Source: Oscillospiraceae bacterium
GTDB lineage: Bacteria > Bacillota > Clostridia > Oscillospirales > UBA929
DNA: 54,422 nucleotides
Direction of reading: 5' to 3'
NCBI GenBank assembly: GCA_009780275.1
Contig: WRAI01000016.1
Location: 1 to 54,422, forward strand
Numbering within the stretch: the first letter of the stretch is position 1; the number at the start of each line of letters is the position of its first letter. Of this stretch, positions 1 through 54,422 are shown piece by piece. The notes under the pieces are model-generated. The model saw only the letters and a program-made list of their open reading frames with translations, was not told the DNA's origin and searched no databases. The translations under genes were made by a program, and so were the position numbers.

Positions 1-823
1 AGGTCATAAAATCGTTGGTCGTTACGGCACGCACGGCGACGACATAGTTGTAAGTGCGCTTGCCGCCCTTGATGCCGACGGAAAGCGTGTCGGTCAGCAG
101 CGCGAAATATTGGCCGGGGCGCTCGTCGAGCGCATCCAGCTCTTGCCGCACAATGGCATCGGCCTGCCGTACAGTTTCCAATTTGTCAAAGGTAATCTCG
201 CCGACCACACGCAATGCCAGACCCGGGCCGGGCAAGGGTTGCCGCTCGGTTAAACTTGCCGGCAAACCAAGTTGCCGTCCCAGTTCGCGCACTTGGTCCT
301 TGTACAGTTCACGCAACGGCTCGACAAGGCCGATAAAGCCTAAGTCTTGGGGCAGGCCACCGACATTGTGATGGCTTTTAATCACCGCGCCGTGTTCGCC
401 GCCGGACTCCACGATATCAGGATAAATCGTGCCTTGTGCTAAGAATGGAATATCGCCCAGTTTCCGCGACTCTTCCTCAAACACGCGGATGAACTCCTCA
501 CCGATGCGTTTGCGTTTTTCCTCGGGTTCGCGGATGTCCGCGACTTTGGCAAGAAATCTGTCTTGTGCGTTGACGCGGATGAAAGTCAAATTGTCATTGG
601 CAAAAGCCTGCTCGATTTGATCGCCTTCGTTGAGGCGCATAAAGCCGTGGTCAACAAAAATGCATGTCAGCTGCCCCGGCACAGCGCGCGACAGCAAGGT
701 CGCGCACACCGACGAATCGACGCCGCCGGAGAGTGCAAGGAGCACTCTCCGGTCGCCGACTTGTTGCTGTATATCGGAAATCAGCTTGTTGATGTAATCG
801 CTGTTGATAGTGATACGAGTCAT
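1..823 (-). CDS. guaA: GMP synthase, ATP-pyrophosphatase subunit without amidotransferase domain (3' end outside window)
   Basis: Converts XMP to GMP using ATP and ammonia. Reading the minus strand from the ATG at 823, the protein begins MTRITINSDYINKLISDI and reaches the P-loop SGGVDSS by about residue 31. It continues with the family motifs GTIYPDIVESGG, IKSHHNVGGLP and PLPGPGLALRVVGEI. A good SD (GGAGGAGG) stands 8 nt before the ATG, so this start is well supported. Normal bacterial GuaA (about 510 aa) carries a class I glutamine amidotransferase domain of about 190 aa before the P-loop. Here it is absent, and the upstream DNA is the end of the carB::dapF gene, so it is not a separate neighbour either. 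The layout resembles the archaeal split enzyme (GuaAb). Whether a separate GuaAa subunit exists elsewhere cannot be seen. Last gene visible of the purF operon, 57 bp after carB::dapF. Confidence 0.93.
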   Translation of the reverse strand, partial: MTRITINSDYINKLISDIQQQVGDRRVLLALSGGVDSSVCATLLSRAVPGQLTCIFVDHGFMRLNEGDQIEQAFANDNLTFIRVNAQDRFLAKVADIREPEEKRKRIGEEFIRVFEEESRKLGDIPFLAQGTIYPDIVESGGEHGAVIKSHHNVGGLPQDLGFIGLVEPLRELYKDQVRELGRQLGLPASLTERQPLPGPGLALRVVGEITFDKLETVRQADAIVRQELDALDERPGQYFALLTDTLSVGIKGGKRTYNYVVAVRAVTTNDFMT

Positions 824-880
824 AGTTCACAGCCTCCTCCGTTAGTTGCGTTTCAAAACATTCTTTTTCAAGGGCCTAAT

Positions 881-3800
881 TTATAATTCGATAACGCCCT
901 CAAAGACTTTTTGGCAATCTCCCGTAAGGTAGACTGTGTCGTCTGCGCAGCGCACGAGGAGGTTGCCGCCGGGGAGCTGAACCTTAACATCGACGTCTTT
1001 GTCACAATGCTCGGTGCGCACTGCCGCGACAACGGCGGCACCTGCACCCGAACCGCAAGATTGCGTTTCACCTGAGCCGCGCTCCCATACGCGCATTTTG
1101 AGGTGATTGCGCCCCAGTACCTCAACAAACACTGCGTTGATTCTGTCAGGGAATAGGGGGCTGTTTTCAATATTCGGGCCGATGCAGTTCAAGTTGAGCG
1201 ATTCAACATCGTCGCTGAATATTACGGCATATGGATTGCCTAGCTTGAAGCAGATGAGGTTGTACGGCACATTATTTATTTCGATTGATGTTGGTGCGAC
1301 GGTCTCAATCTCTTCCGGCGCGCCCATATCAACGCGCACGCTCGACGCTAAGCCGTTGCGCAGAGTGAGTTGCAACGTTTTGATGCCATCCAGTGTCTCG
1401 AGTGTTATCTTGCGCTTTTTGACAATGCCATTGTCGTACAGATATTTGCCCACACAGCGTGCCGCGTTGCCGCACATGCTGCCTTCACTGCCGTCGAGGT
1501 TGAACATTCGCATTTTGGCATCGGCGACATCTGAGCGCATCATCAGTACCACGCCGTCACCACCGATGCCGGTATGGCGGTCGGACAGGAAGACAGACAG
1601 CGACTCAGGTGAGTTGATGTCCATATCAAAGCTGTTGATGTAGATATAATCGTTGCGGCAGGTTTGCATTTTAGTAAACGGCAATTTCAGCCGCTCGGTG
1701 CGCATTTGGTTGATGTCAACCAGTTCGGTATTGATTTCGCTGTAACCGGACAGTAGGCTGTCCGCCAGCGCGTTGGCCGTGTCGATGCTGGTCAGGCAAG
1801 GAATGCCCAAAATACAAGCTCGGCGGCGAATTTTAATATCATCGCGTGCTGTGTCGCGGCGGTTTTGCGATGTTGAGATAATGTAGCTGATTTTTTTGCT
1901 CTCAATCAGCGTTTCGGTGTTGTTTTCGGCACATTCATGGATTTTCTTGACAGCTTCGACATGTACGCCCTTGCCGCGCAAGAACTTCGCCGTGCCTGCC
2001 GTGGCATATAGGTCAAAGCCGCACTTTGCCAGCTTTTTGGCAACGTCGGTAACTTCGGCGTAGTCGCTTTGGCGCACGGTAATTAATACGCCGCCGCTCT
2101 TTTTTAGTTCATATTTCGCGCCGGCAAGTCCTTTGTACAAGGCTTCTTCTAAGTTTTTGCCGATGCCCAACACTTCGCCTGTTGATTTCATCTCGGGGCC
2201 CAGGTGTGTGTCGACACCCGCCAGCTTTTCAAATGAGAAGACAGGAACCTTGACGGTGACATAGGGCGGGATGGGAGCAATGCCCGATGTATAACCATTG
2301 TCGCTCAACAGCTCGCCGGCACTGACTCTTGTCGCCAATTCGCACATTGGTACGCCCGTGACTTTGCTGATATACGGCACGGTGCGTGAGGCGCGGGGAT
2401 TTACTTCAATGACGTAGATTTCACCGTCGTACAGCACATATTGGATGTTGACCAGGCCGCGTACGTCGAGTGCCGTACAAATTTTCTTGGTCAGCTCGAA
2501 GAGATCTTGCGCCAAGTCGTCGTCAACATTCAAGGCCGGATAGACTGAGATACTGTCACCCGAATGCACACCGGTGCGCTCGATATGCTCCATAATGCCG
2601 GGGATGAGGATGTCCTTGCCGTCACAGATGGCGTCAACTTCGATCTCGCGACCGCTGAGGTACTTGTCAATCAGTACGGGATTTTCCTGTTTTTGACGCA
2701 AGATAATTTCCATGTACTCTTTGACATCCTCGGGCGCGAAAGCAATAACCATATTCTGTCCGCCCAAAACATAAGAAGGGCGCAGCAGCACGGGATATCC
2801 CAGCTTTTCCGCAGCTGCGAGGGCTTCGGCTTCGGTCATGACGCCAAAGCCTTTTGGGCGTTTGACGTTGAGTTTTTCGAGCAGTTGATCAAAGCGTTCG
2901 CGATCCTCACAGATGTCAATGGAATCGGCAGATGTACCGATGATTTTGACACCGCGCTCGTGCAGCGTTTTGGTCAATTTAATGGCTGTACCGCCGCCGA
3001 ACGCGACGATGACGCCCTCGGGCTGTTCTAAGTCGATAATGCGCATGACGTCGTCGATATACAGCGGCTCGAAGTATAGCCTGTCCGCCGTATCAAAGTC
3101 GGTTGAAACGGTTTCGGGGTTGTTGTTGATAACGATGACCTCGTAGCCCATTTTGCGCAGCGTCCACACGCAATGCACGCAGGCGTAGTCAAACTCAATG
3201 CCCTGGCCGATGCGAATTGGACCGCTGCCCAGTACGACGATACGGGGCTTTTTGCTCTTTTCGATAAAGGGCAATGCCTCGTTTTCTTCGCCCTCCCGAA
3301 CCGAATAAAAATAGGGTGCCTGGGCTTCGTGTTCGCCTGCGCAAGTATCTACCATCTTGTATATAAGCTCGTTTTTCGGATCGTCCTCTGCCTTTATGAT
3401 GTTGAGAAGGCAGTGCAAGAACCACGGGTCGATGGCGGTGACTTCATGCAGTTTTTCTACGCTGATGCCGCGTTTGAGGGCAGCGTATACTAAGAAAAGC
3501 CGTTCATCGGTTTTGGCACCGGCTTCTTTGAGGATTTCGTCGTCTGACATGGCTGCCAGTTTAGGCATGTTTAAGTCTTTCAGCCCAATTTCGGCACCGC
3601 GCACGGCCTTTAAGATGGCTTCTTCAAATGTGTCGGCCACCGCCATGACCTCGCCGGTGGCTTTCATCTGTGTGCCAAGCGTTTTTTGCGCATAGACGAA
3701 TTTGTCGAACGGCCATTTGGGAAATTTGACGGCAACGTAGTCAAGCGCCGGTTCAGCAATGGCATATGTCGTACCTGTCATGGCGTTGGTGATTTCGTCG

Positions 3801-4792
3801 AGTGTATATCCGATGGCAACTTTGGTCGAAACCTTGGCAATAGGGTAGCCGGTTGCTTTACTCGCCAGTGCCGATGAACGCGATACACGTGGATTTACTT
3901 CGATAACGGCGTATTCAAAGCTGGTGGGATGCAGTGCCAACTGCACGTTACAGCCGCCCTCAACGCCAAGCGCCGTGACGATGTCAAGTGATGCACTACG
4001 CAGCATTTGCAATTCCTTGTCAGCCAATGTTACTGCCGGCGCGATGACAATGCTGTCGCCGGTATGTATGCCCACAGGATCGAAGTTTTCCATCGAGCAG
4101 ACGGTGATGGCATTACCTGCACGGTCGCGCATACACTCGAATTCGATTTCCTTCCAGCCTTCGATCGACTTCTCGACCAAGATTTGCCCGATGGGTGACA
4201 ACGCGATGCCGTTTGCCGCGATGGCTTTGAATTGCTCCTCATCCTTGGCGATGCCGCCACCTGAGCCGCCCAATGTAAATGCCGGACGGACAACAACGGG
4301 ATAGCCAAGCTTTCGCGCAATGGCAACTGCCGCATCCAGCTCGGTGGCAACTTCCGACGGAATGCAGGGTTGCCCGATAGACTCCATTGTTTCTTTGAAC
4401 AGCAATCTGTCTTCAGCCTTGTCGATGGTTTCGGGCAGGCTGCCCAATAAGCGAACATTGTACTTATCCAAGAAGCCGGAGCGCGCCAGTTTCATGCTGA
4501 GCGTCAAGCCGGTTTGTCCACCCAAGCCAGATAAAATGCCGTCTGGGCGTTCTTTTTTGATAATACGTTTGACTGTTTCGAGCGTCAGCGGCTCAATGTA
4601 AATTTTATCGGCAATATTGCTGTCGGTCATAATGGTGGCGGGGTTGGAGTTGGCAAGCACGATTTCGATGCCTTCGTCACGCAGGACACGACAGGCTTGT
4701 GTGCCGGCGTAGTCAAATTCGGCCGCTTGACCGATGACGATGGGGCCTGAGCCAATGACCAGAACTTTTTTGATACTTTTATCGAGTGGCAT
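881..4792 (-). CDS. carB: CarB-DapF fusion: carbamoyl-phosphate synthase large subunit + diaminopimelate epimerase
   Basis: A 1303-residue protein. Residues 1 to about 1030 are a complete CarB. There are two ATP-grasp halves, each opening with a dinucleotide-like motif (VLVIGSGPIVIGQAAEFDYA and VVLGSGPIRIGQGIEFDYA), and a C-terminal MGS-like allosteric domain ending near ELVDINQM. With no stop, residues about 1031-1303 are a full-length DapF. It has both catalytic-cysteine motifs (MCGNAARC and GETQSCGSGAG), the NDY start motif and the C-terminal VYLTGDCQKVFEGVIEL. CarB makes carbamoyl phosphate for pyrimidines and arginine; DapF makes meso-DAP for lysine and peptidoglycan. The start is the ATG at 4792, which overlaps the carA stop as TAATG; a longer upstream frame lies inside carA and is rejected. 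No SD precedes the in-frame ATG at 1705 where DapF begins, so separate translation of DapF is not supported. Confidence 0.93.
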   Translation of the reverse strand: MPLDKSIKKVLVIGSGPIVIGQAAEFDYAGTQACRVLRDEGIEIVLANSNPATIMTDSNIADKIYIEPLTLETVKRIIKKERPDGILSGLGGQTGLTLSMKLARSGFLDKYNVRLLGSLPETIDKAEDRLLFKETMESIGQPCIPSEVATELDAAVAIARKLGYPVVVRPAFTLGGSGGGIAKDEEQFKAIAANGIALSPIGQILVEKSIEGWKEIEFECMRDRAGNAITVCSMENFDPVGIHTGDSIVIAPAVTLADKELQMLRSASLDIVTALGVEGGCNVQLALHPTSFEYAVIEVNPRVSRSSALASKATGYPIAKVSTKVAIGYTLDEITNAMTGTTYAIAEPALDYVAVKFPKWPFDKFVYAQKTLGTQMKATGEVMAVADTFEEAILKAVRGAEIGLKDLNMPKLAAMSDDEILKEAGAKTDERLFLVYAALKRGISVEKLHEVTAIDPWFLHCLLNIIKAEDDPKNELIYKMVDTCAGEHEAQAPYFYSVREGEENEALPFIEKSKKPRIVVLGSGPIRIGQGIEFDYACVHCVWTLRKMGYEVIVINNNPETVSTDFDTADRLYFEPLYIDDVMRIIDLEQPEGVIVAFGGGTAIKLTKTLHERGVKIIGTSADSIDICEDRERFDQLLEKLNVKRPKGFGVMTEAEALAAAEKLGYPVLLRPSYVLGGQNMVIAFAPEDVKEYMEIILRQKQENPVLIDKYLSGREIEVDAICDGKDILIPGIMEHIERTGVHSGDSISVYPALNVDDDLAQDLFELTKKICTALDVRGLVNIQYVLYDGEIYVIEVNPRASRTVPYISKVTGVPMCELATRVSAGELLSDNGYTSGIAPIPPYVTVKVPVFSFEKLAGVDTHLGPEMKSTGEVLGIGKNLEEALYKGLAGAKYELKKSGGVLITVRQSDYAEVTDVAKKLAKCGFDLYATAGTAKFLRGKGVHVEAVKKIHECAENNTETLIESKKISYIISTSQNRRDTARDDIKIRRRACILGIPCLTSIDTANALADSLLSGYSEINTELVDINQMRTERLKLPFTKMQTCRNDYIYINSFDMDINSPESLSVFLSDRHTGIGGDGVVLMMRSDVADAKMRMFNLDGSEGSMCGNAARCVGKYLYDNGIVKKRKITLETLDGIKTLQLTLRNGLASSVRVDMGAPEEIETVAPTSIEINNVPYNLICFKLGNPYAVIFSDDVESLNLNCIGPNIENSPLFPDRINAVFVEVLGRNHLKMRVWERGSGETQSCGSGAGAAVVAAVRTEHCDKDVDVKVQLPGGNLLVRCADDTVYLTGDCQKVFEGVIEL

Positions 4793-5838
4793 TATTTCTC
4801 CATCCTTTCTGCAAATACGTTGAACAAGAACTCGGTGTCGAGCGGGCCGCCGGTGCTGCCGGGGTAGAACTGTACTGAGAATGAGCTTCCGTAATCCAAG
4901 CCCTCGCAGCTGTCGTCGTTGACGTTGATGAACCAACTATCGTCAGCAATAACAGCATAGCCGTGATTTTGGCCGGTATTGTATACGCGCCCTGTTTTCA
5001 GGTCTTTGACCGGCTGGTTGCCGCCGCGATTGCCGAATTTCATCTTCTCGGTTTTGTAGCCTTTGACAATGGCAAGCAATTGATGTCCCAGCCCGATGCC
5101 AAAGATGGGGATGCCGCTGATATCGAGCTTGGCAATGGTATCGATAATAGGCTTGTTTTCAGGTGCGGCCGGGTTGCCTGGACCATTAGACAGCACAATG
5201 CCATCGGGGTTAGCCGCTAAGATGTCCTCGGCCGACGCATCGTGCGGGAATGACCACACCTCACAACCGTGAGCAATTAAGGCGTTGGCAATGCTGTTCT
5301 TGGCGCCGAGGTTGAGCATGACAACTTTGCGTCCCTCACCGCCGATTTTCTTGATGCCACGTGGTGAAACGGCTGCCACGGCATTGGATATGGTATAGGC
5401 TTTGGCTTCGGATTGGTCGGCAGCTGTTGGCGGCGTGGTAGTAATTTTGCCATTCATGACGCCGTTGTCGCGGATCAGCTTGGTCAGCTTGCGTGTATCG
5501 ATGCCGCTGAGGCCAATAACACCGCGTTCTCTTAAAAAAATGTCAAGCTCGCCCTCACATCGGAAATTAGAGGGGTCTTGACACGGATGTTTAATAATAT
5601 AGGCACGGGCGGCGATTTCAGGAGCTTCGAAGTCAGCGGGGATAACGCCGTAGTTGCCGATGAGCGGGAAAGTTTGAACAATCATTTGTCCGTGGTAGCT
5701 GGAGTCGGTTACGGTTTCCAAATAACCTGTCATGCCTGTGGTGAAGACGATTTCGCCGACAACATCGCCGGATGCGCCTATGGACTTGCCTTCAAAGATG
5801 GTGCCGTTTTCCAGAATGAGATACGCTTTGTTTGCCAT
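4792..5838 (-). CDS. carA: Carbamoyl-phosphate synthase small subunit with degenerate glutaminase triad
   Basis: A 348-aa protein. The N-terminal CPSase small-chain domain (residues 1 to about 150, with GMTGYLETVTDSSY and GLSGIDTRKLTK) is normal, and the fold of the C-terminal class I amidotransferase domain is recognisable (LSNGPGNPAAP, GNRGGNQPV, GQNHGYAV). The residues that hydrolyse glutamine are gone. The nucleophile-elbow motif reads GIGLGHQ instead of GICLGHQ (codon GGG). The HPE that supplies catalytic His and Glu reads YPG (FSVQFYPGSTGGP). As written this subunit cannot be a cysteine glutaminase, so the synthase would need free ammonia, as in vertebrate CPS I, where the cysteine is also replaced. 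The subunit probably still serves as the structural partner of CarB, since the gene is intact and coupled to carB. Start chosen at 5838 behind the SD AGGAGG; a 60-codon upstream extension is rejected. Confidence 0.95.
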   Translation of the reverse strand: MANKAYLILENGTIFEGKSIGASGDVVGEIVFTTGMTGYLETVTDSSYHGQMIVQTFPLIGNYGVIPADFEAPEIAARAYIIKHPCQDPSNFRCEGELDIFLRERGVIGLSGIDTRKLTKLIRDNGVMNGKITTTPPTAADQSEAKAYTISNAVAAVSPRGIKKIGGEGRKVVMLNLGAKNSIANALIAHGCEVWSFPHDASAEDILAANPDGIVLSNGPGNPAAPENKPIIDTIAKLDISGIPIFGIGLGHQLLAIVKGYKTEKMKFGNRGGNQPVKDLKTGRVYNTGQNHGYAVIADDSWFINVNDDSCEGLDYGSSFSVQFYPGSTGGPLDTEFLFNVFAERMEK

Positions 5839-5987
5839 TGTTTTCTTCCTCCTATATTCTTTCGTTTTCCTCCCAATTGCCCCTCTTGCGCAGAAGGGCT
5901 GCGTAGTGGTGGGGTGGTTAACCCTGCACAATCCTGCTGTTACTCCTTCTTTCCCCCTGTGATGATGGTTTGGTCTGCTTGGCAGCT

Positions 5988-7364
5988 CTATTGATGCCCC
6001 ATAAAGCATGCGGTGCAAAACGACCGTGCGCTATTGCCGCACGCGCGAACCAACCCGTTCATACTTATATATCCTAAACTATCCGCACCAATTTGTCGAC
6101 ATATTTTGTCTAAATCCATTTTGTTGGCAATTAGGTTTTCTTGTGCGTCTAAATCAGTGCCGTAGCCGCAGACATACTTTAAGGGCGGTGAGGCAAAGCG
6201 CATATGTACTTCGGCGGCCCCGGCGGCTTTGAGGTTGCGGATAATTTTTGCAGTTGTTGTGCCGCGCACAAGCGAGTCGTCAACCAGTACAATGCGTTTG
6301 CCTTTGATGCTGGCGGCGAGTACGTTTAATTTTAAGCGGACGGCTGCGTCGCGCTGTGCCTGTGTGGGGTAGATAAAGCTGCGTCCGATGTAGCGGTTTC
6401 TGACAAGTGCCGAGCCGAGTGTGATGCCGCTTTTTTGGCTGTACCCGTAAGCTGCCTCTAATCCACTGTCCGGTACGCCGCAGACTAAGTCGGCTTCCAC
6501 AGGATGCTCTTCGGCCAAAATTGCGCCGGCTTTGCGCCGCGCGTCATAGACACTTAATCCATCAATGATTGAGTCCGGTCGCGCGAAATAGACATACTCA
6601 AAGATACACAGTCCGCGGTTTGGCACTTTCTCGGTCAGCAACACACCTTTGCTATTGACTTCGCCATTTTCGACGACAATGACCTCGCCGGGTAAAATGT
6701 CGCGCACAAAGTTAAAACCGCAAGATTCCAACGCGCAGCTTTCTGAGGCGACCGCTACGCCGAGCTCACTTTCACCCAAGCAGAGCGGACGGAAGCCGTT
6801 GGCGTCGCGGATGGCAATCAGTCGGTTTTTTCCTGTGGCAATGACTAAAGAAAATGCGCCGCGCAGTTCTTTGGCCGCTGCGATGGACCCTTTGACGGTA
6901 TTGCTGTTGTCGAGTGTATGGTGGACAATCAGCGAGCTGATGACCTCGCTGTCGCTGGTTGCCTTAAAGCGTACGCCGCTGTCGTACAGTTGCTTGCGAA
7001 TTTCATCGGCGTTGGTAATGGCACCATTGTGCGCCGTAGCAATGCGCCCGGTGAAATATTCGGTGACAAAAGGACCTATATTTTCGGGGCGGCGGTTGCC
7101 GCTGGTGGAATAGCTTGTATGTCCGACGGCAACGCTGCCGTGCGGCAAATTCTCCAACACATCGCCGGAGAACACTTCGGTTACCAATCCGGCGGCTTTG
7201 TGGCAAAAAATGCGTTGATCCTTGACCACGGCGATGCCGGCACCTTCTTGCCCGCGATGCTGTAAGGCGACCAGCCCGTTATACGTCACGCCGACGGCTT
7301 CGTCAGAGCGCAAACTGACGCCGAATACGGCACATTCTTCGCTTAATTTGTCGTTGCGTATCAT
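5988..7364 (-). CDS. purF: Amidophosphoribosyltransferase
   Basis: First committed step of purine synthesis: PRPP plus glutamine to phosphoribosylamine. The 458-aa protein from the ATG at 7364 begins MIRNDKLSEECAVFGV, a 10-residue pro-peptide followed by the N-terminal nucleophile cysteine, as in Bacillus PurF. The Ntn glutaminase half (LQHRGQEGAGI, THNGAITNADEI-type loop) is followed by the phosphoribosyltransferase half with the PRPP loop VLVDDSLVRGTT. Cysteines in the C-terminus (ACGNSARSFCTACF) and at CGYGTD and ESCGFNFVR fit the [4Fe-4S] cluster of the Bacillus-type enzyme. It leads the operon, 149 bp ahead of carA. It is the only amidotransferase in this operon with an intact glutaminase site. 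An in-frame ATG nine codons upstream is possible, but would give an unusually long pro-peptide. Confidence 0.96.
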   Translation of the reverse strand: MIRNDKLSEECAVFGVSLRSDEAVGVTYNGLVALQHRGQEGAGIAVVKDQRIFCHKAAGLVTEVFSGDVLENLPHGSVAVGHTSYSTSGNRRPENIGPFVTEYFTGRIATAHNGAITNADEIRKQLYDSGVRFKATSDSEVISSLIVHHTLDNSNTVKGSIAAAKELRGAFSLVIATGKNRLIAIRDANGFRPLCLGESELGVAVASESCALESCGFNFVRDILPGEVIVVENGEVNSKGVLLTEKVPNRGLCIFEYVYFARPDSIIDGLSVYDARRKAGAILAEEHPVEADLVCGVPDSGLEAAYGYSQKSGITLGSALVRNRYIGRSFIYPTQAQRDAAVRLKLNVLAASIKGKRIVLVDDSLVRGTTTAKIIRNLKAAGAAEVHMRFASPPLKYVCGYGTDLDAQENLIANKMDLDKICRQIGADSLGYISMNGLVRACGNSARSFCTACFMGHQ

Positions 7365-7400
7365 AAAAATCTCAATACCCCTTCGCATATTCTGCTCATT

Positions 7401-7430
7401 ATTATAATCGAAATTTCTACAAAAAGTCAA
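7401..7430 (-). promoter_or_regulatory. SigA-type promoter of the purF operon
   Basis: On the minus strand TTGACT (7430-7425), an 18-bp spacer and a perfect TATAAT (7406-7401) lie 37 bp ahead of the purF ATG. The leader is too short for a purine riboswitch, and none is visible. Confidence 0.8.
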
Positions 7431-7443
7431 GCGTATATTTTAC

Positions 7444-7472
7444 TTGACAATCAGAAGATAATTCGTTATGTT
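7444..7472 (+). promoter_or_regulatory. SigA-type promoter of the MBL-UROD pair
   Basis: TTGACA (7444-7449), 17-bp spacer and TATGTT (7467-7472), pointing toward the MBL gene at 7527. It is back to back with the purF promoter, the two -35 boxes being only 13 bp apart, so the promoters may interfere or share regulation. Confidence 0.65.
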
Positions 7473-7526
7473 GTAGGAGTGAACTGCATTCGACTGTACC
7501 ATTAAAGCAGAGGTGAGGGAGCAACT

Positions 7527-8390
7527 ATGCAAACATTTATCAACTGTATTGCCGACCATTCCAGCGAGGGGAAATTGCTTATCGGCAACACACAGACGGC
7601 TCTAATTGATTGTGGAATGATATTTTGTGCCGACGCTACCATTAAAAAAGTAAAAGACGCCCTTGACGGACGCTCTCTCGACTATATTTTATTTTCGCAT
7701 ACACACTATGATCACATTGGTGCACTGCCATTTTTTCGACAGGCGTTCCCGCAAGTCAAAGGCGTGACAACTGAAGTTGGCGCTACAGTTTTGCTTAAAG
7801 ACACGCCGCGGCGCGTTATTAGAGAATTGTCACAAATTGCCGCGCAAAATCATGGTGTAATGGTGGGAGATTACAGCGATGACGCTTTTTGCGCCGATGT
7901 GATTGTCAAAGACGGCGACTGCATTGATTTAGGCGGCTTGACCGTGCAAATTATTGAAACGCCGGGACACACGCGGGATTCGTTGAGTTTTTTCGTGCCT
8001 GAGTTAGGTATTCTTTGTCTTAATGAAACAACCGGCGTATTGTTGCCCGACGGCAATGTATATGTTTGTTACTTGACGGGCTATCAAGATGCCATCAACG
8101 CTATCGAAAGATGCCGCAAGCTGCCATACAAGCATTTGTCGTTGCCGCACCGCGGCATTGTAGATGGCGCGGAGGCCGAAAATTATTTTGATAAGGCGTT
8201 GCAAGCGTACATGGACTGCCGTGCTTTTATTTTGGATATGTATGTGCAGGGCTTGGATGAGGAAGCCATGTTGGATGGGTTCTTTTTGAAATATGCTGAC
8301 GAAATGTTGTTGCAGTTTCAACCTAAGGCGGCGTTTTATGCAAATGCAAAGGCAACGATTGCTTGTACGTTGAAGGAGGCAAACCCATGA
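7527..8390 (+). CDS. Metallo-beta-lactamase-fold hydrolase
   Basis: A 287-aa cytoplasmic MBL-fold protein. The metal motif HTHYDHIG (HxHxDH) is at about residue 58, the next ligand His is in TPGHTRDSL, and the last His is in LPHRG. The usual bridging-Asp strand (GD) reads LNETTGV instead, so binuclear metal binding may be altered. The C-terminal 60 residues are helical. Substrate unknown; the family includes glyoxalase II-like, lactonase-like and RNase-like enzymes. The SD GAGGTGAGG precedes the ATG. The stop overlaps the next start as ATGA, so it is translationally coupled to the UROD-like gene and the two probably act together. Confidence 0.9.
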   Translation: MQTFINCIADHSSEGKLLIGNTQTALIDCGMIFCADATIKKVKDALDGRSLDYILFSHTHYDHIGALPFFRQAFPQVKGVTTEVGATVLLKDTPRRVIRELSQIAAQNHGVMVGDYSDDAFCADVIVKDGDCIDLGGLTVQIIETPGHTRDSLSFFVPELGILCLNETTGVLLPDGNVYVCYLTGYQDAINAIERCRKLPYKHLSLPHRGIVDGAEAENYFDKALQAYMDCRAFILDMYVQGLDEEAMLDGFFLKYADEMLLQFQPKAAFYANAKATIACTLKEANP

Positions 8391-9481
8391 TTAATAAGTC
8401 AAACCTATCCGAGACGCAAGCCATGTTTGAGCAATGGTGGCGGCGCGAAAATGCGCAGCGCCCGATGATGCAAGTGCGCGCTTGGCTGGCCGAGCCGACA
8501 GCGAAGTTCAATGTTCCGGAAAATTACACTGCCGAGCAGCACCACAGCGACATTGACATCATCATGCCGCGCTTTCTCAACGAGATTCATAGCATGGAAT
8601 TTCGTTGTGAAGCCGTACCCAACCTCAACATCAACTTCGGTCCCGGTTCGCTTGCTGCTTATATGGGTAGTGAGCCGCGCTTTGAGTACGACACAGTGTG
8701 GTATACAGAGTGTATAAAATGTGTCGAAAATTACCAGAACTTACAATTCGATCCAGAAAACTACTGGTTCAAACGTCATTTCGCGCTTGCCGCTGAGGCA
8801 AAACGCCGCAGCAACGACCAATTTTACGTCTGTATGCCCGACATTGTTGAAAATATTGACATCATCGCCGCCATGCGCGGGCCGGAAGATATGTGCTTTG
8901 ACTTGTTCGATTCGCCCGAACATGTCAAGCGGCTGATTGACAGTGCCGACGACATTTATTTTGAGTATTTCGACCGCTTCCGCGATCTGCTGAAAATCGG
9001 TGACAGCATGATGTATACGGCGTTTGACGTGCTTGGCGAGGGCAAAGTTGCCAAGGTACAATGTGACTTCGCGGCGTTGATTTCGCCTGAGCATTTCTGC
9101 GAGTTCATTGTGCCGTCGCTGACAAAACAATGCAATCAGCTTGACCACTCGATTTTTCATTTAGACGGCAAGGAGTGCATTCGCCATTTGGACGCCATCA
9201 TGGGCATCGAATCGTTGCAAGCTCTGCAATGGACGCCCAATCCGGGCATGCCCGACGGCGGCAACGAATACTGGCATGAACAAGTCTACGATAAGGCCAA
9301 AGAAGCGGGGAAGGCCATGCATGTCTTTATTCGCGACGGCGGCTTTGATGACTGGGTCAAGACGGCTGACAAGTTTGTCAGGCGTTATGGCTGCAAGGGC
9401 ACCTATTTGCTTTTTCCGCCAATGTCGATGGCGGAGGCAATGAAACTGGAAGAAATCGCGTTGGAAAAATGGCACGCATAA
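8387..9481 (+). CDS. Uroporphyrinogen decarboxylase-like family protein
   Basis: A 364-aa protein of the URO-D/methyltransferase superfamily. The family TIM-barrel features seen are FNVPENY near the N-terminus, DIVENIDIIAAMRG, the barrel strand SIFHLDGKECIRHLD, LQWTPNPGMPDGG and the C-terminal KGTYLLFPPMSMAEAMKL. The zinc motif HxCxnC of corrinoid methyltransferases such as MtaA is not present, although the H and D of FHLDG could bind a ligand. No haem genes lie nearby, so true URO-D activity is unlikely. It is more probably one of the many UROD-like proteins of gut Clostridia with unassigned substrate. Start at 8387 behind the SD GAAGGAGG; the ORF could extend to 8363, but that lies within the MBL gene. 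Confidence 0.85.
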   Translation: MINKSNLSETQAMFEQWWRRENAQRPMMQVRAWLAEPTAKFNVPENYTAEQHHSDIDIIMPRFLNEIHSMEFRCEAVPNLNINFGPGSLAAYMGSEPRFEYDTVWYTECIKCVENYQNLQFDPENYWFKRHFALAAEAKRRSNDQFYVCMPDIVENIDIIAAMRGPEDMCFDLFDSPEHVKRLIDSADDIYFEYFDRFRDLLKIGDSMMYTAFDVLGEGKVAKVQCDFAALISPEHFCEFIVPSLTKQCNQLDHSIFHLDGKECIRHLDAIMGIESLQALQWTPNPGMPDGGNEYWHEQVYDKAKEAGKAMHVFIRDGGFDDWVKTADKFVRRYGCKGTYLLFPPMSMAEAMKLEEIALEKWHA

Positions 9482-9485
9482 AAAA

Positions 9486-9507
9486 ACGGGCGGAATTTTC
9501 CGCCCGT
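9486..9507. terminator. Bidirectional terminator between convergent genes
   Basis: The inverted repeat ACGGGCGGAA / TTCCGCCCGT is flanked by an A-run on the left and TCTTTC on the right. It sits between the UROD-like gene and the convergent ABC permease gene. Confidence 0.85.
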
Positions 9508-9511
9508 CTTT

Positions 9512-10342
9512 CTAATCCAAATTCACTTTTCGTTTAACCAACCAATGGTTCAGCACAAACAACCCTACGGCAAAGACCGCTGTTATAATGGTCAAATTCA
9601 AATCAATATATGCGGTCATGCGGCCATCGATTGTGGAAAATCCTTCAACATCGCAACAAATGGTATAATACGCGTCACTCCAACGATAAATGCCCCAGTC
9701 ACCGTTAAATTGTCCGATAAACCGTCCGTCAAGCAAACGCCCTAAGCCGGTGAAGGTCAAGCTTTGCACAATGACAATGCTGACAATGGCAATGCCCGCA
9801 CCAATCCAGCGCGGCAATTTTCGCATCGCTACAAAACCGGCTGAAATGGCTGTGTATACGGCTTGTAAGACATTGAGCAGTATTAAGTTAAGCATTAGCA
9901 CAAGGGAGGCCCACTCCAACCAATCGATGTTTGACAGTACGTAATCCACTTGTTGTGCATCTAGATACAAACGCATGATGATGATGGAAACAATCACCGC
10001 AAGGCCGATGAGATTTACCCACATGAGAGCCGTCAAGGTTTTAGACAGTAGTATATTGAATGGTTTGACCGGCAAAGTCATGGTCAGATAGCCTTGGTGG
10101 CCGAATAGCCCTTGATGGTATGAGCGGATAATCAAAACAACCGTTGCAATGGCAATGCCAAAAGGCAAAAATTGCACAAACAGCAGGGTGAGTCCGCCAA
10201 TGAGCCCGCCGCGGTGTAAAAATGAATCTCCATTCGCCATCAGAGTGCCCATTGTTACGCCGTAGAATAATGTCACAATTGCGCAGAGTATATATACTTT
10301 GTAGCCATATAGTAAATCGTATTTCAATAATTTCCTCAGCAT
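9512..10342 (-). CDS. ABC-2 type transporter permease (YtrC-like position)
   Basis: A 276-aa integral membrane protein with about six hydrophobic segments (for example VYILCAIVTLFYGVTMG near the start, LIGLAVIVSIII in the middle, and IITAVFAVGLFVL near the end). The TMTLPVKP loop and overall size fit ABC-2 permeases. The start codon overlaps the end of the ATPase gene by 7 bp, so the two products form the transporter. The substrate is not evident; similar GntR/ATPase/permease operons often respond to cell-wall antibiotics. The last gene of the operon, ending at the shared terminator. Confidence 0.88.
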   Translation of the reverse strand: MLRKLLKYDLLYGYKVYILCAIVTLFYGVTMGTLMANGDSFLHRGGLIGGLTLLFVQFLPFGIAIATVVLIIRSYHQGLFGHQGYLTMTLPVKPFNILLSKTLTALMWVNLIGLAVIVSIIIMRLYLDAQQVDYVLSNIDWLEWASLVLMLNLILLNVLQAVYTAISAGFVAMRKLPRWIGAGIAIVSIVIVQSLTFTGLGRLLDGRFIGQFNGDWGIYRWSDAYYTICCDVEGFSTIDGRMTAYIDLNLTIITAVFAVGLFVLNHWLVKRKVNLD

Positions 10343-11034
10343 CTGAACACCTCCCGAAACAGTTCATCGAGTGACTTATTTTCTTTCTCACGCACAGCAT
10401 CAACGCTATCATGCAACACAATGGCACCCTCTTTAAGGAAAATAACTTCATCGAAAACGCTCTCAACGTCGCTGACCAAGTGTGTGGATAAGAGGATGGA
10501 ACTGCCTTCGTTGAAGTTGGTCAAAATCGTGTTGAGAATCACCTCACGTGCCGCCGGGTCCACGCCGGCAATCGGTTCATCAAGGATATAAAGTCGTGCA
10601 CGGCGCGACATGACGAGCGTTAGGTGCAGTTTTTCGCGCATACCTTTGGAGAGTTGACGGACGCGCTTTTTGTCGTCGACATTGAGCGTTCGCAACATAT
10701 TAAATGCTCGTACTTTGTCAAAGTCTTTATAAAAGTCGGCGTACATATCAACCGCTTGTGAAACTTTCATCCAGCCCGGCAGAATTTCGCGGTCGGGCAG
10801 ATATGATACAATGGATTTACTTTCCATGCCGGGCTTATGTTCGCAAATGGTTAGTTCGCCATCGTAGTCGAGCAGCAGGCCGTTGATAATTTTAATCAGT
10901 GTCGTCTTGCCGCTGCCGTTTGGACCGAGCAAGCCGACAATTTTGCCTTCGGCAATGTCTAGGTTGATGCTGCGCAAGGCATGTGTTTGGCCATAATTTT
11001 TAGAAATGTGTTTGGCTGATAAAATATTACTCAT
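10336..11034 (-). CDS. ABC transporter ATP-binding protein
   Basis: A 232-aa ATPase of the YtrB/NatA type. Walker A GPNGSGKTT is at about residue 37, a weak signature LSKGMREKL is present, Walker B is LYILDEPIAGVDP, and the H-loop is STHLVSD. The short C-terminal extension ends at the permease start. Start chosen at 11034 because it overlaps the GntR stop as ATGA and has an AGGAAG SD; an extension of five codons lies inside gntR. It energises the adjacent permease. Confidence 0.93.
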   Translation of the reverse strand: MSNILSAKHISKNYGQTHALRSINLDIAEGKIVGLLGPNGSGKTTLIKIINGLLLDYDGELTICEHKPGMESKSIVSYLPDREILPGWMKVSQAVDMYADFYKDFDKVRAFNMLRTLNVDDKKRVRQLSKGMREKLHLTLVMSRRARLYILDEPIAGVDPAAREVILNTILTNFNEGSSILLSTHLVSDVESVFDEVIFLKEGAIVLHDSVDAVREKENKSLDELFREVFRC

Positions 11035-11399
11035 TCTTCTTCCTCCCAATGTTGTTCAATATGCGCGATGGCGTTTTCTTTCGTAATGCCGAGGTCGCGA
11101 AATTTTGCCATGCTTTCGCGCAAAATTTGTGCTTGCAGTTGTTCGCGCAGTGTGTTGATAACGGATTCATCTTGTGTAACAAATCGACCGCTGGTGCGCT
11201 CGGTGTAGAGCAGCCCCTCGTCTTCAAGCAGTGTCAATGTGCGCTGCAATGTGTTGGGGTTGACGCCGTATTGCAATGCCATTTCGCGCACGGGCGTGAT
11301 ACGTCCGCCGGGCGGCGGCTTGCCGTTTAGAATGTCATGCCGCAATGCCTCGGCGATTTGTTCGAAAATAGGGCGGGCATTGTCGAAATGCAACTTCAA
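11031..11399 (-). CDS. GntR family regulator, YtrA subfamily
   Basis: A 122-aa repressor-type protein: an N-terminal winged helix-turn-helix (PIFEQIAEALRHDILNG, VNPNTLQRTLTLLEDEGLL) plus a short helical dimerisation tail, the size and layout of the YtrA subfamily. The start codon is TTG at 11399, preceded at 7 nt by AAGGAGGT; the next residues KLHFDNARPIFEQI match the family. The RBS and the promoter are both inside the inverted repeat described below, which makes autorepression likely. It probably controls the two ABC genes it overlaps. Confidence 0.92.
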   Translation of the reverse strand: MKLHFDNARPIFEQIAEALRHDILNGKPPPGGRITPVREMALQYGVNPNTLQRTLTLLEDEGLLYTERTSGRFVTQDESVINTLREQLQAQILRESMAKFRDLGITKENAIAHIEQHWEEEE

Positions 11400-11403
11400 A
11401 AGC

Positions 11404-11459
11404 CTTACCTCCTTGTGTTATTGTGCTAGCCAACTAATACAATAACACAAGGAGGTAAG
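11404..11459. promoter_or_regulatory. Putative GntR operator: perfect 20-bp inverted repeat over promoter and RBS
   Basis: Positions 11404-11423 and 11440-11459 are exact inverted copies (20 of 20) separated by 16 bp. One arm covers most of the -35/-10 spacer and runs into the -10 of the gntR promoter. The other arm contains the AAGGAGGT Shine-Dalgarno. That position, directly ahead of a GntR gene, is what an autoregulatory operator should look like. Confidence 0.75.
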
Positions 11460-11467
11460 ATTGTCAA
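11439..11467 (-). promoter_or_regulatory. SigA-type promoter of the gntR-ABC operon
   Basis: TTGACA (11467-11462), 17-bp spacer, TATTGT (11444-11439) on the minus strand, about 40 bp from the TTG start of gntR. The spacer coincides with the right arm of the operator. Confidence 0.75.
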
Positions 11468-11502
11468 GCTTTTTTTAGAAAAAAATTTAATTTTTTGGCA
11501 GC

Positions 11503-11529
11503 AAAAAGGGCAGGCATGAAAACCCGCCC
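11503..11529 (-). terminator. Terminator downstream of the serpin gene
   Basis: On the minus strand, GGGCGGG and CCTGCCC form a stem around TTTTCATG, followed by TTTTTGC. The adjacent CCCCTACA places it in the dispersed repeat family described in the findings. Confidence 0.7.
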
Positions 11530-11542
11530 CTACAACACAATT

Positions 11543-12808
11543 TCAATCTACCTGCATCACTGTACCAATAAATATCGGCAAATGCGTGGCATTGTCGATA
11601 ATTGCAAACACAAATGGTCTGTCGAGAGTGACATATTCGCCGACAGGCATACTTTCTTCCTGTATCTCAACCGCCGTGGCAGCCGCGGCCCGCGTGCCGG
11701 CTTCATCGACCTCAATAAAGGTTTTGTGCAATACATTTCCGATGTAGATATTTCCGATAGGGGATGTGCCGATGCCGCTAAAATCGGCCGAGCCTGCATT
11801 AAAGGCATCGTTCATGCCGAGTGCTTGTAAGGACTCATTCATGTTTATTTCGTACTCAAAAGTAAATCGCGGCATTTGAACAAAAACATCGGTCTGCCGA
11901 GCACTGTTCATTAACGCCATAAATTCTTGCCCGGTGAGCGAATCAACAAAATCGTCAATATCGCCGTTAGGCAGCATTGCTGCAAAACTGAACTGCCCGC
12001 CGGCATAGGGCTTGATAAAGCCGGTCGCACGGTGGTTGGAAATAAATGTACTTTCGGTCGAGCGCATCATGTCAATATTCTGTACTGTGCCGCCGTGGGC
12101 ATTAAACTGCCCCGAAAATACTGCGTCAAATGCGTCTTCCCAATCGGCCTCAAAGGCGATGGCGTTGATGAGGTACATAATGGTGTTGGCGGAGATTTCG
12201 TCGACAATACTGTCAATCATACCGTGCGTTTTGGCGTACACCCATGCGTTGATAACATCGGCGGCGGCAGGATTGAATGGCAATTGATAAGCTGCGGCGT
12301 TAAAATAATGGGCGTTGGTGTGCAAAAAGTTGTCTAACACATCAATGCGTCCGGCAGCAAACCAAATTGAGTTGGCGATATGCAAATCATCATTGGTCAG
12401 TCGTTCGTCTAATATACGCAGGTGTAAATTCAAATGGCTGATAGGCATGCCATTGCCCAGTACTTGCTCCATTTGATCGAGGGTGTCGCCCTGTGCGCCA
12501 TTTGTTGTCATGGCGAGAGCCAGCAGTACCGACAGCGGTGAAATCAATGTGTTTTCGTTGCTCTCCGATAGCGAAAGTCGAAACAAGTCCAAAGCAAAAT
12601 TGGCTGAGTTTTCGATAAATGCGTCGTCAAGCACATCAATATCAAGTGCACCATCTGATATGTCGTTTGATATTGTTTCCATTAAATTAACGACATCGGC
12701 TCTGCCGGCAAGCGGGTCAGCCGGGATAACATCGCTGCCGGTGCAGCCAAACAGACTGAGTAGCAAAGCTAACGCAGCAATCATGGCGAATGTTCTTTTG
12801 GTATTCAT
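11543..12808 (-). CDS. Serpin, secreted lipoprotein
   Basis: A 421-aa serine protease inhibitor exported as a lipoprotein: signal peptide MNTKRTFAMIAALALLLSLFGC with the lipobox cysteine at residue 22, then a serpin domain. Diagnostic serpin segments include NTLISPLSVLLALAMTTNGA, HIANSIWF, YLINAIAFEADWEDAF and the final RPFVFAIIDNATHLPIFIGTV. The reactive-centre hinge EAGTRAAAATA is ideal for loop insertion, so an inhibitory serpin is likely. Counting 17 residues from the hinge glutamate puts P1-P1' at Glu-Ser (within EIQEESMP), although the loop is about two residues longer than in antitrypsin. It probably protects the cell surface against gut or host proteases. Start at 12808 with SD GGGAG. 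Monocistronic. Confidence 0.93.
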   Translation of the reverse strand: MNTKRTFAMIAALALLLSLFGCTGSDVIPADPLAGRADVVNLMETISNDISDGALDIDVLDDAFIENSANFALDLFRLSLSESNENTLISPLSVLLALAMTTNGAQGDTLDQMEQVLGNGMPISHLNLHLRILDERLTNDDLHIANSIWFAAGRIDVLDNFLHTNAHYFNAAAYQLPFNPAAADVINAWVYAKTHGMIDSIVDEISANTIMYLINAIAFEADWEDAFDAVFSGQFNAHGGTVQNIDMMRSTESTFISNHRATGFIKPYAGGQFSFAAMLPNGDIDDFVDSLTGQEFMALMNSARQTDVFVQMPRFTFEYEINMNESLQALGMNDAFNAGSADFSGIGTSPIGNIYIGNVLHKTFIEVDEAGTRAAAATAVEIQEESMPVGEYVTLDRPFVFAIIDNATHLPIFIGTVMQVD

Positions 12809-12929
12809 GTGAATCACGCTCCCTTCAATTATAATACAATCGAGCTGAGTAAAGTATCGGGTTGCCATCTCATTATATAACACCGGGAGATATCTTGTAA
12901 AGTTGCAGGCAAGCAGACATAAATTTTGC

Positions 12930-12958
12930 TTGAAATTTTTAGGCGGGTATGGTAGAGT
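12930..12958 (+). promoter_or_regulatory. Probable promoter of the toxin mRNA
   Basis: TTGAAA (12930-12935), 17-bp spacer, TAGAGT (12953-12958), about 34 bp upstream of the RBS hairpin of the small toxin-like gene. Confidence 0.5.
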
Positions 12959-12991
12959 ATGTCGTGTAAGTAGAGAAGAGTTGAGCGGTTC

Positions 12992-13023
12992 GGCGTAAAC
13001 TCCTTGTGAAAGGAGGTGACGCC
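12992..13023 (+). promoter_or_regulatory. Hairpin sequestering the toxin Shine-Dalgarno
   Basis: GGCGT/ACGCC closes a stem in which CTCCTT pairs with the AAGGAG of the Shine-Dalgarno AAAGGAGG, with loop GTGA. Type I toxin mRNAs commonly block their own RBS in this way. Confidence 0.6.
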
Positions 13024-13024
13024 A

Positions 13025-13108
13025 GTGTGGAAATGAGTATTACGGTACATAATAGCAGTTATTATAGCTTTGCTATTCGCCATAATTTCTTCGCCAAACG
13101 CAAAATAA
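13025..13108 (+). pseudogene. Holin-like type I toxin gene, apparently broken
   Basis: Seven nucleotides after AAAGGAGGT lies GTG TGG AAA TGA. The same frame then continues from 13037 as a short hydrophobic stretch, VLRYIIAVIIALLFAIISS PNAK, ending in TAA exactly at the start of the terminator. This has the size, membrane-helix character and position of the small holin-like (TxpA-type) toxins of Firmicutes, but the fourth codon is a stop. The other frame from the overlapping GTG gives a polar peptide that runs through the terminator and is unlikely. It may be a decayed toxin, or there may be a one-base sequence error. I call it from layout and hydrophobicity, not from a database match. Confidence 0.5.
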
Positions 13109-13244
13109 CCGCTCCCTCGGCAAAGGTAGAGCGGTTGTTTTGCATAAATAACTAATTTAGCTAGTGACCGAGCCGCTTAGCGGTGTCACGCACTGCGGCG
13201 AAAATGCAATTTCCGCCTTGGCGCTTCCCAGTGCGGCAGCCTCT
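13102..13244 (-). ncRNA. Candidate antisense antitoxin RNA
   Basis: A consensus promoter on the minus strand (TTGACA 13279-13274, 17 bp, TATAAT 13256-13251) should start an RNA near 13244. It would run through the hairpin GTGACCGAGCCGCTTAGCGG (its plus-strand sequence) and the shared terminator, where the minus strand reads TTATTTTGC. The RNA of about 140 nt would be antisense to the 3' end of the toxin message, as RatA is to txpA. Confidence 0.55.
13107..13141. terminator. Bidirectional terminator shared by toxin mRNA and antisense RNA
   Basis: AACCGCTC (13107-13114) pairs with GAGCGGTT (13129-13136). A GTTTTG tail follows on the plus strand and TATTTTGC on the minus strand, so it can end transcripts from both sides. 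Confidence 0.75.
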
Positions 13245-13250
13245 ATTTGC

Positions 13251-13279
13251 ATTATAAACAGAAAAAGACCCATTGTCAA
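13251..13279 (-). promoter_or_regulatory. Consensus promoter of the antisense RNA
   Basis: A perfect TTGACA-N17-TATAAT on the minus strand, immediately upstream of the GH4 gene but pointing away from it. No gene lies on this strand until the serpin, so a non-coding transcript is the simplest explanation. Confidence 0.75.
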
Positions 13280-13308
13280 GTCTTTTTCGCAACATAGGAG
13301 GAACACTC

Positions 13309-14631
13309 ATGAAAAAATTTGCCTTTATCGGCGGCGGTAGCTTTGGTTTTACCCGCACGCTGGTACGCGACCTACTGACCTTTCCGGCGTTTCGTGACGC
13401 CGAAATTGCGCTCATGGACATCGATTCTGAGCGGCTCGACTACATCAAGCAAGCCTGCGAGCAAATTGTAGAAAAGGGCGGTTATCCCGCCAAAGTCACG
13501 GCAACAACGGATCGCGTGGAAGCCCTCAAAGGTGCCGACGGTGTGCTTTGCACCATTCTGTCAGGCGATGTTGACGTCTGGCGGTATGACATTGAAATTC
13601 CTAAGAAGTACGGCGTGGATATCAACGTCGGTGATACGCGCGGTCCGGCGGGTATTTTCCGTATGTTGCGTACCATGCCGGTGATGCTCGACATTTGTAA
13701 AGACATCGAAGAGCATTGCCCCAACGCCGTTTTTCTTAACTACACCAACCCCATGGCTATGCTGTGCAGCGGTATGCAAAAGAAGTTCCCGAACCTCAAA
13801 ATCACAGGACTTTGCCACAGTGTACAAGGTACGGTTGGTATGCTGTCGGTATTTATGGGCGTTGACGTTGAGGATATCACATATACCTGTGCAGGCATTA
13901 ACCATCAGGCGTTTTACACTGAGTTTAAGTATAAAGGCGAAGATGCCTATCCGATGCTGCGTGAAGCATTGAAAGACCCAAAATGGTACAATCACGAAAT
14001 TGTACGTAATAATATGTTTTTAAACTTAGGGTATTACATTACCGAAAGCAGCGGTCACAACTCCGAATATGTGGCGTGGTACCGCAAGCGCGACGATTTG
14101 ATTGAAAAATACTGTCATCAAGACGACGGTTGGAATCCGGGTACATATGCCTTTATTCTCAACGAGTATTTGGCACGTAAAGACACGTGGCGTGACGCGA
14201 TTAAGAACGACCTCAATGACAGCAATTTTAACCTGACGCGCGGTAACGAATACGCGGCATTTATCTTTAATGCCATGTTTGGCGACTGTAAGCCTTTTGT
14301 GTTTAACGGTAATGTCCCTAATAACGGCTCGATTCCGAACTTGCCCGAGTCGTGCTGCGTAGAAATCCCTGTACTGGCACGCAAAGGCGCACTTGAACCG
14401 TTGCAAGTTGGGCCTTTACCCGACCATTTGGCATTGATGCTAAACACCCCGGCTCGCAGCGAAGAATTGGCCGTCGATGGATATTTTACCGGCGATAAAG
14501 ATAAAGTTTTCCATTCCATTGCGTTTGACCCATTGACGAGTGCTGTGCTGTCGCTGGACGAAATCCGTGAAATGGTGGATGAGATGTTTGAGGCGAATCG
14601 GGACTTCTTGGCGGGGCAGTTTAAGTATTAA
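13309..14631 (+). CDS. GH4 family glycosidase, probable alpha-galactosidase
   Basis: A 440-aa glycoside hydrolase family 4 enzyme. GH4 proteins use NAD+ and a divalent metal (usually Mn2+) in an oxidation-elimination mechanism. The N-terminal Rossmann motif FIGGGSFGFTRTLVRDLL binds NAD+. NYTNPMAML is the conserved family segment, and CHSVQGT (about residue 172) carries the metal-binding cysteine and histidine; the CHSV form is typical of MelA-type alpha-galactosidases. GINHQAF supplies another ligand. Signal peptide absent, so cytoplasmic. Start at 13309 with SD AGGAGG. No transporter lies next to it, so the sugar source is unknown; alpha-galacturonidase or glucuronidase activity is an alternative. 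Confidence 0.92.
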   Translation: MKKFAFIGGGSFGFTRTLVRDLLTFPAFRDAEIALMDIDSERLDYIKQACEQIVEKGGYPAKVTATTDRVEALKGADGVLCTILSGDVDVWRYDIEIPKKYGVDINVGDTRGPAGIFRMLRTMPVMLDICKDIEEHCPNAVFLNYTNPMAMLCSGMQKKFPNLKITGLCHSVQGTVGMLSVFMGVDVEDITYTCAGINHQAFYTEFKYKGEDAYPMLREALKDPKWYNHEIVRNNMFLNLGYYITESSGHNSEYVAWYRKRDDLIEKYCHQDDGWNPGTYAFILNEYLARKDTWRDAIKNDLNDSNFNLTRGNEYAAFIFNAMFGDCKPFVFNGNVPNNGSIPNLPESCCVEIPVLARKGALEPLQVGPLPDHLALMLNTPARSEELAVDGYFTGDKDKVFHSIAFDPLTSAVLSLDEIREMVDEMFEANRDFLAGQFKY

Positions 14632-14637
14632 GAATGT

Positions 14638-14656
14638 GGGCGCGCTTTGCGCGCCC
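14638..14656 (+). repeat. GC-rich hairpin between GH4 and HAD genes
   Basis: A perfect 8-bp stem GGGCGCGC / GCGCGCCC with a TTT loop, 7 bp after the GH4 stop. It may be a weak terminator (CTGTGACTTTTTGG follows) or a short member of the dispersed palindrome family. Confidence 0.5.
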
Positions 14657-14679
14657 CTGTGACTTTTTGGAAGGAAATT

Positions 14680-15324
14680 ATGCAAAATAAACAAACCATT
14701 ATATTTGACTTCGACGGCACATTGGTAGATTCGACCGCCATGATTTTAGCATCGTGGCGGCATACACTTGATGCGTTGAGGCTAGACGAACCAGAGGATT
14801 TAGCGTATTGTGTTATAGGCCCGGCGTTGCGAGATTCTTGGCGCAAGCTGTTCGGCATGAACGAAGATGAAGTTGAAGTTGCGGTAGAGATTTACCGTAA
14901 ATATATGGCGAAAAATTATGGTTTAATAGAACCCTACGATGGCATTTGCGAACTGTTAGCAGAGTTAAAAGCACAGGGGAGAACCCTGCTGATTGCAACA
15001 GCGCGAAGCCAATTTACTTGTGAACTCATTCTTGAAAAAGCTGGTTTGGCGCAGTATTTTAGTGCGGTGTCCGGTGATGTGCCAGAAGGCGGACAAGCAG
15101 ACAAGGCACTGAATATTGGGCGGGTGTTAGAGATGGTGGCAGTCAGTGACATAGCATCGTGTGTGATGATTGGTGATATGGATACAGACGTTGATGGCGC
15201 AAAGTCGTATGGCATGGATTGTATTGGCGTGTTATACGGTTATGGTGGTCGTGAGAAACTGGCCGGTGCGAGTGTGCTGGTTGAATCAGTAGCCGCACTG
15301 CGGGGACTGTTGAGGGGGACATAA
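14680..15324 (+). CDS. HAD-superfamily hydrolase (phosphoglycolate phosphatase/PpaX-like)
   Basis: A 214-aa HAD phosphatase. Motif I FDFDGTLVDST supplies the nucleophile and acid Asp residues, motif II is ATARSQ, and motif IV GDMDTDVDGAKS coordinates Mg2+. A four-helix cap lies between motifs I and II (about residues 15-80). The layout fits subfamily IA enzymes such as Gph and PpaX. The substrate cannot be told from sequence. SD AAGGAAA before the ATG. It is followed at 2 bp by the next gene, so the pair is co-transcribed. Confidence 0.88.
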   Translation: MQNKQTIIFDFDGTLVDSTAMILASWRHTLDALRLDEPEDLAYCVIGPALRDSWRKLFGMNEDEVEVAVEIYRKYMAKNYGLIEPYDGICELLAELKAQGRTLLIATARSQFTCELILEKAGLAQYFSAVSGDVPEGGQADKALNIGRVLEMVAVSDIASCVMIGDMDTDVDGAKSYGMDCIGVLYGYGGREKLAGASVLVESVAALRGLLRGT

Positions 15325-15326
15325 AT

Positions 15327-16265
15327 ATGTCAAAAAGACGCCGCAGGCGTACCCGAAATCGAGGATGCAGAGCCTTTATCGTATTCTTAATTATAGCCGC
15401 CCTGGGTGCAGTTGGTTATTTTATCACCCAAAGTGGCTCGTCATTACCCGTCGTACTGCAAGACAACGAAGTTGCCGTACATTTCATCGATGTAGGACAA
15501 GGCGACGCTACGCTCATTCAAACAGGGCAGGGGAGTATGCTGATTGACGGCGGCGATAATCATATGCGCGAGCGGGTGGTGCAGTACCTGCGCGATGCGG
15601 GCATCGAACGGCTCGATTATGTTGTTGCCACCCACCCGCACGCTGACCATATTGGCGGTCTGATTGGTGTGTTTGACGCGTTTCAAATCGGGCAGATTCT
15701 TATGCCGAATATCACGCATACAACCGAAACATTCCGGCACTTTATCAATGCCATTGAGCGAAACGGCGCGTTGGTGCGAGAACCGATTGCTGGAGAGGTC
15801 ATCATGTTGGGCAATGCGCAATTTACTGTGATTGCGCCGAATTCATCGGGTTATGCGAACCTGAATGATTACTCCATCGGCTTGCGGCTGGTTGTTGGCA
15901 CAACAAGTTTTGTGTTCACCGGCGACGCTGAAGCATTGAGTGAGCAGGAGATGATTGACGCGGGACATGTGTTAAACTCGGATGTTTTGCGTGTGGGGCA
16001 CCATGGCAGTCATACGAGTACAGCGCAAGAATTTTTTGCTGCCGTCAGTCCGGCAATCGCTGTCATCAGCGTGGGTGCGGACAATCGGTATGGCCACCCG
16101 CACAGGGCTGTGCGCGAACGGTTGGAAGATATTACCGTTTACCGCACCGACCGGCATGGGCATATCGTTATGGTGACGGACGGTACATACATTACAGTGA
16201 CAACAGGGAGCGGCAACGGATGGCTGCAACAGGTGACGCAATGGTTTACGCAATTGATCGGATAG
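15327..16265 (+). CDS. ComEC/Rec2-like MBL-fold protein, membrane-anchored
   Basis: A 312-aa protein with a basic N-terminus (KRRRRRTRNRG), one membrane anchor (FIVFLIIAALGAVGYFI, residues 17-33) and an extracellular MBL domain like the one at the C-terminus of ComEC. Motifs are HFIDVGQGDATLIQ, THPHADHIGGL, FTGDAE, LRVGHHGSHTS and GHPHRAV. Without the ComEC channel domain it is unlikely to import DNA by itself. Stand-alone forms are thought to be surface nucleases or hydrolases. It is followed by a DUF3006 gene, a very common partner. Confidence 0.9.
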   Translation: MSKRRRRRTRNRGCRAFIVFLIIAALGAVGYFITQSGSSLPVVLQDNEVAVHFIDVGQGDATLIQTGQGSMLIDGGDNHMRERVVQYLRDAGIERLDYVVATHPHADHIGGLIGVFDAFQIGQILMPNITHTTETFRHFINAIERNGALVREPIAGEVIMLGNAQFTVIAPNSSGYANLNDYSIGLRLVVGTTSFVFTGDAEALSEQEMIDAGHVLNSDVLRVGHHGSHTSTAQEFFAAVSPAIAVISVGADNRYGHPHRAVRERLEDITVYRTDRHGHIVMVTDGTYITVTTGSGNGWLQQVTQWFTQLIG

Positions 16266-16468
16266 AAGGCGGCATTGCCGTTTGTGAGTGCATTGAAAGC
16301 GGTGCAAAACGGGATGTTGCCGTGAAAGATTTGCCCGAAAATGCTTGCGAAGGCGACTTGGTTCATGTGGTTGATGGGGTATGGGCGATTGATGTTGCAT
16401 TGACGGCGCAACGGCGTGCAGAGATGGCGGAGCGGTTGAAGAAGTTATTTGATAAGTCATTTCCTTGA
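16241..16468 (+). CDS. DUF3006 family protein
   Basis: A 75-aa acidic protein beginning MVYAIDRIEGGIAVCE, the pattern of DUF3006 (small beta-barrel-like proteins usually encoded behind ComEC-like MBL genes). It overlaps the end of the MBL gene by 25 bp, with AGGTGA as SD. An alternative ATG at 16220 with SD AGGGAG would add seven residues. Function unknown. Confidence 0.8.
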   Translation: MVYAIDRIEGGIAVCECIESGAKRDVAVKDLPENACEGDLVHVVDGVWAIDVALTAQRRAEMAERLKKLFDKSFP

Positions 16469-16592
16469 AGTTTACTCTCTCGATTTCGCGGATGAAGTCG
16501 AGTACAATATCTTTCGGCTCGTGCAATACTGCGCATTCGTCGTACATGCTGCATGCATAATCGTCGCTGCGGGTGCTGTGTATCAGCCCCAT
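16469..16592 (-). pseudogene. Remnant of a MerR/GyrI-type regulator gene
   Basis: Minus-strand translation gives about 42 residues, MGLIHSTRSDDYACSMYD followed by ECAVLHEPKDIVLDFIREIE. The second part closely matches DSEVALLHELKEIVLEFIRQ of the regulator at 53570-54422, in its coiled-coil linker. The frame then runs into the antisense of the DUF3006 gene, so only this fragment remains. Confidence 0.45.
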
Positions 16593-16675
16593 GTCTTCGT
16601 TTCGTTTGTTTTGCGGAGATAAGCATAGTGTAAACTCTTCCCAAAGGTAGAGGCAAGGGGGGGTGAAAACATTTT

Positions 16676-16711
16676 AACAATGCCCTCCTGCTATCGCAAG
16701 AGGGCATTGTT
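16676..16711. terminator. Strong bidirectional terminator
   Basis: A perfect 12-bp stem AACAATGCCCTC / GAGGGCATTGTT with a 12-nt loop, flanked by TTTT and ATATTTTT. It lies between the convergent DUF3006 and P-type ATPase genes. Confidence 0.9.
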
Positions 16712-16717
16712 ATATTT

Positions 16718-19360
16718 TTACACAATTTTAATTACATTCTTACGTGTCAGGAACCGCAGCAGCTCGCCGAAGAAGAAGGGGGTGGCCGATAGTACTGCCG
16801 TGATAACCCAATGCCAGGCACTCATATCCACAGTGCGGAATATGCCTTGGACAGGCCCGATGATTGCCGTGGCAACGAGTGCGGCAATTGAGAATACCGC
16901 GCCCCACATCAGTGCCATGTTGCCTCTAAATCCGGTTTTGAAGAACGATACGGTATTGCTCTTGACATTTACGATGTTGACAACGCTGCTAATGCCAACG
17001 ACCATGTATGCCATCGTCATGGCGATGTCTGCCGAGGGGTTAAGCCCGCCAAGCGACATGGCATATCCGATCCAGTAAGCAACCAAGCCGGCAACGGCAA
17101 ACATGCCCGCCATCAGGCCTAACCGAATGCCCAGGCCATTGCTGAATACACTCGCGCCTTTTTTGAGGGGTTTTTTGCGCATGACGTCGGCCTCGGCTTC
17201 TTCTTTATAGATAAACAGTGCCGGCACGCCGTCGGCGAGTACGTTGATCATGAGCAATTGCGTTACAAAGAGTGGGGTCTGCCAGAAGATAAATACGCCG
17301 AGCAGCATAATGAAAATTTCACTGATGTTGGCGCTCAACAGGAAGAACAACACTTTGCGGAGATTTTCGTAAATGCGCCGCCCCTCTTTGACCGCTGAGA
17401 TGATAGATGAGAAGTTGTCATCGGTCAGAATCATTTCGCTGGCGTGCTTGCTGACGTCGGTGCCTGAACCCATGGCAACGCCGATGTCGGCAGCTTTGAG
17501 TGCCGGCGCGTCATTCACGCCGTCACCCGTCATGGCGACAACTTGGTCGTGTGCCTGCCATGCTTGCACAATGCGGATTTTATCGTTGGGGCTGACGCGG
17601 GCGTATACGCTGTAATCGCGGACGCGCGCGGTCAGCTCTTCATCGCTCATGTCGTTGAGCTCGGCACCGGTAATGGCCTTTTCACCCTCGTGCAGAATGC
17701 CGATTTCACGCGCAATGGCGGCCGCTGTAATGGCGTGGTCGCCGGTAATCATCACGGTGCGAATGCCGGCCTCGTCGGCTTGCCGCACGGCTTCCATACT
17801 CTCAGGACGCGGCGGGTCAATCATGCCAACAATACCGAGGAAGTTGAGATCTGTTTCCAGCACTTCCGAAGTCATCTCCGGCTTTGTATCAAATGTTTTG
17901 GTAGCTACGGAAAGCACACGCAAGGCATTTTGGGCAAATTCATCATGCACGGCTTGCGCTTTTTCCGCCGCGTCAGGTGTGAAATTGACAGGAATGCGGT
18001 CGAACGCGCCTTTGGTAATCGATACATACTTGCCGCCTTCTGTTTTATGCACCGTTGTCATGAGTTTGCGGTCGGAGTCAAATGGTATCTCAAAGATGCG
18101 CGGCTCATCTTCTTCTAATGATTTTTTTGTCATGCCTTTGTCAATCAGTAAACGCACAATTGCTGTCTCAGTCGGGTCGCCAATGGCAACTTCCTCACCG
18201 TTAAACGTATCAATTGTAGCGTTGGTGGCAAGACTGATTTTTTTGAGCAGATTGGTTTCGGCATCGTTGAAACCATCTTCAACGGCTGCGGGATCAAAAC
18301 CCTGTGCCCAAACGCGTTTGATGGTCATGCGATTCATGGTCAATGTGCCAGTCTTATCAGAGCAAACTACTGTGGCCGAACCGAGAGATTCAACAGCGGC
18401 AAGACGGCGTATGATGGCATTTTTCTTGGCCATATTTTGTACGCTGAACGCCAGCGCGACAGTGACGATGACCGGTAATGCTTCCGGCACGGCGGCAACG
18501 GCTAATCCGATGGCATTGAGCAGCACGATATCTATATCGGCTTCACCGATGATAAGCAGTTGGAACGCGAATAGAATCACTGCTGACGCGATGGCAATAA
18601 TGGCAAGTATCTTGCCTAAGCGATGTAGGCGGTCTTGTAACGGTGTACGTACTTTCTTAGTGTTCGACAGCAAGCTGGCAATGCGCCCCATTTCGGTATT
18701 CATGCCGGTAGTCGTTACGACAGCCAACGCACGGCCGTTGGTAATCAAACAACCCGAAAATAACATATTGAAGCGGTCACCGACAGTCGCCGTTTCACAG
18801 ACGATAGCACCGGCATCTTTTTCGACAGGCACACTTTCCCCTGTCAAAATCGCCTCATCGACCCGCAAATTTACACTTTCAATCAGCCGTGCGTCGGCGG
18901 GAATCAAATCGCCGGTTGACAGCACAACAATGTCGCCCGGCACAAGCTCAGACGCGTCAATGGTCTGCTGTACGCCATTGCGCAATACCGTTGTTGTTGG
19001 CGCATTCATATTCCGTAATGCGTCAAGTGCTTTTTCTGCACCCAGTTCTTGGTAAATTGCCAACGCGATACTGATAATGACAATCGAGAAGATGATAATC
19101 CATTTGGCGTGTGCCTCTCCGGTGCCGCTTCTAATTGCCATAAACAGTGAAACTGCCGTGCCGAACAGCAGGATGAGCATAGTAAATTCCGTTGCGTGAT
19201 GGAAGATTTTTTGCAGAATGGTTTCTTTTTTCTCTTCTTCAAATCTGTTTAGACCTTTTTTTTCCTGAATATCGGCGACCTGCGCATCAGATAGCCCTGT
19301 TTGCGGGTTTGCACCCAAATCCAGATAAACATCTTGCAGTGATTCTTTGATATACTTCAT
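16718..19360 (-). CDS. P-type Ca2+-transporting ATPase (P2A)
   Basis: An 880-aa cation pump of the SERCA/LMCA type. It has the N-terminal cation-ATPase domain, the actuator motif LTGESVPVEK, the phosphorylation site CSDKTGTLTMN, the nucleotide-domain motifs KGAFDR and MITGDH, and the hinge MTGDGVNDAPALKAADIG. About ten TM segments are present. The ion-site residues of TM4 (VAAVPEALP) and TM6 (MINVLADGVPAL, with N and D) fit Ca2+ export, although Mn2+ cannot be excluded. Start chosen at 19360 behind AGGAGGT; an upstream extension of 19 codons overlaps the leader hairpin. Monocistronic with its own promoter and terminator-like leader. Confidence 0.94.
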   Translation of the reverse strand: MKYIKESLQDVYLDLGANPQTGLSDAQVADIQEKKGLNRFEEEKKETILQKIFHHATEFTMLILLFGTAVSLFMAIRSGTGEAHAKWIIIFSIVIISIALAIYQELGAEKALDALRNMNAPTTTVLRNGVQQTIDASELVPGDIVVLSTGDLIPADARLIESVNLRVDEAILTGESVPVEKDAGAIVCETATVGDRFNMLFSGCLITNGRALAVVTTTGMNTEMGRIASLLSNTKKVRTPLQDRLHRLGKILAIIAIASAVILFAFQLLIIGEADIDIVLLNAIGLAVAAVPEALPVIVTVALAFSVQNMAKKNAIIRRLAAVESLGSATVVCSDKTGTLTMNRMTIKRVWAQGFDPAAVEDGFNDAETNLLKKISLATNATIDTFNGEEVAIGDPTETAIVRLLIDKGMTKKSLEEDEPRIFEIPFDSDRKLMTTVHKTEGGKYVSITKGAFDRIPVNFTPDAAEKAQAVHDEFAQNALRVLSVATKTFDTKPEMTSEVLETDLNFLGIVGMIDPPRPESMEAVRQADEAGIRTVMITGDHAITAAAIAREIGILHEGEKAITGAELNDMSDEELTARVRDYSVYARVSPNDKIRIVQAWQAHDQVVAMTGDGVNDAPALKAADIGVAMGSGTDVSKHASEMILTDDNFSSIISAVKEGRRIYENLRKVLFFLLSANISEIFIMLLGVFIFWQTPLFVTQLLMINVLADGVPALFIYKEEAEADVMRKKPLKKGASVFSNGLGIRLGLMAGMFAVAGLVAYWIGYAMSLGGLNPSADIAMTMAYMVVGISSVVNIVNVKSNTVSFFKTGFRGNMALMWGAVFSIAALVATAIIGPVQGIFRTVDMSAWHWVITAVLSATPFFFGELLRFLTRKNVIKIV

Positions 19361-19389
19361 TCGCGTACCTCCTATAATTTTTTGATAGC

Positions 19390-19444
19390 AAAAAAAAGCG
19401 GAGAAATAGCATCTCAAAAACGCATGATGCGATTTTGCCCCGCT
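19390..19444 (-). terminator. Terminator-like hairpin in the Ca2+-ATPase leader
   Basis: On the minus strand, AGCGGGG...TCTCCGCT closes a long stem with an inner GCATC/GATGC helix, followed by eight T residues. It lies after the ATPase promoter and 30 bp before the start codon. It must therefore either attenuate the ATPase gene or terminate read-through from the RCC1 operon. Confidence 0.8.
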
Positions 19445-19456
19445 CTTATTATTTTT

Positions 19457-19485
19457 ATTATACTATGCAGCAAGCGGGATGTCAA
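19457..19485 (-). promoter_or_regulatory. Promoter of the Ca2+-ATPase gene
   Basis: TTGACA (19485-19480), 17-bp spacer, TATAAT (19462-19457), starting 5 bp after the RCC1 gene stop. Confidence 0.8.
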
Positions 19486-19489
19486 TACC

Positions 19490-21175
19490 TCACATCCGCA
19501 ATGTGTCAATAAATTCGCGCAAGTTGGTGCGTGTGCTCCAGGTAATTTCGCGGAAATTGACAATGCCGAGTGCAGCGATTGCTTGATCGTATTGCGCTTG
19601 TGTGACGGATTCGTCATTGACGTAGTAGCTTGACGACTCGCCGGTATCGTCTGCGCCCCAAGGGTTATGCCAGGTTGTTAGTATTGTCTCAAATGTACCG
19701 TCTTGCCAACGCATAAAAGTTCTGGCGATGGGGCCGTCGCCGATAGTTACACTAACAAAGTACCGTGCCATACCTTCGCCGACCTCAAACGTTACAGTAG
19801 TGGCAGCTTCTATCCATGTAGTGTCGTGATGAACAAGTTCTATCCGTCCTATGTATCGGAAAATATAAATGTCAGCGTGTGCCCATTGGTTCGGCATACT
19901 AAACGTCACCAAAAGCAACGGTATATCATCGCCAACATCTATTATTTCAACGTGAAGAACGCCGTAATACGGCCAGCGCCCATTATTGTCTGTTGTTGTT
20001 ACTTCACCGTGAATTTCCCAAAGTTCGGTCAAAAATTCATAGTAGGCATTGATTGCCTCACCGCGTGTCGTCGCAGTCGGCGTAAAGTCAAACTGCAAGG
20101 CAACTTTTACAGGCTCATGACGGTCAAGCAAAAATGCGCCATCGCCGATTTCACCGTTGAGATTAGAGCCCCACGCCCAAATTTGCCCATCTTGCGTTAC
20201 CGCCAATGTATGCGTGTCGCCGGCGGCAACGTGTGCAACGTTTTCCATAATGCGAACAGGCGTAGCGCGGTCTGTTACATGAGGGTTCTGCATCTCATGC
20301 TGCCAATGAAGTTGAATCGGGCTGACAGTGCCGCCGTCACCGACACGACCGTGAGTGTTGCTGCCCCAGCCGTACAGCGCGCCGTCGCGTGTAATCACCA
20401 TACTGTGCCAAGAGCCCGCCGAAACATAGGCAACATTATCCATCAGCCGTGTGTGTGCCGGATTTTCATCAAAGCGAGTGTAGCGGGCATATAGCGCGCT
20501 GTCAGTGGTAACAATCAGCGTATGGTCCGGACCGGCCGCCACCATAGCCACATTTTCTTTGTCCATCACCGGTGTCGGCAGCAAAAAACTTTGCCACCAT
20601 AACTCACCGTCTCCTGTAATAAAATATCCACCCGCCGAACTTCTTGCGGCAATTGAAACGACGTCCGTCCATAGCCGTTCTGCTGAATGCGGGGAAAAAT
20701 TCCACGTGTACAGTTCACCATCTTTAGTTAACGTCATGCCATCGTCAATAGCGCGAACATTATCCATAAACGCATTAAAATACCCCGATGCGCTTAAATA
20801 TGAAAGCTCGCCGTCAGTGTTAAGCACAAAATTATTTTCCCGGCTTGTCAAAACGGCGGCAATATTTTGGCCCACAGTCATCGGTTGAAACGCTGCACGC
20901 CACGTATCATTCGCGCCCCAACCCCACAAGTCCCCATTTGGCAACAACACAAACGACGTGCCGCGGCCGGCAATAACCCGGCTCATTGGATCTTGTTCCG
21001 GCGGTTGGCGACCGTCTTGCCCTGTGGTTGAGGTTGAGTTGTTTGCCGGCGGGCCGGTTATCGTTGGGTAATTCGGCTCATCCTCATGCGCGGCTAAAAA
21101 CAACCCCACAGCAATTGCAAACGCAGCAACTGTTGTTGCCAACAAAACGAGCATAATTTTAACCGATTTTTTCAT
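19490..21175 (-). CDS. Membrane-anchored RCC1-repeat protein
   Basis: A 561-aa protein with an uncleaved-looking signal anchor (IMLVLLATTVAAFAIAVGLF, residues 7-26), a Pro/Thr/Gln-rich linker to about residue 60, and several RCC1/ATS1 repeats to about residue 340. Repeat hallmarks are WGWGANDTW, YGWGSNTHGRVGDGG and WAWGSNLNGEIGDGA. The last 200 residues are an extracellular module of unknown family. RCC1 propellers mediate binding, but no ligand can be inferred. It is the last gene of the pspC-ppa operon, only 1 bp after the zinc-ribbon gene. The SD is weak (AGAGGGG), which suggests coupled translation. Confidence 0.85.
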   Translation of the reverse strand: MKKSVKIMLVLLATTVAAFAIAVGLFLAAHEDEPNYPTITGPPANNSTSTTGQDGRQPPEQDPMSRVIAGRGTSFVLLPNGDLWGWGANDTWRAAFQPMTVGQNIAAVLTSRENNFVLNTDGELSYLSASGYFNAFMDNVRAIDDGMTLTKDGELYTWNFSPHSAERLWTDVVSIAARSSAGGYFITGDGELWWQSFLLPTPVMDKENVAMVAAGPDHTLIVTTDSALYARYTRFDENPAHTRLMDNVAYVSAGSWHSMVITRDGALYGWGSNTHGRVGDGGTVSPIQLHWQHEMQNPHVTDRATPVRIMENVAHVAAGDTHTLAVTQDGQIWAWGSNLNGEIGDGAFLLDRHEPVKVALQFDFTPTATTRGEAINAYYEFLTELWEIHGEVTTTDNNGRWPYYGVLHVEIIDVGDDIPLLLVTFSMPNQWAHADIYIFRYIGRIELVHHDTTWIEAATTVTFEVGEGMARYFVSVTIGDGPIARTFMRWQDGTFETILTTWHNPWGADDTGESSSYYVNDESVTQAQYDQAIAALGIVNFREITWSTRTNLREFIDTLRM

Positions 21176-21176
21176 G

Positions 21177-21539
21177 TTATACGCTGACCCCTCTTTCGCG
21201 CAATGCTTCGGTTTTTTTTGCCGAGCAGTCTGCGCATCGAAATTGCGGCGTATTGTCGTCAGTTTTGTCGTAATTGTCGGTTTTGACAAGGCGATGTCCG
21301 AGGCATTTTGCGCCGCAATCGCTGCATTCGATGTCGGCGCGGGTTTCCCAAACGGTAAAAAAGTTTTTGGATTTAAAAATAAACCGGTCGACCCAAAAGA
21401 AAATCAAGCCGCCGATAAGGTTGGCGACAATCGTGGCAATCAAAGCGGAGGTATGGCTGGCCAGTAACCATAGCACTGCTGCCAAGATGGGTGTGGACAA
21501 CTGCCAACGCAAGAGGTACATGGCATATTTTTTTAGCAT
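21177..21539 (-). CDS. Small membrane protein with zinc ribbon
   Basis: A 120-aa protein with two TM segments (LSTPILAAVLWLLAS and LIATIVANLIGGLIFFWVDRFIF) followed by a cytosolic tail with two CxxC pairs (CSDCGAKC and CADC), which should bind zinc. The start overlaps the end of ppa by 7 bp. The family is known to me only as hypothetical. Its tight coupling to pyrophosphatase suggests co-regulation, not a shared reaction. Confidence 0.75.
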   Translation of the reverse strand: MLKKYAMYLLRWQLSTPILAAVLWLLASHTSALIATIVANLIGGLIFFWVDRFIFKSKNFFTVWETRADIECSDCGAKCLGHRLVKTDNYDKTDDNTPQFRCADCSAKKTEALRERGVSV

Positions 21540-22081
21540 GACGGCGTCCTCCGCGCAAAGTTTCCGTTGTTGTAGTTGTCGATGCTCTTTTGTATAATTT
21601 TCTCGGCTTCTTTTCTGTCCAGCACCTGGTCGACGACGGTATCTTTTTTCTCCAACTGCTTATACACCTCAAAAAAATGCATGATTTCTGTTGATATATG
21701 TGCCGGCAATTCAGAAATATCCTTGTACACGTTTAGAAACGGATCTTTTTTTGCAACGGCAATGATTTTTTCGTCGCGCTCATTTTGGTCGGTCATAATA
21801 ATGGCGCCGATGGGATAGGTTTCAACCAGTGTCATGGGATCTATATTCTCTTGGCACAGCACCAAAACATCCAATGGGTCATTGTCGTCGGCATAGGTTC
21901 TGGGGATAAATCCATAGTTTGCCGGATAGTGCGTGGCTGTGTAGAGCACCCTATCCAGCATAAGCATGCCTGTTTCTTTGTCCAGCTCATATTTATTTTT
22001 GCAGCCTTTTGTGATTTCGATGACAGAAATAAAGCTGTCTTTCGCGATTCTGTCGGCGCGGATATCATGCCATATATTCAT
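21533..22081 (-). CDS. ppa: Inorganic pyrophosphatase, family I
   Basis: A 182-aa soluble pyrophosphatase that hydrolyses PPi to two phosphates. Family I hallmarks: YPANYGFIPRTYADDNDPLD, containing the DxDPxD metal site, the preceding KYELDKETG, and KIIAVAKKDP. The length is normal for the bacterial enzyme. It lies between pspC (12 bp upstream) and the zinc-ribbon gene. Firmicutes more often use family II enzymes, so a family I copy is notable but not rare in Clostridia. Confidence 0.94.
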   Translation of the reverse strand: MNIWHDIRADRIAKDSFISVIEITKGCKNKYELDKETGMLMLDRVLYTATHYPANYGFIPRTYADDNDPLDVLVLCQENIDPMTLVETYPIGAIIMTDQNERDEKIIAVAKKDPFLNVYKDISELPAHISTEIMHFFEVYKQLEKKDTVVDQVLDRKEAEKIIQKSIDNYNNGNFARRTPSC

Positions 22082-22093
22082 GTTTGCACCAAC

Positions 22094-22276
22094 TCACTCC
22101 GGCGCTTCGGGCAATATAATCGCAGCAATCAAGTACGCCACCCAGCTTACCGGAACCACTATGGCAATGATGCGAACAATCATGGGGTCGATGTTGAAGT
22201 ACTCTCCAATGCCGCCGCATACGCCGGTAAGTATTTTGCTTTTGCGGGAACGGTATAGGCGTTTGTACGGCTCCAT
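22094..22276 (-). CDS. PspC domain protein
   Basis: A 60-aa protein consisting of a single PspC domain: the basic KRLYRSRKSKILTGVCGGIGEYF motif followed by one TM segment (MIVRIIAIVVPVSWVAYLIAAIIL). PspC proteins act in membrane-stress responses. First gene of the pspC-ppa-ZnR-RCC1 operon, behind a good promoter. Confidence 0.9.
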   Translation of the reverse strand: MEPYKRLYRSRKSKILTGVCGGIGEYFNIDPMIVRIIAIVVPVSWVAYLIAAIILPEAPE

Positions 22277-22398
22277 GGGTATTCTCCTTTACAAAATAAA
22301 TGGCCTGACTTCCGTCAGATATGCTGAAAACCAGCGCTCCGTTGGCGGCGTAATTGAACTGCTGTGTTTCTGGTGTTACATAAGATGCCTTGGCAACA

Positions 22399-22427
22399 AT
22401 TATACCACATTGAACACGCTTTGACAA
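22399..22427 (-). promoter_or_regulatory. Promoter of the pspC-ppa operon
   Basis: TTGTCA (22427-22422), 17-bp spacer and TATAAT (22404-22399) on the minus strand, giving a leader of about 115 nt before pspC. No structured RNA element was recognised in that leader. Confidence 0.75.
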
Positions 22428-22463
22428 GAGTTGTATTCACTTATGATTGAGAAATCAATTTAG

Positions 22464-22838
22464 CTACACAATCACATCCCGTCGCTTGCAAAACGTCAGT
22501 CCACATACAGTTAAAGCCAATGCTATCACAGTCAAAGTCAACAGGGGAAACGTGCACATGCTCTCTAAGGGAAGTTGCGGTATATGGTGAAACGGCGACA
22601 GGCTCATTGCCCACGAGGGCATGTGCAGCAAGTCTCCAAAGAACCCGACAATGAAGATATAGATAAAGTACGCCCAGCAGAGAGCAGCTGCTTTCGGAAA
22701 AACACCGACGACAAAAATCCCCAACCCTAACATAAGCCATAAAGCAGGTATACAGACCATTATAGAATATATCAACAAACCAAAAAGGAACTCTTTCGTG
22801 TTCCCCGCGCACAGCACTTGGACGAGAGAGATATGCAT
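22464..22838 (-). pseudogene. C-terminal fragment of an ABC-2 transporter permease
   Basis: A frame of 124 codons encodes the last TM helices of an antibiotic-exporter type permease. The region LLIYSIMVCIPALWLMLG is followed by PSWAMSLSPFHHIPQLP and a final helix (FPLLTLTVIALALTVCGL) with the tail CKRRDVIV. This is typical of the C-terminus of large ABC permeases. The remaining 300 or more residues and the partner ATPase are absent, and the DNA upstream encodes an unrelated frame. I therefore call it a truncated remnant. A start at 22838 exists but lacks a convincing SD. Confidence 0.6.
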
Positions 22839-23244
22839 CCCGATAGACTACATTCATCAGATACGCACCACTGCGCCAGTCAGGAGTTGTCCCCCATGAT
22901 ATTATCACGGCCTTGGCGGCTTTTTCAACTGACGTGACTGGCTGGGTTTTCACTTCACATTTGCAACCACATAGCGACTTGTCTTTTATTGTATTATAGC
23001 CTTCCTTATTTGTATCTTTGAGTACGATATGTTCATCTCGTTCGTGTAATGCTTCAACTTTATCTTTTATGCGTTGGGGCAAATCGATCGAAAATATATC
23101 ATAGGCGTCAGCGAGGCAAGATTCGTCCGCAATGTAATAAAATTCGCGGATAAGCTGTTTTCCGCCACTGTATTTGATGTTTTCAAAGTGTTCACTGTAG
23201 TGCCCCTTTATCCATATAATAGCGTTTGTCTGCAGTTTTATGCC
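22839..23244 (-). other. Orphan coding-like remnant, no recognised family
   Basis: Over this stretch without a recognised gene, one minus-strand frame stays open and reads like real protein: HFENIKYSGGKQLIREFYY, DIFSIDLPQRIKDKVEAL and CGCKCEVKTQPVTS. It has no proper start with an SD, and further on it runs in a different frame through the permease fragment. The part around 22921-22965 is the left copy of the 45-bp inverted repeat. Probably the remains of a lost gene. Confidence 0.35.
22921..22965 (-). repeat. 45-bp inverted repeat, left copy
   Basis: Read on the minus strand, this matches 24231-24275 on the plus strand at 43 of 45 positions (core AAGTGAAAACCCAGCCAGTC). Weaker similarity continues about 15 bp further inward on the minus-strand reading. 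The pair encloses the lipoprotein and protease-fragment genes. Confidence 0.85.
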
Positions 23245-23275
23245 ACGCTTACACCCTGTTACAGGGTGTAAGCGT
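23245..23275. repeat. 31-bp near-perfect palindrome
   Basis: Two exact 15-bp arms (ACGCTTACACCCTGT and its complement) around a single T. It lies 28 bp past the lipoprotein stop. There is no T-run on either side, so it is not a standard terminator; a protein-binding site or cruciform is possible. Confidence 0.8.
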
Positions 23276-23303
23276 AATAATGCAAAAGATTTTTAATTAT
23301 GGT

Positions 23304-23885
23304 CTACCCAACAATCTCGAACTCAGTCCAAACCGGGCCGTCCCAAACTAGCTCCGTGCTTCGTGTCATTTCAGGGTAGCCCCTCGTTACTGTGCTCCGC
23401 ATCAAACGAGCACCGGTGACAATGCGGTATATGCCGGGAGCGAGTCCGCGCCCGTTTGTATGAGGTGGACGTATGGGAGCAGCAGAATCGTAACTATAAA
23501 GAAATGCATATGAAACCACTTCCCCAAAACGCAATGGCTGTTGCACTATTAGTCGAATCTCTGCCACTCCAGGATCTGGAAACTCAATAACACCCCATCC
23601 CTGTTTTGTTTGTTTCACAAGAGTAAAGCCAAATCCAGGATACAAGGCATAATTCACTGTAATATGCCGCTCGTCTATCGGTTCCGTTGCATTTGTCAAT
23701 ATCGCCGAAATACGCGAAAAACGAATGGGGTAGGTCTCATGCTCCATGACAAAGCTTATCTCTTCCGGCCAAGTTTCGGTTGGGAACTCAAAAAGTTCAC
23801 CCGGTTCAGGAAAACCCGGCTGTGTACATCCGGCAAGCAAAGCAAGTAGGATAATTACACAAAGAATACACCCTCTCTTTTTCAT
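23304..23885 (-). CDS. Lipoprotein with Ig-like domain
   Basis: A 193-aa exported lipoprotein: signal MKKRGCILCVIILLALLAGC with the lipobox cysteine at residue 20, then a single beta-rich domain. The order (SRISAILTNAT, FTLVKQTKQGWGVIEF, RGLAPGIYRIVTGARL) fits the bacterial Ig-like domain seen in many Firmicute lipoproteins, where a GxYRI motif precedes the last strands. The ligand is unknown. SD AAGGGG before the ATG. It follows the truncated protease by 16 bp and may have formed an operon with it. Confidence 0.85.
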   Translation of the reverse strand: MKKRGCILCVIILLALLAGCTQPGFPEPGELFEFPTETWPEEISFVMEHETYPIRFSRISAILTNATEPIDERHITVNYALYPGFGFTLVKQTKQGWGVIEFPDPGVAEIRLIVQQPLRFGEVVSYAFLYSYDSAAPIRPPHTNGRGLAPGIYRIVTGARLMRSTVTRGYPEMTRSTELVWDGPVWTEFEIVG

Positions 23886-23901
23886 AAAATATACCCCTTA
23901 T

Positions 23902-24216
23902 TTAACCCCACCATTGTAATTGGCCTCGCACCAACGCTATTTGATCTATCCAACTCTGATCAATTCTAATGGCGCGAGCCTCACCTGTTGTCAAAAGTAG
24001 CGTACTTTGGATACCTACAACTAAATTGTTAGCGGGGTTAATGATGGGCGAGCCGCTCATTCCACCAATCGCAAAAGTATTCATTAAAAAATATCCCGAC
24101 TGGATATTACGAGTAGGCCCCCGACTATGCACCATTCTTCCGCGTGTATCTTGTTCCTTGAGGAGTCCAAAACCCAGGCCCTGGATAGCCAATTCCTCTA
24201 ACTTCACCAGGCACAT
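23902..24216 (-). pseudogene. C-terminal fragment of a trypsin-like serine protease
   Basis: 104 codons carry the second half of a chymotrypsin-fold protease: FAIGGMSGSPIINPANNLVVGIQ holds the nucleophile serine in GMSGSP. The His and Asp of the triad, normally about 100 residues earlier, are missing. Upstream of the first codons the sequence changes to the 45-bp inverted repeat and the tRNA gene. An ATG at 24216 is available, but the product would be inactive. Confidence 0.65.
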
Positions 24217-24230
24217 TTGTAGAGAGCCCG

Positions 24231-24275
24231 TGCAAATGTCAAGTGAAAACCCAGCCAGTCACGTCAGTTAAAAAA
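24231..24275 (+). repeat. 45-bp inverted repeat, right copy
   Basis: Partner of 22921-22965 with two mismatches. It lies 34 bp from the 3' end of the tRNA-Ser gene and joins directly to the cut 5' end of the protease fragment. Confidence 0.85.
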
Positions 24276-24309
24276 GCCAGCAAAACCGCATGGTTGCTGA
24301 CTTTTTGGA

Positions 24310-24398
24310 TGGCGGAGAGGAAGGGATTCGAACCCTTGTGAGCTTGCACTCTAACGGTTTTCAAGACCGCCCCGTTATGACCACTTCGGTACCTCTCC
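24310..24398 (-). tRNA. tRNA-Ser (anticodon UGA)
   Basis: On the minus strand an 89-nt class II tRNA: acceptor GGAGAGG / CCTCTCC, discriminator G, encoded CCA, anticodon loop CTTGAAA with TGA, a long variable arm, and T-loop GGTTCGAATCC. It reads serine codons UCA and related ones. No promoter was recognised. The surrounding DNA is rearranged. Confidence 0.95.
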
Positions 24399-24541
24399 GT
24401 ATGACGTTGACCTTGTGATGACCGCTCAGAAATCGGGCAACACTTTAAGGCAACAGCAGCAGATATTCAGTTGTTATGATACAGCAGAAACGCTGTGGTG
24501 TCAAGGATTTTCAGCCATTAGCGGATAGAAAAAATACCGCA

Positions 24542-24570
24542 TTTCAAGACCGCCCCGTTATGACCACTTC
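24542..24570 (-). repeat. Partial copy of the tRNA-Ser gene
   Basis: Twenty-nine bases identical to 24359-24387, the segment from the D-arm to the anticodon loop of tRNA-Ser, in the same orientation and 183 bp away. Weak similarity continues to about 24592. It cannot form a tRNA. It looks like the scar of a duplication or of an element that used the tRNA gene as its target. Confidence 0.85.
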
Positions 24571-24683
24571 ACTATTCCTCCGTGACGCTGAATCACTATA
24601 TCACATTCGTGCCGGGTTGTCAATGTATAAATTATCGCCGGACTGGTCAATACTACCATCATTACCAATTGGAGGTGTTGTAC

Positions 24684-25442
24684 TTGAAAGGAGACAGAAG
24701 CACAGGACAATTTACCGGCAAGGGATTTTACATCGTATTATTGCTATGTGTTGCCGTAATCGGTGTAGCCGGATTTACACTGATGCGCTCAACCAACAGC
24801 TTGACCGTAAATCCCGTGCAAAATACGCCGTGGACTTTTCCTGCGGCAACCCCGAGCATTGCCCCGCCCGCGGGGAATATTTCGTCGCCCTCGCCGCGCC
24901 CCAGCCCCGCAGACGAAAATCGCTCTGCGGAAAATGTGACGCCACAACCGTCACCGCAACCGGCGGCAACCGTTGCACCGACACCCGTGCCTGTGATCAA
25001 CGAGTATGAGGAGGCACAAGAAGTCGCTGCCGTATCGTTTTTTGTGCGGCCGGTTGAAGCAGCGTTGCCCACAATGTTTGCTGAGGACGAGCTGACGTAT
25101 AACCCGACGCTGGGTGTGTGGCGGTTTCATGGCGGCATCGACATCTACGCTGAACTCGGCACACCGGTGATGGCTGTTGCCGATGGCGAAGTTGAGCGAG
25201 TGGACATTGATATGTTGTTGGGCAATCTCGTGGTCATTCGTCACGCAGGGGGGGTGATCAGCCTATATGCCAACCTTGACGACGCACTGTTCGTGAGCAT
25301 CGGCGACCGTGTATCGGCGGGCGATGTCATTGGGGCCATCGGTGACAGCGCGCCGGGAAAAGCCTTGCAGGCGGCGCATCTGCATTTTGAGATGCGGCAG
25401 GATGGGGAAGTAGTGAATCCGTTGAAGTATTTACCGGGATAG
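24684..25442 (+). CDS. M23 (LytM) metallopeptidase, SpoIIQ-like
   Basis: A 252-aa membrane-anchored protein: one TM segment (FYIVLLLCVAVIGVAGF, residues 13-29), a long Pro/Ser/Ala-rich extracellular linker (residues about 45-120), and a C-terminal LytM domain. The zinc motif is complete: HGGID supplies the first His and the Asp, and HLHFEM the last histidine pair, so it may cleave peptidoglycan. The size and layout match clostridial SpoIIQ, which pairs with SpoIIIAH at the forespore membrane, but other M23 wall enzymes look the same. Start chosen as TTG at 24684, where GGAGGTG lies 7 nt upstream; the longer frame begins in unrelated sequence. Confidence 0.82.
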   Translation: MKGDRSTGQFTGKGFYIVLLLCVAVIGVAGFTLMRSTNSLTVNPVQNTPWTFPAATPSIAPPAGNISSPSPRPSPADENRSAENVTPQPSPQPAATVAPTPVPVINEYEEAQEVAAVSFFVRPVEAALPTMFAEDELTYNPTLGVWRFHGGIDIYAELGTPVMAVADGEVERVDIDMLLGNLVVIRHAGGVISLYANLDDALFVSIGDRVSAGDVIGAIGDSAPGKALQAAHLHFEMRQDGEVVNPLKYLPG

Positions 25443-25464
25443 GGGATTGCTCGGCAGTAAACAA

Positions 25465-25490
25465 GGCGCGATGAAGATATCGCGCCCTAC
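25465..25490. repeat. Dispersed palindromic repeat, copy c
   Basis: GGCGCGAT / ATCGCGCC around GAAGAT, ending CCCTAC. Together with the following bases it matches the copy before glyA (from 36514) at 26 of 28 positions. It may also serve as a transcript end for the M23 gene. Confidence 0.7.
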
Positions 25491-25577
25491 ATATATTTAC
25501 AAGTGCACCCACTTTTAGCATAATCACAAACGTTAAAGAACTTTCCTAAATACGCAAAAATGACAGAGGGTGTAACT

Positions 25578-25934
25578 GTGAAAAAGAAACCTCATGGCTA
25601 TATGATAGCGTTTGGCGCGGTTTGTCTGATTCTCGCTTCCATTCTGCTTTTTCTAGTGTGGGGTTTCATTTCAATGTTTTCCTCTTTCTTTTCAATAGAG
25701 CTTAATTTGGGGCGTCTAGCTTGTGCGCCATGTCACCGCAGGCGCAGGATTGTCATGCGTGTGAGTGATGAATATTTTGCGGCGGAGATGTTATCTTTGG
25801 ATTTATATTATTTGAATCTATTGCAAAAGGGTGCAGGTGCAGCAATACAAGGTGCACACGGTGCGATGCTTTCGTCGTGCTGTGCTTGCATAAATATACC
25901 GGATATGTTACAATGTGGCCATGAATATACTTGA
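25578..25934 (+). CDS. Small hypothetical membrane protein or remnant
   Basis: From the GTG at 25578 (SD GAGGGTG) the frame starts like a real protein, VKKKPHGYMIAFGAVCLI, and has one strong TM segment to about residue 35. After that it becomes Cys/Arg-rich and unlike any domain I know, and it overlaps the dxs promoter and start. Either a short membrane protein frameshifted near 25710, or chance. The rest of this stretch (25443-25920) holds only the repeat and the dxs promoter. Confidence 0.3.
   Translation: MKKKPHGYMIAFGAVCLILASILLFLVWGFISMFSSFFSIELNLGRLACAPCHRRRRIVMRVSDEYFAAEMLSLDLYYLNLLQKGAGAAIQGAHGAMLSSCCACINIPDMLQCGHEYT
25886..25914 (+). promoter_or_regulatory. Promoter of the dxs cluster
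   Basis: TTGCAT (25886-25891), 17-bp spacer, TACAAT (25909-25914). The expected transcription start, 7 nt past the -10, falls on the A of the dxs ATG at 25921. Confidence 0.65.
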
Positions 25935-27750
25935 TGCCAATGTAAAAAAAATGACGCCGGCACAGCTGGAACGGCTGGCTAAGCGGATTCGGTGTTTTTT
26001 GCTTGCCCATGTGTCGCAGACGGGCGGACATTTGGCGCCCAGTTTGGGCGCAGTAGACTTGATTGTAGCGTTGCACAAAGTCTTTGATACGTCAGTTGAT
26101 CGCGTGGTTTTTGACGTGGGACACCAAGCCTATTCGCATAAAATTTTGACGGGACGGCGCGAAGGTTTCGATAAACTGCGACAATGGGGCGAAATGTCGG
26201 GTTTCCCCTGCCCCAATGAGAGCGTTCACGATGCTTTTGTCGGGGGTCACGCTTCGACGTCAATTTCGCTTGCCTTGGGGATGGCGCGTGCTGAGCGGTT
26301 GAAAGGCTCTGACGCGCGGTGTATTGCCGTATTGGGCGACGGCGCGCTGACCGGCGGACTGGCCTATGAGGCTATTAACGATGCGGGGCATAGTCGCGAG
26401 CCGTTGATTGTAGTCCTCAACGACAACGGCATGTCGATTTCACGTAATGTCGGCGGTATGTCGAAACATTTGGCGCGGCTGCGCTCGCGCCCGCAGTATA
26501 TCAAAATGAAGATCGCCTATCATAAACTGACCGACCCGTTGCCGGGTGGAAAGACCATCAACCGTGCGCTGCATCGCATGAAACGCGGCGTGCGTGACAC
26601 TATTTTATCCGATAGTTCTCTGTTTGAAAGCATGGGTTTCGCCTACTTGGGCCCTGCTGACGGGCATAATATTGACGAGATGGTGGAGTTGTTCCGCCAC
26701 GCCAAGTCGCTCAAACGCCCGGTATTGATTCACTTGATGACCCGCAAGGGCAAAGGCTATAAGCAAGCCGAGCAGAACCCATCGGCGTTTCACGGTGTGC
26801 CGGCGTTTGATTTGCAGAATGGCTTGGCGGCTAAGAATGGTGAAACGTTTTCCGATCGCTTTGGCAAAACATTGTGCAAATTGGCGCAAAATGATAAAAA
26901 AATTGTTGCCATAACAGCGGCCATGCCTGATGGCACGGGGCTCTGTCAGTTTGTCAAGCAATATCCGTCGCGTTTTTTTGATGTCGGCATTGCCGAGGGT
27001 CATGCTGTTACGATGGCGGCGGCAATGGCGAAGCAAGGCATAAAGCCTGTGGTGGCTGTATATTCCAGTTTTTTGCAGCGGGCATATGACCATATTTTGC
27101 ATGATGTGGCAATTGGCAATTTGCCTGTGGTCTTTTGCGTTGATCGCGCGGGGCTGGTTGGTGAGGATGGCGCGACACACCAAGGTACATTTGACGTTGG
27201 CTTTTTGTCACAGATTCCCAATTTGACGCTTTACGCACCGGCATCGCTGGATGAACTGGAAAGTATGCTCTCCGCGGCACTGGCCGACCTAAAAGGGCCG
27301 GTGGCCATCCGTTACCCGCGGGGCGGTGAGGGCGCATACAACGGAAATTATGCCGATTGTGACTTTGCCGTATTGCGGCCGGGGAACGATGCTTGCCTGC
27401 TGACTTACGGTACACTGACGCATACGGCGCTTGAAACGGCGGAGCGTTTGGCTAAGCAGGGCTTGCAAGTGTCTGTTATCAAACTGAATAAGCTGTCGCC
27501 CTTGCCGTGCGATTCGTTGCACGACAAGTTGCCGAAACGCTTTGCTGTTATTGAAGATGTTGTGCGAAACGGCTCGGTTGGGCAACGAATGGCGGCAGAG
27601 TGCGCGGCGCGCGGCGGTGAATTTTCGCCTGTGCTGTTTAATCTCGGGCAGACATTTATGCCGCACGGCTCAATTACAAAACAACGCGCGGCGGCGGGGC
27701 TGGATACGGATAGCTTGACGGAAAAGTTGACGGAAGCATGGTGCGGTTAG
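25921..27750 (+). CDS. dxs: 1-deoxy-D-xylulose-5-phosphate synthase
   Basis: A 609-aa TPP enzyme making DXP from pyruvate and glyceraldehyde 3-phosphate, the entry to the MEP isoprenoid pathway (and to thiamine and pyridoxal). The N-terminal domain has TGGHLAPSLGAVDL, FVGGHASTSISLALGMA and the TPP/Mg motif GDGALTGGLAYEAIND. The central pyrimidine domain has FDVGIAEGHAVTMAAAMA and GATHQGTFDV, and the C-terminal transketolase domain completes it. MNILDANVKKMTPAQLERL aligns with the family start, yet no SD precedes the ATG and the promoter allows no leader, so translation may be leaderless. First gene of the dxs-tlyA-nadK-yfhO-argR-recN cluster. Confidence 0.95.
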   Translation: MNILDANVKKMTPAQLERLAKRIRCFLLAHVSQTGGHLAPSLGAVDLIVALHKVFDTSVDRVVFDVGHQAYSHKILTGRREGFDKLRQWGEMSGFPCPNESVHDAFVGGHASTSISLALGMARAERLKGSDARCIAVLGDGALTGGLAYEAINDAGHSREPLIVVLNDNGMSISRNVGGMSKHLARLRSRPQYIKMKIAYHKLTDPLPGGKTINRALHRMKRGVRDTILSDSSLFESMGFAYLGPADGHNIDEMVELFRHAKSLKRPVLIHLMTRKGKGYKQAEQNPSAFHGVPAFDLQNGLAAKNGETFSDRFGKTLCKLAQNDKKIVAITAAMPDGTGLCQFVKQYPSRFFDVGIAEGHAVTMAAAMAKQGIKPVVAVYSSFLQRAYDHILHDVAIGNLPVVFCVDRAGLVGEDGATHQGTFDVGFLSQIPNLTLYAPASLDELESMLSAALADLKGPVAIRYPRGGEGAYNGNYADCDFAVLRPGNDACLLTYGTLTHTALETAERLAKQGLQVSVIKLNKLSPLPCDSLHDKLPKRFAVIEDVVRNGSVGQRMAAECAARGGEFSPVLFNLGQTFMPHGSITKQRAAAGLDTDSLTEKLTEAWCG

Positions 27751-28454
27751 ATGTAGCGTTGGTGCAGCGCGGGGTTGTTTCCAGCCGAACCGTTGCGGCA
27801 GAGGCAATTGCAGCGGAGTTTGTGACAGTGAACGGTGCGATTGCACACAAGGCAAGCATGAAAATCGTTGACAGCGATGATGTGCAGGTCAAAGCTCTGC
27901 CGCACAACTATGTTGGGCGCGGTGGCGTAAAATTGGCGCATGCGTTGGCGTGTTTTGGCATTGACGTGGGCGGTCGTGTGGCCTTAGATGTCGGTGCGTC
28001 AACAGGCGGCTTTACCGATTGTCTGTTGCAAAACGGCGCGGCACGTGTTTATGCCGTCGATGTGGGCAAGGGGCAGTTGCATAAACGTTTGCGAGCCGAC
28101 GAGCGTGTTGTCGCGATGGAGCAGACGGATATTCGCGGACTGGCGTTGCCGGAGTTGGTCGATTTAATAGTCGTTGATGTGTCGTTCATTTCATTGACGA
28201 GAATTATCGACTACTTGGCAATTTACGCAAAATCGAATGCACTGGCTTTACTGCTCGTCAAGCCGCAGTTCGAAACATCAAAATCGCGCAAGAACAAGCA
28301 TGGTGTTGTAATAGATAAAGCAGTGCGGGAGATCGCAGTGCAATCGGTGGCACAATCGGCAGAGGCGTGCGGATGGCGTGTGCTGGGGCGCGAGATTTCG
28401 CCGCTTGCGGGCGGTGACGGGAATATCGAGTATTTTTTACATGCGAGTAGGTGA
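27738..28454 (+). CDS. tlyA: TlyA family rRNA 2'-O-methyltransferase
   Basis: A 238-aa protein: an N-terminal S4 RNA-binding domain (MVRLDVALVQRGVVSSRTVA) and an FtsJ-like methyltransferase domain with SAM motif VALDVGASTGGFTDCLLQNG and the catalytic-region DLIVVDVSFISL. TlyA enzymes methylate riboses in 16S and 23S rRNA; some were first called haemolysins. The start overlaps the end of dxs by 13 bp, so the two are coupled. The gene order dxs-tlyA-nadK is the usual Firmicute one. Confidence 0.94.
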   Translation: MVRLDVALVQRGVVSSRTVAAEAIAAEFVTVNGAIAHKASMKIVDSDDVQVKALPHNYVGRGGVKLAHALACFGIDVGGRVALDVGASTGGFTDCLLQNGAARVYAVDVGKGQLHKRLRADERVVAMEQTDIRGLALPELVDLIVVDVSFISLTRIIDYLAIYAKSNALALLLVKPQFETSKSRKNKHGVVIDKAVREIAVQSVAQSAEACGWRVLGREISPLAGGDGNIEYFLHASR

Positions 28455-28459
28455 TAACG

Positions 28460-29272
28460 ATGATCGAACGTGTATTGATTTGCCCGAATGGCAACAAGGA
28501 TAAGGATTTGGCAGTGACAAACAAGTTGTGTGCAGTGTTGTTGGAAAACGGTCTTGACTCACTTATCGCGACACATGATGTCGATTGGCGGCAAGTGTTG
28601 GCGCGGGTGCAGTGTATTATTACGATCGGCGGTGACGGCACACTACTTCATGTTGCCAAACGTGCGGCGCAGGCGGGAGTGCCCGTTATTGGCGTCAATA
28701 TGGGTAATTTGGGTTTTATGACTGAATTGGAAGTGGCCGAACTTGAACAATTGCCCGGTATTTTGCGCGGTGGTTGGCAGCCTGACCCGCGCATGATGTT
28801 GCAGTTGTCGGTCGAGCGCGGCGGCACGGAGATTTACGCTGATTATGCTTTAAATGATGCGGTGTTGAGTGGCGGCCCGGAGGCACGGATGGTGGAAATT
28901 AATGTTCGGAATGGTGATATGTCGCTGTTGCGTGTGACGGGCGATGGGTTGATTGTGTCAACGCCCACGGGGAGCACAGCATACTCGTTGTCGGCAGGCG
29001 GGCCAGTTGTTGAACCGTGTGCCGAATGCTTGCTTGTGACGGCAATTTGTCCGCACCGCATGGATGTGCGTAGCGTGGTCTTATCAGCAGAGCGCAAACT
29101 GGAGTTGTCGGTCAGTGCGCGTGCTGACGCATGGTTGAGTGTGGACGGCAACGAGGCGTTTGCTGTGCGGCAAGGCGATATTGTCACTGTGGCACGATGG
29201 GCGAAGAAGCTAACGCTGATGCGGGTCAAAGAGAACGGGTTTATGGAACGGATTGGAGAGAAATTGTCATGA
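28460..29272 (+). CDS. nadK: NAD kinase
   Basis: A 270-aa ATP-NAD kinase producing NADP. Family motifs: TIGGDGTLLH (catalytic GGDG), NMGNLGFMTE, ALNDAVLSGG-type NE/ND segment, and STPTGSTAYSLSAGGPVVEP. Start placed at the ATG 28460 behind AGGTGA; a GTG nine bases earlier overlaps the tlyA stop. The stop overlaps the next start as ATGA. Confidence 0.94.
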   Translation: MIERVLICPNGNKDKDLAVTNKLCAVLLENGLDSLIATHDVDWRQVLARVQCIITIGGDGTLLHVAKRAAQAGVPVIGVNMGNLGFMTELEVAELEQLPGILRGGWQPDPRMMLQLSVERGGTEIYADYALNDAVLSGGPEARMVEINVRNGDMSLLRVTGDGLIVSTPTGSTAYSLSAGGPVVEPCAECLLVTAICPHRMDVRSVVLSAERKLELSVSARADAWLSVDGNEAFAVRQGDIVTVARWAKKLTLMRVKENGFMERIGEKLS

Positions 29273-31782
29273 GACAAGCCGTTACGGCACTTTGGATGCG
29301 CTCATGGCTTTTTAAGTACTCGTCACTATTCTTGGGTGTTTTTTTTGCCGTTTATTCACCGTTTTTGCTTTCGGGACGTACGTTCATCTGGGTCATTGAC
29401 GGGTATAGGCATCATATTCCTTTCGTTATGGAAACGGGGCGGCTTTGGGGTGCCATGCTCTCGGGGCAAGAGTTTCAGTTCAGCAACTATTTTGGGCTTG
29501 GAAACTGTTCGGTAACTGCGCTGGCATTTTATTTTTGGTATCCACTTAATGTTTTAATGGTTGTTTTGCCGGACAGTATCATTGAAATCAGCCATTTTCT
29601 GAGTGTCGCGCTGCACTTTTATCTTGCCGGGCTTTTCTGTTTTATCATGCTTCGGCGTTTCAAGTTTAATCCGTGTGCCGCCATGACGGGGGCATTGATG
29701 TATGCCTTTTCGCCCATTATGCTGTCTGCGTTTACACGGCACTATTTTTTTGCGGCGGGGGCGGTGATGTTGCCGCTTCTTGTGATTGCAACTGAGAGAT
29801 TTTTGGAGAACCATAGAAAATGGGGTCTCCTCGTGAGTGTTGTGGTCATTCATGCGTTTATGGGCTATTACTTCTTTTTCTTTAATAGCGTGTTTATCGC
29901 ACTATATGTGCTGTTCAGAATGCGAGAGTTGTATAAAGGCGAGAATTGGGCAGCGTATACTCTGCGGCTTGGCAAGTTTGCGGCAGCCTATCTTACGGGA
30001 ATCATTCTTTCATCTGTTGTTTTGCTTCCATTCGCGTATATGATTATTGACAGCTCTAGGGGAGCAGGGGCGGAGGGCATTCTCTTTTTTAGCGTTCAGA
30101 GCATAGCGTTAGGCATCGTCGGACTTTTTTTGCCTACGCCTTCACTAGATGTTTTTTCGCCGCCGTTTGCCAATATCTTGCTCCTTGCATTCCTGCCCTT
30201 TTTCTTTTTGCGCAAGGGCAATATCACAATGAAAATTATGCTTGTGTTCTGCGTTTCCGGGTTGGCTCTCCCTTTTGTCGGATATTTGATGAACGGGTTT
30301 GTCTATGTAAACAATCGCTGGAACTATATGGTGGCACTGGTCGGTATTTACGTCATTGTATATGGGCTCGAAAATCAAAAGCAGTTTTTTAAGAGGAAAA
30401 TAAATACAAAAAAGGTCGGAGCGGTCGGTCTTGTGTTGTGTATTGCTTTTGGTTTCTCATTCAATTTAATTTACTCAAGGGAGTTTTTAAGATGGGGTGA
30501 CTACGCACAAATCAATTATGCAAGGTATCGTAATTTTTCGCACACGACTTCTGACGGATCGTTTGACTTTTTCAGAGTTACACAACCGGTACGTTACAAT
30601 GCCGTACGGCCTAACGTCCGACGCCCCAATTTAGGCACTGAAGGTCTTATTGACGGGTATTTTGCCACAAACGCCTATGTATCGTCGATGCATGCCGGCA
30701 AGTTTGATTTTGCAAGATTTTTTCATGCACATCACAATTTTTATAACGTGTCATACAACGGATTCGACAACAGAGGACATATTCTTGCCATTCTTAACAA
30801 TCGCTACATGCTTTTGCAAAATGAGCAAACTTTCCTTGCCCCTTATGGTTATATACATGATGGGTCAAGAGGAAACCGGCACACACAAGTTTATACAAAC
30901 AGCAACGCCCTGCCGTTTGGGTTTGTGTATCGGTCGTTTGTAACGCGAGAGCAAGCGGCCGCCCTCAACCCCATCGCCAGAGAGAGTCTCCTGACAAAAG
31001 CAGTTGTTTTGGAACAAGACGTTGCTTTGGGTCGCTTTGATGTCAATCGCATAGACAATGTGACAATGCTGACAGCCGGCGAGGGGCTTTCGATTGAGTG
31101 GGCCTGTGAGCGGGAATTTAATTTGACATTTCCGCGGGAGAGTGACAGTGAAGTGTTTGTACAGCTGTACATCAGAAACAAGACGCATCGCGGCGCATTT
31201 GTCGCCAATTTAAAGAGTGAAAGCGGGTACGTCAACCAAATTCAATCCTTTGCCGATATCAATTTATTCAATGACTGGAACAATTTTTTTGTGGTTAACA
31301 TGGGCTATTTGGCCGAATGGCAAGACGACTATTCTGTCAGTGTATCCTTAACCGACGGGGATTTCGTCATTGCAGACATTGCCGTCTACTTGCGCGATAT
31401 GGGCGGGTTTGCTGAAGAAATAGCGGCCGTCAATGCACGAGAATCGCTGATGCTTTACAGTTATGACGCCGGCAGAATACGTGGGAGTATAACCATGCGC
31501 GAGCCGGGAATTGTCTTCTTCAGCGTTCCGTATAGCAGAGGGTTCAATGCACATGTCAATGGAGAGCCGGCAGATATTCTGCAAGCCAACATTGGATTTA
31601 TGGGTCTTTTGCTTGACGAGGGGGATTTTGAGATAGAAATTTGGTTCAGAACGCCCTTTCTAAGGCTGGGAGGCATTGTGACATTGGTTGGAGGTTTGGG
31701 CGTTGTTCTGTTTTGGGTGTTCGGGAAATTTGCGTTAAAACGGCTTGGCAAGGAGCAGAATGCCGCCGTAATGGAGGAGTAA
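29269..31782 (+). CDS. YfhO family membrane protein (GT-C-like)
   Basis: An 837-aa polytopic protein. The first half has about 10-12 TM segments with the YfhO hallmarks IDGYRHHIPFVMETGRLW, FSNYFGLGNCSVTAL and FYFWYPLN. The second half (about 440-800) is mostly extracellular and beta-rich, followed by a last TM near residue 805 and a Lys-rich tail. YfhO proteins of Bacillus and Listeria decorate lipoteichoic or wall teichoic acid with sugars from lipid-linked donors. Start at 29269 with SD GGAGAG, overlapping the nadK stop. Its position between nadK and argR is unusual for this conserved cluster. Confidence 0.88.
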   Translation: MRQAVTALWMRSWLFKYSSLFLGVFFAVYSPFLLSGRTFIWVIDGYRHHIPFVMETGRLWGAMLSGQEFQFSNYFGLGNCSVTALAFYFWYPLNVLMVVLPDSIIEISHFLSVALHFYLAGLFCFIMLRRFKFNPCAAMTGALMYAFSPIMLSAFTRHYFFAAGAVMLPLLVIATERFLENHRKWGLLVSVVVIHAFMGYYFFFFNSVFIALYVLFRMRELYKGENWAAYTLRLGKFAAAYLTGIILSSVVLLPFAYMIIDSSRGAGAEGILFFSVQSIALGIVGLFLPTPSLDVFSPPFANILLLAFLPFFFLRKGNITMKIMLVFCVSGLALPFVGYLMNGFVYVNNRWNYMVALVGIYVIVYGLENQKQFFKRKINTKKVGAVGLVLCIAFGFSFNLIYSREFLRWGDYAQINYARYRNFSHTTSDGSFDFFRVTQPVRYNAVRPNVRRPNLGTEGLIDGYFATNAYVSSMHAGKFDFARFFHAHHNFYNVSYNGFDNRGHILAILNNRYMLLQNEQTFLAPYGYIHDGSRGNRHTQVYTNSNALPFGFVYRSFVTREQAAALNPIARESLLTKAVVLEQDVALGRFDVNRIDNVTMLTAGEGLSIEWACEREFNLTFPRESDSEVFVQLYIRNKTHRGAFVANLKSESGYVNQIQSFADINLFNDWNNFFVVNMGYLAEWQDDYSVSVSLTDGDFVIADIAVYLRDMGGFAEEIAAVNARESLMLYSYDAGRIRGSITMREPGIVFFSVPYSRGFNAHVNGEPADILQANIGFMGLLLDEGDFEIEIWFRTPFLRLGGIVTLVGGLGVVLFWVFGKFALKRLGKEQNAAVMEE

Positions 31783-31786
31783 TGAT

Positions 31787-32236
31787 ATGAAACATGCACG
31801 GCACAAAATGATACTAGACCTCATTGTCAACGAGGTCATCGCTACGCAAGAGCAATTGACGCAACGTCTGCTTGAAATGCGTTGCCCGACCACGCAAGCC
31901 ACGGTGTCGCGGGATATTCGGGAGTTAGGGCTACACAAGACGCTCGACGCTGCAAGCGGGCTGTACCGTTATGCCGCGCCATCTGACCCGATTGGCGCGT
32001 CGTCGCGACTGAACGCCATTTTCCGCGAAGCAGTGTTGGCGTGTGAACACGCGCAAAATCTTGTTGTTGTCAAAACTATGCCGGGACTGGCGAGTGCGGC
32101 GGGTGCGGCGATTGATGCGCTGCATCATGACGACATCGTTGGTACGATTTCAGGCGATGATACGGTATTTGTCGCCATGCGGAATGTTGCCGCGGCGAAG
32201 AAGTTTGCGCTGGACATTGGGAATTTGATTGCATAG
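31787..32236 (+). CDS. argR: Arginine repressor
   Basis: A 149-aa ArgR/AhrC protein. The N-terminal winged helix contains TQATVSRDIRELGLHK, the recognition segment of the family. The C-terminal hexamerisation domain contains MPGLASAAGAAIDAL and VGTISGDDTVFVAMRN, where arginine binds. It controls arginine biosynthesis and catabolism; the carbamoyl-phosphate genes in this window would be candidate targets, although no ARG box was identified. Four bases separate it from the yfhO stop. Confidence 0.95.
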   Translation: MKHARHKMILDLIVNEVIATQEQLTQRLLEMRCPTTQATVSRDIRELGLHKTLDAASGLYRYAAPSDPIGASSRLNAIFREAVLACEHAQNLVVVKTMPGLASAAGAAIDALHHDDIVGTISGDDTVFVAMRNVAAAKKFALDIGNLIA

Positions 32237-32316
32237 TGGATTTATTTCAAGTGAGCGGAAATTTATATTTTATGCTATGGTAGACGGCAAGGCACACATC
32301 AAACATAAGGCAGGAA

Positions 32317-32634
32317 ATGAGTATGCGTAATTGGCAATTTCAACTTCTTATGTGTATCATTGCCATTTTGGTAATAGTTGTTGCACCACTTGTATTCATC
32401 TATGGCAGGATGGTCAATAGCTCGTTAGTGTGGCTGATTCCTATTGTACTTGTGGCTGGATTTTGGGTGTTTATTATTAAAGTGAGCAAAATGTCAGGCG
32501 AATTTCTGACAATGAAAGACATCAAGGCAATGAAGATGGGCGAATGTAGTAGTTGTAAGCATGAAGATACGACCGGCTGTCCATTTTATGGACGACCAAA
32601 AATAGAAGCAGGTTGTGATTACTGGAATAAGTAA
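32317..32634 (+). CDS. Small two-TM protein with Cys-rich tail
   Basis: A 105-aa protein with two TM helices (LLMCIIAILVIVVAPLVFIYG and WLIPIVLVAGFWVFIIKV), then a short tail CSSCKHEDTTGCPFYG ending in AGCDYWNK, which holds four cysteines able to bind metal. Family not recognised. It is inserted between argR and recN. An in-frame ATG at 32323 with SD AAGGCAGGAA is an alternative start. Confidence 0.7.
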   Translation: MSMRNWQFQLLMCIIAILVIVVAPLVFIYGRMVNSSLVWLIPIVLVAGFWVFIIKVSKMSGEFLTMKDIKAMKMGECSSCKHEDTTGCPFYGRPKIEAGCDYWNK

Positions 32635-32690
32635 ATACTATACCTAATAAGCATTTTCCCAGACATATCTTTCCACATACGAGGTCTATT

Positions 32691-34373
32691 ATGTTGAGCA
32701 ATTTACATATCGAGAATATGGCGATTTTCACGGCGGTGGACGTGTTTTTTGGCGATGGATTGAACGTGCTGACGGGCGAAACGGGTGCCGGTAAATCTAT
32801 CATTTTGGACGCGCTAGGGTTGGCGTTGGGCGCGCGGGCGCAAAAAGAATTGGTGCGCTCAGGGCAAAACAAGGCACTTGTGACGGCTCTTTTTCAAGCC
32901 TTGCCCGATAGCGTGAATGTATGGATGAGCGAAAACGGCATGGATGGGTGTCCCGATGGTGAATTGTTACTTAGCCGTGAGTTGTCGGCAGACGGCAAGA
33001 CAGTTTGCCGCGTCAATGGCAAAGTACAAACGGTCGCTATGCTAAAAGCCTTGGGTCAGTTAATTTTGAGTGTTCACGGGCAGCATGACACTTACCAATT
33101 ATTTCGCCCTGAAAGTCATATGCGCTATGTAGACAGCTTCTTGGGCAACCGCACCGAACGCACGGCATACGGCGAGGCGTATCAGGCATGGCATGCGTTG
33201 TGCCGTGAGCGCGATGCCTTGCGGTTGAGTGAAGACGATAAGCGGGCGCGGATAGATTTATTGCGTTTTCATTTAGACGATTTAGAGCGTTTGGCGTTGC
33301 AGGACGGCGAATATGAGGAATTACAGGCGCGGCGCAAAATTTTACGTTCGGCCAGTAAGTTATCGGCGGTGGCGGCGGCGGTGCGTGAGTTGTTGAAAGG
33401 TGACGATGAGCTTGATGGCGCGATTGCGCAGCTGGAACAGGCTGCCGATACCATGCAGTCGACATCTTCGATGGGCGAGGCGTGGACGGCGGCGGCGGAA
33501 CGATTGCAAGCCCTGTGTGCTGAGGTGAGCGACGCGGGTGAAGTCGCGTTGGATTTATTCGATGGCGTGGAGTTTTCCGAAGAAGAGCTGGAAGCCATCG
33601 AAATGCGGTTGGACATTATCGCGCGTGCCGAGCAGCGGCATGGTGTAATGGCGGCGGAACTCGTTGTACGGCGAGAGACATTGCAAGCCGAGCTGGATAA
33701 GCTGGACTATGCCGATATGCGCTTGGCTGAACTTGGGCGTGCCATTGCGGCGGCGGAAGGTGTTTTAGAGCAAGCGGCAAACGCGCTTACAGCCTCACGG
33801 CGCAGGGCGGCGGATGCATTAAAAGAGGCAGTCGAAGGCCAGTTGCAAGATTTGGACATGGCGCGTGTTTCATTTATAGCACAGATGATTGACACGGGAA
33901 ACTATCAGCCTGACGGGCGTGAAACGGCATGCTTTATGATTGCTACCAACCCCGGCGAGCCTGAAAAGCCAATGGATAAAATTGCCTCGGGCGGCGAGCT
34001 GGCACGGATTATGCTGGCGTTGCAGAATGTGTTGAGCGACAGCATTTCGACATTGGTGTTTGATGAAGTAGATGCCGGTGTCAGCGGACGGGCAGCGCAG
34101 CGCGTTGCCGAGAAGATGAGCAACATCGGGCGGCAGAAACAGGTGTTGTGTGTCACGCATTTGCCGCAGGTTGCCGCATTTGCCGACACGCATTTACACG
34201 TTGTCAAGCGTATTGTCGACGGGCGTGCCGACACGCAGGTGGTGGCGTTAGATGAAGCCGGGCGCGTTGCTGAAATCGGCGGGTTGTTGGGTGCCGGCAC
34301 AACGGGCGACATGGCGTTGGAGAATGCCAAAGCTCTTATAGAGAGTGCGAAAAAATATAAAATCGGGGATTGA
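32691..34373 (+). CDS. recN: DNA repair protein RecN
   Basis: A 560-aa SMC-like ATPase acting early in double-strand break repair. Walker A GETGAGKSII is at about residue 29, the long central region is coiled coil (residues about 150-360), and the C-terminal signature KIASGGELARIMLAL and Walker B VFDEVDAGVSGRAA form the second half of the nucleotide site; THLPQVAAFAD follows as expected. Length normal. It closes the dxs cluster; a terminator follows 56 bp later. Confidence 0.95.
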   Translation: MLSNLHIENMAIFTAVDVFFGDGLNVLTGETGAGKSIILDALGLALGARAQKELVRSGQNKALVTALFQALPDSVNVWMSENGMDGCPDGELLLSRELSADGKTVCRVNGKVQTVAMLKALGQLILSVHGQHDTYQLFRPESHMRYVDSFLGNRTERTAYGEAYQAWHALCRERDALRLSEDDKRARIDLLRFHLDDLERLALQDGEYEELQARRKILRSASKLSAVAAAVRELLKGDDELDGAIAQLEQAADTMQSTSSMGEAWTAAAERLQALCAEVSDAGEVALDLFDGVEFSEEELEAIEMRLDIIARAEQRHGVMAAELVVRRETLQAELDKLDYADMRLAELGRAIAAAEGVLEQAANALTASRRRAADALKEAVEGQLQDLDMARVSFIAQMIDTGNYQPDGRETACFMIATNPGEPEKPMDKIASGGELARIMLALQNVLSDSISTLVFDEVDAGVSGRAAQRVAEKMSNIGRQKQVLCVTHLPQVAAFADTHLHVVKRIVDGRADTQVVALDEAGRVAEIGGLLGAGTTGDMALENAKALIESAKKYKIGD

Positions 34374-34429
34374 CAACCGGGAAGAGCCAGCGCTGTGAGC
34401 CGGTAAAATTGGAGCGGGGTTGCGGAAAC

Positions 34430-34459
34430 CGACCTTTTCGCAAAAGTCGCGATTTTTTT
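34430..34459 (+). terminator. Terminator of the dxs-recN cluster
   Basis: CGAC-C-TTTT / AAAA-GTCG around CGC, followed by CGATTTTTTT. Confidence 0.8.
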
Positions 34460-34481
34460 CGTTTGTGAGCGTAGCGAGGGC

Positions 34482-34510
34482 TTGACAGGAAAAGTTTTCT
34501 GTGATATACT
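34482..34510 (+). promoter_or_regulatory. Promoter of the small transcript upstream of tyrS
   Basis: TTGACA, a 17-bp spacer and TATACT. The last part of the spacer (TTCTGTGA) is shared with the promoter ahead of glyA at 36355-36383. Confidence 0.8.
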
Positions 34511-34541
34511 GCCACCATCTTTTGAAAAAGAGGGCATTGCC

Positions 34542-34592
34542 ATGACACGCAACAACGTTTTCGGGACGGGGAACTATTACTGCAAGGAGTAA
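34542..34592 (+). CDS. Candidate 16-aa leader peptide with tandem tyrosines
   Basis: The short frame MTRNNVFGTGNYYCKE starts 25 nt after the expected transcription start, with GAGGG upstream. Two adjacent Tyr codons (TAT TAC) occur about 500 bp ahead of tyrS and before a terminator. CGCAACA at 34548-34554 can pair with TGTTGCG at 34603-34609. A second frame begins at 34592 as TAATG, but with poor SD spacing. No family is known; the call rests on layout only. Confidence 0.35.
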   Translation: MTRNNVFGTGNYYCKE

Positions 34593-34637
34593 TGGTAATT
34601 TGTGTTGCGCGGCATAGTAGCTCGGAAGAGTGACGAC

Positions 34638-34670
34638 ACCACACAGATTACGGATCTGGGTGGTATTTTT
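34638..34670 (+). terminator. Terminator of the small transcript / possible attenuator
   Basis: ACCAC-A-CAGAT pairs with ATCTG-G-GTGGT around TACGG, then ATTTTT. With the promoter at 34482 this bounds a transcript of about 155 nt. Confidence 0.8.
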
Positions 34671-34765
34671 GTTTGGGGAAATGTTAGTGTAGAAAATGTA
34701 TATGAGGGTCACTTCACGGGCTACACGGACGACAATCCCATAAACAAGCAGGAGGCTATTTCACT

Positions 34766-35026
34766 ATGAAAAAGTATGTTAAATACGGCGTTATCGCAAC
34801 TTCACTCCTTGTTGTAGTCATTTCGTTGCATTCTCTGATTGCTGGCACATATATGCTGTTCCGAGTCGAGCAATCGCTAGTTGTGATGCTTTGGTCACTG
34901 CTTTGGGGTTGTGATTATTGGCGGAAACGTAATGATGGAAAATCCAATAGAATATATCCTTACATTTGGTTTGGCATGGCACTGCTGTGGCTTATGACCT
35001 TGTTGAGTGGCTTGGGATTGTATTAG
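34766..35026 (+). CDS. Small hypothetical membrane protein
   Basis: An 86-aa protein with three hydrophobic segments (GVIATSLLVVVISLHSLIAG, LVVMLWSLLWG, IWFGMALLWLMTLLSGLGLY) and little soluble sequence. SD GCAGGAGG, 9 nt before the ATG. Family not recognised. It lies between the attenuator-like transcript and tyrS, and may be read together with tyrS. Confidence 0.65.
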   Translation: MKKYVKYGVIATSLLVVVISLHSLIAGTYMLFRVEQSLVVMLWSLLWGCDYWRKRNDGKSNRIYPYIWFGMALLWLMTLLSGLGLY

Positions 35027-35116
35027 GTGCGGAACACATGCAGCAGTGACATCCAGTTTACGCCCTACATAGCGCGCATAATATGAGCATTTTCTACACA
35101 CCAAAGGAGAAAAACC

Positions 35117-36358
35117 ATGACATTATTTGAAGAACTCAAAGCCCGCGAAATTATCGCACAAACATCGGGTGACGATGAGGTTGCCGAGCTGATTAACAAC
35201 GGTAAGGCTGTATTCTATACAGGGTTTGACCCGTCTGCCGATAGCTTGACCGCAGGGCATTTTGTGCCGTTGACGTTGATGAAACGCCTGCAAAGTGCGG
35301 GCAACAAGCCTATTGTATTGACCGGCGGCGGCACGATGATGGTGGGCGATCCATCGGGGCGGACGGATATGCGCTCGATGTTAACCATTGATGATATTCG
35401 CGCCAATGCTAAGAGGTTTCAAGCGCAATTCGAGCGGTTTATGACGTTTGGAGACGGCAAAACTGACGCTATGGCGGTGGATAATTCCGATTGGCTGATG
35501 AAGTTAAATTATTTAGACTTCTTGCGCGACATCGGTGTGCACTTTTCGGTCAATCGCATGTTGGCTGCCGAATGCTACAAAAACCGCATGGCGCAAGGCT
35601 TGACGTTCCTCGAATTCAACTACATGATTATGCAAGCGTACGACTTTTACCATCTCAATGAGCAGTTTGGATGCAACTTGCAGCTTGGCGGCGACGATCA
35701 ATGGTCAAATATATTGGCGGGTGCCGACTTGGTGCGGCGCAAATCGGGCAAACAGGCGCATGCGTTGACCATTGCATTGCTTTTGACGCATGACGGGCAG
35801 AAGATGGGAAAAACGCAAAAAGGCGCGTTGTGGCTGGACAAAAGCAAAACATCGCCATATGAATTTTTCCAATTTTTCCGCAATGTGCATGACGATGATG
35901 CCTTGCGCTATCTGAAACGCCTGACCTTCGTGACGATGGACGAAATTCGTGAATACGAGGGGCTGACAGGCAGTGCTGTCAATGAAATCAAGGAGCGGTT
36001 GGCGTTTGAAATGACGGCGATGGTGCATGGCGGGGAAGAGGCCAACAAGGCAAAAGAAACGGCACGTGGGCTATTTTCAGGCGGCGCAGCGGAAACCATG
36101 CCGTCAACGGAAATCACGGCGGCGCAATTGATGGACGACGCGCTGACCGTCATTGACGCGCTGGTGCTGTGTGGCATTGCCAAGTCTAAAGGTGAAGCAC
36201 GGCGACTAATAGAACAAGGCGGCGTGACAGTGGATGAGCAGAAAGTGGCCGATATTGCGCAGACGATAGCGCGGGAAGTATTGCAAAACGGCGTGGTGTT
36301 GCGTAAAGGTAAAAAAGTTTACCACAAAATTACGTTGAGAGGCCCAATAAACCTTTGA
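35117..36358 (+). CDS. tyrS: Tyrosyl-tRNA synthetase
   Basis: A 413-aa class I aminoacyl-tRNA synthetase. The N-terminal catalytic domain has FYTGFDPSADSLTAGHFVPL (HIGH-like HF motif), the GGDDQWSNILAG tyrosine/ATP segment, and KMGKT as the KMSKS equivalent. The C-terminal S4 domain (SKGEARRLIEQGGVTVDEQK) binds tRNA. SD AAGGAG before the ATG. Its stop codon is part of the -35 of the next promoter. No T-box was found upstream. Confidence 0.96.
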   Translation: MTLFEELKAREIIAQTSGDDEVAELINNGKAVFYTGFDPSADSLTAGHFVPLTLMKRLQSAGNKPIVLTGGGTMMVGDPSGRTDMRSMLTIDDIRANAKRFQAQFERFMTFGDGKTDAMAVDNSDWLMKLNYLDFLRDIGVHFSVNRMLAAECYKNRMAQGLTFLEFNYMIMQAYDFYHLNEQFGCNLQLGGDDQWSNILAGADLVRRKSGKQAHALTIALLLTHDGQKMGKTQKGALWLDKSKTSPYEFFQFFRNVHDDDALRYLKRLTFVTMDEIREYEGLTGSAVNEIKERLAFEMTAMVHGGEEANKAKETARGLFSGGAAETMPSTEITAAQLMDDALTVIDALVLCGIAKSKGEARRLIEQGGVTVDEQKVADIAQTIAREVLQNGVVLRKGKKVYHKITLRGPINL

Positions 36359-36383
36359 CATGCGGCGAATTCTGTGATACTAT
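36355..36383 (+). promoter_or_regulatory. Promoter of the glyA leader
   Basis: TTGACA (36355-36360) overlapping the tyrS stop, 17-bp spacer, TACTAT (36378-36383). The resulting leader before glyA is about 190 nt long. Confidence 0.75.
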
Positions 36384-36417
36384 CAAGGTTGTGCAAATCA
36401 AACAAGGAGATACGCTT

Positions 36418-36471
36418 ATGACAATTAAAATGCAATTGATGATTGAATTCGTGACGGCGTATCGAGGGTGA
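36418..36471 (+). CDS. Candidate 17-aa leader peptide ahead of glyA
   Basis: MTIKMQLMIEFVTAYRG, with a very good SD (AAGGAG, 8 nt before the ATG) in the glyA leader. GTATC/GATAC can pair around its stop. No Ser/Gly/Thr run is present that would suggest classic attenuation. It may be a small membrane-associated peptide or a regulatory leader. Confidence 0.4.
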   Translation: MTIKMQLMIEFVTAYRG

Positions 36472-36510
36472 TACTCCCTGTGATTTATGGATTTTGTCGT
36501 CTGTTGACGG

Positions 36511-36541
36511 CACGGCGCGCTGAAGATATCGCACCCTACAT
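36511..36541. repeat. Dispersed palindromic repeat, copy d
   Basis: GGCGCG...TGAAGATATCGC...CCCTACAT, 26 of 28 positions identical to copy c at 25465. It is located in the glyA leader between the small ORF and glyA. Confidence 0.7.
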
Positions 36542-36583
36542 CGCAAAAAGCAATAAAACATAAATACTAAGGAGAATATCACT

Positions 36584-37831
36584 ATGCTAATTCAACAAGA
36601 AATTGATTATATCAAGGCCAAAGACCCTGCGGTGGCGGACGCCATTACTGCCGAGCTGCAACGCCAGCGCAGTCACGTTGAGCTGATTGCCAGCGAGAAT
36701 TTTGTCAGTGAAACGGTGCTTCACGCCGTCGGTTCGGTATTGACCAACAAGTACGCCGAGGGCTACCCCGGCAAACGTTATTATGGTGGTTGTCATTGTG
36801 TTGACGTGATGGAAGACATTGCGCGTGATCGTGCTAAAGAGCTGTTCGGCGCGGGACATGCCAACGTGCAATCGCACAGCGGTGCATCGGCCAATGCGGC
36901 GGTGCATTTCGCACTTGTCAAGCCGGGCGATACCGTGCTGGGTATGGATTTAGCCCATGGCGGACATCTGTCGCACGGTATGAAACTGAATCTCAGCGGC
37001 AAGCATTACAATGCAGTGTTCTACGGCGTTCGTGAGGACAGCTGCTTGATCGACTACGATGAAGTGCGCACCATTGCCAAGCGCGAACAACCTAAAATGA
37101 TTATCGCCGGTGCGTCGGCGTACCCGCGGATCATTGACTTCAAAGCCTTTGCCGACATTGCTAAGGAGCTGGACATTCCGCTCTTTGTCGATATGGCACA
37201 TATTGCCGGCTTGGTTGCGGCAGGCTTGCATCCGTCACCCATTCCACATGCGCGAGTGACGACGACGACGACACACAAGACATTGCGCGGACCGCGTGGT
37301 GGTATGATTTTGTGCAATGAAGAGGACGGCCCGCTGTTTGATAAAGCCGTCTTTCCCGGACAACAAGGCGGCCCGTTGATGCATGTTATCGCAGGCAAAG
37401 CCGTGGCGTTTGGCGAAGCATTGCAGCCCGATTTTAAGGTGTACCAGCAGCGTATTTTAGACAACGCGCAAGCATTGTCTAAAGCATTGTTGGCTAAGGG
37501 CTTTGATCTTGTTTCCGGCGGCACCGACAATCATTTGATGCTGGTAGACTTGCGGCCGTTCAAAATCACAGGTCGTGAGATGGAAAAACGTATGGATGCT
37601 GTGCATATTACAGCGAATAAGAACGCCATTCCATTTGACCCCGAAAAGCCGTTTGTGGCAAGCGGTGTACGGCTGGGTACGCCTGCCGTTACAGCACGTG
37701 GATTTACTACGGCGGACATGGAAACGGTTGCCGATTGCATCTATATGACGGCAACTGATTTTGAAAACAAAAAGGCAGAGATTGTAGCGACAATTGACGA
37801 GCTTTGTGGGCGGTATCCGTTATACGCATAG
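36584..37831 (+). CDS. glyA: Serine hydroxymethyltransferase
   Basis: A 415-aa PLP enzyme interconverting serine and glycine and charging tetrahydrofolate with one-carbon units for purines and thymidylate. Hallmarks: [31 protein letters not shown], and the PLP lysine in [14 protein letters not shown]. Normal length and start; SD AAGGAG. Confidence 0.97.
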
Positions 37832-37846
37832 GGATTGGCAATAAAT

Positions 37847-37935
37847 TTGTAGGGGACGCACACCCGAGGCCCTACATCGTATAAGTTGATTTTGTTTCAA
37901 CGTGCACGGGACGTTCGGGTGTGCGTCCCCTGCAA
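37847..37935. repeat. Dispersed palindromic repeat, copy e (long form)
   Basis: Arms at 37851-37867 and 37915-37931 are exact 17-bp complements (core GGGGACGCACACCCGA) and extend to TGTAGGGG / CCCCTGCA with one mismatch. The loop of about 47 bp contains CCCTACA. It lies between glyA and the 62-aa gene. Confidence 0.85.
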
Positions 37936-37954
37936 CGTATGATGGGAGGTTTAT

Positions 37955-38143
37955 ATGGCAGATTACAAAGCAAGGTACCATCACCTCGCAGGGCGTATGG
38001 AAACAGTCATTGAGCTGTTGGAAACAACGACAAACTCGTTGCACTCAATTTCTAAGGAATTGGTAGAGTTAACAGAAAAAGCGAAACTCGCTCAACAAAA
38101 GACGGAAGAATTATTTATTAACAGCCAAGATGAGTCAAAATAA
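37955..38143 (+). CDS. Small hypothetical coiled-coil protein
   Basis: A 62-aa, mostly helical, charged protein: HHLAGRMETVIELLETTTNS followed by a heptad-like LHSISKELVELTEKAKLAQQ. SD GGGAGG. It overlaps the start of rarA by 14 bp, so the two are translated together, but no shared function is known. Confidence 0.65.
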   Translation: MADYKARYHHLAGRMETVIELLETTTNSLHSISKELVELTEKAKLAQQKTEELFINSQDESK

Positions 38144-39431
38144 TCACACGCCATTTGCTGATGAGATTCGCCCGATAGCCTTTGACGAGGTTGCCGGGCA
38201 ATCTCACATTTTGGGAGAAAAGGGGCTGTTGCGCAAGTTGATAGCGCGGGGCAATACGGGAAACTTAATTTTCTACGGTCCGCCCGGCACAGGCAAGACG
38301 ACAGTTGCCAACATCATTGCGGCGCAGACAAAGCGGACGCTGTATAAACTAAATGCCACAACGGCAGGGTTGAGCGACATCAAAGACATTGTATCGCAGC
38401 TTGATACCATGATGGCAATGGACGGTGTGTTGCTGTATTTGGATGAAATCCAATATTTTAACAAAAAGCAGCAGCAGTCACTGCTCGAACATATGGAAAA
38501 TGGTAAAATTACGCTGATTGCTTCGACGACGGAGAATCCGTATTTTTATGTCTATCCCGCCATTTTATCGCGCTCGACGGTTTTTGAATTTAAGCCTGTT
38601 GAGCCCGGTGATGTACTGAAAGCATTGCCGCGTGTGTTTGCACGAGCGGGGAAACTGTATCATTGTCAAGTAGAATGTGGCGATGAAGTATGCGATATAT
38701 TGGCACACGGCTGTGGCGGTGATATGCGCAAGGCGGCAAACGCTGTGGAATTGCTTGTTTCAACAGCCGATGTGCATGACGGCGTGGCGACACTGACACT
38801 TGATGCGGCGGAAGCTGTTGTGCAGAAATCGGCATTGCGCTACGACCGTGACGGTGACGCGCATTACGACATTATTTCGGCGTTACAGAAGTCGATTCGC
38901 GGTTCTGACCCTGACGCGGCGCTACATTATTTGGCGCGGTTGTTGTTGGGTGGCGATTTGGCGATTGCCGTGCGGCGGTTGCTCGTTACGGCACATGAGG
39001 ATATTGGTTTGGCGTACCCGCAGGCGTGCGCGATTGTGAAAAGTTGCTGTGACAGTGCTGTGCAATTGGGCTTGCCTGAAGCCATGCACCCATTGGCGGT
39101 GGCCACTGTATTATTGGCGACGGCACCGAAATCAAACAGTGCGTCGGGTGCGTTGGGCACGGCAATGTCCGATATTGAGCAAGGGCGTGGCGGCGAAGTG
39201 CCGCAACATTTGCGGGATTCGCATTACGGCGGGGCGGCAAATCTGGGGCGTGGTGTGACGTATCAGTACCCGCACAATTTTCCCAACCATTATGTGAAAC
39301 AGCAATATTTGCCTGACGCGCTGGATTGTGTGGCGTATTATAGCTATGGTGACAACAAAGTTGAGCAAGCGGCAAAAACGTATTGGGACAAAATCGTAGG
39401 GCGCGGCGACCTCGACGCGCCGCAGCAATAA
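38130..39431 (+). CDS. rarA: Replication-associated AAA+ ATPase RarA (MgsA)
   Basis: A 433-aa AAA+ protein acting at stalled replication forks. Walker A GPPGTGKTTVANI, Walker B LLYLDEIQYFNKKQQQ, sensor IASTTENPYF, and the C-terminal tetramerisation region with AHEDIGLAYPQA and YQYPHNFPNHYV. The family body ends near TYWDKI; the last 11 residues (VGRGDLDAPQQ) come from a palindromic repeat that runs into the gene. No strong SD; translation probably depends on the upstream 62-aa ORF. Confidence 0.95.
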   Translation: MSQNNHTPFADEIRPIAFDEVAGQSHILGEKGLLRKLIARGNTGNLIFYGPPGTGKTTVANIIAAQTKRTLYKLNATTAGLSDIKDIVSQLDTMMAMDGVLLYLDEIQYFNKKQQQSLLEHMENGKITLIASTTENPYFYVYPAILSRSTVFEFKPVEPGDVLKALPRVFARAGKLYHCQVECGDEVCDILAHGCGGDMRKAANAVELLVSTADVHDGVATLTLDAAEAVVQKSALRYDRDGDAHYDIISALQKSIRGSDPDAALHYLARLLLGGDLAIAVRRLLVTAHEDIGLAYPQACAIVKSCCDSAVQLGLPEAMHPLAVATVLLATAPKSNSASGALGTAMSDIEQGRGGEVPQHLRDSHYGGAANLGRGVTYQYPHNFPNHYVKQQYLPDALDCVAYYSYGDNKVEQAAKTYWDKIVGRGDLDAPQQ

Positions 39432-39487
39432 CTATACTGTATTGTTTGCTTTAGTGCGCACGGTGTGTCGAGGTCGCCGTGCCCTGC
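39396..39487. repeat. Dispersed palindromic repeat, copy f, overlapping the rarA 3' end
   Basis: Arms 39399-39421 and 39462-39484 are complementary at 20 of 23 positions (core GGCGACCTCGAC), with outer ends TAGGG and CCCTGCA like copy e. The left arm supplies the last codons and stop of rarA. Confidence 0.85.
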
Positions 39488-39503
39488 AATCTGGGAGATT
39501 TTC

Positions 39504-41708
39504 ATGAGACTAAGATTTAAGTTGCCAGAGCGAGAATTCTCGCTGCTGGAAGATAACGACATACAATATTGTGCGCCGTTTGATATTGATATGGCGGGTA
39601 ATTACATTGAGAACGGTTGGTTTGCCGCGACGCGTACGGCGTTGACGGTCTTCTTAGATGGCGAAATTGTTCGGCAATTCCACTATGCTGACATTGACGA
39701 AATTAAATCGGAAGCCGGTGTTGGGTGCGGGTTTTTGTACGTTGAGAAAGATGGCGAAAAGACAGTTATTTTGCGTTACGGCATGCGGCATATGTCACGG
39801 TTTTCCTTTGTTGCACGAGGCGTCCGTGTCTTTGTCAAGGGCGGCTCGCACTTGATTGAGAGCACCGAGGTGGAAAACCATTGTCCGTTGTGCGGACTCG
39901 CTCTGCGTGGCACACGCCATTGTCCGAAGTGCGATGGGCGTAGTCGTTCAATACAACGGCTTTTGGAAGTCTGCAAACCGCATTGGAAACGGGTGGCGAT
40001 GATTTCCTTGATGATGCTGGTAGGTGCCGGCATTATGATTTGGCAACAGGAATTTTTTAAGAACTTCATCGACGGTACGCTCGATCAATACCATGGTGAT
40101 GGCGCAACACCGACAATGGTGCGCAGCTTGATTGTCTTTATCGCCGTCATCAGCTCGATTGCGTTCTTCAATATTTTCACAATGTACATGCGATTTCGCA
40201 TGACAGTACGACTGGGTGCCGATATTACAGCCGATTTACGGCAGTCGTTGTACCATAAAATTCAGGAACTATCACTAGCGTTTATTGATAAGCGCAAGGC
40301 CGGTGAAATTATTGCGCGCGTGGGGCATGATACAGCGCATATTCAGCGATTTATCAATGACAACGTGACCTTCCTGTTCTCCAACATCATCACAATGGCA
40401 GGCGCGATTACTGTCATGTTTATCCTCAACTGGGCCTTTACGCTGCTCCTGTTGGCGATGGTGCCGGTGATTATCGTTCTCAACCAAGTGTTTTGGAAGT
40501 TTATCATCCGCATTTTCCGTATGCAGCGGCGGCGTTACGATGACATCAGCACACGCCTGCAAGATGTCATCAGCGGCATTCGCGTGGTCAAGGCATATGG
40601 GCGTGAGGCATCGGAGGCCGAGCGGTTTAACGAATTGACAGGACGATTTGCCGATGTTTCCAGCCGCAACGAAAAGTTCTTCTTTACCTTTTATCCCTTG
40701 TTGACGTTGTTGTTGAGCCTGACAACTTGCATTGTCATTTATTTCGGTGGACGCTTGATCTTAGGCGGCACAATGACGGTGGGTGAGCTGGTGCAGTTTA
40801 TGGCGTATGCCAATATGTTGTACGGTCCGCTGGGCTGGATGAGCTTTTTGCCGCGCGACATTATTACGCTAATGACTTGCATGGAGCGCATTGGTGACGT
40901 GTTGGATGAAGAGCCAGATCAAGTTGACGCAGAAGATGCTGTCGACAAGCGCATGAAAGGGCACGTTGTGCTCGAAAACGTCAGTTTTGGGTATAAGTCC
41001 TATGAGCCAGTGTTGGAAAACATCAATTTGGAAGTGCAGCCCGGTGAAATGATAGGCTTAGTTGGCCCCAGCGGTGCGGGAAAGTCGACGCTGATCAATG
41101 TCATTATGCGGTTGTACGACGTTGATGAGGGTAAAATTCTCATTGACGGCGTTGACATCCGCGACTACAAGCAAGAGAGTTATCACAATCAAATCGGCGT
41201 GGTATTGCAAGAGCCGTTCTTGTTTGCCGGCACAATTTACAACAACATCAAATTTTCCAAGCCTGACGCTACTGAAGAAGATGTTATCTTGGCAGCCAAA
41301 ATGGCAAACGCACACGATTTTATTTGCAAAACGCCCGACGGCTACAACACGCGCGTCGGCGAACGCGGCTTTATGCTCAGCGGTGGTGAACGACAGCGGT
41401 TATCCATCGCCCGCGCGATTTTGAACGACCCGTCGATTTTAATCCTGGATGAAGCCACCAGCAGCCTTGACAGTGAGAGCGAATTTCAAATCCAAGAAGC
41501 CCTCAATCGTTTGATCAAGGGCAGGACAACATTCTCGATTGCACATAGGTTGTCAACATTGCGCAATGCCGACAGGATTATGGTCATTGACAAACATACC
41601 TGTATGGAGCTTGGTACGCATGATGAGTTGTTGCGCAAAAAAGGCATTTATTACAACTTGGTGATGGCGCAGTTGCAGACGCATAGGGTGCGGGGAGCGA
41701 GTGCGTAA
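39504..41708 (+). CDS. ABC exporter (permease-ATPase fusion) with N-terminal zinc-ribbon extension
   Basis: A 734-aa half-transporter. Residues 1 to about 130 form a beta-rich, PH-like looking domain (FFAATRTALTV-type strands, ending near VFVKGGS). A zinc ribbon follows (CPLCGLAL and CPKC, about residues 129-145). Then comes a six-TM type I exporter domain (from about residue 170), and a nucleotide-binding domain with Walker A GPSGAGKSTLINV, signature LSGGERQRLSIARAIL and Walker B ILDEATSSLD. It probably works as a homodimer exporting a lipid, peptide or drug. Start at 39504 with SD GGGAGA; 13 upstream codons fall in the repeat. The N-terminal extension is not part of ordinary MsbA-like exporters. 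Confidence 0.9.
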   Translation: MRLRFKLPEREFSLLEDNDIQYCAPFDIDMAGNYIENGWFAATRTALTVFLDGEIVRQFHYADIDEIKSEAGVGCGFLYVEKDGEKTVILRYGMRHMSRFSFVARGVRVFVKGGSHLIESTEVENHCPLCGLALRGTRHCPKCDGRSRSIQRLLEVCKPHWKRVAMISLMMLVGAGIMIWQQEFFKNFIDGTLDQYHGDGATPTMVRSLIVFIAVISSIAFFNIFTMYMRFRMTVRLGADITADLRQSLYHKIQELSLAFIDKRKAGEIIARVGHDTAHIQRFINDNVTFLFSNIITMAGAITVMFILNWAFTLLLLAMVPVIIVLNQVFWKFIIRIFRMQRRRYDDISTRLQDVISGIRVVKAYGREASEAERFNELTGRFADVSSRNEKFFFTFYPLLTLLLSLTTCIVIYFGGRLILGGTMTVGELVQFMAYANMLYGPLGWMSFLPRDIITLMTCMERIGDVLDEEPDQVDAEDAVDKRMKGHVVLENVSFGYKSYEPVLENINLEVQPGEMIGLVGPSGAGKSTLINVIMRLYDVDEGKILIDGVDIRDYKQESYHNQIGVVLQEPFLFAGTIYNNIKFSKPDATEEDVILAAKMANAHDFICKTPDGYNTRVGERGFMLSGGERQRLSIARAILNDPSILILDEATSSLDSESEFQIQEALNRLIKGRTTFSIAHRLSTLRNADRIMVIDKHTCMELGTHDELLRKKGIYYNLVMAQLQTHRVRGASA

Positions 41709-41717
41709 AATGGTCGG

Positions 41718-41744
41718 GGCGGGTTTCCATGCCCGCCTGTTTTA
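41718..41744 (+). terminator. Terminator of the ABC exporter gene
   Basis: GGCGGG / CCCGCC around TTTCCATG, then TGTTTTATTT. The same hairpin sequence type as the one after the serpin gene. Confidence 0.75.
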
Positions 41745-41839
41745 TTTGAATATGGTGATTGCCGCCCCTACATGGCATACCGCTTAATATAAACTGCTGT
41801 GTTTCGCGGTGATGTTGCAAATGCTTGTTTACTGTGAAG

Positions 41840-42658
41840 TTAGCCGCATTTATCCAGCAGACGCACAATCCTCAACAGCAAATCTTTCTTTTTTATGGCA
41901 TGGTTATTCCACGTTTCGCTATATTGCCCAACTTTGGAATAGTATCTATTTGTTAGTATCGATATAGAATCGTCGAGATTAACAAGCCTGTCACAGAGTG
42001 AATGCAAAAACGGCACGGTAGATTGCGCCATGAACTCGCCAAAATATCTGTTATGTGCGGCGTCTTCAAGTCCGGCCATCCAAAAAACGAAGCTTTTGTC
42101 ATCGGGCATGACTAAGTCAGAGAGTTTAACTGCATCGAACGGGCCGTGGTCCCACCAATAAATCATATATGCGCGTTCTTTTTCATCGTTGAGCGTCCGC
42201 TCTGCCTGTATTTTCGCGACAAGCGGGTCATTAGGACAGAAGCTGTATAAAACATTGCAAGCCGGGGAAATATGCGTGGCGCGGTCACCTCGCCGATTAT
42301 CACACGTGAACTCGCCAGTGATAATTTCACGGCATAATTTAAGGGTTTTAGCGACCATCTCATCATCGACTGGAAGTGACAAGTCGTGTAATCGCCTGAT
42401 TGTGGACCTGTCAGTTATTTTATGCTTTTTCCTTGCGGAAGGGCTTGTGTCCATTGGGTAAAAATCGCCCCACGAACCGTCCGGAAACTGCTCCTCCGCC
42501 ATTTCTGTGTACAACGTGAACCTTTTCGTCCATTCATATGCGTCATATATGGTCTGCGCATCGGATTGTAATAATTCTTTTTCGATAATATACTCACAAA
42601 ACGGAGATGGCTCATTATCCAGCAGGTAATTTATATAAGGGTTCACCATCTTATTCAT
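41840..42658 (-). CDS. Hypothetical protein, helical
   Basis: A 272-aa soluble, mostly helical protein without signal or TM. The segment EEQFPDGSWGDFYP resembles the QW-type repeats of prenyltransferase/terpene-cyclase alpha-alpha barrels, and the C-terminus is Asp/Arg rich. A relation to that fold is only a suggestion. Start placed at 42658 behind GGAG; a longer start at 42700 exists. Same strand as the pantothenate kinase, 122 bp downstream of it. Confidence 0.6.
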   Translation of the reverse strand: MNKMVNPYINYLLDNEPSPFCEYIIEKELLQSDAQTIYDAYEWTKRFTLYTEMAEEQFPDGSWGDFYPMDTSPSARKKHKITDRSTIRRLHDLSLPVDDEMVAKTLKLCREIITGEFTCDNRRGDRATHISPACNVLYSFCPNDPLVAKIQAERTLNDEKERAYMIYWWDHGPFDAVKLSDLVMPDDKSFVFWMAGLEDAAHNRYFGEFMAQSTVPFLHSLCDRLVNLDDSISILTNRYYSKVGQYSETWNNHAIKKKDLLLRIVRLLDKCG

Positions 42659-42780
42659 ATCCTGTTCTCCGTGCAAATAATATAAATATTCCGCCCACAT
42701 GGCGCGAGTATGCGTGATGTAGCGAGTGTTTCTACCGTGACTCTTTGGGCAGTAAGTCCTTCGCCAATTACCATTGTCCC

Positions 42781-43602
42781 CTATTCAACCGCCGGCGATT
42801 TCGCCGCCCCAATCGCCGTGGCAAATTCGGCATTCTCAGGTATCACAAACCGCTCATCAAACAGCACTTCCAGTCTGTCGAAAATATTACGCCCCAGCGG
42901 AGAAACGGATAGATTGCCAATCAGCACAATGTTTTTAATCCCTACTGACCGCGCCGCGAACCGTGATGTCATGCCGATGGTTTCGATGACCATGTTGACG
43001 ATGCCGGCGGCGGTGTCGTTCTTAGTTGCCATGTCTTCAATTTTACCGAAATTTGAAGCGGTAATATCAGGCGGCAAGCCTGTCGATTCGCCGATGCTGA
43101 TATCGCCGATGCGCAGGTCGACTTTGTGGCAGTCGCCCTGCAAGGCCATTTCCATCACGGCATCAAAGCCGCGCACATGGAGTAGCTCGTAGCCCAAGCC
43201 CAGCAATGTGCCGCCACCGACGCCGGTGCCGCCCAAGTGCGTCCAATCGTCGCCCTCAGCCAGCACAAACGCCGTACCGGTGCCCATGCTGACAATGAGT
43301 GCCTTGTCCATGCCGCTCAGGGTCAAACCACCTTTGCCGATGGCTTGGAATTCATTGACGCGATAGGTCGACAGGTCATACAACGGCCCTTCCACATAGC
43401 TGTTTCCCGTACCCGTAATCATCACGCGCTCAATGTCGTGCAGAGATAGCTTATTTTCGCTCAATAGTTTACCAAATGCGCCGTAAACGCTGGTAAGAGC
43501 GTCATCAGCGCGCACGAGCAGGGGTTGGAGCATGGTGCCGTCGCGCATGCCGACGATTTTGGTCGTCGAGCCGCCGACGTCAATGCCGATGATGATAGAC
43601 AT
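42781..43602 (-). CDS. coaW: Type II pantothenate kinase
   Basis: A 273-aa kinase of the acetate-kinase/actin fold that phosphorylates pantothenate, the first step to coenzyme A. Motifs: IGIDVGGSTTKIVG (phosphate 1 loop), the FQAIGKGG segment, VSMGTGTAFV (phosphate 2) and GGTGVGGGTLLGLG, typical of the eukaryotic/Staphylococcus type II enzymes. These are usually not inhibited by CoA. Most bacteria use type I or III. SD AAGAAGTG. Confidence 0.9.
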   Translation of the reverse strand: MSIIIGIDVGGSTTKIVGMRDGTMLQPLLVRADDALTSVYGAFGKLLSENKLSLHDIERVMITGTGNSYVEGPLYDLSTYRVNEFQAIGKGGLTLSGMDKALIVSMGTGTAFVLAEGDDWTHLGGTGVGGGTLLGLGYELLHVRGFDAVMEMALQGDCHKVDLRIGDISIGESTGLPPDITASNFGKIEDMATKNDTAAGIVNMVIETIGMTSRFAARSVGIKNIVLIGNLSVSPLGRNIFDRLEVLFDERFVIPENAEFATAIGAAKSPAVE

Positions 43603-43722
43603 GAAATCACTTCTTTCAAGGTTGATGCCTCATTATGACATAGAAATGCCATGATTGCAAGTATACTCCTGCCCAAAACCGGCAATAATCCCCTTGATTA
43701 CCATCATCAGGGGGATTATTCT

Positions 43723-44004
43723 ATGGTCAAAGGCATTGCAAAGCGCGTCGTTGTTGTACGCTTTTCCGATGTGCAGCTGTTCGAGCAGGCAATCTTGCTT
43801 ATGCGTGACGGTTGCGAAAATGAGGGCGTGACTGAGGCGCAGATTTTAGAAGAGGCCAATGAGCTTGCCGCGCAAGTTCAGCGTGAGCAAGCGTATCAGC
43901 CTGTGCAAATCTCTCATCGGTCGCGGCTGAGTTGGGGCGCGCGGATTTTTTGTCTTGTGTGGGGTGCGGGGCTGGCAAGTTTAGTTTGGGTGCTTGTGCA
44001 TTGA
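43723..44004 (+). CDS. Small hypothetical protein with C-terminal TM
   Basis: A 93-aa protein: the N-terminal MVKGIAKRVVVVRFSDVQLF with a short helical region, then a C-terminal TM (FCLVWGAGLASLVWVLV). SD AGGGGG before the ATG; the longer frame from 43651 begins in non-coding sequence. Similar small proteins occur in other Clostridia, but the function is unknown. Confidence 0.7.
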   Translation: MVKGIAKRVVVVRFSDVQLFEQAILLMRDGCENEGVTEAQILEEANELAAQVQREQAYQPVQISHRSRLSWGARIFCLVWGAGLASLVWVLVH

Positions 44005-44101
44005 CGGCTGGCGGGAATTAACGTATAATACCAAAAGAGTAGTCATTGATTCGGCTCCGTGGTGTGTATTACTTTTATACTATATTTTAGGAGTGATTGT
44101 C

Positions 44102-45973
44102 ATGCGTAAACTTGTCGTTATTCTGCTCGCCGCTGTTATCCTCGCACCGATGGGGTTGGCAGCTGCGCAGCCGCGGTGGGAATGGCCGTTTGTTGATGAC
44201 GTGCCGGAAGCGACAGACTTTCCCTTTATAGAGCAACTTAATTGGCCGGACACTGCGCTGATTGATGCGCCGATGGTGATAGGCAGCGCATGGAGCGAAA
44301 GCATGCTTGACGCTACGGCTGTGCGGTTGTATATTTCAATCGACGAGGACGGAAAACTCAGACTCAATTATGACGGATACGAAAGCGACTTACGGCGTGT
44401 GTTGACGCTCTGCCAACGACATGGCATTTTGCCGATTTTCGAGGTTTGGGAAGAGGACGTTGTCGATGCTTTGCTTGAATTCCTCGATGACATCAATATG
44501 CAAGATGGCGTTATACTGAGCGTGAGTGCAGACATTTTGCGCCGAATGCACACGCAACGCCCGCAAATGTCGCGGGCGTTGTGGGCTATGGCGTCAGACG
44601 AGCCAAATGCCATTGAAGTCGCGGCCGAGGCGCATCGCGCCGGAGCAAGTATTGTTGTGACGCACAATGTCATGCCGACGGACGCCGAGATGGAGGCCTA
44701 CATACGTGCCCTGCAACGACGTATGCTGACGGTATGGGTTAGCTTGCCCGATGGTCATTTTGATGCGTGGCATCAGTCGATACTGCAAGCTCCCGACGGC
44801 TTGATGGGCGACCCAACGCTGTTGCGCAACGCCATAGAACAATATACCGGCACGCCTATCCTGCTCCGTTCGCCGCTGCTGATCGGTCACCGCGGCGCAC
44901 CGATGTGGGCGCCGGAGAATACGCTCGAAGGTGCGATGCTGGCGATGGCGCAAGGTGCCGATGGTGTTGAAATGGATGCACTACATACTGCCGACCGTCA
45001 CCTGGTCCTTATGCATGACGACACCGTTGATGCCACGACGGACGGGCGCGGACGCGTGCGTGACATGACACTGGAACAAATCCGCGAGTTGACGGCCAAC
45101 GTCATGGACACCAACTACACCAGCTCCGATGTCGCGCAATGGTTGCCGGAAGATTTTCCCGATATTCGCGTGCCGACATTGCGGGAATACTTTGAATATT
45201 TTGACGAAAATCATCTCGACGGCATATTATTTATCGAAATCAAGTCGCAAGGGCAATTGTTTGACATTGACGCTGAATTGTTGCGTGACTTAGTCGAAGA
45301 GTTCAATTTCCAAGACCGCATTGTCTTCATTTCGTTTAATTTGAGCCAGCAGTCGCAGCGCATGAAAGAATTGCTGCCTGAAGTGCCGATGACCTACTTG
45401 ACATCGCGTTCGGGCGGACGTTTCGGCACGCGCACCCAGGTGCAATTGACAACGTCAAACTTCGCGGCCCTCAACCGTAACGCCGGCGATTTTACGATGG
45501 AGGAAGTGCGCGACGCCCGCGCCCGCGGTGTGCTGACAGGCGGTTGGACGTATAATTCATCGCTGCTCGGCCAAGAGGCAACGTTCCCGACCTTTGCGGC
45601 CAACTATGTCACGGGCATGGCCGTTATGACAACGGCTGATGTGACGGTCGGCGCGGCCATTCCCGTGCATTTGACGCGGGATGGCGTTGCTACGGCGCGG
45701 GATGGTACGCAAACTGAAGTTGAGATTGAAATTCTAACGCTTGCAGATGGTGTAGAAGTAGCTAAAACGATCATCTCGTTGGGTGAATATGAATTCGCGC
45801 TGCTCAGTGAGCCATTCGAGCAAGAGGGAACGGGAGATGCCGGTTCATTGGTTATAGAGAGACGTATTAACGCACTCACGCTCCTTCTAAGCGGCGTAGT
45901 GGTTGTTGCGGCAGTGGTGATAATTACACTGATAATACGGCGCACTAAAAAAAGGAGAAATAACCATGCGTAA
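44102..45973 (+). CDS. Membrane-anchored glycerophosphodiester phosphodiesterase with duplicated domain
   Basis: A 623-aa exported protein: signal peptide (LVVILLAAVILAPMGLAAA), an N-terminal module (about residues 25-260) that looks like a degenerate GDPD barrel, a canonical GDPD domain (about 265-500), a beta-rich stretch and a C-terminal TM (LLLSGVVVVAAVVIITLII) with a KKRR tail. The catalytic motifs GHRGAPMWAPENT, GVEMDALH and LVLMHDDTV are intact. It should release glycerol-3-phosphate from glycerophosphodiesters or teichoic-acid chains outside the cell. SD TAGGAGTG. The next gene is a paralogue of its N-terminal module. Confidence 0.9.
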   Translation: MRKLVVILLAAVILAPMGLAAAQPRWEWPFVDDVPEATDFPFIEQLNWPDTALIDAPMVIGSAWSESMLDATAVRLYISIDEDGKLRLNYDGYESDLRRVLTLCQRHGILPIFEVWEEDVVDALLEFLDDINMQDGVILSVSADILRRMHTQRPQMSRALWAMASDEPNAIEVAAEAHRAGASIVVTHNVMPTDAEMEAYIRALQRRMLTVWVSLPDGHFDAWHQSILQAPDGLMGDPTLLRNAIEQYTGTPILLRSPLLIGHRGAPMWAPENTLEGAMLAMAQGADGVEMDALHTADRHLVLMHDDTVDATTDGRGRVRDMTLEQIRELTANVMDTNYTSSDVAQWLPEDFPDIRVPTLREYFEYFDENHLDGILFIEIKSQGQLFDIDAELLRDLVEEFNFQDRIVFISFNLSQQSQRMKELLPEVPMTYLTSRSGGRFGTRTQVQLTTSNFAALNRNAGDFTMEEVRDARARGVLTGGWTYNSSLLGQEATFPTFAANYVTGMAVMTTADVTVGAAIPVHLTRDGVATARDGTQTEVEIEILTLADGVEVAKTIISLGEYEFALLSEPFEQEGTGDAGSLVIERRINALTLLLSGVVVVAAVVIITLIIRRTKKRRNNHA

Positions 45974-46952
45974 ATTTTCCGTTATTCTGCTGGTCTTTGC
46001 TGTATTCGTGCCGGTGGCATTTGCCGCCGCACCGCCGACAGTTCATCAATTTGACGTGCCGGAGGCCACAAGCTTTCCCGCGATTGAGCACCTCAACTTC
46101 CCCGAAACAGTGGTGCAAGACCCGCCGCACATTATCGCGTCGGGGGCATGGGATGAGCGTATGACAGACGCAACAGCTGTCGTATTGACCATGTCACTGC
46201 GGCATTGGTGGGACGATGCATATAACGAGTTAGAGCGCGAATTGCGCCTGACGCTCGAATGGGACGGCGGTGAAAGCGAATTGCGGCGCATTTTAACTGT
46301 CGGCCAACAATACGGCATTTTGCCCATTTTTTCGGTCTATGATGAAGACACGCTGGATGCTCTATTCAACTTATTTGATGAACTTGATCTGCAAGATGGC
46401 GTTATCATGAGCGAATACTTTATTATTTTGCGCCGTGTGGCGGCAGAGCGTCCGAACATGGCACGTGCCTTTTGGGTGCGGCCGATGTTTTGGGATATCC
46501 CTCTCGATGAACAGTCGCCGCCGGGCGATTCAAACATACCTATGCGGCCGGAAAATCCGGCATATATTGTTGAAGACGCGCGCCTTAGCGAGGCAAACAT
46601 TGTTGTCTTGCCCGCAGGGCCGCCCGGTAGCAGTCGCGTAGAGACAGAATACATACAGGCCCTGCAAGACAGCGGATTAGAGGTCTGGGTCGATGTGCCG
46701 CCCGATGTCGCTGAAACCGACTTGCATGGTATGGTCGCTCAGGCGCCCGATGGCTTGATCACACACGACCCGTCACAGCTGCGTCGTATGTATGAGCAAT
46801 ATGGACAACCTGCCGGAAGCAATGCGTCGGTGCGTCGTTTCGGCGCAGTCGACTACCTCATCGCGGCGATAACCATCGCGGCGGCAGTGACGTTAACAAT
46901 GCGTATCATACGCCGACGTAAAAATAAGGTTGCGCCAAATAGCGATTCATGA
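45966..46952 (+). CDS. Membrane-anchored paralogue of the GDPD N-terminal module, non-catalytic
   Basis: A 328-aa protein whose signal peptide and mature part track the N-terminal half of the previous gene: MRKFSVILLV, DVPEATSFPAIEHLNFPET, WDERMTDATAVVL, LRRILTVGQQYGILPIF, DLQDGVIMS and AQAPDGLITHDPSQL. It lacks the GDPD motifs (HRG, PENT, ExD) and ends with a TM (YLIAAITIAAAVTLTMRII) and a basic tail. It overlaps the upstream gene by 8 bp, so it arose by tandem duplication, or the longer gene by fusion. Perhaps a binding partner of the enzyme. Confidence 0.85.
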   Translation: MRKFSVILLVFAVFVPVAFAAAPPTVHQFDVPEATSFPAIEHLNFPETVVQDPPHIIASGAWDERMTDATAVVLTMSLRHWWDDAYNELERELRLTLEWDGGESELRRILTVGQQYGILPIFSVYDEDTLDALFNLFDELDLQDGVIMSEYFIILRRVAAERPNMARAFWVRPMFWDIPLDEQSPPGDSNIPMRPENPAYIVEDARLSEANIVVLPAGPPGSSRVETEYIQALQDSGLEVWVDVPPDVAETDLHGMVAQAPDGLITHDPSQLRRMYEQYGQPAGSNASVRRFGAVDYLIAAITIAAAVTLTMRIIRRRKNKVAPNSDS

Positions 46953-47008
46953 TAGAATGGTCGGAAAGTGAAAGTATGCCCCACACAAAAGACAGGAGAA
47001 CCACCATC

Positions 47009-47947
47009 ATGCACTACCAAGAACTGCACCACATCGTCGAAAACATGGAAAAGGCTATCTTCGGCAAGCGACAAACCATCGAATTTCTGCTCATGGCACT
47101 GCTGTGCCAAGGTCATGTTCTTATTGAGGATGTGCCTGGCGTAGGCAAAACTTCTATGGTCGCCGCATTGGCAAAAAGTGTAGACTGCTCATTCAAACGC
47201 ATCCAATTTACACCCGACTTGATGCCCAGCGACATTACCGGATTTAGCATTTATAACCAAAAGACCGGTGATTTCGATTTTCGCATGGGGCAAGTATCTG
47301 CGTCTTTCGTGTTAGCCGATGAAATCAACCGTGCATCACCTAAAACGCAGTCGGCATTGCTCGAAGCCATGGAAGAAGCGCAAGTTACCGTTGATGGCGT
47401 GACACATAAGTTGCCCGAGCCATTTATGGTATTGGCGACGCAAAACCCCATCGAATATGTTGGGACGTATCCGCTGCCCGAAGCGCAAATCGATCGTTTC
47501 TTGATGTGTATATCCATGGGCTATCCCGAAAAAGCTGAGGAAGCCGCTATTCTGAAAAACTATCAGGGCACCAACCCGCTCAAAGCCCTGCAAGCTGTTG
47601 TCAACGGCGCTGCCATCACGGCGCTGCAAGCCAAAGTCAACGAAATTTTTGTCGACGATTTGGTGCACCAATACATCGTTGACTTGGCGACCTATACGCG
47701 CAACCACGCGGCGGCAGCACTGGGTGTCAGCCCGCGTGGCAGTTTGTCGTTGTGCCGCGCGGCACAGGCCTGCGCGTTGTACAACAACCGTAGCTATGTT
47801 CTGCCCGATGACATCAAGTTGCTCGCTGTGCCCGTGCTGGCGCATCGCGTCATTCTCAAGCAAGAGGCGCGCTTGGGCGACATCACGGCACAGGCGATTG
47901 TTGAAGAGGCTTTGACGCGTGTCGCCGCGCCCATCGCCAAATTATAA
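47009..47947 (+). CDS. MoxR family AAA+ ATPase
   Basis: A 312-aa AAA+ protein: Walker A EDVPGVGKTSMV, Walker B FVLADEINRASPKTQSALLE, and the arginine-finger segment PLPEAQIDRFLM. MoxR ATPases act as chaperones for maturing protein complexes and stand beside DUF58 genes, as here. SD CAGGAGAA; an in-frame extension of 20 codons is rejected. First of the MoxR-DUF58-transglutaminase set. Confidence 0.93.
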   Translation: MHYQELHHIVENMEKAIFGKRQTIEFLLMALLCQGHVLIEDVPGVGKTSMVAALAKSVDCSFKRIQFTPDLMPSDITGFSIYNQKTGDFDFRMGQVSASFVLADEINRASPKTQSALLEAMEEAQVTVDGVTHKLPEPFMVLATQNPIEYVGTYPLPEAQIDRFLMCISMGYPEKAEEAAILKNYQGTNPLKALQAVVNGAAITALQAKVNEIFVDDLVHQYIVDLATYTRNHAAAALGVSPRGSLSLCRAAQACALYNNRSYVLPDDIKLLAVPVLAHRVILKQEARLGDITAQAIVEEALTRVAAPIAKL

Positions 47948-47951
47948 AGTC

Positions 47952-49160
47952 ATGGCAAAGCACAAGGTTGGTATGTATCCGGTGGGAAAAAAACAGCAGC
48001 GCAGGCATGTGCGCGTGCAGCTTCCCTTTTTGATTCTTACCGTTTTCATGTTTATCATGGCATCGCATTACGGTGGTTTTGTGCCGTATGCGCTGTTGTA
48101 TATGCTTGGCGCATTGGTGATTCTCGTGCCGTTCAATATCTATTTTTTGCGAAAATCATTGCGTCTGCAGCTGCGGCACGGGAGCAGCCGCTATGTCAGT
48201 GGCGCGGCAACCAATCTGAATATGGTAGTGCGAAACGGTTCGCGCTTGCCTGTGTCGCTGTTTACCTGTACGTTGCAGTCGGACTTGCAAGGGTTTGAGC
48301 AACAGATGTACTGCTCATTTGCCGTGCCGCCCAGAGCGACAAGTGTGCAGGCAACGCCCATCACCATGCAATATCGCGGCGTATATGAATTTACTGCCAC
48401 ATCGGGTTTATACCGTGATATGTGGGGCATTGCGCGCTTTCGTGACAAGAGGCTCAATCAAAGTACGAAAATCACGGTTTTTCCTAAACTGCACCAAGTC
48501 AAAGTCATGGGGCGCAGTCGCATTTTATCCGAGCATGAGGAGCGTGTATTAAAGCGCGGCTTCGAAGAAAGCGGGCTGTACAGCGATATCCGCGAGTACC
48601 AACCCGGAGACAGTCAATCGCGCATCCACTGGAAATTGAGTGCGGCGCGCGATAATTTAATGAGCAAGCACTACGAAACAAGCGACGATGACGAGCTGTT
48701 GCTCTGGCTTGATATGTTTCGTCCCAACAGCAAAAACAGCCTGCAAATGCAGGAAAAGATGATGGAACTTGTGGCCTCTGTGGTCGATTTCTGCCTGCGC
48801 AACGCCATTCCGCTGATGGTATGCTATCATTGCGACGGCGCGCTTGTCACAAAAGAGGCGCGAACCATCGGCGATTTCGAAATGATTTACGCTGCGTTGG
48901 CATCGGCACCTTTTGATGAGGCAGTGTCGTTGCGCGATTTTATCAAGCAGCAAATGCCGGTGCGTGAGACACTTGTTTTCACCACACAAGAAGATGCCGA
49001 TTTCAATGTGGTGCTGGACAACCCCAATCGCCGCGTCGAAGCCTTTGTTGTCAGCAATGACAACGACAAGCCGCGGACGCACACGCCGAGCCATTCACTT
49101 AAAGTACACACCGTCGCGCCCGACGCCGATGTGCGCCGCACATTGGAGGTGGCTTCATGA
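47952..49160 (+). CDS. DUF58 domain membrane protein
   Basis: A 402-aa protein with two N-terminal TM segments (LPFLILTVFMFIMASHYGG and VPYALLYMLGALVILVPF) and a DUF58 domain. The family signature is clear: GLYSDIREYQPGDSQSRIHW followed by KLSAARDNLMSKHYE. The last part adopts the vWA-like region expected for the family. It is 4 bp after moxR, without a good SD, and its stop overlaps the next start as ATGA. Substrate protein unknown. Confidence 0.92.
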   Translation: MAKHKVGMYPVGKKQQRRHVRVQLPFLILTVFMFIMASHYGGFVPYALLYMLGALVILVPFNIYFLRKSLRLQLRHGSSRYVSGAATNLNMVVRNGSRLPVSLFTCTLQSDLQGFEQQMYCSFAVPPRATSVQATPITMQYRGVYEFTATSGLYRDMWGIARFRDKRLNQSTKITVFPKLHQVKVMGRSRILSEHEERVLKRGFEESGLYSDIREYQPGDSQSRIHWKLSAARDNLMSKHYETSDDDELLLWLDMFRPNSKNSLQMQEKMMELVASVVDFCLRNAIPLMVCYHCDGALVTKEARTIGDFEMIYAALASAPFDEAVSLRDFIKQQMPVRETLVFTTQEDADFNVVLDNPNRRVEAFVVSNDNDKPRTHTPSHSLKVHTVAPDADVRRTLEVAS

Positions 49161-51547
49161 GCAAAAAGAGTATGACTAACGAGCAAATCGCCATTGGTAA
49201 AATGCCGAAGGATAAAACCAATATATGGAAGCTTCGCGGCATTGATTTAGGCTTTGCCGCGATGATTACGTTCTGTCTTTTGCTGGCAATGAGTGCCTTT
49301 TTCGCCATTCCGATCGAGCCGCTTTTTATTGTTACGCGGTTAATTTTATTTGCGCCTGTCATTATACTGCTCCACATCCGCGTGTTCCGCTTGGTGGTGT
49401 GGGGCGTGGGCATATTGCTAGCCGTACTTGTCGGTGTTTCATTTGCACTTTCGCTGGATAACTTTTTTGTCAACTTTATCAGCGATTATGCGCAGTGGCT
49501 GTACGAATTCATCGCGGTACAAATCCGCTACGACCGCGCTTATATTGACTTTACATATGGCGCATTGTTGCTTGCGTTTTTTGTCGCGGCGTACGTCTGT
49601 ATGCGCATTCATTTGTATATCCCAATTTTTGTTGCCGGTGCCATGCTCTTTTTGTCGCAGCCGGTTGACGAGTTTTCACTCCCGCTCTTTGTGTTGTTCC
49701 TATTGCTGCTCGTGGTTGTCATGGCATGGCAAGTCGTATCAAAACATAATCGAACAGGGTTAAGTACGTTGTTTGGTGGCATCATTCCGTTGTGCGTGAT
49801 TGCGTTGCTGTTGAGCGTCGTTACGCCGAAGTCGCCTTCGCCGCTGCAAATTCCCGCCGTCAGTGACATTGTCGATGCGCTCAACTTAGACGTTCGTAAC
49901 TGGGCGATGTTTCGCCCCACGTTTGGCGCAGGAAACTTGGGCGGCGGACAGTTGGGCGGTCCATTTCGTGGCAGTGATACCGTAATGGTCAGCGTGACCA
50001 ATGGCTATCAGACATACTTGCGCGCGTATACATTCTTGCATTATGATGGCTCGCGCTGGCATTCCGTGGGAATCGATGATGATCGCACGGCACGTTCGTA
50101 TACCGAGATTTTTGATCAAGTGCTGTTCGAAGACGGACGCACGCGGCAAATGACCATCGAATATCAAGCCTTGCAAACCAATCTGTTGCTGCGGCCGCAA
50201 TTTATGGTGCGCTATTCGGGGCCGGCAGAAGTGACCGTATTTGAAGATCCGGCGCGCGATGTTATCTATGTCGATACCGTGCAGGGACAAGGCTTTGAAT
50301 ACACCGTTACAGCATTCTACCCGCGCATTGACAGAGAAGACTACTATGCCATCTTGCGTATGCCGCAGGGCGTTGCCCGCATTACAGATAACATGACATC
50401 AGAGGAGCGGACAATCGCCGAGGAAATTGCGGCAGCCGAACGTGAAGCCGTGCGGGAGGCAGGCACGCTGTTCTTTGCGCACGGTGAATTGCTGCAAAAC
50501 CGGCTTGTGCCGCGCTGGACGCCGGCCGAGGCACGCGAACTGCCGGGCGCGTTGCATTATCGACAAGGGCATCGTGTTGCAGTGCTGGCGCGTGAGATTA
50601 CCGCGCCATACAACAATCAGTTCGATCGCGCTATGGCATTGGAGCGATATCTGCGCGAGAATTTTGAATATTATACCGAAATGAGGCACCCGCCGCGCAA
50701 CGTCGATTTCGTTGATCACTTCTTGTTTGAGGAACAAAGAGGGCATTGTCAATATTTTGCCTCAGCCTTCGTCGTTATGGCGCGAACGCTGGGTATGCCG
50801 GCACGGTATGTGCAGGGCTTTGTGTTGCGTCCCGTTGAGGACGGCGAAGAGGGTGAATATGAGGCCACTGGCTGGGATGCGCACGCGTGGGGAGAGGTGT
50901 TTTTTGAGGGCCTTGGGTGGGTAATTTTTGAACCGACACCCGGCTTTGCCGATGCTGCGCCGCCGCCAATCGCGCCGCCGTTGCCGCCGTCACCGCCGCC
51001 GGGCGAACAAACGCCAACCCCGACCCCACCTCCACCAACCCCGACGCCTCCGCCCGGATATACGCCGACGCCGCCAGACAGGCCGGACATCACGCCGCCG
51101 CCAAGACCCGGTGACCCCGATTACCCCGGTGACACCGGTGGCATTGAGATTCCGCCATGGGTTTGGATTGTGTCAGGCATAGTCACAGCAAAGGCGGCCA
51201 TGCTGCTATTTAACAACCGTCGTTCAGCACGTAAGGCAAGAAGAATTGCAGATGGCGGCGCAGATGGCGTAAAACTGTTATGGAAAACGGTGTTAAAAAT
51301 TATGCCGTTGTATGGTTTGGGCAAACATGATGATGAAACCGTCCGTGAATATGCCGCGCGGTTGAGCAGTGAATTGTCGTTGCCCGAATTGCGCTCGTAT
51401 GCCGCGCAGCTGGATGCCTTGGTTTACGGAAATGTGCCGCCGCAAGACGCGCCGTATGGCGAATTTTACGATGCGTGGCGCGATTCGCTGCGTTGCTTGT
51501 CATGGTGGCGGTACGCAATTTTACGTTTTGGTGCAGGGGTGATTTAA
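49157..51547 (+). CDS. TgpA-like transglutaminase membrane protein
   Basis: A 796-aa protein with about seven N-terminal TM segments (residues 30-245), an extracellular region, a transglutaminase-core domain (about 490-595), a very Pro/Thr-rich linker (about 598-655), a single TM and a cytosolic DUF4129-like tail. The papain-like triad is visible in RGHCQYFASAFVVMARTLGM (Cys), TGWDAHAWGEVFFEG (His) and WVIFEPTPG (Glu where Asp is more common). Start overlaps the DUF58 stop; SD GGAGGTGG. It may modify or cross-link surface proteins, with MoxR and DUF58 assisting. Confidence 0.93.
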   Translation: MSKKSMTNEQIAIGKMPKDKTNIWKLRGIDLGFAAMITFCLLLAMSAFFAIPIEPLFIVTRLILFAPVIILLHIRVFRLVVWGVGILLAVLVGVSFALSLDNFFVNFISDYAQWLYEFIAVQIRYDRAYIDFTYGALLLAFFVAAYVCMRIHLYIPIFVAGAMLFLSQPVDEFSLPLFVLFLLLLVVVMAWQVVSKHNRTGLSTLFGGIIPLCVIALLLSVVTPKSPSPLQIPAVSDIVDALNLDVRNWAMFRPTFGAGNLGGGQLGGPFRGSDTVMVSVTNGYQTYLRAYTFLHYDGSRWHSVGIDDDRTARSYTEIFDQVLFEDGRTRQMTIEYQALQTNLLLRPQFMVRYSGPAEVTVFEDPARDVIYVDTVQGQGFEYTVTAFYPRIDREDYYAILRMPQGVARITDNMTSEERTIAEEIAAAEREAVREAGTLFFAHGELLQNRLVPRWTPAEARELPGALHYRQGHRVAVLAREITAPYNNQFDRAMALERYLRENFEYYTEMRHPPRNVDFVDHFLFEEQRGHCQYFASAFVVMARTLGMPARYVQGFVLRPVEDGEEGEYEATGWDAHAWGEVFFEGLGWVIFEPTPGFADAAPPPIAPPLPPSPPPGEQTPTPTPPPPTPTPPPGYTPTPPDRPDITPPPRPGDPDYPGDTGGIEIPPWVWIVSGIVTAKAAMLLFNNRRSARKARRIADGGADGVKLLWKTVLKIMPLYGLGKHDDETVREYAARLSSELSLPELRSYAAQLDALVYGNVPPQDAPYGEFYDAWRDSLRCLSWWRYAILRFGAGVI

Positions 51548-51554
51548 TCTAATG

Positions 51555-51581
51555 GTAGGGGCGAACACAATTCGCCCCCTA
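51555..51581. repeat. Dispersed palindromic repeat, copy i
   Basis: GGGGCGAA / TTCGCCCC around CACAA, with outer GTAGGGG and CCCCCTATA. It lies after the transglutaminase gene, possibly acting as its terminator. Confidence 0.6.
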
Positions 51582-51623
51582 TACTCATAGAATGATATTA
51601 TAAATCATCATGTGAGGTGTCCC

Positions 51624-52208
51624 ATGAATTCCATTATTTCTCCTGACGAGACCGCGCGACTGAACACTTTGTGGAGCAACGTGCGCCAGCGTATTGATAC
51701 AGTCGAAACACCGGCTGATTTTTTAATCCCCGCTGAACCGATGCCGGTGCCTGTCGAGATGCCGCTTGAAGAACCTGTCGAAACGACTTGTTTCGAATCG
51801 GCAGGGGAGGGTTTGCACGAGCATCTATTCACAGCCATTGAGTGCGAGCAATCGCTGGTACATACCTATACCTGTATGGCATCGCGTCTGCCAAACCGTC
51901 GCGCTACGCGGTTATTTGCCATGCTCAAAACACGGCAGATAATGTTGACGCGGCGGCTGGTTTCGGCGTGCTATTTGCTGACGGGACAGCGCCTGCCGCC
52001 ATCAAAAAAAATGCCCTGCAAACCGTCGGACGACTGGCTGCTCGATGTGCGGGCATTGTTTTTCCAAGAGACAAAAGCGACAACGCAGTATCAACAAGCG
52101 GGCCTTATAGGTGACGATACTTGTCTGCGCGAATTATTCGAATATGCTTATAATACCAAGCGCGAAACGGCCGACACTTTGCGGAAATTGCTCGAAGAAA
52201 TATTGTAG
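51624..52208 (+). CDS. Hypothetical helical protein, possibly ferritin-like
   Basis: A 194-aa protein. Residues about 25-60 are Pro/Glu-rich (PAEPMPVPVEMPLEEPVE). The rest is four predicted helices with regularly placed Glu residues (HLFTAIECEQSLVHTYTCMA, LLDVRALFFQETKATTQYQQ, YNTKRETADTLRKLL). This layout recalls ferritin-like bundles, but the two ExxH motifs of ferritins are not seen, so metal binding is doubtful. Start at 51624 with SD GAGGTG. Monocistronic. Confidence 0.6.
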   Translation: MNSIISPDETARLNTLWSNVRQRIDTVETPADFLIPAEPMPVPVEMPLEEPVETTCFESAGEGLHEHLFTAIECEQSLVHTYTCMASRLPNRRATRLFAMLKTRQIMLTRRLVSACYLLTGQRLPPSKKMPCKPSDDWLLDVRALFFQETKATTQYQQAGLIGDDTCLRELFEYAYNTKRETADTLRKLLEEIL

Positions 52209-52227
52209 GGACAAACACTGTTTGCCC
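52208..52227. terminator. Hairpin between convergent genes
   Basis: GGGACAAAC / GTTTGCCC with one mismatch, preceded by TTGTA, adjacent to both stop codons. It belongs to the GTAGGG repeat type and is too weak in T-run for certainty. Confidence 0.45.
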
Positions 52228-52228
52228 A

Positions 52229-52909
52229 TTAAACCTCATACAATTTCCCCCGTCCGGTATACCGTTGCGGCAAATAATTGACCGATGAGATTTGGGGCTT
52301 GGGAACGCCGTATTTCGCGTTATAGCCAAATAAATTGATATAGCGGTCAAGGTCGTCGGCTTCTGTGCTCATTTTGCAAAGCAACTCAAACGTTGCGCGC
52401 GCGTCATCGCTTGCGCGGTGTGTATTGGGTGTGGTTACGGCATAGGCGGCAATGGCATTGACAAGCTTGTGCGGGAATGGCTTGCGGTCTTTATAAACAG
52501 TCATTGCGTCAAGCATTTTGAAGTTCTTTAACAATGCCTCATCTTGAAATTTTTGCAGAAAGTAATACAAAAAGCATAGATCAAACTGGGCGTTATATGC
52601 TACCAATAACGAATCGGGATGGCCGAGCATCTCTGCTAGCGCCTCATATGCCTCGTCTCGTGAGACACCTTCCGATATAAGCATCGCTTCAGTGATGCCT
52701 GTTAAGTTTGTAATGACAGCAGGCAATGTTTTATCGGGCGGCAATGTGACGAGAAGATTAAACTCGTCTTCAATTTCAGGTGAACCTTGCTTGCTGACCA
52801 CCCGCAGTGCGGCGATTTCAATAATTTCCGCTTGCCTGGGGTTGAGGCCCGTTGTCTCGACATCAAAGACGATGATATTTTCAAATTGATGAAACAGCGA
52901 ATCCGGCAT
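52229..52909 (-). CDS. DEDDh 3'-5' exonuclease (DNA polymerase III epsilon-like)
   Basis: A 226-aa exonuclease. Exo I is IIVFDVETTGL, exo II is in LLVAYNAQFDLCFLYYF, and exo III is THRASDDARATFELL, which gives the DEDDh set. Similar stand-alone proteins act in proofreading, repair or RNA turnover. No polymerase domain is attached. Start at 52909 behind GGAGGCG; the 29-codon extension is rejected. Confidence 0.9.
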   Translation of the reverse strand: MPDSLFHQFENIIVFDVETTGLNPRQAEIIEIAALRVVSKQGSPEIEDEFNLLVTLPPDKTLPAVITNLTGITEAMLISEGVSRDEAYEALAEMLGHPDSLLVAYNAQFDLCFLYYFLQKFQDEALLKNFKMLDAMTVYKDRKPFPHKLVNAIAAYAVTTPNTHRASDDARATFELLCKMSTEADDLDRYINLFGYNAKYGVPKPQISSVNYLPQRYTGRGKLYEV

Positions 52910-53000
52910 TATACTACGCCTCCATTTTTCGCCATTATACATCGCTGGTGCCGATAATGCAAGCATGAATGCATAAGGGGCTGCTGTGTGTCGCAAGTGT

Positions 53001-53552
53001 CTACTTTGTCACTCTCGCTTGTTTCTCTAATTCCAACAATCTCTTTACACTGTTGAGTGTAACGTCATCGGGATCGTATAATATAGGCCACATTGATGAA
53101 GGGCAAACCTTTTTGAACTTTTTGCCATATAACATCTGTGTACCGCCGCCTATGCAGGGCTTTGCGGCGTCCAGACAGGCATGAGTGCATTTGTATATAT
53201 TATTCCATAATATCTCTTGCAGTCCCTCGGCAATAACGATATCTTCCCCATATTTTTCCCAAAAGATATGGGGACAATATAACTTTACTTCCCACGAATA
53301 CTTGCCGCGAATATGCCCTGAATTAGCCCAGTTTTTATCTATCAAACTAATTTTGCAAATCGTTTTGCTTCTGCATTTTGCATCCCATGCGTTGTGAACG
53401 CCCGACCATCCGGGAGCCATTTGACTTTCTCTTAGCCATTTGACAAAATCCAATGCGGTTTGTTGCTTATCGTCGGCAACAACGAAAGGGATAATATCCT
53501 CAATTTTCGGCCTTGTTTCCCTTTGTACTTTCAAAGTAGTGATGTCTGACAT
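53001..53552 (-). CDS. Hypothetical protein, co-transcribed with the MerR-type regulator
   Basis: A 183-aa soluble protein beginning MSDITTLKVQRETRPKIEDI. It has several conserved-looking cysteines (DAKCRSKTICKISL, YKCTHACLDAAKPCIGGGTQ) and a C-terminal helix rich in Lys/Glu. The Cys pattern could bind metal or support redox chemistry, but I recognise no family. Good SD GGAGAGG, which lies between its start and the regulator stop 17 bp upstream, so the two genes form an operon. Probably a target or partner of that regulator. Confidence 0.75.
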   Translation of the reverse strand: MSDITTLKVQRETRPKIEDIIPFVVADDKQQTALDFVKWLRESQMAPGWSGVHNAWDAKCRSKTICKISLIDKNWANSGHIRGKYSWEVKLYCPHIFWEKYGEDIVIAEGLQEILWNNIYKCTHACLDAAKPCIGGGTQMLYGKKFKKVCPSSMWPILYDPDDVTLNSVKRLLELEKQARVTK

Positions 53553-53569
53553 TTTGTACCTCTCCACTA

Positions 53570-54422
53570 TTATACATTTTCAATACAAGCCATAAAAGTA
53601 CCGCGTATCAGCGTGCCATCTTTACCCACAAACGGAAAAATATCAGCCGCAAACAACCACGATGCGGGCTTGAATTTATCCGACTTCTCAATCGCTACAA
53701 ACATACTGCCTTCATCGGGCATTCCGATGTCGCCGCAAGGTTTTACTGTTTTCCACCCCTTGGCGATGTACATTTCTGAAATATCAATCCAGTCCATATC
53801 CTCCGGCACAGGTGTTTCGGCTTTCATAAACCGTCCGATTGTATACCCCAGAAGCTCATTTCCTCCGAATAACATTTGATCGGGCCAATGCGTCATAGTT
53901 TCATGTGGTTGACTAAACCGCTCCCAGTGTTGAATTGCGGCATTGTTGGCTACATCAGAATCAAACTCTTTCATCGCGTCCAATGTTTCAAATACCCAAT
54001 TGCATTGCTTCCTGAAATTGCTGTGTAATTCCGGAGAGCCTTTTTTATCAAATGCCCGCGTGTACACGGATTTTCCAATAAAACGATACGGCCCGCATTT
54101 TTCGATTTCAAAGCGGTCATATTCCTTTGGCTCGTTAGGTTTATCATCCACCACAACACGCATCAACTGCTCGTCAACCACATCAGATGTATCAAGCAAG
54201 CCCGCAATGTCGGGACTTGCGCTTGTCAGCGACGTTTCAATCTCTATCGCTTTGTCAAATAACATTTTTACGTCGGTTTCGTTGTGAAAATCGGCTTGGC
54301 GCATTTGTCGTATGAATTCCAATACGATTTCTTTCAGTTCATGTAACAGTGCTACTTCGCTGTCAATGTCATCTACTTTTCTGTCCAACACAGACAACAC
54401 AGCTTCGGAATTTTTTGCCGAA
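53570..54422 (-). CDS. MerR-type regulator with GyrI-like effector domain (5' end outside window)
   Basis: The open frame runs to the window edge, giving at least 283 residues. The first 45 (SAKNSEAVLSVLDRKVDDI, then DSEVALLHELKEIVLEFIRQ) look like the dimerising coiled coil that follows a MerR helix-turn-helix. The rest (from about residue 100) looks like a GyrI/Rob effector-binding domain, with YRFIGKSVYT and a final ADIFPFVGKDGTLIRGTF. The DNA-binding part should lie just beyond the edge. A GTG at 54400 could start a shorter product but has no SD. A fragment of a related gene is at 16469-16592. Confidence 0.7.
   Translation of the reverse strand, partial: SAKNSEAVLSVLDRKVDDIDSEVALLHELKEIVLEFIRQMRQADFHNETDVKMLFDKAIEIETSLTSASPDIAGLLDTSDVVDEQLMRVVVDDKPNEPKEYDRFEIEKCGPYRFIGKSVYTRAFDKKGSPELHSNFRKQCNWVFETLDAMKEFDSDVANNAAIQHWERFSQPHETMTHWPDQMLFGGNELLGYTIGRFMKAETPVPEDMDWIDISEMYIAKGWKTVKPCGDIGMPDEGSMFVAIEKSDKFKPASWLFAADIFPFVGKDGTLIRGTFMACIENV

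Follow-up and report, generated by a model that had tools for sequence, protein, structure and literature searches.

The general view is that Clostridia use T-boxes to sense aminoacyl-tRNA, while leader-peptide attenuation is the classical mechanism of the enterobacterial trp, his and phe attenuators, which are ribosome-mediated and share a three-segment layout. Which of these devices controls tyrS in an Oscillospiraceae bacterium? We addressed this question in a 54,422-nt stretch of contig WRAI01000016.1 (the window). An initial annotation, made from the letters alone, had proposed that ribosome stalling at the Tyr codons of a mini-ORF governs read-through into tyrS, as an alternative to the T-box. 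Our analysis indicates that 34482-34670 is very probably a ribosome-mediated transcription attenuator of tyrS, and that it was probably copied, as a cassette, from an aroF-type attenuator.

All the parts that had been named, namely promoter, 16-codon ORF with adjacent TAT TAC, internal helix and terminator, were recovered by sequence inspection, promoter scanning and folding, and all lie on the plus strand. The promoter (34482-34510) is of the sigma-70 type with an extended -10 (TGn), reads TTGACA-17-TATACT with 11 of 12 matches, and was the top of nine sites in the 5 kb scanned, where shuffles predict 5.2. Between it and the terminator lies a short ORF led by the Shine-Dalgarno sequence GAGGG (34530-34534), as in leader-peptide attenuation. 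This leader ORF (34542-34592) starts with ATG at 34542, encodes MTRNNVFGTGNYYCKE in 16 codons, carries TAT at 34575 and TAC at 34578, and stops with TAA at 34590. The tandem cognate codons (34575-34580) sit in the 5' arm of the first hairpin (34573-34596), in which 34573-34581 pairs with 34588-34596. Antiterminator segment 2 (GTAATTTGTGT, 34595-34605) starts 5 nt past the initial T of the TAA and can form 11 bp (-13.6 kcal/mol) with segment 3 (ACACAGATTAC, 34641-34651). The latter falls within the 5' arm and loop of the intrinsic terminator hairpin (34639-34663; arms 34639-34648 and 34654-34663), making the two structures mutually exclusive. The hairpin is followed by TATTTTTG, with the T tract running to 34670. 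A fold-based scan recovered the terminator at -12.6 kcal/mol; it was absent from a simple terminator scan, presumably because its stem contains one A-G mismatch. The fold of 34515-34675 contains both the codon hairpin and the terminator hairpin and reaches -46.3 kcal/mol (z = -2.63), a value equalled by 2 of 200 shuffles.

The next synthetase gene is indeed tyrS, tyrosine-tRNA ligase (35117-36358, plus strand; TIGR00234, 387.6 bits, cut-off 113.8), which fits the tyrosine codons of the leader, though an 86-codon ORF without family matches (orf86; 34766-35026, plus strand) intervenes. This ORF had gone unmentioned in the initial annotation. A promoter of tyrS itself beyond the terminator had been named as evidence that would speak against attenuation; the promoter scan listed no plus-strand promoter-like site from 34671 to tyrS.

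We then considered whether a T-box, or another tRNA- or ligand-binding leader, controls tyrS, the mini-ORF being incidental. T-boxes are common at this position in relatives. In a related family, f13, which we infer from tyrS nucleotide similarity to be akin to Oscillospiraceae and Flavonifractor records, 11 of the 20 tyrS loci scanned have one directly upstream (13 matches overall, two of them about 1 kb off). Three of 19 other tyrS loci from outside the genome under study have one within 200 nt, and two more have one further away. At 20 further tyrS loci, 14 of them from the bacterium's own family, no T-box was found at gathering score. The window, however, holds no Rfam T-box match at gathering, and so no RF00230 match upstream of tyrS; a permissive local scan gave one unrelated match (E 2.2). 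The single T-box-like match in the genome (53 bits, below cut-off) lies ahead of leuA (NF002991 above cut-off). Moreover, the related leaders described below keep their reading frame and codons. A T-box was therefore rejected as the controller of this leader, and we regard control by any such binding leader as extremely improbable. Thus, the proposal of an alternative to the T-box agrees with both the window and the many f13 loci that do carry one.

A DNA search of 57 genomes, including the one under study, matched the attenuator to a second site in its own genome. This copy lies about 155 nt ahead of aroF (DAHP synthase; NF006421 and TIGR01361 above cut-off) and has a like promoter, a Shine-Dalgarno sequence, a near-identical terminator and a YYYFF-bearing leader, MERSNAFNFGYYYFFTK. 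The similarity extends from promoter through terminator: a blastn block joins window positions 34457-34670 to 1364-1582 of the aroF locus (L003; 68% over 225 columns, E 5e-12) and takes in a plus-strand segment ahead of the promoter (34457-34481) common to both copies. A 22-nt tract, AGTAATGGTAATTTGTGTTGCG, is identical in the two leaders, and GTAATTTGTGTTGCG was found exactly twice in the genome. In the hairpin zone, the tyrS copy has two Tyr codons and one Phe codon, and the aroF copy three Tyr and four Phe. A chance origin of the tyrS unit is ruled out by this second copy and by the family of leaders in other genomes. The T-box-like match ahead of leuA (G000:C1:59360-59573, minus strand; L153) lies back to back with the aroF attenuator. 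The same search also returned matches in one other genome (G021), which belong to an unrelated dispersed repeat and were not accepted as leader copies. That repeat contains a CCCTCTTTAAAAAAGAGGG hairpin, has ten matches (L002, L004-L012) and looks MITE-like by eye.

To define the family, a covariance model (R1) was built from the tyrS and aroF copies. In 295 genomes of the order, R1 found these two copies and matches in three f13 genomes, each directly ahead of aroF with, by eye, a tyrA-like gene behind it. One weak false match (G104, L200) was rejected, as it overlies a coding region. A second model (R2), built from these five leaders, matched 106 of 300 f13 genomes (E <= 0.1; 120 places) and 15 of 391 genomes of the class, the one under study included (E <= 0.01). 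R2 gave no third credible copy in the latter genome, two weak matches there (L309, L310) being rejected as copies. We fetched 105 copies, comprising the best 90 of the 120 f13 places and 15 class places from other genomes; three of the 105 were R2 training sequences. Of these copies, 80 precede aroF (blastp to the AroF of the genome under study, E <= 1e-5), counting one assigned on 83 residues only, its gene being cut by the contig end (L231). The others precede prephenate dehydratase/pheA (5), aroB (2), a PaaK-like CoA ligase (3), an ABC substrate-binding protein that is nearest TrpX yet under its cut-off (9) and SSF symporters (4), leaving two without a gene assignment (L237, at a contig end, and L304). 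Among the 25 non-aroF copies, the gene family was confirmed by hmmscan for 11 and assigned by N-terminal resemblance for the remainder. None of the 105 has tyrS downstream. Rfam 15 at gathering gave no match in 20 loci of this leader family.

The association with aroF was also seen without a model. When loci were scanned, in their correct orientation, for a short Tyr/Phe-rich ORF with a terminator behind it (score >= 4), 26 of 42 aroF loci were positive, among them that of the genome under study and one that is probably chance (L190), and none of the 69 tyrS loci was; a further locus of each gene was left out for its short upstream sequence. Excluding the loci of the genome under study, 25 of 41 aroF loci and 0 of 68 tyrS loci were positive (Fisher p 4e-14). 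The tyrS locus analysed here was the sole tyrS locus to score 3, the best of the tyrS set.

We next asked whether the leader ORF is under constraint in the family. Row counts of 100 in the following leave out a spurious reverse hit (L206). In the Tyr/Phe frame, an ATG-started ORF crosses the hairpin arm in 98 of 100 rows and a Shine-Dalgarno core is present in 96, versus ORFs in 8 and 8 rows and Shine-Dalgarno cores in 0 and 1 for the other two frames. In the hairpin zone, every one of the 100 rows carries 3-9 aromatic codons; the ORF of each copy was picked for aromatic content, whereas the frame comparison tests all three frames. With its two Tyr codons in this zone, the tyrS leader is poorer in aromatic codons than most of the family. 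In 40 of 100 rows, including both copies of the genome under study, the stop codon lies exactly 5 nt ahead of segment 2; in the others the distance ranges from -15 to +45. The choice between Tyr and Phe codons tracks the downstream gene, judging from the codons in the hairpin zone. The Tyr share of Tyr plus Phe codons is 0.52 for aroF (75 rows; 0.43 in the aroF copy of the genome under study), 0.67 in the tyrS leader (two Tyr, one Phe), 0.28 for prephenate dehydratase (5 rows), 0.00 for aroB (2), 0.20 for the PaaK-like ligase (2), 0.52 for SSF symporters (4) and 0.68 for the ABC protein (9). The three Phe-side groups differ from aroF with p 6e-6 and the ABC protein from aroF with p 0.004, both values being too small because the rows are related.

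These data bear on whether the leader might instead work through its nascent peptide, as an arrest peptide, and not by the slow decoding of its Tyr codons. An M-x-R-x-N start is common to the two leaders of the genome under study, which speaks for such a peptide. However, the residues that they share fall in pairable nucleotides (GCAAC with GTTGC), the leader peptides of the family have little in common beyond their Tyr/Phe content, and the usage of Tyr versus Phe follows the gene. We therefore consider an arrest peptide very unlikely and retain slow Tyr decoding as the preferred reading.

The annotation had suggested structure covariation among relatives as a check, and the codon hairpin, terminator and antiterminator were all found to co-vary. 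The alignment comprised 101 matches, from 98 of the 105 fetched loci, both copies of the genome under study and the reverse hit of L206. The codon hairpin helix was 92.4% paired over the 101 rows, with both-side changes at 8 of 10 pairs, and the terminator helix 96.4%, with such changes at 9 of 9. Together, these two helices had 94.2% of cells paired and 251 double-changed cells, where shuffles gave 78.9, in an alignment that was fitted to that structure. At one codon-hairpin pair, 44 rows have A-U and 48 have U-A or U-G; according to the alignment, this is where the second position of a Tyr (TAT) or Phe (TTT) codon pairs with the opposite arm. The antiterminator pairing was outside model R2, and all 101 rows were used for its pairing counts. 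Here, 80.1% of cells are paired, whereas slid versions reach 37-54%, and 45 cells are double-changed versus 13.8 in shuffles. The number of antiterminator pairs with double changes is 6, a count that 77 of 500 shuffles also reach and that speaks against covariation; pairs close to the loop form less often, and indels blur the alignment there. In terms of duplex energy, cognate segments reached -14.0 kcal/mol versus -9.8 kcal/mol for permuted ones (z = -13.6, 0 of 20000). These values come from the 63 non-redundant rows among 98 used; the reverse hit of L206 and two rows whose segment 3 is short were left out.

We then modelled the switch by folding with a 29-nt ribosome mask in a transcript cut ahead of the 3' arm of the terminator. 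For the tyrS leader, the antiterminator value was 0.87 with the ribosome stalled at the first Tyr codon, 0.02 with the ribosome at the stop codon and 0.50 without a ribosome. The family means, over 82 of the 100 rows, were 0.65, 0.09 and 0.25, respectively, and the stalled value exceeded the stop value by more than 0.2 in 65 of the 82 rows, the reverse being seen in one. In the cut tyrS transcript the antiterminator thus already stands at 0.50 without a ribosome, so control may be leaky. In the full-length tyrS leader at equilibrium, the terminator wins in all states at 0.87, even with the ribosome stalled; therefore, the tyrS switch would have to be kinetic.

Ribosome stalling at the Tyr codons as the control of read-through, as first proposed, is the best explanation of the aroF paralogue, the Tyr/Phe family, the co-varying antiterminator, the conserved frame and the folds of the transcript cut short of a full terminator, which behave as expected. 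In this mechanism, RNA polymerase would start at the promoter and a ribosome would begin the leader peptide. With ample Tyr-tRNA, the ribosome would reach the TAA and cover segment 2, whereupon the terminator would form and transcription would stop. When charged tRNA-Tyr is scarce, the ribosome would stall at TAT-TAC and the codon hairpin would open. Segment 2 could then pair with segment 3, the terminator would not form in time, and orf86-tyrS would be transcribed. Mechanism and three-segment layout would be like those of enterobacterial trp, his and phe attenuation, though the genes differ.

How the device came to tyrS was examined by searching R2 over 150 tyrS loci, which placed the element at the locus of the window alone. 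One more match had E 0.5 and lay at the far end of its locus. Eleven of the loci hold less than 600 nt upstream, three of them less than 250 nt, so the element could be missed at those 11. In the genome sets searched, the bacterium under study was the sole representative of its genus. Lack of conservation of the mini-ORF had been named as a point that would count against attenuation: among tyrS orthologues it is indeed not conserved (1 of 150 loci), whereas the element itself is conserved across the family. AroF of the genome under study (L003:1740-2744) shares 77-82% identity with its counterparts in three genomes of g157, a genus in f13, and groups with them at 100/100 in a tree, apart from 14 AroF rows of its own family. 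Its TyrS, on the other hand, is only 51-53% identical to those of g157 genomes, which suggests that aroF arrived by horizontal transfer, attenuator included. The leaders closest to that of tyrS, and about equally so, are a g157 leader (L205; 0.645) and the aroF leader of its own genome (0.637). Judging by these similarities, the tyrS cassette may have been copied from that aroF, or both copies may stem from a g157-like donor. The entire cassette, promoter included, would thus be a copy of an aroF-type attenuator found in this genome and in many f13 genomes.

The assembly also holds a second tyrS gene (G000:C6:12343-13551, L192; TIGR00234, 45% identical), which is either a paralogue or an assembly contaminant. 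No leader was seen at this gene on contig 6; its start lies right at the end of a preceding ORF without NCBIfam match. Could the attenuator copy ahead of tyrS in the window, then, be a duplicate that is passive or in decay and always terminates, with tyrS driven otherwise (by recN read-through or an unrecognised promoter) or the second tyrS carrying the load? Such a duplicate would account for the presence of the element at tyrS in one genome, and the second gene, the intervening orf86 and a full-length fold that favours termination are in keeping with it. However, promoter, Shine-Dalgarno sequence, ORF, codon hairpin, antiterminator and terminator are all retained, the two Tyr codons and one Phe codon suit tyrS in comparison with the three and four of the aroF copy, and no plus-strand promoter-like site separates terminator and tyrS. 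We consider a passive duplicate unlikely and favour an active attenuator, whose control would extend through orf86 to tyrS. There, the cassette seems to do what a T-box does in many relatives.

Taken together, these results make it fairly likely that an undescribed, class-wide family of Tyr/Phe leader attenuators governs an aromatic amino-acid regulon in Clostridia (aroF, pheA, aroB, the PaaK-like ligase, and the TrpX-like and SSF transporters), with codons tuned to each gene, and that a portable, promoter-bearing cassette of this family was copied ahead of tyrS in one lineage, where it took the place that a T-box has in many relatives. An aromatic regulon here appears to use enterobacterial-style leader peptides. 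The aroF-type cassette at a synthetase gene is an example, which can be traced, of one tRNA-sensing device in the position that another occupies in relatives, and the match of codon to gene makes specificity directly testable.

The tyrS leader is a known kind of element, a ribosome-mediated attenuator, at a new address; our searches of the open-licence literature returned nothing on either a tyrS leader peptide or this Tyr/Phe attenuator family of Clostridia. Among the closest precedents are the attenuators with His leader peptides at the hisS/hisZ paralogues of bacilli, where leader peptides replace T-boxes at hisS (PMC2965389). Like the tyrS leader, these involve Firmicutes, a synthetase gene, similar attenuators at two genes and a T-box elsewhere; they differ in sensing histidine, whereas the tyrS leader concerns tyrosine and has its sister copy at a biosynthesis gene, aroF. 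The uORFC-13-1 motif ahead of aroF has 24 representatives, described only from Acholeplasma and environmental sequences (PMC8632094). Compared by description only, it resembles the present family in having a short ORF with Phe codons, a promoter, an RBS and a terminator before aroF, and differs in its host, Acholeplasma, and in lacking a tyrS member. The uORFC-8-2 motif of the same survey, ahead of cysS in Rhodobacterales, shares tandem cognate codons (Cys) in a stem, a terminator and a cognate synthetase gene with the tyrS leader, but belongs to Alphaproteobacteria and to cysteine (PMC8632094). Classical attenuators at the synthetase genes trpS and leuS were reported for Streptomyces in a survey of Actinobacteria; they differ in host group and in concerning Trp and Leu, and the survey concludes that T-boxes are the RNA control of tyrosine genes (PMC1262725). 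His operon attenuators in Firmicutes, including the C. difficile group and Erysipelotrichales (PMC9413887), likewise have a leader peptide, a terminator and an antiterminator, but serve histidine genes with three to five His codons. A leucine-rich attenuator peptide is described in S. aureus (PMC5794164), and putative attenuators of unstated type have been tabulated for tyrA operons, including those of Firmicutes (PMC1173090).

Several members of the family are of interest for the genes behind them. Tyr-rich attenuators stand ahead of the TrpX-related ABC substrate-binding protein at nine loci (L213, L244, L247, L259, L267, L274, L275, L284 and L286), suggesting that this transporter carries tyrosine. 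At three loci (L257, L268 and L277), RYWFWFYF leaders, with Trp codons added, precede an SSF symporter, which is possibly a general aromatic amino-acid transporter. Phe-rich attenuators ahead of the PaaK-like CoA ligase (L232, L271 and L308) link this enzyme to phenylalanine metabolism.

Finally, a neighbouring observation was made in the window at 36355-36471, ahead of glyA (36584-37831, SHMT). This segment has a promoter-like site, TTGACA-17-TACTAT, and a Shine-Dalgarno-led mini-ORF of 17 codons, MTIKMQLMIEFVTAYRG, with three Met besides the start or at the start.
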